Origin: Sunxiuqinia sp. | Lineage (GTDB): Bacteria > Bacteroidota > Bacteroidia > Bacteroidales > Prolixibacteraceae | DNA: 37,281 nucleotides | Assembly (NCBI GenBank): GCA_024635605.1 | Contig: JAGXIR010000080.1 | Span: 1-37,281 of the forward strand | Direction of reading: 5' to 3' | Part shown: positions 1 to 37,281 of the stretch, in pieces | Position numbering within the stretch: position 1 is the stretch's first letter | Layout of the letters: each line of letters opens with the position of its first letter | Notes under the pieces: generated by a model | What the model saw: the letters and a program-made list of their open reading frames with translations, nothing else | Database searches by the model: none | Told to the model about the DNA's origin: nothing | Position numbers and translations under genes: made by a program

Positions 1-960
1 AGCCTGAAAACCATTATCGAATGCCAAGAGTGCGATCATGAGTGCCACCAAGGTTTTGCCACTTCCCACATCACCTTGTAAAAGCCGGTTCATTTGTTTG
101 CCCGAACCTAAGTCTTTGCGGATTTCCCTGATCACTTTTTTTTGAGCGCCGGTCAGTTCAAATGGCAGATTGTTGGCGTAGAAATGATTGAAATTGTAGC
201 CCACGTTGGAAAAAACAAAGCCTTTAAATGCTTGGTAACGGCTGTGCTTTAGACTTAAAATCTTCAGTTGAATGTAAAACAGCTCTTCAAACTTGAGTCT
301 GAAGGTTGCCTTTTGCAGCAAGTGGGTACTTTCAGGAAAATGAATTTGAAGCAAAGCATCTTTTAAGTCCATTAATTTTAGCGGATCTTTGACTTTTGCA
401 GGAAGGGTTTCATAAATTTTCCCCTGAATTTGCCTTGCCAGGTTAAACTGAATTTTATTTAGCGCGCTGGTATTCAGAAAACGCTTTTTCAGTTTTTCGG
501 TGGTATTGTAAAAGGCCTGCAAAACACCTGTTTTAAACTGTTCGCTGGATTTGTCCTCCACTTCGGGGTGAATAATGTTGATTCGCCCGCTAAAAACTGA
601 CGGTTTGCCAAACACCACATAGGTTTTTCCGGGTAACAGGTTTTCGCGGATGTATTTAATGCCTTGAAACCATAGTAAGTCCATGCTTCCGGTTTCATCA
701 TGAAAAACAGCGCTCAACCGTTGCTTACGACCTTCACCCAATAATTCGAAGGAGCGGATCTTGCCTTTAACCTGGATGTATGCCTGGTCGGCCCGGACTT
801 CGGAAATGTTATGAAACCGGGTTCGATCGATATATTTATAAGGAAAGTAATAAAGCAGGTCGCGAAACGTGTGAATGCCCAGCTCATTATTGAGTAGTTC
901 AGCTCGTTTGGGGCCAACCCCTGCCAAAAATTTAATGTCTTGGTCCAAATATTCAGGCAT
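1..960 (-). CDS. recG: ATP-dependent DNA helicase RecG (N-terminal part; C-terminus runs off the window edge)
   Basis: Reverse-strand frame from ATG at 960 reads MPEYLDQDIKFLAGVGPKRAELLNNELGIHTFRDLLYYFPYKYIDRTRF...LLQGDVGSGKTLVALMIALLAFDNGFQA: RecG wedge domain plus Walker A. Missing from the ORF track because it is open at the edge. Confidence 0.95.
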   Translation of the reverse strand, partial: MPEYLDQDIKFLAGVGPKRAELLNNELGIHTFRDLLYYFPYKYIDRTRFHNISEVRADQAYIQVKGKIRSFELLGEGRKQRLSAVFHDETGSMDLLWFQGIKYIRENLLPGKTYVVFGKPSVFSGRINIIHPEVEDKSSEQFKTGVLQAFYNTTEKLKKRFLNTSALNKIQFNLARQIQGKIYETLPAKVKDPLKLMDLKDALLQIHFPESTHLLQKATFRLKFEELFYIQLKILSLKHSRYQAFKGFVFSNVGYNFNHFYANNLPFELTGAQKKVIREIRKDLGSGKQMNRLLQGDVGSGKTLVALMIALLAFDNGFQA

Positions 961-1155
961 GAAGCAAAGATAAAAAACAATGCGAAGCAGCTCGTCATGA
1001 TAAAAAACGAGTTATTAAGATTTTTTTGTTTGTAACGGAAGGCAATTGCATGGTTTTTGTTTGCTAAAAACTCAATTTTGAAAATGAGAAATACTTTCGA
1101 TAAGTGATAAATTAAGCCGATATCGCTATATTTACGAACCAAAGAAAAAATAACA

Positions 1156-1899
1156 ATGGAGGCCCCATTTTACAATCAAGTACTGGATATGTCTGAAACT
1201 AAGAAAAAAGTAATCGATCTGACCGATATCGTTAAAAACTATAAGGTTGGAACCCAGATCGTACGGGCTCTTCGCTCGGTTAGCCTTTATATTAACGAGG
1301 GAGAGTATGTTGCCATTATGGGTGCATCGGGTTCGGGAAAGTCAACGCTGATGAACGTGATTGGCTGTTTGGATACGCCAACAAGTGGAAAATACGTTTT
1401 AAATGGCCATAACGTAAGTGACTTAACCGACGATGAACTGGCCGTCATCCGGAACCGCGAGATAGGGTTCATCTTTCAAACGTTCAATTTGCTTCCCCGC
1501 AGTACGGCGCTTGATAATGTGATGTTGCCCCTGGTTTATTCGGGAGTGAAGAAACAAGAGCGGCTGGAACGTGGAACGCAAATTTTAACCGATGTAGGAT
1601 TAGCCGACCGGATTGAGCATAAGCCGAACGAGCTTTCCGGCGGTCAGCGACAACGGGTGGCAGTTGCCCGTGCCTTAATCAACAAACCGGCCATTTTGCT
1701 CGCCGATGAGCCTACCGGAAACCTGGACTCAAAAATTTCAGAAGAAATCATGCATTTATTTGCTGAAATACACCGGAAGGGAAACACCCTGATTGTTGTC
1801 ACCCACGAAGAGGATATTGCCTTGCATGCACACCGCGTGATCCGGTTGAAGGATGGGGAGGTTGAATCGGATAAAATTAATCCAAATCCAGTGATTTGA
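1156..1899 (+). CDS. ABC transporter ATP-binding protein (MacB/LolD-type)
   Basis: Walker [10 protein letters not shown], signature [15 protein letters not shown], Walker [13 protein letters not shown]. Alternative start at the internal MSETKKK. Confidence 0.93.
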
Positions 1900-2462
1900 T
1901 GGATAAAGAAGTACGAATTTATACCAAAACCGGCGATGACGGCACAACTGGCTTGATTGGTGGTGCGCGGGTGAAAAAATATGACATCCGGCTGGAATCG
2001 TACGGTACCGTTGACGAGCTAAACAGCTATCTCGGCCTAATTATTTCGATGAATATTGATGAGCGTGCCAAATCTGTTTTGCGGAACATTCAATCGATGT
2101 TGTTTACCATTGGAGCCCAACTGGCAACTGATGACTCGGCAGCCGATTTTAAAAAGCAAATTCCCTGTAAGGATGAAATGATTGAAATGCTTGAACAGGA
2201 GATGGATGAGATGTTTAAGGTTCTCCCCAAGCTCAATCAGTTTATTTTGCCCGGAGGCAGTCCGGCGGCTGCGTACGCACAAGTGGCACGGACCGTTTGC
2301 CGTCGGGCCGAACGCCGGATTATTGAACTCTCAGAGAAAACAGAAATCAATAAAAATCTGATCAAATTCATAAATCGACTTTCAGACTACCTATTTGTGC
2401 TTGGCCGAAAGATTTCTGTGGATGATCAGGTGCCTGAAACACCATGGGATTCGGGTGTTTGA
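1899..2462 (+). CDS. PduO-type ATP:cob(I)alamin adenosyltransferase
   Basis: RIYTKTGDDGTTGLIGGARVKKYD...YGTVDELNSYLG and RRAERRI motifs. TGATG overlap with the upstream stop. Confidence 0.93.
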   Translation: MDKEVRIYTKTGDDGTTGLIGGARVKKYDIRLESYGTVDELNSYLGLIISMNIDERAKSVLRNIQSMLFTIGAQLATDDSAADFKKQIPCKDEMIEMLEQEMDEMFKVLPKLNQFILPGGSPAAAYAQVARTVCRRAERRIIELSEKTEINKNLIKFINRLSDYLFVLGRKISVDDQVPETPWDSGV

Positions 2463-2555
2463 GCAAAAAGTTATTTTTTCTAGGTTTTGATGTTATTTTT
2501 TATATATTCGCAAAATCAAAAAAAGACAGAATCAAAACTAAAATTCCTTCATAAT

Positions 2556-2777
2556 ATGTACTGGACATTAGAATTAGCTTCAAAATTAGAGGATGCCCCT
2601 TGGCCTGCAAGCAAGGATGAGTTGATTGACTATGGAATAAGATCAGGAGCTCCGCTTGAAGTGATTGAAAACTTGCAGGAAATTGAAGACGAAGGGGAGA
2701 TCTACGAGAGTATTGAAGATATTTGGCCGGATTATCCAAGTAAAGATGACTTTTTCTTCAATGAGGATGAGTACTAA
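2556..2777 (+). CDS. DUF2795-like small conserved protein (73 aa)
   Basis: MYWTLELASKLEDAPWPASKDELIDYGIRSGAPLEVIENLQEIEDEGEIYESIEDIWPDYP; the internal ATG at 2556 is the likely start. Family assignment from recollection. Confidence 0.75.
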   Translation: MYWTLELASKLEDAPWPASKDELIDYGIRSGAPLEVIENLQEIEDEGEIYESIEDIWPDYPSKDDFFFNEDEY

Positions 2778-2804
2778 ATAAATTTTAGGCAAGTAAAAAA
2801 TATG

Positions 2805-2833
2805 AATAGCAAGGCAGTGTCCTTGCTATTTTT
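2805..2833. terminator. Bidirectional intrinsic terminator between convergent genes
   Basis: Perfect 10-bp stem AATAGCAAGG-CAGTGT-CCTTGCTATT followed by TTTG; T-rich flank on the minus strand as well. Overlaps the stop codon of the OstA-like gene. Confidence 0.8.
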
Positions 2834-4340
2834 GTTTCCGGAAAATATCTTCCATTCTTTTGGGACGAATAGCATCGTGCCATTTGAAACCGGGAAGCTC
2901 TTTATCTTCGTCGGGGATGTCGATAAGCGGAAGCAGTTGTCCATCGGGCGATTTTATGAACACAATCCGGCTTACTTTGCTGCTGTCCAGGTGAATAACA
3001 ATTGAGCTGCTCTGGGCTTTGTTTATTCCGATAATTCCTTCATCGTCGCGGGCATAATACAAGGATTGCCCATTGCCATCCACGTCAATTTTATAGAGGT
3101 CGTTGTCACGGACATAGCCCAGCATGTTTCGCCCTTTAATTTGATTGTACATGCCGGAATCTTCCATTGCCACAATAAAGGCATTTTGTTCCATTCGAAC
3201 CAGGTCGGGGGCGTTGGTTTGCGTAATCATTTCGATGTAGTCGGCGGTCATTTGGTTATTGTCCGACCAAATAATCGGATCATGAAACAACTGAATGGTA
3301 GAGTCCATAGACCAGTAAACAAGGGAATCACACTTACCCTGCATGTCCTCCCTGAAAAATTTTACATGATAATATGCCATGACCAATTTTTCGTCAGGAA
3401 TTGTGTCAGGTATTGATTTTAAGGTGTCGGCATGGAGAAACAGGGTATCTTTTTCAGAATAAAGCAAAAAGTGAGCGGAGTCAGTAGCCATGGATATTTC
3501 ATTCTGGTCGTTGTAAACCACGCGGTTTCCTTTAACAATCATTCGATTTTTAAAGTCCTCAATCCGGGCGTTTCCAATGGCGCGTCCATCACCAGTTGTT
3601 TTGTTATAAAAAATGGAGTCGGCATTTATTTTTTGTTCCTTGCCAAGAACTTCAGGATTCCGATATAACTCAACATCTCCCGAATCACTGTTGTAAAATC
3701 CACGTTCAGCATAAATGGTGTTTTCCTCATCCCGAATGTTGGTTGGCCCAACAATGGAAATCACGCGTGTTTTGGTATCGTAAATCAGGGTGTCCGATGT
3801 CAGGGTGTAATCATCAGAGAGTACTTCTACTTCGGTTTTAAAGTAAGCTTTATTTTGATTGGCATAGTATTCGCCAATCTTGCTGTACAAGGTGGTGGAG
3901 CTATCGACAACGGTTCCATAGTCGTCATAATATCCAACATTTCGATGCATGTCAAATTCCAGTGAATCGGTTGTTAAGGTTGTCGATTTATTGACCAGGC
4001 GGACGTTGCCAATGGCAATGGCCCATTTGGCATCACCATTGTAATTTAAAAAATCGGAATACAGGTGTAGCGTGTCGTCTTTCAGAATATGCACGTGCCC
4101 AAAGGCATCGACCATATTGGTATCGTTATAGGAATAAGCGCTGTCGCACCACATGCGGATGTTTTCATGGGTAATGATGACATCGCCAATCAGACGTTGT
4201 GCGTTCGCAATAATTCTTTCATCGAATTCCCAGGAGTCTGCCTGTTCAATGTCAACCCGTTTTTTCGTCTGTGCCAGAGATAAAACTGGTAGCAGTAGAA
4301 GCAAGAGTATGAGTTTACTGTAGCTAATTTTTGGGTTCAT
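2826..4340 (-). CDS. OstA/LptA-like periplasmic LPS transport protein
   Basis: Signal peptide, then beta-jellyroll repeats typical of OstA-like domains (ADSWEFDERIIANAQRLIGDVIITHENIRMWCDSAYSY...DAFGHVHI). Confidence 0.85.
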   Translation of the reverse strand: MNPKISYSKLILLLLLLPVLSLAQTKKRVDIEQADSWEFDERIIANAQRLIGDVIITHENIRMWCDSAYSYNDTNMVDAFGHVHILKDDTLHLYSDFLNYNGDAKWAIAIGNVRLVNKSTTLTTDSLEFDMHRNVGYYDDYGTVVDSSTTLYSKIGEYYANQNKAYFKTEVEVLSDDYTLTSDTLIYDTKTRVISIVGPTNIRDEENTIYAERGFYNSDSGDVELYRNPEVLGKEQKINADSIFYNKTTGDGRAIGNARIEDFKNRMIVKGNRVVYNDQNEISMATDSAHFLLYSEKDTLFLHADTLKSIPDTIPDEKLVMAYYHVKFFREDMQGKCDSLVYWSMDSTIQLFHDPIIWSDNNQMTADYIEMITQTNAPDLVRMEQNAFIVAMEDSGMYNQIKGRNMLGYVRDNDLYKIDVDGNGQSLYYARDDEGIIGINKAQSSSIVIHLDSSKVSRIVFIKSPDGQLLPLIDIPDEDKELPGFKWHDAIRPKRMEDIFRKQK

Positions 4341-4351
4341 TCAATTCTAAA

Positions 4352-5314
4352 TTACAGCAATTCCTGTATGATTTGATCGACTGATATATTTTCGGCTTCG
4401 GCCTTGTAATTTTTGATGACCCGATGGCGCAGGATGCTTTTTGCCACCGCTTTCACATCCTCGATGTCGGGTGAATATTTGCCCGAGAGTACCGCGTGTG
4501 TTTTAGCTCCCAAAACCAGGTATTGCGAAGCCCTTGGGCCAGCTCCCCACTTCAGGTACTTGTCGGAAATGGGAGCAGCCATTTTTGTTCCAGGGCGTGT
4601 TTTGGCTGAAAGTGACACTGCATAGTTCAACACATGTTCATTGATCGGAATTTTCAATACCAATTTCTGGAAAAATTTAATTTCTTCGGCTGACAAAATT
4701 TCCTTTAATTCCGTGGAATAGTCTGACGTGGTGTTTCTTACAATGGTCAGTTCGTCTTCGAATTCCGGATAATCCAACCAAACGGAAAACATAAAACGGT
4801 CGAGCTGTGCTTCGGGCAGGGGATAGGTACCTTCCTGCTCAATGGGGTTTTGTGTTGCCAACACGAAAAAAGGTTTGTCTAACTGAAACCTTTCGCCAGC
4901 GGCCGTTACGGCCCGTTCTTGCATCGCTTCGAGTAAGGCAGCCTGTGTTTTTGGCGGGGTCCGGTTAATTTCATCTGCCAAAACAATATTGGCAAACAAT
5001 GGCCCCCTGATAAATTTAAATTCCCTGTCTTTATCCAGTATTTCGGTTCCAATGATGTCAGAAGGCATTAAGTCAGGCGTAAACTGAATTCGGCTGTATT
5101 TCAGGCTCAGCACTTCAGCAATGGTATTTACCAACAGTGTTTTGGCTAATCCCGGAACACCAATCAACAGGCAATGCCCGCGGCTAAAAAGCGAAATGAG
5201 CACTTGCTTAATGATTTCATCCTGGCCGTAAATACGCTTTTTAATCTCGTCCTGAAGTAAATCAATTCGTTCTTTAAAGGCATCGACAGCTTCAACGTCA
5301 TTTTTGAAATTCAT
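4352..5314 (-). CDS. MoxR-family AAA+ ATPase
   Basis: GHCLLIGVPGLAKT, RIQFTPDLMPSDIIGTE, GPLFANIVLADEINRTPPKTQAALLEAMQE, FVLATQNPIEQEGTYPLPEAQLDRF. Confidence 0.95.
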   Translation of the reverse strand: MNFKNDVEAVDAFKERIDLLQDEIKKRIYGQDEIIKQVLISLFSRGHCLLIGVPGLAKTLLVNTIAEVLSLKYSRIQFTPDLMPSDIIGTEILDKDREFKFIRGPLFANIVLADEINRTPPKTQAALLEAMQERAVTAAGERFQLDKPFFVLATQNPIEQEGTYPLPEAQLDRFMFSVWLDYPEFEDELTIVRNTTSDYSTELKEILSAEEIKFFQKLVLKIPINEHVLNYAVSLSAKTRPGTKMAAPISDKYLKWGAGPRASQYLVLGAKTHAVLSGKYSPDIEDVKAVAKSILRHRVIKNYKAEAENISVDQIIQELL

Positions 5315-5329
5315 AGCGTGTGTTCAAGT

Positions 5330-6673
5330 TTATTTTTGCCAATCTTTGAATTGGAAATTGCAATTTGCATAAGTCTGGTCAATACGGATGTAGGTTTTTG
5401 CCTGCCGTTCCGAAATCCATTGATTCATTGCTTCTTCCTGCTTTTCCTGCAAATAAAGTTCGGTCAGTAGTTGATAATCTTCCTGTAAGTTTGCCCGGTG
5501 TTGCTCGGTTCTGTTTATCAGCTTAACAACCTTATAAACTGTGCGTTGTTTGTCGTCGATGGTTTTAAAAGGCTCTGAAATTTCATTCACTTTCAAATTG
5601 TTAAGTACTTTACTTACGTCAGGATCCAGTTCTTGTTGCCGCCATTTGGTTGACATGGTTTGTGGATTGATCACCTTTCCGCCACTGTTCCTGGAGTTTT
5701 TATCGAACGAATAGCGCATGGCAGCTTCCGCAAATGTAATTTCTTCTTTTCGGATGAAATTTGACAAGCTATCGAGTCGGTTTTTAGCATCTTCCATGGC
5801 TTTTATATTCGCTTTGGGTTTCAACAGAATATGGCGCGTGTTCACTTGGTCGTCACGGCGGTCGACCAACTGAATGATGTGGTATCCGAATTCACTTTTC
5901 ACGACGTTTGAAACCCGGTCGCCTTTCAGGTTAAAAGCGGCTGTCGAGTAGTTTGGGTCAAGTTGAGCGCGTCCCATAAAACCAAGCTCGCCGCCATTCA
6001 CAGCCGAAGGACCTTCAGAATAAAGAACCGCCAGCGTGGCAAAATTATCACCATTTTCAACACGTTCTTTAAACTCGCGCAGACGTGCTTTAATCCGGTT
6101 TTCTTCTTCCAGCTCAATAGGAGGAAATATGGTGATTTGTGCATATTCAACCATGGGTTCAACCATTGGAATGTCTTCCTTTTTCATATTTCGGAAGTGA
6201 TATCGCACTTCCGAAGGAGTAACCTGAACTTTGTCTACGATATTTCCTTGCATTTGGCTGGTCATCGATTGATTCCGGATTACTTCTTCCAGGTCGGCTT
6301 TAATTTGTGCGATTGGTTTTTTGAAATAGGCTTCAACGGCTTGATCCGAGCCTAAATGCTGAACGAAATACTGCATCCGCTGGTCGAGGCTTTGGTTAAT
6401 TTGGCTATCACTCACAATGATGTTGGTATCCAGTTCGGCCTCAGCCAGCAAGAGTTTTTCAACCAAAAAATCTTCGAGAATTTCACACTTCATATCGCCA
6501 TCAGAGACCATCCCCTGAGCTTGCTGCTGAATATGCATGCTTTCAATATCCGATTTGAGGATAACATTGTTACCTACAACAGCGACAATCTGATCGATCG
6601 TTTTATCTTGAGCCAGCGTTACTGTTGTAAGGCAACTGAAGAACAAAGTACCAGCTAATAGTTTTCTGAACAT
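5330..6673 (-). CDS. surA: SurA-like periplasmic peptidyl-prolyl cis-trans isomerase
   Basis: Signal peptide, SurA N-domain (DKTIDQIVAVVGNNVILKSDIE), tandem parvulin domains (GGELGFMGRAQLDPNYSTAAFNLKGDRVSNVVKSEFGYHIIQLVDRR). Confidence 0.9.
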   Translation of the reverse strand: MFRKLLAGTLFFSCLTTVTLAQDKTIDQIVAVVGNNVILKSDIESMHIQQQAQGMVSDGDMKCEILEDFLVEKLLLAEAELDTNIIVSDSQINQSLDQRMQYFVQHLGSDQAVEAYFKKPIAQIKADLEEVIRNQSMTSQMQGNIVDKVQVTPSEVRYHFRNMKKEDIPMVEPMVEYAQITIFPPIELEEENRIKARLREFKERVENGDNFATLAVLYSEGPSAVNGGELGFMGRAQLDPNYSTAAFNLKGDRVSNVVKSEFGYHIIQLVDRRDDQVNTRHILLKPKANIKAMEDAKNRLDSLSNFIRKEEITFAEAAMRYSFDKNSRNSGGKVINPQTMSTKWRQQELDPDVSKVLNNLKVNEISEPFKTIDDKQRTVYKVVKLINRTEQHRANLQEDYQLLTELYLQEKQEEAMNQWISERQAKTYIRIDQTYANCNFQFKDWQK

Positions 6674-6679
6674 ATTGTT

Positions 6680-7528
6680 TTAATTTTGAATATTATAAAG
6701 TTTAAATTTCTTCGATTTCAGTCCTTCCTGATAGACATCGGCTTCAATTTTTTTCAGAAAATTGATCTTGCGCTGATTCAACAGGATATTTTTAATTGAT
6801 GATTTTACGAACTCAACGGGTGCATATTCTCCTTCAAATCTGAAATCGCGGATACAAATAAAATAATAATAATCTGTATCATCGCTTTCAATAAACTTGT
6901 TTCTGCGTAAAAAACGTTCGAGATCATCGATTTCCAGCGGAATTTGGCCCAAAATCTGACTGGCATCGATCCATTGATCATTAAAGCGATCGTAGGTTTT
7001 TGCAAATCGAATACCATATTCGTCCAGCTCCTGTAGCTTTTGTGGATCATTATCGATGCATAAACCTTTAATAATTTCAGGACTGGCTACTTCCAGGGGC
7101 GCTTTCAGATACACCGCTTTGACGATATCATTTTTCAGAATAAATTCATTTTTATGCGCTTCATAGTAGGTCTCAATGGCCGAATCTGTAATCACAGTAT
7201 CCATTTTTTGCTCCATGAGGGCTTTTTTGTACCGAAAGGTAATCATGGAGTTACGATATTCCTGCAGTTCGCGGGTAACATCTTTTTGAGCGGCTGTGAG
7301 ATTTTCTTCTGCATTCAAAACCATCAATTCGCTTTGTACCCATTTCTGAATAAAATCCTCCATCCATAAGGTTCGTTCCGGCTCAGGAAGTTCAGGCAGC
7401 ACTTCTTCCACCTCATCGAGGTAAAGAAATTTTGAGCCAACCTGTGCCAGTGGAATTTTCTCCTGCTCCTCTGAGCAAGCCACAATGACAAGAAGCCATA
7501 GAATCAGATGAAATACCTTAGGTTTCAT
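6680..7528 (-). CDS. Lipoprotein with SurA-N-like chaperone region, no evident parvulin domain
   Basis: Lipobox-like LVIVACS; helical SurA-N-like region; no GGxLG...FGYHI parvulin signature. ATGA overlap with the upstream PPIase gene. Confidence 0.7.
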   Translation of the reverse strand: MKPKVFHLILWLLVIVACSEEQEKIPLAQVGSKFLYLDEVEEVLPELPEPERTLWMEDFIQKWVQSELMVLNAEENLTAAQKDVTRELQEYRNSMITFRYKKALMEQKMDTVITDSAIETYYEAHKNEFILKNDIVKAVYLKAPLEVASPEIIKGLCIDNDPQKLQELDEYGIRFAKTYDRFNDQWIDASQILGQIPLEIDDLERFLRRNKFIESDDTDYYYFICIRDFRFEGEYAPVEFVKSSIKNILLNQRKINFLKKIEADVYQEGLKSKKFKLYNIQN

Positions 7529-9462
7529 TGTACCTGTTCAACTTGTTTTAAAATTTTACGATTCACGTTGATGCTATATTGTTTCCGAAGTTTCTTAATC
7601 CACGCTTTCTCCAAATGGTTTTGATAGTCGGAAATATACAAGCCCCGGGCTTCATCCAGTGTTTTTGCCTCCGGGGCAACTTTGTTTCCCCTCACAAAAT
7701 GCAGGCCATCTCTGAAATCTTCGGGTTTTGACGCATTCCATACAAGGTAATCAACCAGTTCATCAGCTCCTTTTTCAACGTATCCAAATGCTATTTCGGC
7801 ACTGTTTTCTCCAAAATGATCGGCTAATTGGTCGCTTAGCTCTTCTTCCCTGATCTCGGGATCTTCCTCGAAAACAGCTTCTGTAAAGTCTTTCACTTCC
7901 AGGTTTTTACATTTGATGCTCCATCCATGAAACCGCTCTTCCCAATAATGGTTCGACTTGTTTTTTTGATAGAAGGCTTCCAGTCCGGCTGAATCCTTTG
8001 CTGCTGCATTCCATATTTTGTCTTCCGACAGGTTGAAGAGCAAAATGCCATCATGGTATTCCTGTATTAGGAATTGAAATTCCGGATATTTCTCTTCCAA
8101 TCTCGAATCTTCGTATTGCGTCAGGGTTTTGGCCACAAAATTTTCATAGGCCTGTTCAACTGAAACCTTGTCGTTCGCTTTTTCTTTCAGGTAACCGGCA
8201 AACTCTTTAGTTGATACTTTTTGATCGGCAAACTGAAAAAGGATTTGATCCGGCTTGGCTGGTCGGAAGGATTTGACGGCGTCTGATTTGATCAATAATG
8301 TAAGGGCTGTTGTTAGCTCGTCAAGTGCATGATGATCCTGTTCAAAGTTGTATTCTTCTTTTAGATTTTGAATGAAAATTTCGGAACTGTGTTGACTGAT
8401 GTCCGGGTTGTTGCGAATTTTCTCATTCAGGAAATCCTGAAGTTCGTCGAAGTCCGGAATCGGACGGTACTCCATGCGTTTGATGATGTGCCAGCCATAG
8501 GGCGTACGAATCACCGGTGAGAAGTCACCGTCATTTTCTAGCTGAAATGCGCGATCGGCAAATTCCGGCATCATGCCCGTTGACGAAAACCAAGAGAGAT
8601 CGCCACCGTTTTGCGCCGAACGCCGGTCATCCGAATGCTGCTCGGCCAGGGTCGCAAAATCAGCTCCATTTTCAAGTTCGTTCAAAATCGAGTCAAGCTC
8701 CTGCTTTTGTTTATTGACGGCCTCTTCGCCGGCATGCTCATCCAGTCTTTTCATGATGTGAGCCACTTTGATCTGGCCTTTTGCCGTTCGCTGGTCATTC
8801 ACCCGAATGAGGTGGTAGCCAAAGGAAGTTCGGACAGGTTTGGAAACTTCACCAACCGCGGTTTTATAGGCGGCATCCTCAAACGGATAAACCATTTGGA
8901 AGGCGCTAAAATAACCGAGTCGCCCTTTGTTTTGTTTTGCCGACGGATCTTCGGAATGCCTGATGGCAAGTTCGCCAAAGTCAGCTCCTTTCAGTAGTTG
9001 ATTTCTAAGCTCCACCATTTTGCTCCATGCTTGCAGCGTGTCCTCAGGTGTCGCTTTCTCATCCAGAAGCCTTAAAATATGGCTGGCATCTACCTCTGTT
9101 TTCATACGCTCGTAAGCGGTTTCCACCATTTGGTCGGTGTATTGAACTGCAGTGAGGTAAGGTTTTGCCAGTTCATTGCGATAGGCTTGTAGCTCGCTCA
9201 CAAAACCCGGCATGGTATCGTATCCCAAGCGTTCTGCCTCCAAAACTTTCAGCTTGAAGTCGATAAACAAATCCATGTATTCGGCAGGCGACTTTTTCTC
9301 GGAGTCATCCAATAGATAGCTGTTGTTTTTTTGATATAACCGTACAAATTCTTCCTTGGTTATGGCTTGCTCATCAATTTGCAGGATGATTTCGGAACCA
9401 GCCTGACCAAGTCCAATTGTTGTGGTTAAAATGGCAAAAAACAAGAGAATGAAACGATGCAT
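7525..9462 (-). CDS. PpiC-type peptidyl-prolyl cis-trans isomerase with two parvulin domains
   Basis: Two parvulin signatures (KGRLGYFSAFQMVYPFEDAAYKTAVGEVSKPVRTSFGYHLIRV; GGDLSWFSSTGMMPEFADRAF...TPYGWHIIKR). Start placed at MHRFILLFF; the ORF track start is 9489. Confidence 0.9.
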   Translation of the reverse strand: MHRFILLFFAILTTTIGLGQAGSEIILQIDEQAITKEEFVRLYQKNNSYLLDDSEKKSPAEYMDLFIDFKLKVLEAERLGYDTMPGFVSELQAYRNELAKPYLTAVQYTDQMVETAYERMKTEVDASHILRLLDEKATPEDTLQAWSKMVELRNQLLKGADFGELAIRHSEDPSAKQNKGRLGYFSAFQMVYPFEDAAYKTAVGEVSKPVRTSFGYHLIRVNDQRTAKGQIKVAHIMKRLDEHAGEEAVNKQKQELDSILNELENGADFATLAEQHSDDRRSAQNGGDLSWFSSTGMMPEFADRAFQLENDGDFSPVIRTPYGWHIIKRMEYRPIPDFDELQDFLNEKIRNNPDISQHSSEIFIQNLKEEYNFEQDHHALDELTTALTLLIKSDAVKSFRPAKPDQILFQFADQKVSTKEFAGYLKEKANDKVSVEQAYENFVAKTLTQYEDSRLEEKYPEFQFLIQEYHDGILLFNLSEDKIWNAAAKDSAGLEAFYQKNKSNHYWEERFHGWSIKCKNLEVKDFTEAVFEEDPEIREEELSDQLADHFGENSAEIAFGYVEKGADELVDYLVWNASKPEDFRDGLHFVRGNKVAPEAKTLDEARGLYISDYQNHLEKAWIKKLRKQYSINVNRKILKQVEQVQ

Positions 9463-9513
9463 AGAATGATTATCAGTTAAATTTTTCAATCACGCTTGAT
9501 GGCCGCAAACCGC

Positions 9514-10983
9514 TCAACGTGTACTGTAATTGGGGGCTTCGCGCGTTACAGAGACATCGTGCGGATGACTTTCCTGTACACCAGAGGCGGTTATTTTGGT
9601 GAATTTGGCGTGCATTAATTCCTGAATGTCTTTTGCACCACAATACCCCATGCCAGCCTTCAATCCACCAATCAACTGATAAAGTACTTCATATAAGGTT
9701 CCTTTGTACGGAACCCGGGCGGTAATTCCCTCGGGAACCAGTTTTTTGATATCATTTTCATACTGAAAATAGCGATCTTTCGATCCGGCCTGCATGGCTT
9801 CAACAGAACCCATGCCCCGGTAAGATTTGAATTTGCGTCCCTGAAAGATGATGGTTTCGCCCGGCGATTCTTCCACACCGGCAAACAGCGATCCGGCCAT
9901 AATGGAATTGGCGCCGGCGGCAATCGCTTTCACAATATCGCCCGAATACCGGATGCCGCCATCAGCAATCAATGGAACATCGCTGTCTTTCAGGCTTTTT
10001 GCAACATCGTAAATTGCCGACAGTTGTGGAATTCCGACGCCAGCTACCACGCGGGTGGTGCAAATTGATCCGGGGCCAATCCCCACTTTTACAGCATCGG
10101 CACCGGCTAAAACCAAGTCGGTAGCCGCTTCGGCGGTGGCAATGTTTCCGGCAATAAAGTCAATCTCCGGGTATTTAGATTTAGCCTGACGCAAGGTTTC
10201 CAAAACACCTTTCGAATGTCCGTGGGCCGTGTCAATCACAATGGCATCAACCTGTGCTTTTACCAATTCATCAATCCGATCCATCGAATCAGAAGTTACA
10301 CCCACTCCAGCGGCAACACGCAAACGTCCTTTTTCATCTTTGCAAGCCCGAGGTTTATCCTTGGCCTTGGTAATATCTTTATATGTAACCAGGCCAATCA
10401 GCTTTTTGTGCTGATCAACGACCGGTAGTTTTTCAATTTTATATTTCTGAAGAATTTCCGCTGCTTTTTCCAAATCTGTTGATTCAGCGGTGTAAACCAG
10501 GTTTTCCGATGTCATGACTTCGGCAATCGGACGGTCCATGTTTTGTTCAAATCGCAGGTCGCGGTTGGTGACAATGCCAACCAGTATGTTATTGGAATCC
10601 ACCACCGGAATGCCTCCGATTTTGTATGTTCTCATGATTTCCAGTGCATGGTGAACCAGCTTTTCCCGTTCAATGGTAATGGGATTATAAATCATGCCAT
10701 TTTCGGCGCGTTTAACCGAAATCACCTGCCGGGCTTGCTCTTCAATGCTCATGTTTTTATGAATCACTCCAATACCTCCCTCACGGGCAATGGCGATGGC
10801 CATGGTCCATTCTGTTACGGTATCCATGGCTGCCGTAACAATGGGAGTATTTAATTTTATAGAGCGTGAAAATGAAGAACTCAAATCCACGTCATGGGGC
10901 AATACATCAGAATATGAGGGGATTAGCAAAACATCGTCAAATGTTAGTCCCTCTGAAACAATTTTATCTGTGTGAAACGACAT
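9514..10983 (-). CDS. guaB: Inosine-5'-monophosphate dehydrogenase
   Basis: [19 protein letters not shown] domains, [20 protein letters not shown] active-site loop, [10 protein letters not shown]. Confidence 0.98.
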
Positions 10984-11141
10984 GAAGCGGATTTTTTGAT
11001 TGAAATATAGGCCAAAACTACAAAAAATAACCGGATTAAGCTTTGGTTTTGGCGTTGCAAGTCTCCATTAAAAAAATTAAATTTCATTAAAATTTGTTAA
11101 GTTGAATCTGTTTTTATAATCATTGCAAAAAATTAGTTCGT

Positions 11142-13073
11142 TTGAGTGATTTTAAATCCATATTAACCCGCTACTGGGGCTATTCGGTGTTTCGTCCGTT
11201 GCAGGAAGAAATTATCCAGTCGATTGATGACGGGAATGATACGCTTGGCCTAATGCCAACCGGAGGAGGTAAATCCATTACGTTTCAGGTGTATTCACTT
11301 GCCAAACCAGGAATTTGCCTGGTCATCACGCCACTTATTTCGTTGATGAAGGACCAGGTTGAAAACCTGAACAAAAAGGGAATAAAAGCATTGGCTATTC
11401 ATTCGGGATTGAGCCAGCAGGAAATAAAAGGTGCTTTTGACAAAGCCAGCTGGGGCGACTATAAATTTTTGTATTTGTCGCCGGAACGTGTGAACACCGA
11501 GCGCTTTAAGGATCATCTGGCCAACATGGACATCAACCTGATTACCGTGGATGAGGCGCACTGTATTTCGCAGTGGGGCTATGATTTCAGGCCGAGTTAC
11601 CGGAAGATTACCGAACTTCGGAAGTTGCTGCCCGGCGTCCCGGTTTTGGCGCTTACAGCAACGGCAACCCGCGAAGTGGAAAAAGACATTCAGAAACAGC
11701 TTGATTTTAAAAAAGAGCATGTGCTTCGGAAAAGTTTTTTCCGCGACAATTTGATTTATATTGTGCGGGAACGCGAAGATAAAATGCAGTACTTGCTGCA
11801 ATCGGTTCAGCGGGCAAAAGGAACCGGAATTGTTTACGTACGGAGCCGCAAGTTGACCAAGGAAATCAGTGAGTATTTGCGGAAGAATAAAATTTCGGCT
11901 GATTATTACCATGCTGGTTTGAGCAGCTTGAGCCGGGAAAAGAAGCAGGACGACTGGAAATCGGGCAAAACACGGGTGATTGTTGCAACGAACGCGTTTG
12001 GGATGGGAATTGATAAGGCGAATGTCCGTTTCGTGATCCATTACGGGCCGGCTGATTCGCCCGAAGCTTATTTTCAGGAAGCGGGCAGGGCAGGGCGCGA
12101 CGGAAACAAAGCCTATGCTGTGCTGATTTATGGCAAGTCGGATGTGCTGGCACTGAAGAAGTATGTCGAAAAATCATTTCCCGAAATCGAGGTCATTAAA
12201 AATGTTTACCAGGCCCTTTGCAACACTTTTCAGCTGGCTGTTGGCTATGGAAAGAATCAAACCAAAGATTTTAATTTGGGTGATTTTGCATCGAAATATA
12301 CCATGCAGATTCAACTAATTTACAGCAGCATCAAGATTTTACAACGCGAAGGTTACCTGGAATTAACGGATGAATCTGACAATCCTTCGCGGCTGATTTT
12401 TATTGTTGGGCGCGATGATTTATACAAATTTCAGGTGGCCAATTCGAGCTTTGATGGATTTATCAAATTGCTGCTTCGTTCCTATTCCGGCCTGTTTTCT
12501 GATTATGTGCCAATTAATGAGGATCTGTTGGCCAAACGTGCCGGGCTTAAAATTGATGTTGTGTTCAGGTTTCTGAATCATTTGAATTCCCATAAGATTA
12601 TTCACTATATCCCCAGGAAAAATACGCCCTACATTTATTTCCCAAAAGAGCGAATTGATATCAGTCGGTTAAAAATATCAAAGGAACATTATGCCGACCG
12701 GAAGCACGATTATCAGAAAAGGGTGGACGCAATGATTCATTATTCAACTCAAAAGCTGAAATGTCGAAGCCAGGTGTTGCTGCACTATTTTGGTGAGGAT
12801 GAGTCGGTTCGCTGTGGAAATTGTGATGTCTGTTTGGAGCGAAATGAGCTGGGATTAAGCAAGCTGGAGTTTGATCGACTGGCCGGTGAGATCAGGGAGA
12901 ACCTGAAGGAAGCTTGCTCGTTTGATGAATTGATTATGAAATTGAAAGGTAATGAAGACTTGAAAATAAAGGTTATTCGTTGGTTGATGGACAATGGAAA
13001 AATTGTTCGGCGCATTGATAATAAGTTGGAATGGAAGCGAAATGAGCAGGCAAATGGCGCAAAACCCAACTGA
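11142..13073 (+). CDS. recQ: ATP-dependent DNA helicase RecQ (TTG start)
   Basis: FRPLQEEIIQSIDDGNDTLGLMPTGGGKSITFQ, DEAHCISQWGYDFRPSY, ATNAFGMGIDKANVRFVIHY, QEAGRAGRDG, CGNCDVC zinc-binding motif. Confidence 0.96.
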   Translation: MSDFKSILTRYWGYSVFRPLQEEIIQSIDDGNDTLGLMPTGGGKSITFQVYSLAKPGICLVITPLISLMKDQVENLNKKGIKALAIHSGLSQQEIKGAFDKASWGDYKFLYLSPERVNTERFKDHLANMDINLITVDEAHCISQWGYDFRPSYRKITELRKLLPGVPVLALTATATREVEKDIQKQLDFKKEHVLRKSFFRDNLIYIVREREDKMQYLLQSVQRAKGTGIVYVRSRKLTKEISEYLRKNKISADYYHAGLSSLSREKKQDDWKSGKTRVIVATNAFGMGIDKANVRFVIHYGPADSPEAYFQEAGRAGRDGNKAYAVLIYGKSDVLALKKYVEKSFPEIEVIKNVYQALCNTFQLAVGYGKNQTKDFNLGDFASKYTMQIQLIYSSIKILQREGYLELTDESDNPSRLIFIVGRDDLYKFQVANSSFDGFIKLLLRSYSGLFSDYVPINEDLLAKRAGLKIDVVFRFLNHLNSHKIIHYIPRKNTPYIYFPKERIDISRLKISKEHYADRKHDYQKRVDAMIHYSTQKLKCRSQVLLHYFGEDESVRCGNCDVCLERNELGLSKLEFDRLAGEIRENLKEACSFDELIMKLKGNEDLKIKVIRWLMDNGKIVRRIDNKLEWKRNEQANGAKPN

Positions 13074-13109
13074 AACGGAAAATCTTATTATTTTTGCAGG
13101 ATTAATTGT

Positions 13110-13745
13110 ATGACTATGACCGGGAAAAGTTTAAATCCTATTGTTTATTCAAAAAATGTAATTGAGTTTGTTACTGTAGCCAATGAGTACTGTAGCTTTT
13201 TGGAAGCAGCCAGCACACTGACTACGCGGGTTTTTCTGAATAAAGTTCAAAAAATTCTGCCTTTGCTTTACCTGAAAACTTCGGTGTTGCCGGAGGTGGA
13301 AAGCTACGAAGAAATGGGACTTGAGAAATTTGTCAGCGAGGTAGATTATAATTTTCTTCAGCAGAAGGTGATGAACTTGTTGGGTGAATACGATGATTTT
13401 CAGGAAGTGTTTGATGCTGAAATGCAATTTAGCGATGGGCCTTTGACTGCGAGTATTTCAGAATGTTTAGCCGATATTTACCAGGATTTGAAGGATTTTT
13501 TGATGTCGTACCGAACCGGCGATGAGCTGGTTATGCAAGAAGCTTTGTGGGCGTGCATGGATAATTTTAAAAACTTTTGGGGACAACGCCTGGTTAATTC
13601 GCTGCGGGCTGTTCATTCGCTTGTTTATAGCGACAATGATTTGGATGCCCAAGTGAAGCCGGTAGCTGGAAATGAGGATGAAGGAGACGAGGGAAACAAT
13701 AAACCGGATTGGCTCAATCAATTATTTAAGAATCAGGGAGAATAG
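13110..13745 (+). CDS. DUF5063-like protein
   Basis: 211 aa ORF with codon usage consistent with its neighbours; sits directly upstream of the 3'-5' exonuclease. A TATTTTTG box precedes it. Family name from recollection. Confidence 0.75.
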   Translation: MTMTGKSLNPIVYSKNVIEFVTVANEYCSFLEAASTLTTRVFLNKVQKILPLLYLKTSVLPEVESYEEMGLEKFVSEVDYNFLQQKVMNLLGEYDDFQEVFDAEMQFSDGPLTASISECLADIYQDLKDFLMSYRTGDELVMQEALWACMDNFKNFWGQRLVNSLRAVHSLVYSDNDLDAQVKPVAGNEDEGDEGNNKPDWLNQLFKNQGE

Positions 13746-13747
13746 AT

Positions 13748-14326
13748 ATGTTTATAGAAAGTATTACAAAAGAAGCACTGGCCAATTTGCCTTTACATGC
13801 CTTTGACGGGGAGATTTTTTTGGTTGAAAATGAAGAACAGCTGAAAACAGCCATCGACTATCTGAAAAATCAGGAGGTGCTTGGTTTTGATACCGAAACA
13901 AAGCCTTCCTTTAAGCGCGGACAGATTCATCAGGTGGCTTTATTGCAGCTGTCAACCTGTGACAAAGCTTTTATTATCAGAATCAGTAAAATTGGATTAC
14001 CCAACATGCTGAAAGATATTCTGGCTGATGAAAACATTACCAAGGTTGGTGTGGCCATTCGCGATGATATCAAAGCCTTACAAAAGATCAACCGGTTCAC
14101 TCCACGTGGCTTTATTGAACTGCAGGACGAGGTAAAAGATTATGGTATTCAGGACTTTAGTCTGAAGAAAATTACCGGTATCGTGCTGGGTTTCCGCATC
14201 TCAAAATCGCAGCGCCTGTCCAATTGGGAAGCCGATCAATTAACAGAAGCTCAACTGAGTTATGCAGCTACCGACGCATGGGTTTCCTGTGAGATATTTA
14301 ATTCGCTAATTACGGCACAATCATGA
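13748..14326 (+). CDS. 3'-5' exonuclease, RNase D/WRN-like DEDD family
   Basis: EVLGFDTETKPSF (ExoI), GVAIRDDIKAL (ExoII), QLSYAATDAWVSCEIF (ExoIII). Confidence 0.9.
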   Translation: MFIESITKEALANLPLHAFDGEIFLVENEEQLKTAIDYLKNQEVLGFDTETKPSFKRGQIHQVALLQLSTCDKAFIIRISKIGLPNMLKDILADENITKVGVAIRDDIKALQKINRFTPRGFIELQDEVKDYGIQDFSLKKITGIVLGFRISKSQRLSNWEADQLTEAQLSYAATDAWVSCEIFNSLITAQS

Positions 14327-15507
14327 CCTTACCAATCGTTACACTGAAACCTGGGAAAGAACAATCGCTCAACCGTTTTCATCCCTGGATTTTTTCAGGT
14401 GCCATCAATTTTGTTAGTCAGGAACTTGAAGAAGGCGAATTGGTCCGCGTGGTTTCCAGCAGGCAGGATTTTCTGGCTATTGGCCATTACCAAATAGGTT
14501 CCATTGCCGTTCGTATTATTACTTTTGAAGACACCACGATCGATTCTGATTTCTGGGAGAAAAAACTTCTGGTAGCGCTCAATTTGCGCCGGGCTCTTGG
14601 GTTGCCTGGAAGTGAGCAGACCAATGTTTTTCGATTGATACATGGCGAGGGTGATGGGATGCCAGGATTAATCGTTGATTTTTATAATGGCACGGCAGTG
14701 TACCAGGCCCATTCGGTGGGTATGTATCATATCCGGCATGAGTTGGCTAAAGTTCTAAAGAAGTTGATGGGCGACTCGTTGGTTGCTGTTTACGATAAGA
14801 GTGACAAAACGCTTCCTTTTAAAGCTGATATTCAGCCTGAAAATGGTTATCTGCTTGGAAATTCAGAACCTTGTATTGTTCAGGAATATGGTCTTTCGTA
14901 TCAGGTGGATTGGGTTCAAGGGCAGAAAACCGGCTTTTTCATCGATCAGCGGGAAAACCGAAAGTTGGTTGAGCAATTTGCTATGGGGCGTGATGTGCTG
15001 AATATGTTTTGTTATAGTGGGGGCTTTTCGTTTTTTGCCATGCAGGGTGGCGCTAATTTGGTGCATTCGGTTGATTCATCGGCAAAAGCAATTGAGCTGA
15101 CCAATCAAAACGTAGCCCTGAATTTTAGAGACGATCAGCGGCACGAGGCTTTTGCTGCTGACGCATTCGATTTTATGCGCGATATGAAAAATCGCTATGA
15201 CCTGATTATTCTTGATCCACCGGCATTTGCCAAGCACCGCGGAGCCTTGCGACAGGCACTTCAGGCATATAAACGGCTGAACGCGAAAGCTTTTGAGCAG
15301 ATTCGGCCAGGTGGCATTTTATTTACTTTCAGTTGTTCGCAGGTTGTTAGTAAGGATCAATTCAGGGAGGCAGTCTTCTCCGGAGCCGCAATCTCCGGGC
15401 GGAAGGTGCGTATTTTACACCAGCTTCACCAGCCGGCAGATCACCCGGTCAATATTTACCATCCCGAAGGAGAATATCTGAAAGGTTTGGTTTTATACAT
15501 TGATTAA
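14323..15507 (+). CDS. Class I SAM-dependent rRNA methyltransferase (RlmI-like, PUA domain)
   Basis: HPWIFSGAI PUA start, GQKTGFFIDQRENR, VLNMFCYSGGFSFFAMQGGA, YDLIILDPPAFAK, FSCSQVV. Confidence 0.93.
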   Translation: MTLPIVTLKPGKEQSLNRFHPWIFSGAINFVSQELEEGELVRVVSSRQDFLAIGHYQIGSIAVRIITFEDTTIDSDFWEKKLLVALNLRRALGLPGSEQTNVFRLIHGEGDGMPGLIVDFYNGTAVYQAHSVGMYHIRHELAKVLKKLMGDSLVAVYDKSDKTLPFKADIQPENGYLLGNSEPCIVQEYGLSYQVDWVQGQKTGFFIDQRENRKLVEQFAMGRDVLNMFCYSGGFSFFAMQGGANLVHSVDSSAKAIELTNQNVALNFRDDQRHEAFAADAFDFMRDMKNRYDLIILDPPAFAKHRGALRQALQAYKRLNAKAFEQIRPGGILFTFSCSQVVSKDQFREAVFSGAAISGRKVRILHQLHQPADHPVNIYHPEGEYLKGLVLYID

Positions 15508-15588
15508 CTGAGATATACTCACTAACCAGTTTGCATGTTCTTCACATAAATAAACAGTTAAAAAAACTTGTAGATTCAGAACAATACT

Positions 15589-15596
15589 TATTTTTG
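15589..15596 (+). promoter_or_regulatory. Candidate Bacteroidetes -7 box (TATTTTTG), distal promoter of the RRM gene
   Basis: Matches TAnnTTTG; a CTTG at 15567-15570 lies 18 nt upstream. Confidence 0.45.
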
Positions 15597-15654
15597 TATA
15601 TAGTATGGTTGAGAATTGGAAGTTTTTGAGATAGAATCAAGCCTTTTCCCATAA

Positions 15655-15672
15655 AATGAATTCAAATTCATT
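15655..15672. repeat. Inverted repeat AATGAATT-CA-AATTCATT in the putative 5' UTR of the RRM gene
   Basis: Perfect 8-bp arms, 2-nt spacer. Confidence 0.6.
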
Positions 15673-15823
15673 CCCAACTGTCAACGTTATTTTATGTATT
15701 GTGGGTGGGGCTAAATTTGCTCGGTTTCGGTGATCATTTTATTTATAAAATTCAATTTTCCGGTCCACATTTTTTGCTCCGCCAGTTATGTTTTTATTCA
15801 TTTCTAATTTTTATTCTTAAATT

Positions 15824-16096
15824 ATGAACATTTACGTAGGTAACCTGGACTACAATCTTCAGGAAGATGCACTGGGTGAAATTTTTGCAGAGTACGGAGA
15901 AGTTGTTTCCGTAAAAATCGTAAAGGACCGTGAAACTGGTAGAGCTAAAGGTTTTGGCTTTGTTGAAATGGCCGTTGAAGCAGAAGGTGACAAGGCTGTT
16001 ACTGAACTGGATGGAGCTGAACTCAATGGAAGGAATATAAAAGTTAATAAAGCCCGGCCCCGACCGGAAAGATCTCCGAGAAGAGATCGCTATTAA
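15824..16096 (+). CDS. RNA-binding protein with one RRM domain
   Basis: MNIYVGNLDYNLQE (RNP2) and GRAKGFGFVEM (RNP1), basic C-terminus RPRPERSPRRDRY. Confidence 0.96.
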   Translation: MNIYVGNLDYNLQEDALGEIFAEYGEVVSVKIVKDRETGRAKGFGFVEMAVEAEGDKAVTELDGAELNGRNIKVNKARPRPERSPRRDRY

Positions 16097-16128
16097 TTTC
16101 GTGGCTTTTATATTGTGCTAAAAATATT

Positions 16129-16161
16129 GGTTCGTCCGGGTAATCCCAGACGAACCTTTTT
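16129..16161 (+). terminator. Intrinsic terminator downstream of the RRM gene
   Basis: GGTTCGTC...GGG-TAAT-CCC...GACGAACC followed by TTTTT. Confidence 0.85.
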
Positions 16162-16163
16162 GT

Positions 16164-16610
16164 TTAGAAACTATCAGCAAGTGAGGCACAAACCTGTTCC
16201 AAAAAAAGTTGATCATCGTTTGAAAACGGGGCAGGAGAGTGGCTGTCGATATCCAGCTCGGCAATAAATTCACCATGTCGCAATACCGGGACAACAATTT
16301 CAGACTGGACATCCAAACTACAGGCAATGTAGTTGTCCTCCTGGCTAACGTCCTGTACAATGATGGTTTGCTTTTTTTCGGCCACCTGACCGCAAACTCC
16401 TTTGCCAATGGGGATCCGGGTATGGTCGGTTGGTTTACCAACATAGTCGCCAAGCTGCAATACTCCGTCCTTCAACAGGTAAAACCCAACCCAGTCATAG
16501 TGGTAAATCTTATCTTTCAATAATTGACAGATTTGCAACTGCATATTGTCCGGCCTGTCTGCTATCAGTTTTTCAATTTCGGCTAAAACGCCTGGAAAGT
16601 CGGCTTTCAT
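16164..16610 (-). CDS. GAF-domain protein related to free methionine-(R)-sulfoxide reductase (fRMsr/MsrC)
   Basis: YDWVGFYLL, RIPIGKGVCGQVA, IACSLDVQSEIVVPV, AELDIDSH match the fRMsr family layout. Confidence 0.85.
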   Translation of the reverse strand: MKADFPGVLAEIEKLIADRPDNMQLQICQLLKDKIYHYDWVGFYLLKDGVLQLGDYVGKPTDHTRIPIGKGVCGQVAEKKQTIIVQDVSQEDNYIACSLDVQSEIVVPVLRHGEFIAELDIDSHSPAPFSNDDQLFLEQVCASLADSF

Positions 16611-16648
16611 TTCCTCGATTTTTAAAATGATTTCATGCTAAGGATCAA

Positions 16649-17116
16649 CTATCTGATTACCATTTGATTTTCATGCGTAATTTTCTCGCAATATCTACAT
16701 TTTAAGGTAATCGGCTCTTTTGAAATTACCGAAAATGAAGTTGTTATCGGTTCCGCGTTGGTGATGCATTTGGGGTTAAAGCATTTAACAATGCCAACCA
16801 CCCGGTCGGGAACCTCGACTACTTTTTTTTCCACCACTTCATAGTCGCGGATAATATTCAGTTTTGCATGAGGAGCAATCAGCGCGATTCGGTTGATGTC
16901 ATCATTTTCGAAAAACTGGTTTGATACTTTAATGATAGCTTTATTTGTGAGTTTCCCGCTGTCGAGGTTGGTTCCAAACGTGATCATATTGGTTGTTTTA
17001 TCCAATTCGAGGATTGAAATCACATCGAATAAACTCTCTGAAGGAATGTGGTCAATCACTGTACCTTCGCTAATGGCACTTACCTTCAGTTTTAATTTCT
17101 TTTTATGCTCTTTCAT
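16649..17116 (-). CDS. pyrI: Aspartate carbamoyltransferase regulatory subunit
   Basis: [18 protein letters not shown]...[14 protein letters not shown]...KCRYCEK: PyrI with its four-Cys zinc site. Confidence 0.96.
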
Positions 17117-17121
17117 AGCGG

Positions 17122-18033
17122 TTATTTTAAGTTTAGTGCATGAGAAATAATTGCTTCGCGCGCGAATACCCCGTTACGAGCCTGTTGGAAGTAATAGGCT
17201 TTTTCATTTTGATCTACGTCGGTGGCAATTTCATTGACCCGTGGGAGGGGGTGCAGAATGCGCATATTTGGTTTGGTATTTTTCAGCATGCTGTTTCTCA
17301 GGATGTAGACATTTTTAACTTTTTCGTATTCCATGGGATCGGAGAACCGTTCTTTTTGTACGCGGGTCATGTACACAATGTCCGCCTCGGAAATGATATT
17401 TGTAAACTCCAGGTGTTCGAAGAAGCGGATGCCTTTTTCGCGCAGGTAGATTTTGTATTCCTCAGGCATTTGCAGTTCTTCGGGTGCAATGAAGTTGAAA
17501 ATTGGGTTTTCAAATTGCGACAAGGCCATCAAAAGCGAGTGCACCGTGCGTCCATAACGGAGATCTCCGACCATGAAAATATTCAGGTTGTCGAATGTCT
17601 TCTGGGTTTTCAAAATAGAATACATGTCCAGCAAGGTTTGGGTTGGATGCTGGTTGGCTCCGTCGCCGGCATTGATAACCGGTACCGAAGAAACTTCGGC
17701 AGCATAGCGGGCACTTCCTTCCAGCGGGTGACGCATCACAATCAGATCGGCGTATTGCGACACCATTCGGATCGTATCGTGCAGTGTTTCTCCTTTTGAT
17801 ACACTGGAAGAGCCAGAGTCGGAAAAGCCAACAATACGACCGCCCATACGGTTGATAGCAGTCTCAAAGCTCAACCGGGTCCGGGTTGATGGCTCGAAAA
17901 ACAGCGAGGCTACCACTTTCCCTTCCAGTAATGTCTGATTCGGATTTTCTTCAAAATCAGCAGCCATATCCATTATTCGCAGGTAGTCTTCCTTCGAATA
18001 ATCCATGATGGAAATTAAATCTTTTTTACTCAT
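17122..18033 (-). CDS. pyrB: Aspartate carbamoyltransferase catalytic subunit
   Basis: [79 protein letters not shown]. Confidence 0.98.
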
Positions 18034-18059
18034 ATGGTCTCTTTCATTTAGATGGTTTC

Positions 18060-18099
18060 AAAAAAAAAACCAACAGGATTAAAAATCACTGTTGGTTTT
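18060..18099 (-). terminator. Intrinsic terminator (putative attenuator) in the pyrB leader
   Basis: Minus strand AAAACCAACAG-TGATTTTTAATC-CTGTTGGTTTT running into a T-tract; 11-bp perfect stem; U-tract ends 26 nt before the pyrB ATG. Confidence 0.88.
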
Positions 18100-18253
18100 C
18101 ACTATCCGGATAATATGCCGGTAATAAACTAATTTGCTGAGCTTGATAATGTCCCTTAACGTTTTTGACAGAGCGTTTAAATAAAGGGAAAAAATTTGTC
18201 GGGTGATCCTGATCACCAGTTGGGAAATTATATCGAACGTTTAAACGCCTCAT
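18086..18253 (-). CDS. Putative pyrBI leader peptide (55 aa), below the ORF-track length cutoff
   Basis: Manual minus-strand translation: MRRLNVRYNFPTGDQDHPTNFFPLFKRSVKNVKGHYQAQQISLLPAYYPDSENQQ*. The last coding triplets form the 5' arm of the terminator stem. Confidence 0.45.
   Translation of the reverse strand: MRRLNVRYNFPTGDQDHPTNFFPLFKRSVKNVKGHYQAQQISLLPAYYPDSENQQ
18202..18217 (-). other. Candidate RNAP pause hairpin preceding a U6 tract in the pyrB leader
   Basis: mRNA sense GGUGAUC-AG-GAUCACC then CGACAAAUUUUUUCCCUUU. Confidence 0.5.
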
Positions 18254-18260
18254 CAAAATT

Positions 18261-18268
18261 CAAAATTA
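18261..18268 (-). promoter_or_regulatory. Candidate -7 box TAATTTTG for pyrBI
   Basis: Exact TAnnTTTG match on the minus strand; no clear -33 TTTG at the usual spacing. Confidence 0.35.
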
Positions 18269-18337
18269 AATCATTTGTTCCTTGTTAAGTGATAATTGGC
18301 TGCAGGTTTTATTACCGATTTATTAACAAAGCAGGCA

Positions 18338-18940
18338 TTAATCAACAAGGACTACCTCTACACCATCGATTTTTCGAAATTTTTCAGTCATTCGTTCGGC
18401 CTCACTTTTTCGGACTGAGGTTTTGATTTTACAGCGCAATTCGAATTGGCTTTCTTTTTGATCCAGATTTTCTTCTTTAAATATTTGCATCACCGGATTC
18501 ATGTTTGGGTAATCAAATTCAACGGTAAAATTGGTCTCAACAAGCTTTTCAATAATGGTTGAATGCGCCAAAACATCAGCTGCTGATTCTTTGTAGGCAT
18601 TAATTAAGCCACTAACACCGAGTAGGGTACCACCAAAATAACGAACAACTACAATCAAAATGTTTGTCAGGTCTAGTCGTATCATTTGTCCTAAAATGGG
18701 TTTGCCGGCGGTTGATGACGGTTCGCCATCGTCGTTTGCCCGAAAGTGTGTTTTTTCTGCGCCAAGCCGCCAGGCATAGCAATGATGACGTGCCGAGTGA
18801 TGCGCTTTTTTCAGGCGCTGGATGTGCTCTTTAATTTCATCTTCTGATTCAACCGGAAAAGCATAAGCAATAAATTTACTGCCTTTGTCTTTAAACAATC
18901 CTTCTTCGGCTTTTGCTATGGTCAGAAATGAGTCGGTCAT
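18338..18940 (-). CDS. IMPACT/YigZ family protein
   Basis: KGSKFIAYAFPVESEDEIKEHIQRLKKAHHSARHHCYAWRLG...NDDGEPSSTAGKPILGQ...VVVRYFGGTLLGVSGL. Confidence 0.95.
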   Translation of the reverse strand: MTDSFLTIAKAEEGLFKDKGSKFIAYAFPVESEDEIKEHIQRLKKAHHSARHHCYAWRLGAEKTHFRANDDGEPSSTAGKPILGQMIRLDLTNILIVVVRYFGGTLLGVSGLINAYKESAADVLAHSTIIEKLVETNFTVEFDYPNMNPVMQIFKEENLDQKESQFELRCKIKTSVRKSEAERMTEKFRKIDGVEVVLVD

Positions 18941-18950
18941 TTTTTGGCTA

Positions 18951-18978
18951 TAAAAAAGGCAGATCGTTTTGATCTGCC
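18951..18978 (-). terminator. Intrinsic terminator downstream of dnaA
   Basis: GGCAGATC-AAAAC-GATCTGCC followed by TTTTTT on the minus strand. Confidence 0.88.
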
Positions 18979-18992
18979 AGCACTAGTTACAG

Positions 18993-20423
18993 TTACATTT
19001 TTAATTTCTTTTCTATTTCTTCGACAAAGAATTTGAAATTTTTATCCGTGTCTTTGAGGTTGTTCACCGTTTTACAGGCGTGCAATACGGTGGCGTGGTC
19101 CTTTTTGCCTATTTGCGCTCCAATGGAGGCCAATGATGATTTGGTCAGACTTTTGGAGAAATACATAGCCAACTGCCGGGCCTGAACAATTTCACGCTTA
19201 CGTGTTTTGGTCTGAAGAGAATCAACCGGCATGTTAAAATAATCGCAAACCACTTTGGATATGTAATCGATTGACAATTCGCGTTTGGAGCTTTTAACCA
19301 ATTTGTTGACCATATCGCTTGCCAGCTCAATCGTTACTTCCTTGCGGTTCAGGGTTGACTGCGCCAGCAGCGAAACTAATGCACCTTCCAATTCGCGCAC
19401 GTTGTTGCCGATGTGTGAGGCAATGTATTCCAAAACTTCATCGCTTATTTCAATGCCGTCTTTATATGTTTTACGTTTCAGAATCTCCATGCGGGTTTCA
19501 AAATCGGGCACTTGTAAATCGGCTGTCAAACCCCATTTGAACCGCGAGAGCAGCCGTTGTTCCATCCCTTTGAGCTCGATTGGTGGTTTGTCTGATGTAA
19601 GAATCAATTGTTTGCCACTTTGGTGAAGATGATTGAAAATGTGAAAGAAAGTCTCCTGCGTTTTTTCCTTCCCGGCGAATTCGTGCACATCATCCAGGAT
19701 CAACACATCAATCATTTGGTAAAAATGAAGAAAATCGTTTCTGTTATTGTTCCGAATGGCTTCGGTAAACTGAGTTTGAAATTTATTGGCGTTGACGTAC
19801 AAAACGATCTTATCAGCAAAGCGTTCTTTCACTTCAATACCAATGGCATGCGCCAGGTGCGTTTTTCCAAGTCCGGAGTTTCCGTAAATCATTAATGGGT
19901 TAAAGGCCGTGCCTCCAGGATTTTGTGCAACCGCATAACCGGCGCTTCGTGCAAGACGATTGCATTCACCTTCAACAAAATTCTCAAAGGTATTGTCGGC
20001 CTTCAGCTGGGGATCAACCTGAAGTTTTTGAATGCCGGGAATGATAAAGGGATTTCTGATCGAAGCTTTTCCCTCAGTTTTTAAGGGAATGTTGAGCGGT
20101 TTATTCTGAATCTTACTGTTGTTGTTGGTTGGATATTTAACCGTGTAAGGTTGCGAGTTGCTTTGGTTATTTCCCATCACAACAACATACTCGAGTTTGG
20201 CGTCGTTACCAACCTCTTTGCGCAGCGTTTTACGGAGCAAGTCAATGTATTGTTCTTCCAAATATTCATAGAAGAATGGACTTGGCACTTGAATAGTCAA
20301 CACTTGATCGTTGATTTTCACCGGTACAATTGGCTCAAACCAGGTCTTAAAACTAATTGTAGGAACATTATCCTTAATTACACCAAGGCAACGATTCCAT
20401 ACAGCAAGATGATTGTTACTCAT
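18993..20423 (-). CDS. dnaA: Chromosomal replication initiator protein DnaA
   Basis: MSNNHLAVWNRCLGVIKDNVPTISFKTWFEPI; NPLMIYGNSGLGKTHLAHAIG; VLILDDVHEFAGKEKTQETFFHIFN; domain IV IGKKDHATVLHACKTV. Start moved to the internal ATG at 20423. Confidence 0.97.
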   Translation of the reverse strand: MSNNHLAVWNRCLGVIKDNVPTISFKTWFEPIVPVKINDQVLTIQVPSPFFYEYLEEQYIDLLRKTLRKEVGNDAKLEYVVVMGNNQSNSQPYTVKYPTNNNSKIQNKPLNIPLKTEGKASIRNPFIIPGIQKLQVDPQLKADNTFENFVEGECNRLARSAGYAVAQNPGGTAFNPLMIYGNSGLGKTHLAHAIGIEVKERFADKIVLYVNANKFQTQFTEAIRNNNRNDFLHFYQMIDVLILDDVHEFAGKEKTQETFFHIFNHLHQSGKQLILTSDKPPIELKGMEQRLLSRFKWGLTADLQVPDFETRMEILKRKTYKDGIEISDEVLEYIASHIGNNVRELEGALVSLLAQSTLNRKEVTIELASDMVNKLVKSSKRELSIDYISKVVCDYFNMPVDSLQTKTRKREIVQARQLAMYFSKSLTKSSLASIGAQIGKKDHATVLHACKTVNNLKDTDKNFKFFVEEIEKKLKM

Positions 20424-20698
20424 TTTGAACAGCAGGATTAATATATATTCGACAAAAATTTTCCCTATTTGAATTCCCGGAAGCAAATTTTGTGAAAAAA
20501 AAAGTATTAAAAAAATCAAAAATGACTTGACTTTTATCAAACCAATATAACCTGCTTCTTAGTCAAGCAGTTAAAAATTTTGTTTTTTTTATGCTGTATA
20601 ACAATCAGATTATCAGTGCATTATGCTTAGCTGTATTTGAAACGTCTGTATTTAGAGTCGGTTGGGGGTTTTAACTTCACTTGAAGAAAATAAAGATA

Positions 20699-21961
20699 CT
20701 AATTTCCTAATTTCTTTAGAGCCTTTTCCAGTCTTACGTTTCGACCGTTTTTGAAGGCTACAATACTGGCATCGGGAAAAACCACTTTAGCTTCCGTGTG
20801 GATTTTCATAATTTTTGCGATATCAGATGTGTTGCCTGTTAGATAACTGTAAACGCCAGATACTTCAACTTCTTCAACCTGTTCAAAATCATTGAAAATT
20901 GAATTTTCGAGAGAAAGTCTGGTTGGGCTGGATATCAAGTGTACTCTAAGTTGGTAATCATCTTCAGTTCCTGGTTTGGTCGCCTGAGGTGAAACATAAA
21001 CGTTTTTTCCCAAATCGAAAGCCGAGAAATGAACGTAGCGTTTGGGGTTATTCCGTATATCTTTTAGCAAGAAGTCCAGACTTTGACTCATCTCGGTGAG
21101 GTTGCTGTACAATTCCTCATCGCTTAGCAGCTTGCCGGCTGATCCTTCTCCTGCATTCACCTTTGCGATGATACTATTAATGCCTTCGGCTGAGCTACGC
21201 AGCTCAACAACCATTTTGGCCATGTCGGCAGCAGCCAGACTATCGCTGATGGATGAAAAATTACTGACGATGTTCGAGAAATCATCCGTATTTTCATTCA
21301 GGTTCGCCGTAAGTTCGTTCATGTTTTGGATGATCCCACTGAGGTTTGACTTTTCAGAAACGAGTAATTCACTTATTTCATTTGAAGCTGTTTCAAGATT
21401 CAGGATGGTTTGGTTTATTCGGGTGAAACTTTCTGACAGGTTTTTTCTGGCCTCGGCGTTAAAAATGTAGGTGACCACTGTTATGGCCGAATCCAGGGAA
21501 GCTAATAATTGTTCTGCTTTGTTTTTTAGCGGTAGCACTTGCATGCTCACTTGTTCTTTCAGGTCTTCTTCAATACTTCCGGGAATCGTATCGCCAGGTT
21601 GATAGTACGAATTGGAAGGTATAATCTGCAGTTTGATGGATTTTGTTCCCATAATATCTGAAGAAACAATTCGGGCTGTTGAGCCTCTTGGGATTCTGAA
21701 ATCACCTTCAAGCGAAAAACTCACGATCAGGCTTCCGTCATTCTTCTCTGAAAAATCAATCGATTTAACCAGTCCAACCTGGTATCCGCTCATCATAACG
21801 GCGCTGGATTCGAGCAGTCCGTCAATACGCTCGTAAACGACATTGTAGGTCGTGTTTTTCTTGAAGAAATCAATACCCTTGAGGTAGTTCATTCCCCAAA
21901 TAAAGATGGCAAAACTAAAGACGATTAATAGACCTAATTTGGTGTACTTGGACAGTTTCAT
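20699..21961 (-). CDS. MCE (MlaD-like) lipid-transport protein with SPOR-like C-terminal extension
   Basis: N-terminal TM helix, MCE domain (YNVVYERIDGLLESSAVMMSGYQVGLVKSIDF), coiled coil, C-terminal FPDASIVAFKNGRNVRLEKALKKL. Confidence 0.88.
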   Translation of the reverse strand: MKLSKYTKLGLLIVFSFAIFIWGMNYLKGIDFFKKNTTYNVVYERIDGLLESSAVMMSGYQVGLVKSIDFSEKNDGSLIVSFSLEGDFRIPRGSTARIVSSDIMGTKSIKLQIIPSNSYYQPGDTIPGSIEEDLKEQVSMQVLPLKNKAEQLLASLDSAITVVTYIFNAEARKNLSESFTRINQTILNLETASNEISELLVSEKSNLSGIIQNMNELTANLNENTDDFSNIVSNFSSISDSLAAADMAKMVVELRSSAEGINSIIAKVNAGEGSAGKLLSDEELYSNLTEMSQSLDFLLKDIRNNPKRYVHFSAFDLGKNVYVSPQATKPGTEDDYQLRVHLISSPTRLSLENSIFNDFEQVEEVEVSGVYSYLTGNTSDIAKIMKIHTEAKVVFPDASIVAFKNGRNVRLEKALKKLGN

Positions 21962-22031
21962 AGTTGTTTTCAGCTTGTTTTAATACAATATTAGTAAGCA
22001 TTACAATAGTATACAAACATTGATCTGCGAA

Positions 22032-23177
22032 CTATGGTTTTATTTTTTTGAGCGCCTTTTTTAGCGGAATGGTTTCATCTTGCTCAAAAGCGACAATGAA
22101 AGCGTCTGGAAATAAGGCGACAATTTGATTTTTAAGGGCTTGGACCTCCTCAAAAGAATTTGTTTTCCCATAAAAATATTTATAAACCGGATTTACTTCT
22201 ATTCGTTCAACATTGCTGAGTCCTTTAAAGTTTGAAGCTCCCGGTTCAATTCTTTTTCTGGTAGCAGCCAGTTGAATGCGAAAGTAAATGCCTTTGGCCT
22301 GACTGTTGCTGGTTGGGATTTCTTTTTTTGGCTGATCGATGACTGGTGTTTCCATTGCGGTGTTTGAAGCCAAAAGTTTGTAGTCGCTTTTATTGTCAAT
22401 GGCTTTTTTATAATCCCGGACGGCTCTGAAAATAGCAGAAGCCAGATAAGCTTGTCCATCGTCGCTGTTCATGTAGTTGGCTTCGTAGCTGTTACTTAAA
22501 AAACCTGCTTCAACCAGTACACTGGGCATGCTGGTGCGACGCAACACCAGAAATCCGGCTTGTTTCACTCCACGGTCTTTTCTGCCAGCCCTATTTTTAA
22601 ACTGACTTTGAACTTCGGCTGCCAGGTTGATACTTTGATACAGGTGTTCGTCCTGAACCATTTCAAACATGATGTACGATTCTGAAGAATTCGGATCAAA
22701 ACCTTGATATGTTGTAGAGTAGTCTTCCTCCATTAAAATTACGGCATTCTCCTTTTTGGCAATATCCAAGTTTTCTTGTGTGCGGTGTAAGCCCAGCACA
22801 AAGGTTTCGGTTCCGGTAATGGATGGAGTACCGCAATAATTGGCGTGCAACGAAATAAAAAGGTCGGCCTTGTTTTTGTTGGCAATCTCAGCTCGTTCGT
22901 GCAAGGGGACAAATACATCGCGGTCGCGGGTGTAGATTACCTTGACTTCAGGCAGGTTTTCCCGAATGTAGTTTCCGAGTTTTAATCCAATTCCCAGAAC
23001 AATATCTTTTTCCCTGATCTGTTTAGTCACTGCACCCGGATCTTTTCCTCCGTGCCCGGGATCAATGATCACCGTGAATGGTTTATCTGGTGCGTTTCTT
23101 GCTTGAACAACCGGAGAAAAATGAATCACAACGACAGCAAAAACAACGATCAACTTTTGTCTAATATCCATATTCAT
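22032..23177 (-). CDS. N-acetylmuramoyl-L-alanine amidase (Amidase_3) with SPOR-like C-terminus
   Basis: FTVIIDPGHGGKDPGAVT, ELFISLHAN-type motif (DLFISLHANYCG), SVLVEAGFLSN. Start placed at MNMDIRQK; the ORF track start is 23264. Confidence 0.93.
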   Translation of the reverse strand: MNMDIRQKLIVVFAVVVIHFSPVVQARNAPDKPFTVIIDPGHGGKDPGAVTKQIREKDIVLGIGLKLGNYIRENLPEVKVIYTRDRDVFVPLHERAEIANKNKADLFISLHANYCGTPSITGTETFVLGLHRTQENLDIAKKENAVILMEEDYSTTYQGFDPNSSESYIMFEMVQDEHLYQSINLAAEVQSQFKNRAGRKDRGVKQAGFLVLRRTSMPSVLVEAGFLSNSYEANYMNSDDGQAYLASAIFRAVRDYKKAIDNKSDYKLLASNTAMETPVIDQPKKEIPTSNSQAKGIYFRIQLAATRKRIEPGASNFKGLSNVERIEVNPVYKYFYGKTNSFEEVQALKNQIVALFPDAFIVAFEQDETIPLKKALKKIKP

Positions 23178-23279
23178 AAATGTAGAACGAAACAAAAATA
23201 GAAATATTAAAATTATTTTGCATTTGTTCACCCATTTGTCTGCATTGAATTTATATTTTTGCAATCCAATGTAACCGCG

Positions 23280-25910
23280 ATGGCTAACATTATACCTGGT
23301 TTGATAAAAATTCGAATTACATATTTGCTGCTTTTATTCTGTTTTTCCTCGTATGCACAGGAATTGCCCGATACAATCCCGGTGATAGCTCCTGATTTGG
23401 AATTGCAGCCTGATTCTATTCTTTTGGAGCAGATGGAGGCGAATCAGGATACGATTGCAAAAGAAGAGCCACGCAAAAAAACAATGCTGCAAGCTCCGAT
23501 CACCTACAGTGCCGAAGACTCGATTCTGGTTTCGTTGGATGGGAAAAAAGTTTTTTTGTATAAGAACGCGGTGGTTAATTATCAAACCATTGAGCTGAAA
23601 GCAGACTACATTCAACTGGATCTGCAAACCAAGGAGGTTTATGCGGAAGGGGTTCCGGACTCTGCTGACGTGGTTCAGGGAACGCCGGTGTTTAAAGATG
23701 GGAGTGAGGAATTTGAAAGTAAAACACTTCGCTACAATTTTGAAACTCAAAAAGGAATTATCACCGATGTAAAAACACAGCAAGGTGATGGTTATGTGCA
23801 CAGTGACCGGACGAAGAAAATAGATGCCGAGTCTTTTATTCTGAAAAGAGGAAAATACACGACTTGCGACGCTGACCACCCGCACTTTTATTTGCGGATG
23901 ACCAAAGCTAAGGTGATTTCGAATAAAAAAATTATTACCGGCCCGGCTTATTTGGTACTCGAAGATTTTCCAATCTATTTTCCGATGATCCCGTTTGGTT
24001 TTTTTCCCAACTCGCCCAGCTATTCCTCAGGAATAATTATCCCCACTTATGGTGAAGAACAAAACCGGGGTTTCTTTTTGCGCGAAGGTGGTTATTATTG
24101 GGCTGCCAGTCAATATTTCGATCTAACGGTCAAAGGGGATATTTACTCGAAAGGCTCATGGGGAAGTAGCATGCACACCAATTATAAGAAACGATATAAA
24201 TTCTCCGGAAGTTTTGATTTCCGTTATAATGTAAACCGGTACAGCGATCCGGGATTGCCCGACTATAGCCGGTCTCCGGGGTTTTCTGTGCAATGGTCAC
24301 ACTCACAGGATGCCAAGGCCAACCCGTTTCAAACGTTTTCGGCCAATGTTAACCTGTCAACAACGAGTTACGACAAGCAGAACTCGAATGATGTGCAAAG
24401 CTATTTGCAAACCACCAAGTCGTCGAGTATTTCCTACTCCAAAAAATGGGAGAATTCACCTTTTAATATGTCCTCCAGTTTCCGACATTCGCAAAACTCG
24501 CGCGATTCAACCATTTCATTAAGTTTTCCTGAACTCGCTTTTTCGATGTCGAAAATTTATCCGTTCAAACAAAAGGGCAGGATAGGAGCAGCTAAGTGGT
24601 ACGAAAAAATTGGCTTTAGCTACACGGGGAACATTAAGAATTCAATCACGGCGCATGAAGAAGAAATTCTGAAGAAGTCGCTGATTACAGACTGGCGCAA
24701 TGGTTGGAAACACTCCATTCCAATTTCGCTGCCAAATTTCAATTTGCTGAAGCATATCAATATCAGCCCAAGTATCAGCTATTCCGAACGCTGGTACACC
24801 AATTACATTGAGCAGAATTATGCCTACGACCACATTGCCCAAAAAGGAACTTTGTGGGAGGATACCATTTACGCGTTTAAACGAAACTACAATTATTCCT
24901 TTTCATTGAGTTCGCAAACCAATATTTACGGGATGTATCTGATGAAAAACCCCAACTCGCGGATGAAAGCCATCCGACATAAAATGTCGCCCTCGGTAAG
25001 CTTAAGCTACAATCCTGATTTTACTGATCCGAAGTACGGCTTTTGGGATACCTATATTGATGAAAATGGAAGAGAGGTTGCGTATAACCGCTTTCGCGAC
25101 GGAATTTTTGGATCGGCTACCGGACGGGAAAGTGGCTCGATCAATTTTGGTTTGACCAATAACCTGGAGGCCAAAGTTGCTGCTAAAAGCGACACCATTT
25201 CGTCGGACGAAGAGAAATTTCAAAAGGTGAAGATTATCGATAATCTGGGTTTTAGCGGATCCTATAATTTGATTGCGGATTCGTTGAATCTGAGTAATAT
25301 TCGGATTAGCGGACGGACGACCATCAAAGGGGTAAACCTGAATTTTGGCGGAACGTTGGATCCATACGCTACCGATTTGAATGGCAATAAAATTAATAAG
25401 TACATGTGGAATGAAAGTTCCGGCTTATCGAAGCTTGGGCGCTTGACCAATGCAAACTTGTCGTTTGGAATGTCCTTTAAATCGAAAAAGGAAGAACAAA
25501 ACGCGGAGCAGGGCGAAGGGGATAATGTGGAGCAAATCGTTCATCCGGACGGCTACATTGAGTATTATGATTTTGACATTCCCTGGGATTTTCGCTTCGA
25601 CTACAGTTTGAGTTATTCCAAGCGAAGTCCTTATCACGACGCTCAGATCAACCAGAGTTTAAATTTTAGCGGACGCCTGAACCTGACCCGCGAATGGAAT
25701 ATGTCGCTCACCACCAACTTTGATGTGCAGGCCCGCGAATTCTCATTCACCACCTTTAATGTGAACCGGCGCTTGCACTGCTGGAACATGAGTTTCAACT
25801 TTGTACCTTTTGGTCAACGTAAAAGCTACAGCTTCACGATTAACGCTTCCTCAGCCATGCTGAAAGACCTGAAAGTGGATAAGAAACGTAGCTGGTTTGA
25901 CAACCGATGA
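23280..25910 (+). CDS. LptD-like outer membrane LPS assembly protein
   Basis: Signal peptide, OstA-like N-domain (YKNAVVNYQTIELKADYIQLDLQTKEVYAEG), YTTCDADHPHFYLRMTKAKVI, long beta-barrel. A TATTTTTG box lies just upstream. Confidence 0.88.
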   Translation: MANIIPGLIKIRITYLLLLFCFSSYAQELPDTIPVIAPDLELQPDSILLEQMEANQDTIAKEEPRKKTMLQAPITYSAEDSILVSLDGKKVFLYKNAVVNYQTIELKADYIQLDLQTKEVYAEGVPDSADVVQGTPVFKDGSEEFESKTLRYNFETQKGIITDVKTQQGDGYVHSDRTKKIDAESFILKRGKYTTCDADHPHFYLRMTKAKVISNKKIITGPAYLVLEDFPIYFPMIPFGFFPNSPSYSSGIIIPTYGEEQNRGFFLREGGYYWAASQYFDLTVKGDIYSKGSWGSSMHTNYKKRYKFSGSFDFRYNVNRYSDPGLPDYSRSPGFSVQWSHSQDAKANPFQTFSANVNLSTTSYDKQNSNDVQSYLQTTKSSSISYSKKWENSPFNMSSSFRHSQNSRDSTISLSFPELAFSMSKIYPFKQKGRIGAAKWYEKIGFSYTGNIKNSITAHEEEILKKSLITDWRNGWKHSIPISLPNFNLLKHINISPSISYSERWYTNYIEQNYAYDHIAQKGTLWEDTIYAFKRNYNYSFSLSSQTNIYGMYLMKNPNSRMKAIRHKMSPSVSLSYNPDFTDPKYGFWDTYIDENGREVAYNRFRDGIFGSATGRESGSINFGLTNNLEAKVAAKSDTISSDEEKFQKVKIIDNLGFSGSYNLIADSLNLSNIRISGRTTIKGVNLNFGGTLDPYATDLNGNKINKYMWNESSGLSKLGRLTNANLSFGMSFKSKKEEQNAEQGEGDNVEQIVHPDGYIEYYDFDIPWDFRFDYSLSYSKRSPYHDAQINQSLNFSGRLNLTREWNMSLTTNFDVQAREFSFTTFNVNRRLHCWNMSFNFVPFGQRKSYSFTINASSAMLKDLKVDKKRSWFDNR

Positions 25911-25985
25911 TCAACGCTTGACATCCGATACGTGTAAGTTAGGCATCAATACCTCTCGATGCCTCATCGAAAGTTTTAGAGCAGG

Positions 25986-28313
25986 CTAATTAAACAGCTT
26001 CACTCCAAAGTAGATGGTTCGTGGTTTCGAAGGGCCATAAACATAGTTGCTGTCGCGATATTTTCCCTTATCAAAATCGTCTTGGTATTGATTGAAGATG
26101 TTGCTGACTCCACCGAAAAATTGGAGTTTCGAGTCGAGGTGTGGTAAATTGAAATCATAAGACAATTTCAGATTGGTTTCCCAAAATGGATTCGATTCAA
26201 ACAGAAGATCTTCTTCCGGAGTGTCGGCATCACCTGTAAGTCCGTAGTGCGGAACAAGCATGCTGCCGGTGTACAGACCCGACAAAGTAGCCGTAAACGG
26301 ACTCTCAGGTGTAAACGTCAGAGTGTAATAACCGTAAGAATTGGGTGTGCGCAGAAAATCTTTTGTTCCGGCAATTTCGGTTGACCAGGCCACCGCATTT
26401 TCGTATTGGCTTTTTTGCAGTGTCAGTCCCGCTTCCAACTGGAGTCGTTGGTTGAAGTTGGCGCGTGCCTCAAAAGTTCCTCCGTACACTTGTGAGTTTC
26501 CACCATTTCGCTTTTCAAGAATTGAATTTCCTTCGGGCGTGTCGTTCAATTCTTCCAGAATATATGCATCGTTGAGAACGGTATAAAATCCTTCAATGGT
26601 AAAGCCGTAGATGTGTGTTTCGGTGGCCCGATCCCAGTTTAGCGAACTGCTCAAACTCTGCGATCGTTCCTCTTTCAGTTCGTCAGCCAGTTGTACCTGT
26701 TGAATGCCGCCACCTGAAAAGGCTATGTGCATATCGGTGTCAAATGCCTGAGGTGCACGGAATCCGGTTGACCAAGACACGCGAAACTGGGTTTCCTGAT
26801 TGAACTTGTACAAAGCCGATAAGCGAGGATTCAGAATAATCTGGTCGACATAGTTGTGTTGATCGGCCCGTACACCGGTGAGCAAGGTCAATTTTGAATT
26901 GACCGACCAATCGCTTTGCAGATAGAAACCGGTGTTTTTCGAAGTTTGATCCAGCAAATAATCGTAGGTTTCAATTTCATCCATTACATCATCGTAGTTG
27001 TATTCCAAACCGGTGGTGATCACATTAAGTCCTCCCAGAAAATCGTATATCGTATGATTGAGCTGAACGCCGCCTATGAACGTATTGTTTTTTGTATTTC
27101 CGTAGGGAGGCAAAGCGTAGTGGGCAGCCAGCGCTGCTTCGTCGTCAGGCAAAATTCCGGTGTAATGTTTGCGCTTGGTGTATTGTCCGGCAAAAAAGGC
27201 AGCAAAGGTTGTGCGGTTATTGTCAAAATCAAGCGTGTAGTCTGCACCACCCATCAAAATGTCATGCGTCCGCTCTTCCGACTGGTCGGCCAGGTAGGCG
27301 GGATCATCGTTTCGGTTTCCCCCTCTCCGGTATTCATGCAAACTGGCCATATTTACTTCCAGCTTTTGGTTTTGGTTGAGCCTGAAATAGGAGTTAAAAC
27401 CAAACGAATTGTTCTGCAGTGCAGGCATTTCAGAATAGCCATCATCGTTGTGATCGTACGATTGACGGTCTCTTCGCGATACAAAAATGGTAGCCCCTGC
27501 GTTTCGCTGCGTGCTCAACAGGGTGATGTTCCCATTGATGTTATTGTCGTTGGCCTGCCCATTGATGATTGCGTTGCTCATCGATAAATTGTAGGCATTT
27601 CGAGAAGGAAACTTGGTGATCACGTTCACCGTTCCTCCAATAGCGCTTGATCCATACAACGCTGAGGCGCCTCCACGTACCACCTCAATTCGTTCCACCA
27701 TTTCGGTGGGAATTTGCTCCAGTCCGTAAAGGCCGGTCAGCGGACTGAAAATAGGCCGGCTGTTAATCAATATTTGCGAATAGGCACCCCCCAGTCCATT
27801 CATGCGCAACTGAGTGTAGTTGCAGGTTTGGCAGTCGGTTTCCATCCGTATGCCCGGTTGAAAACTAAGCCCTTCGGAAATGGTATTGGCCTGCACGTAA
27901 TCAAATATTTTTGAGTCGATTACATTCACAATGACTGCCGATTCTGTTCTGCGCTTGAAGGTTTTCGTACCGGTTACGACCACTTCGTCCACGGCCAAGC
28001 TTTGTTTTTCGAGCTCAAAGTTCAATTCGATACTTTGCCCCTTCACCAGGTTGACCGATCTTTTTACCGGCTTGTATCCAATCATTTTGGCTACAAGCGT
28101 GTGTTGTCCAACGGGTAAGTTCACCAATAAGTAGTGTCCGGTTTCATCGGTAGCCGTGCCATAGTTAGTCCCATCAAGGTAAATGTTGACAAAAGGAATA
28201 TGTTCCCCCGATGATTGCACATCGCCAAAAACATTGGCATCTGTTTTTTGTGCGGCAGCGTTAAATGAATGTAGAAGGCTGATTATAGAAATTAAAAAAG
28301 CGATATGTCTCAT
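25986..28313 (-). CDS. TonB-dependent outer membrane receptor with carboxypeptidase-like N-terminal domain
   Basis: Signal peptide, CarboxypepD_reg-like domain, plug (DEVVVTGTKTFKRRTESAV...VERIEVVRGGASALYGSSAIGGTVNVITK), C-terminal barrel ending in Asn (VKLFN). Confidence 0.94.
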   Translation of the reverse strand: MRHIAFLISIISLLHSFNAAAQKTDANVFGDVQSSGEHIPFVNIYLDGTNYGTATDETGHYLLVNLPVGQHTLVAKMIGYKPVKRSVNLVKGQSIELNFELEKQSLAVDEVVVTGTKTFKRRTESAVIVNVIDSKIFDYVQANTISEGLSFQPGIRMETDCQTCNYTQLRMNGLGGAYSQILINSRPIFSPLTGLYGLEQIPTEMVERIEVVRGGASALYGSSAIGGTVNVITKFPSRNAYNLSMSNAIINGQANDNNINGNITLLSTQRNAGATIFVSRRDRQSYDHNDDGYSEMPALQNNSFGFNSYFRLNQNQKLEVNMASLHEYRRGGNRNDDPAYLADQSEERTHDILMGGADYTLDFDNNRTTFAAFFAGQYTKRKHYTGILPDDEAALAAHYALPPYGNTKNNTFIGGVQLNHTIYDFLGGLNVITTGLEYNYDDVMDEIETYDYLLDQTSKNTGFYLQSDWSVNSKLTLLTGVRADQHNYVDQIILNPRLSALYKFNQETQFRVSWSTGFRAPQAFDTDMHIAFSGGGIQQVQLADELKEERSQSLSSSLNWDRATETHIYGFTIEGFYTVLNDAYILEELNDTPEGNSILEKRNGGNSQVYGGTFEARANFNQRLQLEAGLTLQKSQYENAVAWSTEIAGTKDFLRTPNSYGYYTLTFTPESPFTATLSGLYTGSMLVPHYGLTGDADTPEEDLLFESNPFWETNLKLSYDFNLPHLDSKLQFFGGVSNIFNQYQDDFDKGKYRDSNYVYGPSKPRTIYFGVKLFN

Positions 28314-28582
28314 GGTATTTAACTATTGAATTAATTCACTCAAACCGGACTTGTGCTGTAAATGTTTTTAAAAACAGGAATCTTTTTGAAAAAATGAATT
28401 TGATTGAGGTTACGGGTATAAAATCGTAAAAAGATGAATTTTGACTGGTTTATATTAAACCAACAGAATTTTATGATGTTATCATTAAATGTGATATTTG
28501 AAGCACTGGTGTGTTTTTTATTATACCGATGTTTTTTATTTCTTTGCAAATTATTATTCAAAATCAATCTAAATAGTTTAAA

Positions 28583-29176
28583 ATGGCAATTACTAAAAAC
28601 AAAATGGTTTCTTTGACTTACGATTTGAGAATCGAAGGAGCAAACGGTGAATTGATTGAACAGGCAACGGCTGAGAAACCACTAAACTTTGTTTATGGTG
28701 CTGGCTTGATGATGCCAAAATTCGAAGCGCTTCTGGAAGGGCTGAAACAAGGCAACGACTTCAATATAAATCTTTCATGCGACGAAGCTTACGGGCAAAT
28801 TGACGAGAACGCCATCGTAGATCTTCCAAAAGACCTGTTTATGGTGGAAGGAAAATTTGACGATGAAATCATAAAAATAGGCAATACCGTTCCGATGATG
28901 AGTTCGAACGGGCAACGTATGAATGGGCTGGTACTTGAAATTACCGATGAACATGTAAAAATGGATTTTAACCATCCGCTGGCTGGCGAAGATTTATTCT
29001 TCAAAGGTCAAGTGTTGGAAGTTCGTGAAGCAACTGACGAAGAGATTGCAGCAACGGTTCAAGGTGGTTGTGGCTGTGGAAGCGGTGGCAGTTGCAACGA
29101 TGGCGGCTGTGGCTGCGATGATGAATCATGTGCAACGGAAGGCGCCAGCGCTGGCGGTTGTGGCTGTGGTTCTTAA
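28583..29176 (+). CDS. FKBP-type peptidyl-prolyl isomerase, SlyD-like, with Cys/Gly-rich tail
   Basis: MAITKNKMVSLTYDLRIEGANGELIEQ...PLNFVYGAGLMMPKFEALLEGL; IF-domain insert; tail GGCGCGSGGSCNDGGCGCDDESCATEGASAGGCGCGS. Confidence 0.92.
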   Translation: MAITKNKMVSLTYDLRIEGANGELIEQATAEKPLNFVYGAGLMMPKFEALLEGLKQGNDFNINLSCDEAYGQIDENAIVDLPKDLFMVEGKFDDEIIKIGNTVPMMSSNGQRMNGLVLEITDEHVKMDFNHPLAGEDLFFKGQVLEVREATDEEIAATVQGGCGCGSGGSCNDGGCGCDDESCATEGASAGGCGCGS

Positions 29177-29198
29177 TATCAGGAAACGAAAGCTCATA

Positions 29199-29232
29199 AT
29201 TGCTTCTGAGCAGTCAGAAGCAATATTTTTTT
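29199..29232 (+). terminator. Intrinsic terminator between the FKBP gene and aroC
   Basis: Perfect 11-bp stem ATTGCTTCTGA-GCAG-TCAGAAGCAAT followed by ATTTTTTT. Confidence 0.9.
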
Positions 29233-29243
29233 AATCGATACGC

Positions 29244-30317
29244 ATGAATAGTTTTGGACAAATTTTCAGGTTAACCTCGTTTGGAGAATCGCACGGTGTT
29301 GGAATTGGCGGAATTATCGATGGCTGTCCGGCAGGTGTCGAAATTGATCTTAATTTCGTTCAAAATGAACTGGACCGACGAAAACCCGGCCAATCAAAAA
29401 TTACAACCCAGCGGAAAGAGTCCGATCAGGTTGAATTTTTATCAGGTATTTTTGAAGGGAAAACCCAAGGGACACCCATTGGCTTTCTAATCAGAAATAA
29501 CGACCAGCATTCGAATGATTACAACAATCTGAAAGATGTGTTTCGTCCTTCGCATGCCGATTATACCTACCTGAAAAAGTATGGTAGCCGTGATCATCGC
29601 GGAGGTGGTCGTTCGTCGGCCCGCGAAACCATTGCCCGCGTCGTAGCCGGTTCAATTGCGAAGCTGATGCTGAAGCAATTTGGAGTCAGCGTTCATGCAT
29701 TTGTTCAGCGAGTAGGTGAAGTGGAACTTGGAAAGAGCTATAAAGAGCTGGATTTGAGCCTGACCGATAGCAATATTGTTCGTTGTCCTGATGCCGAGAC
29801 CGCTGAAAAAATGATTGCCCGGATCGAAGTCGCCGGAAAAAACCACGATACGGTGGGTGGCGTTGTCCAAGGGGTCATTCAAGGTGTGCCGGTTGGATTA
29901 GGTGAGCCTGTCTTTAACAAGCTTCATGCCGATCTGGGGCATGCGATGTTGGGAATTAATGCTGTAAAAGGATTTGAGTACGGATCGGGCTTTGAAGGAA
30001 CCCGGCTGAGTGGTTCAGAACACAACGATGTGTTCGTCAAATCGGCCAGCGGCATCCGAACAAAAACCAATAACTCCGGAGGAATCCAAGGCGGAATCTC
30101 CAATGGTGAAGATATCTATTTCAATGTGGCCTTTAAGCCCATTGCGACCTTGCTGAAAGAGCAGCAAACCGTCGATAAAGAAGAAAATGAAGTGACGATC
30201 AACCCCAAAGGGCGTCACGATCCCTGTGTTTTACCACGCGCTGTTCCTATTGTTGAAGCAATGGCAGCCTTGGTTATTGCTGATCATTATTTACTGAATA
30301 AAATAAATCAAAGTTAA
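29244..30317 (+). CDS. aroC: Chorismate synthase
   Basis: [74 protein letters not shown]. Confidence 0.98.
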
Positions 30318-30728
30318 ATGCCTCGCAAAAAAAGACAAAGACGCCTGTTGGCGCCACCTTCCGTAAAAGGTTTTTCAGTGTTTGGACCGAAGAACAGAGC
30401 TGAGCAAGTAGTTCTTTTCTTTGAAGAGTATGAGGTCATCAAGTTGCTGGACTACGACAATCTGACACAAGAGGAAGCTGCCGTATGTATGGAGGTTTCC
30501 CGTCCGACATTGACCCGGATTTATGAAGCTGCCCGTAATAAAGTAGCCAAAGCCATGGTTGAAGGCAAGGACTTGCTAATCCGTGGCGGTAATTTCCAAT
30601 TCGATGAGAATTGGTTTCGTTGCAATACTTGTAGTGCCAAGTTTAACATGTCTAAAGAGGATGAAAATTGCCCCGTTTGTCATTCAACTGAGACAATTTC
30701 GCTAAACGAGTATTATAAGACACGTTAG
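30318..30728 (+). CDS. DUF134 (UPF0251) HTH protein with zinc-ribbon-like C-terminus
   Basis: Sigma-70 r4-like HTH (LTQEEAAVCMEVSRPTLTRIYEAARNKVAKAMVEGK) plus CNTC...CPVC. Confidence 0.85.
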   Translation: MPRKKRQRRLLAPPSVKGFSVFGPKNRAEQVVLFFEEYEVIKLLDYDNLTQEEAAVCMEVSRPTLTRIYEAARNKVAKAMVEGKDLLIRGGNFQFDENWFRCNTCSAKFNMSKEDENCPVCHSTETISLNEYYKTR

Positions 30729-32143
30729 ACTCGCAGCGATTCACCTTCACTTTTTGCAATGATAACAGCGCCGCAGCTATCGCTCCAAACGTTAGTTGCT
30801 GTGCGAAACATGTCCAAAATCCGGTCAACAGCCAGGATCAAGCCGATACCTTCCATAGGAAGTCCGACAGCTGTTAATATGACCGTAATCATGACCAGTC
30901 CGGCCATTGGAATTGCCGCGGCACCAATAGATGCCAACAAGGCAGTAGCTACAATAATGGCTTGCTGAATGATGCTTAAATCGTATCCGTAAGCTTGAGC
31001 GATGAAAATAGCGGCAACACATTCGTAAAGTGCTGTGCCATCCATGTTAATGGTGGCCCCAAGCGGCAGGGTAAAACTGCTAATCTTATTGGAAACACCT
31101 GATTTTGATTCGACTGCTTCAATGGTTAAAGGTAAAGTGGCACCAGATGATGAAGTAGAAAAGGCGGTCAGCAGAGGCGTAGTCATATTTTTGAAATGCT
31201 TGAAAGGATCTGATTTTCCGGCAAATTTTAACAAGAGTGGGAGAACGATAAAGAAATGAACACCCAACGCCAAAATCACGGTTGCCATGTAGATTCCCAT
31301 TCGCGACATCAGCCCGGTTAAATCATCCTGATCGGCAATCACTTTAGCCACAATTCCAAAAATTCCGAGCGGTGTGAACCGGATGATGAACAGCGTGATT
31401 TTCATCATGACATCAAATAAAGCATTGAACGCTTTTTTGAGAACTTCTCGGTTTGTAAAATCAATTTTAGTGATGAAGAAGCCAAACAGCATGGCAAAAA
31501 ATATGATGGAAAGCATATCGCTTTCTGTAAAAGCCTGAAAAATATTCTCCGGAACAATTTCGATTAAGATTTCGCGAAAGGAGCGCTGCTTCTCGACCAA
31601 GCCTTCTACTTCTTCCTGGAAATTAAGATCAGCTCCGAGCCCGGGTTTAAAAAGGTTGACGAAAAACAAGCCAGTGACGATGGCCAGCACTGAGGTGAGT
31701 ACATAGTAGCCCATTGTCTTCAGTCCCAGCCGCCCCAGGTTTTTTCCGGTACCAATGTTGGTTATTCCGGAGATCAAGGAGCTCAATATTAGTGGAATGA
31801 TAAGCATTTTCAGTGATCGAAGAAACAGATCTCCCATCCAGCTTACGGCATTGATCTGGGGGTTGTGATAACTTGCTTTTCGAATAACTGTCTGGTATGA
31901 GTTGTATTCTTCTTCGGTAAGAACTTGCCTAAGATTGATTTGAAAGTCTTTCATCGTCGAAAACTGCCTTCCTTCATGCGGTTCAAGCTTTTCAATCACC
32001 TGGACCGGAAGATTTTTCTTGGTCAAATCCTTCAGTGTGTCTTGGTCAAACGTGTAGTTTGTCGGAAATAAAATACCGTAAACAATCGACAGGATCAGGG
32101 CAATCAAGATTTGCCAGTGAAGCTCGAGTTTGAATAAACGCAT
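30725..32143 (-). CDS. Dicarboxylate/amino acid:cation symporter (DAACS, GltP-like)
   Basis: TAFSTSSSGATLPLTIEAVE, GATINMDGTALYECVAAIFIAQ, DRILDMFRTATNVWSDSCGAVI. Start placed at MRLFKLELHW; the ORF-track TTG start is less likely. Confidence 0.95.
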   Translation of the reverse strand: MRLFKLELHWQILIALILSIVYGILFPTNYTFDQDTLKDLTKKNLPVQVIEKLEPHEGRQFSTMKDFQINLRQVLTEEEYNSYQTVIRKASYHNPQINAVSWMGDLFLRSLKMLIIPLILSSLISGITNIGTGKNLGRLGLKTMGYYVLTSVLAIVTGLFFVNLFKPGLGADLNFQEEVEGLVEKQRSFREILIEIVPENIFQAFTESDMLSIIFFAMLFGFFITKIDFTNREVLKKAFNALFDVMMKITLFIIRFTPLGIFGIVAKVIADQDDLTGLMSRMGIYMATVILALGVHFFIVLPLLLKFAGKSDPFKHFKNMTTPLLTAFSTSSSGATLPLTIEAVESKSGVSNKISSFTLPLGATINMDGTALYECVAAIFIAQAYGYDLSIIQQAIIVATALLASIGAAAIPMAGLVMITVILTAVGLPMEGIGLILAVDRILDMFRTATNVWSDSCGAVIIAKSEGESLRV

Positions 32144-32155
32144 AGGTTTCAATTG

Positions 32156-32171
32156 AGATTTGTACAAATCT
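32156..32171. promoter_or_regulatory. Perfect 16-bp palindrome AGATTTGTACAAATCT overlapping a candidate -7 box
   Basis: Self-complementary sequence in the divergent symporter/fucI intergenic region; minus-strand TTG-N20-TAGATTTG overlaps it. Confidence 0.55.
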
Positions 32172-32278
32172 AGCTTTTTATACTATGCTCTGCAACATCC
32201 TTTTTGTATCAAAATCTTGTTATTTTAGCAGCACAGTACAGGACAATACAATAACTCAAAAAATAATATCATAAGACT

Positions 32279-34060
32279 ATGAAAAACAGATTAATCGGGC
32301 GTTTGCCTAAAGTGGGAATTCGTCCAGTTATTGATGGGCGCGAGCGCGGTGTTCGCGAATCGTTGGAAGTTCAAACCATGAATCTGGCCAAAGCCGCGGC
32401 CAAACTCATTGAAGAAAACCTGCGATTCCCGTCAGGCGAGAAAGTGGAATGTGTAATTGCAGATACCACGATTGGTGGAGTGGCTGACGCTGCCAATTGT
32501 GCGGACAAATTTAATCGCGAAGGAGTTGGTGTTTCATTGACTGTTACACCGTGCTGGTGCTACGGAACAGAAGTAATGGACACCGATCCGTTGATGCCCA
32601 AAGCAGTTTGGGGATTCAATGGAACCGAACGCCCCGGAGCCGTTTATCTGGCTGCGGCCCTTGCCGGATACACACAGAAGGGCTTGCCCGCTTTTGGCAT
32701 TTATGGCCGCGATGTGCAGGATGCCGGAGATACTGCTATTCCCGACGATGTGAGTGAAAAGGTTCTGCGTTTTACGAAAGCTGCGCTGGCTGCGGCCCAA
32801 ATAAAAGGTAAATCCTATCTTTCCATTGGTTACACGTCCATGGGAATTGCGGGCTCCATGGTCGATGCCAACTTTTTCCAGGATTACCTTGGTATGCGTA
32901 CCGAGTTTGTAGAATCGATTGAGCTGATACGCCGCATGGAAGAGGGAATCTACGACAAGGACGAGTATGAAAAAGCTTTGGTGTGGGTAAAAGCGAATTG
33001 TCAGGAGGGCGATGACCCCAATGACCAGGATAAACAACACGATCGAAAACGCAAAGATTGGGAATGGGAAACCGTGGTGAAAATGACCTTGATTTGTCGT
33101 GATTTGATGATCGGTAATCCAAAGTTGGCTGAAATAGGTTTTGGCGAAGAATCCCGGGGACGTAATGCTATTGCCGGAGGTTTTCAAGGGCAGCGTCAGT
33201 GGACTGATTATTATCCGAATGCCGACTTTTCAGAGGCGATTTTGAATTCCTCGTTCGACTGGAACGGGATGCGCGAAGCCTTTGTGTTTGCTACTGAAAA
33301 CGACAGTTTGAACGCAGTTCCGATGCTTTTTGGTCATTTGTTAACTAACACTGCCCAGATTTTTTCAGACGTACGAACCTTCTGGAGTCCGGAGGCTGTG
33401 AAGCGTGTGACCGGAAAAGAACTCACCGGATTAGCGCGCGATGGAGTCATTCACCTCATCAACTCAGGATCAACCACGCTGGACGCTACCGCTCAACAAA
33501 AAGATGGCGATGGCAATGCCGTGATGAAACCGTATTGGGATATTTCAGAAACCGAAGCCCAGGCTTGTTTGGATAATACGCGCTGGTGTCCGGCCGACTT
33601 AGGTTACTTCCGTGGCGGCGGTTATTCTTCGCAATTTAAAACAGCTGGCAAAATGCCGGTGACCATGTCAAGGGTCAATTTGGTTAAAGGGCTGGGGCCG
33701 GTGTTGCAAATTGCTGAAGGATGGGCTGTTGAGCTTCCTGATGAGATTCACAAAACGCTTGATGTACGAACGAACCCAACCTGGCCAACAACCTGGTTTG
33801 TTCCGCGCTTAAATGACTGTGGAGCTTTCAAAGATGTTTACAGTGTGATGGCTAACTGGGGAGCCAATCATGGCGCTATCTCCTACGGTCATATTGGAGC
33901 CGATCTGATTACGCTGGCATCGATTCTTCGCATTCCGGTATCCATGCACAATGTCGATGAGAATAAGATTTTCCGTCCGAGTGCGTGGGCTTCTTTTGGA
34001 ACCAATAAAGAAGGTGCCGACTATCGTGCGTGTGAAAACTATGGCCCGCTGTATGGCTAA
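32279..34060 (+). CDS. fucI: L-fucose isomerase
   Basis: [77 protein letters not shown]-terminal [37 protein letters not shown]. Confidence 0.97.
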
Positions 34061-34091
34061 TCGCAAATTTTGAACTATTTTGGCAAGCTGA

Positions 34092-35327
34092 ATGATCATG
34101 AATCAACTTCATATTAAAGCATTAATTAGCTTCGTAATTGTCTCATCGGTGGCAGCCTGTGCTGTCGCCGACAAGAATAAAAATGAATCGATGACGTTAA
34201 AAAAAGGCCAGTATGGCTATGATTTAGAACTACTTCAGAAATATTATTCAACCGTCGAACTGGTTGCCGGAGCGTCGCGAGTGGTACTTGTTCCGGAACT
34301 GCAAGGAAGGGTAATGACGAGTTCGACCTCTGGAGCAGAAGGATTTACGTTTGGATGGATCAACCATGATTTGCTAGGTGCAACCCAATTGTCTGAAACA
34401 TTCAACCCCTTTGGTGGCGAAGAGCGTTTTTGGATTGGCCCCGAAGGTGGACAGTTTTCGTTTTATTTTGAACAGGGAAAATCCATGGAAATGCAAAACT
34501 GGCGGGTCCCCGAGGCGATTGACACCTTGCCTTGGGAGGTGATTGAAGCCAACCAGGAAACGGTAACTTTTCAGAAAACATTTCGCCTGAAAAATTATTC
34601 GGGAACAAACTTCCACATGGAAGCTACCCGGCGGGTCAGCATCATCGATCCGATCGAGATTGAAGAATATCTTCCAATCAAGATGGGCAAATCCGTTCAG
34701 GTAGTAGCCTACGAATCCTTAAATCAGCTGAAAAATACCGGTGCCAGCGACTGGACCAAAGAAACGGGGATGCCCTCCATCTGGATGCTTTCCATGTATC
34801 AGCCATCACCGGAGGTCACCATTGTTGTGCCTTTCAAAAAAGAAGGCGAAGGGCCCGTAGTTACTGACGATTACTTTGGTAAGGTTCCGTCTTCCCGACT
34901 CACGGTAGCCGATGGTGTGATCTACTTTAAGGCCGACGGCAAGTTTCGCAGTAAGATTGGCGTGTCGCCAGAGCGGGCATTGCCAACCCTGGGAAGTTAC
35001 GATGCCCAAAACAAATGCCTGACGATTCTGATCTGTTCATTGGATTCAACATCGACTGATTTTGTCAACTCTTCGTGGAATGAATTTCAGGAAGAGCCAT
35101 TCAAGGGAGACGCCATCAATGCTTATAACGATGGACCTTTGGCCGACGGTGGTCAGCTGGGGCCATTTTACGAGTTGGAATCATCTTCATCGGCTGCAGC
35201 CTTGAAGTCAGGAGAAGTCAAGATGCACTTTCAGCAAACGTATCATTTTGAAGGAGACGAAAAAGACCTGAATTTGATTTCGGAAAAACTCTTGGGAGTT
35301 TCCATCAACGAGATAAAATCGAATTGA
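34092..35327 (+). CDS. Secreted lipoprotein-like protein of a DUF6786-like family, possible mutarotase fold
   Basis: Lipobox-like SVAACA; ELVAGASRVVLVPELQGRVMTSSTSGAEGFTFGWINHDLL resembles the opening of galactose-mutarotase-like beta-sandwich domains. Flanked by fucI and fucP. Confidence 0.65.
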   Translation: MIMNQLHIKALISFVIVSSVAACAVADKNKNESMTLKKGQYGYDLELLQKYYSTVELVAGASRVVLVPELQGRVMTSSTSGAEGFTFGWINHDLLGATQLSETFNPFGGEERFWIGPEGGQFSFYFEQGKSMEMQNWRVPEAIDTLPWEVIEANQETVTFQKTFRLKNYSGTNFHMEATRRVSIIDPIEIEEYLPIKMGKSVQVVAYESLNQLKNTGASDWTKETGMPSIWMLSMYQPSPEVTIVVPFKKEGEGPVVTDDYFGKVPSSRLTVADGVIYFKADGKFRSKIGVSPERALPTLGSYDAQNKCLTILICSLDSTSTDFVNSSWNEFQEEPFKGDAINAYNDGPLADGGQLGPFYELESSSSAAALKSGEVKMHFQQTYHFEGDEKDLNLISEKLLGVSINEIKSN

Positions 35328-35364
35328 TAACGAAAATAAATGAAACTTTCTTAAACTTAACAAC

Positions 35365-36657
35365 GTGAAAATAAAAGACAAAGTCGTACCCCGGGAATAC
35401 CTGTTTCCTTTCATTTTAATTACCAGCCTTTTTGCATTGTGGGGATTTGCCAATGATATTACCAACCCCATGGTTGCTGCGTTCAAAACCGTGATGGAAA
35501 TTTCCAACGCCAAAGCGGCCATGGTTCAGTTTGCATTTTACGGGGGCTACGCTACCATGGCCATTCCTGCTGCCTTAATCATCAAACGTTATAGTTATAA
35601 AGTGGGAATTATCATTGGACTGGCCTTATATGCTACTGGTGCCTTGTTGTTTTTTCCGGCAGCGCAGTTCGAGGTTTTCGGATTCTTTCTGGTTTCTCTG
35701 TACATTTTAACGTTTGGTTTGGCTTTTCTCGAAACAACAGCTAATCCATATATTTTGTCCATGGGCTCCGAAAAAACTGCTACGCAACGGTTGAACCTGG
35801 CGCAGTCGTTTAATCCCATGGGATCAATTTTGGGAATGTTTATCGCGTCACAGCTTATTTTATCGGCTCTTGAATCGGATAAACGAGACGCTTCAGGGAA
35901 CCTGATTTTTGAAACGCTGAGTGCTGCTGAAAAGGCTGTAATCCGCACAAATGATTTACAGATTATCCGAAACCCCTATGTCATTCTTGGATTTTTTGTG
36001 ATCCTGATGCTGGTGATTATTGCCGTTTCCAAAATGCCAAAACGGGCCAAAGCCGATCATACCATCCATGCAAAAGACATCTTTAAACGGTTAATTCGTA
36101 ATGTGAAATACCGCGAAGGTGTTATCGCACAGGTATTTTACGTTGGCGCACAAATTATGTGCTGGACCTTTATCATTCAGTATGCCGATAATCTGGGCAT
36201 TCCCAAAGCCGAAGCCCAAAACTACAATATTGTGGCCATGGCTATTTTTATTGCCAGTCGTTTTATAAGCACTTTTTTGATGAGGTATTTAAATGCCAGA
36301 GTTATGTTGACCTTATTTGCTGTGGGTGGAATGCTGACCACAACCGGCGTTATACTGATTCAGGGAATGCCCGGATTGTATCTGCTGGTAGCCACATCCG
36401 CGTTTATGTCACTGATGTTTCCAACCATTTACGGCATTGCGCTTGAAGGGCTTGGCGAAGATGCCACACTGGGTGCAGCCGGATTGGTTATGGCCATTGT
36501 TGGGGGCGCACTCATGCCACCGCTGCAAGGTTTAATCATCGACCAGGGAACAATCGGATGGTTGCCTGCCGTCAATTTCTCTTTTATTTTACCTTTCATT
36601 TGCTTTATAGTGATTGCCATTTACGGCTATCGGACGTGGAAAATTCACCTGGCATAG
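35365..36657 (+). CDS. fucP: L-fucose:H+ symporter (FucP-like MFS permease)
   Basis: LFPFILITSLFALWGFANDITNPMVAAFKTVMEISNAKAAMVQFAFYGGYATMAIPAALI; FLETTANPYI; 12-TM MFS hydrophobicity. Confidence 0.93.
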   Translation: MKIKDKVVPREYLFPFILITSLFALWGFANDITNPMVAAFKTVMEISNAKAAMVQFAFYGGYATMAIPAALIIKRYSYKVGIIIGLALYATGALLFFPAAQFEVFGFFLVSLYILTFGLAFLETTANPYILSMGSEKTATQRLNLAQSFNPMGSILGMFIASQLILSALESDKRDASGNLIFETLSAAEKAVIRTNDLQIIRNPYVILGFFVILMLVIIAVSKMPKRAKADHTIHAKDIFKRLIRNVKYREGVIAQVFYVGAQIMCWTFIIQYADNLGIPKAEAQNYNIVAMAIFIASRFISTFLMRYLNARVMLTLFAVGGMLTTTGVILIQGMPGLYLLVATSAFMSLMFPTIYGIALEGLGEDATLGAAGLVMAIVGGALMPPLQGLIIDQGTIGWLPAVNFSFILPFICFIVIAIYGYRTWKIHLA

Positions 36658-36714
36658 GTGTATATTGGAGCAGGCGATGGTTGAAAGAACAGGTGTTTGG
36701 GGCTATAAATAATA

Positions 36715-37281
36715 ATGTCTATGGAATTTACTTTTAAATTGGACGAATCGTCTTCTCAAACCAAGTTACAGCAGCTGATTCATGCCATCAATGAAGCCAT
36801 CAGCAACGGAACATTGACGGAGGGTGATTTTTTGCCTTCAGTAAATAAGTTGAGCCGAAACAGTGGCTTGTCTCGCGATACCATTTTCAAAGCATACACC
36901 ACGCTGAAGCAGCGCAGTGTTATCGCTTCAACACCAACCAAAGGGTATTTTGTAAGCAACGAATCGTTTAAAGTGATGATGTTGCTTGATGATTTCAGTG
37001 CCTTTAAGGAGCAGCTTTATGGAAGTTTTCGAAGCAGTTTGCCCGAAAACTATTCGGTCGACTTGCTTTTTCACCACTACAATGCGGCTATTTTTGAGCA
37101 GCTGATATTAAATAGCCTTGGGCGATACAGCATGTATCTGGTCATGAATATTCATAACGAACGCATGGAGTCGGTGTTGAAGAAAATTGATCCCAACAAG
37201 CTGTTGATTTTGGATATGGGCAAACCCGACAGTCCGGATATTGCCTACATTGTTCAGGATTTTGAGCAAGCTTTTTACCAC
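36715..37281 (+). CDS. GntR-family transcriptional regulator with substrate-binding-like sensor domain (C-terminus off the window edge)
   Basis: MSMEFTFKLDESSSQTKLQQLIHAINEAISNGTLTEGDFLPSVNKLSRNSGLSRDTIFKAYTTLKQRSVIASTPTKGYFVSN, then KVMMLLDDFSAFKEQLYGSF. Missing from the ORF track because it is open at the edge. Confidence 0.88.
   Translation, partial: MSMEFTFKLDESSSQTKLQQLIHAINEAISNGTLTEGDFLPSVNKLSRNSGLSRDTIFKAYTTLKQRSVIASTPTKGYFVSNESFKVMMLLDDFSAFKEQLYGSFRSSLPENYSVDLLFHHYNAAIFEQLILNSLGRYSMYLVMNIHNERMESVLKKIDPNKLLILDMGKPDSPDIAYIVQDFEQAFYH

Follow-up and report, generated by a model that had tools for sequence, protein, structure and literature searches.

In Escherichia coli and Salmonella, the aspartate carbamoyltransferase genes pyrBI are preceded by a leader gene, pyrL, whose open reading frame (ORF) carries a hairpin and a U-rich tract coding for FFP and enters the terminator before pyrB. 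In E. coli the leader gene contains the terminator (PMC4824070), unlike in trp/his-type attenuators, whose terminators are located more than 20 bp downstream of the leader ORF (PMC4824070). In the textbook model of pyrBI control, low UTP slows the RNA polymerase and a coupled ribosome prevents formation of the terminator (PMC10135430). The literature that we searched, which stopped short of the main review of pyr regulation, contained no published pyrB attenuator from Bacteroidota. Here we describe the same genes behind a conserved leader that we regard as a real regulatory element and that most likely represents pyrBI attenuation in a form not described before.

The window, by which we mean the whole stretch of DNA analysed, comprises 37,281 nt of a Sunxiuqinia sp. 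(assembly GCA_024635605.1, contig JAGXIR010000080.1, positions 1-37,281, forward strand). Its nearest named genomes are those of Sunxiuqinia dokdonensis, with a PyrB that is 98% identical, and of S. indica, in the family Prolixibacteraceae. On the minus strand, yigZ (18940-18338) is followed by the leader region and then by pyrB (18033-17122), with the features collected in Table 1. A sequence-only reading of this DNA had noted a promoter box, an ORF, a hairpin (GGTGATCAGGATCACC), a pyrimidine tract (TTTTTTCCC, 18194-18186) and a terminator, all of which we recovered where it had placed them. Its naming of the downstream genes as pyrBI agrees with their matches to TIGR00670 and TIGR00240, respectively. 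The arrangement is that of a pyrBI-type attenuator: the leader stands before pyrBI with a terminator in between, its ORF runs into or next to that terminator, and within the ORF a U-rich tract precedes the terminator.

Table 1. Features of the pyrB leader and of the genes behind it in the window
Feature	Sequence	Positions	Strand	Basis
-7 box, predicted Bacteroidota sigma-ABfr-type promoter	TAATTTTG	18261-18268	(-)	match to TAnnTTTG
Leader ORF, 55 codons, ending YYPDSENQQ-stop		18086-18253	(-)	stop codon within terminator 5' arm
P1 5' arm, includes leader AUG	GAUGAGGCGUUUAAA	18240-18254	(-)	duplex and covariation tests
P2 hairpin, possible pause hairpin	GGUGAUCAGGAUCACC	18202-18217	(-)	position kept, sequence covaries
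Putative UTP-requiring pause-like tract, codes for FFP	UUUUUUCCC	18186-18194	(-)	enrichment at position
P1 3' arm, immediately 3' of the pyrimidine tract, partner of the AUG region	UUUAAACGCUCUGUC	18167-18181	(-)	duplex and covariation tests
P3 hairpin, between pause tract and terminator	ACCGG...CCGG	18106-18122	(-)	folding, Sunxiuqinia
Intrinsic terminator, 11-bp stem	AAAACCAACAG...CTGTTGGTTTT	18099-18066; T-run 18069-18060	(-)	sequence and folding
pyrB, aspartate carbamoyltransferase catalytic subunit, proposed regulated gene		17122-18033	(-)	NCBIfam TIGR00670 above cut-off
pyrI, aspartate carbamoyltransferase regulatory subunit, proposed regulated gene		16649-17116	(-)	NCBIfam TIGR00240 above cut-off

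We gathered pyrB-upstream sequences from relatives and, irrespective of ORF length, counted as leaders those with three features: an exact match to TAnnTTTG, an ATG that follows it after 4-9 nt, and a T-run ahead of pyrB. The ATG frame had no stop up to a point 40 nt short of the T-run in 87 of the 87 leaders so defined, compared to 10 and 4 for the +1 and +2 frames. This count used the first T-run, which sometimes was not the terminator, a fault mended by a second count in a non-redundant set of 54 Prolixibacteraceae leaders from which similar sequences had been removed. In all 54 the ORF came as close as 12 nt to the terminator stem or closer, and none stopped further ahead of it (0/54), whereas each of the other two frames was open that far in only three leaders. 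Conservation of the frame, which the sequence-only reading had proposed as a check, is thus found in the relatives. Apart from the FFP-like residues that the pyrimidine tract encodes, the leader peptides themselves have diverged. The pN/pS ratios of the leader ORF were 1.30, 0.80 and 0.42 in three groups, no in-frame stop was present and all of the alignment gaps were multiples of three, so that translation of the leader, rather than the sequence of its peptide, seems to be under conservation.

The position of the ORF end varies. It falls in or adjoining the stem in 11 of the 54 leaders, including the window, where the stop codon lies inside the terminator 5' arm, as had been claimed from the sequence. 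In 18 leaders it falls between the stem and pyrB, and in 25 the ORF overlaps or enters pyrB. The leader stop and the pyrB start overlap as ATGA in 15 of the 54, and in 3 others the leader ORF ends one base inside pyrB, an overlap that many relatives have and E. coli pyrL lacks. Since the ORF reaches the pyrB start in many relatives, the same ribosome could hand translation over from one to the other. Hand-over is also supported by three Prolixibacteraceae leaders (L169, L211 and L173) with ~70-90 extra nt between terminator and pyrB, in which the ORF nonetheless continues in frame to the ATGA overlap. Such overlaps would suit a leader that works mainly by translational coupling, its ORF serving to bring ribosomes to pyrB and regulated termination playing little part. 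We consider this improbable, because all 54 leaders retain a strong intrinsic terminator (-7 kcal/mol or lower, within 90 nt of pyrB) and because in the window and in several other Sunxiuqinia the ORF ends within or right at the terminator and falls well short of pyrB.

Promoters in Bacteroidota follow the consensus TAnnTTTG, centred at -7 (PMC7366714), and TAATTTTG is the sole exact match near the leader in the window. The ATG follows the box after 7 nt in 36 of the 54 leaders and after 4-8 nt in every one. Transcription is predicted to start ~3 nt ahead of the leader AUG, the predicted length of the 5' UTR in the window. A conserved start so near the promoter box is unusual, because only ~3.7% of the 5' UTRs of B. 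thetaiotaomicron are shorter than 10 nt (PMC7366714). The ATG does lie next to the predicted start site, which the sequence-only reading had offered as a caveat to its model, but the kept spacing marks it as a conserved feature instead.

The terminator could also be read as the end of the yigZ transcript, with pyrB transcribed from its own promoter further downstream. yigZ is indeed located upstream on the same strand in most of the family, and in the window a weak box with one mismatch (TTTTTTTG) overlaps the T-run, which ends 26 nt before the pyrB ATG (18033). Yet the last 45 nt before pyrB hold no exact TAnnTTTG in any of the 54 leaders, consistent with the earlier claim that there is no further promoter between terminator and pyrB. 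Furthermore, leader and terminator are also present in three loci with the upstream gene on the opposite strand (L078, L098 and L099), which argues that the terminator is not merely the end of an upstream transcript. The distance from yigZ to pyrB is 54-250 nt without the leader versus ~300 nt with it, and a conserved 47-codon ORF would be left unexplained. We therefore regard this reading as very improbable. Four loci from other Prolixibacteraceae genera (L012, L024, L029 and L030) have no leader and only 54-171 nt between yigZ and pyrB, suggesting loss or gain of the leader in one piece of ~200 nt.

Within the leader of the window, hairpin P2 spans +36 to +51 and the pyrimidine tract +59 to +67. 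A T/C pause-like tract was found at +55 to +79 in 69% of the leaders, compared to a mean of 17% and a maximum of 31% after codon shuffling. About a third of the leaders lack such a tract; conservation of the U-tract was another of the checks that had been proposed. The folding signal of P2 at +24 to +60 had a mean z of -1.6 (standard error 0.16) and was ~0 in the folding windows missing P2. Its role as a pause hairpin is offered as a suggestion only, because the dependence of the E. coli pause on a hairpin has recently been disputed (PMC9291695). Folding of the whole leader alone was unremarkable (z -1.46). P3 is retained in several Sunxiuqinia and does not overlap the terminator.

The hairpin and the terminator named in the sequence-only reading are present, but it overlooked a long-range helix, P1 (18254-18240 with 18181-18167). 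In this helix the stretch that begins at the AUG (GAUGAAACG in most leaders) pairs with CGUUUCAUC just 3' of the pyrimidine tract. The 3' arm usually lies 85 nt from the AUG and at a nearly constant distance behind the tract. Across 66 leaders that were not selected for structure, the arms of the same leader paired at -12.2 kcal/mol versus -9.6 kcal/mol when swapped between species (0/20000 permutations). RNAalifold recovered P1 unprompted from an alignment of 19 leaders, and two-sided changes occurred at 12 pairs of P1 and P2 (shuffled mean 6.2; 0/500 shuffles), providing the covarying stems that had been proposed as a further check. Paired cells in P1 and P2 amounted to 81%, versus 28-48% with the partner slid. 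These pair counts come from an alignment of leaders that had been selected because they show P1, and the arm-swap test in the 66 unselected leaders is for this reason the stronger evidence. A gapless scorer over 17 pairs accepted 20 of the 66 leaders versus 7.5 expected by chance; we judged it too strict and used the duplex arm-swap test instead. P1 is weak or absent in L016, L042, L043, L174, L204 and L209. In the window the AUG is held in P1 by A-U, U-G and G-U pairs only (CUGUC, where relatives have CAUC), a poorer pairing than theirs, although its predicted unpaired probability still falls to 0.12 once the polymerase is beyond +105. Averaged over the 54 leaders, predicted AUG accessibility drops from 0.49 with the polymerase at +70 to 0.19 at +120, compared to 0.42 and 0.35, respectively, in codon-shuffled controls.

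The order and geometry of these elements suggest a pyrBI-type, UTP-responsive attenuator in which polymerase pausing times the start codon of a near-leaderless leader ORF, a reading to which we give a probability of about 0.72. P1 probably supplies the switch by sequestering the start codon. Soon after initiation ~3 nt ahead of the leader AUG, low UTP would hold the polymerase in the pyrimidine tract, and during this pause the AUG would be free because the 3' arm of P1 is not yet transcribed. With that arm located just 3' of the tract, P1 could form only after the polymerase has left it. A ribosome could then load at the free AUG near the RNA 5' end, trail the polymerase and cover the 5' arm of the terminator, permitting read-through into pyrBI. 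The conserved open frame lends indirect support to a dependence of read-through on leader translation. Plentiful UTP, on the other hand, would allow fast passage through the tract, so that the P1 3' arm emerges, the AUG is trapped and no ribosome loads; the terminator would then form and transcription would end 26 nt before pyrB. Attenuation of the E. coli type could also proceed without such a switch, from a free start and with the distance between ribosome and polymerase as the deciding factor, P1 being incidental or serving to protect the 5' end. P2, the tract, the ORF and the terminator would suffice for that layout, and P1 is weak in several leaders. We nevertheless think it unlikely, because P1 covaries, includes the AUG wherever it is present, and has its 3' arm directly behind the tract at a near-constant distance.

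Other known classes of attenuator resemble these leaders less. A structured leader that also codes for a peptide could be an attenuator that senses an amino acid, or could bind a ligand or protein, as a riboswitch or a PyrR target does. The trp/his-type attenuators share the leader peptide and the terminator, whereas here the terminator is inside or adjoining the leader ORF and no regulatory codon run is present; among the peptides of the relatives we found neither a shared run of codons for one amino acid nor a conserved sequence. The PyrR-binding attenuators of Bacillus likewise control pyr genes by termination. By contrast, the leader described here would be translated, PyrR did not score above its family cut-off in any of 31 genomes, and Rfam searches at gathering and relaxed thresholds returned nothing above the curated cut-offs for the leader. 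In addition, the conserved unpaired positions are limited to the pyrimidine tract, and the remaining conserved positions lie in P1. On the absence of a codon run, of PyrR above cut-off in the 31 genomes and of an Rfam match, we rejected the amino-acid, PyrR and riboswitch readings, which we hold to be the least credible of those considered.

The comparison with E. coli pyrL is closest at the pause. Both the hairpin and the tract of pyrL stand at nearly the distance from the leader AUG seen here, with the tract starting at +60 in pyrL and at +59 in the window; the pyrL ORF has 44 codons rather than 55. Initiation differs, as pyrL has a Shine-Dalgarno sequence and a longer 5' UTR whereas the AUG here would lie only ~3 nt behind the predicted 5' end of the transcript. 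The conserved helix that pairs with the AUG and would form after the pause tract is likewise a feature of these leaders and not of pyrL. Moreover, ~85 nt separate the tract from the terminator, versus ~26 nt in E. coli, and the ribosome would thus have to stay near the polymerase for longer. In E. coli K-12 pyrL (L235, 2900-3094) the Shine-Dalgarno sequence GGGAGGA is predicted to pair with the pause tract UCUUCCCG, with predicted accessibilities of 0.00 for the Shine-Dalgarno sequence and 0.01 for the AUG once the polymerase is beyond +85. Convergent sequestration of the start site in pyrL is possible on this modelling. We tentatively propose, at somewhat less than even odds, that pausing controls the exposure of the start codon and not just the distance between ribosome and polymerase. 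This may apply to E. coli as well, in which case the textbook model of pyrBI would be missing a step and could be refined so that pausing decides whether the start codon is usable at all. If the attenuator reading is true, UTP-sensing leader-peptide attenuation would extend from gammaproteobacteria to Bacteroidota, a phylum with different promoters and in which Shine-Dalgarno starts are rare. It would also provide evolutionary evidence for ribosomes closely trailing the RNA polymerase in Bacteroidota, and an unusual example of a conserved near-leaderless gene.

By our count, the exact-box leader is present in 16 of the 23 sampled genera, and it is missing from most of the other Bacteroidales sampled. 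A search with a model of the leader RNA returned the pyrB leader only, plus one weak second match (genome G034), which we rejected as a chance hit because it lies antisense inside a peptidyl-prolyl-isomerase-like coding region. Similar ORFs ending at or near a terminator were seen in a dozen leaders from other groups, including Labilibaculum, Barnesiella, Coprobacter and Butyricimonas. The pyrB leader of Barnesiella is related but built differently. Four Barnesiella loci (L091, L093, L101 and L110) carry TATCTTTG-N9-ATG upstream of pyrB, which in L091 and L110 is followed by an ORF of 30-34 codons that reaches a terminator. The segments ATATAATCC and GGATTATAT of L110 could enclose a U tract. 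Upstream of pyrB in Dysgonomonas (L109), the complementary segments AATAGATTG and CAATCTATT lie on either side of the point where a short leader ORF starts, with a terminator adjoining this ORF.
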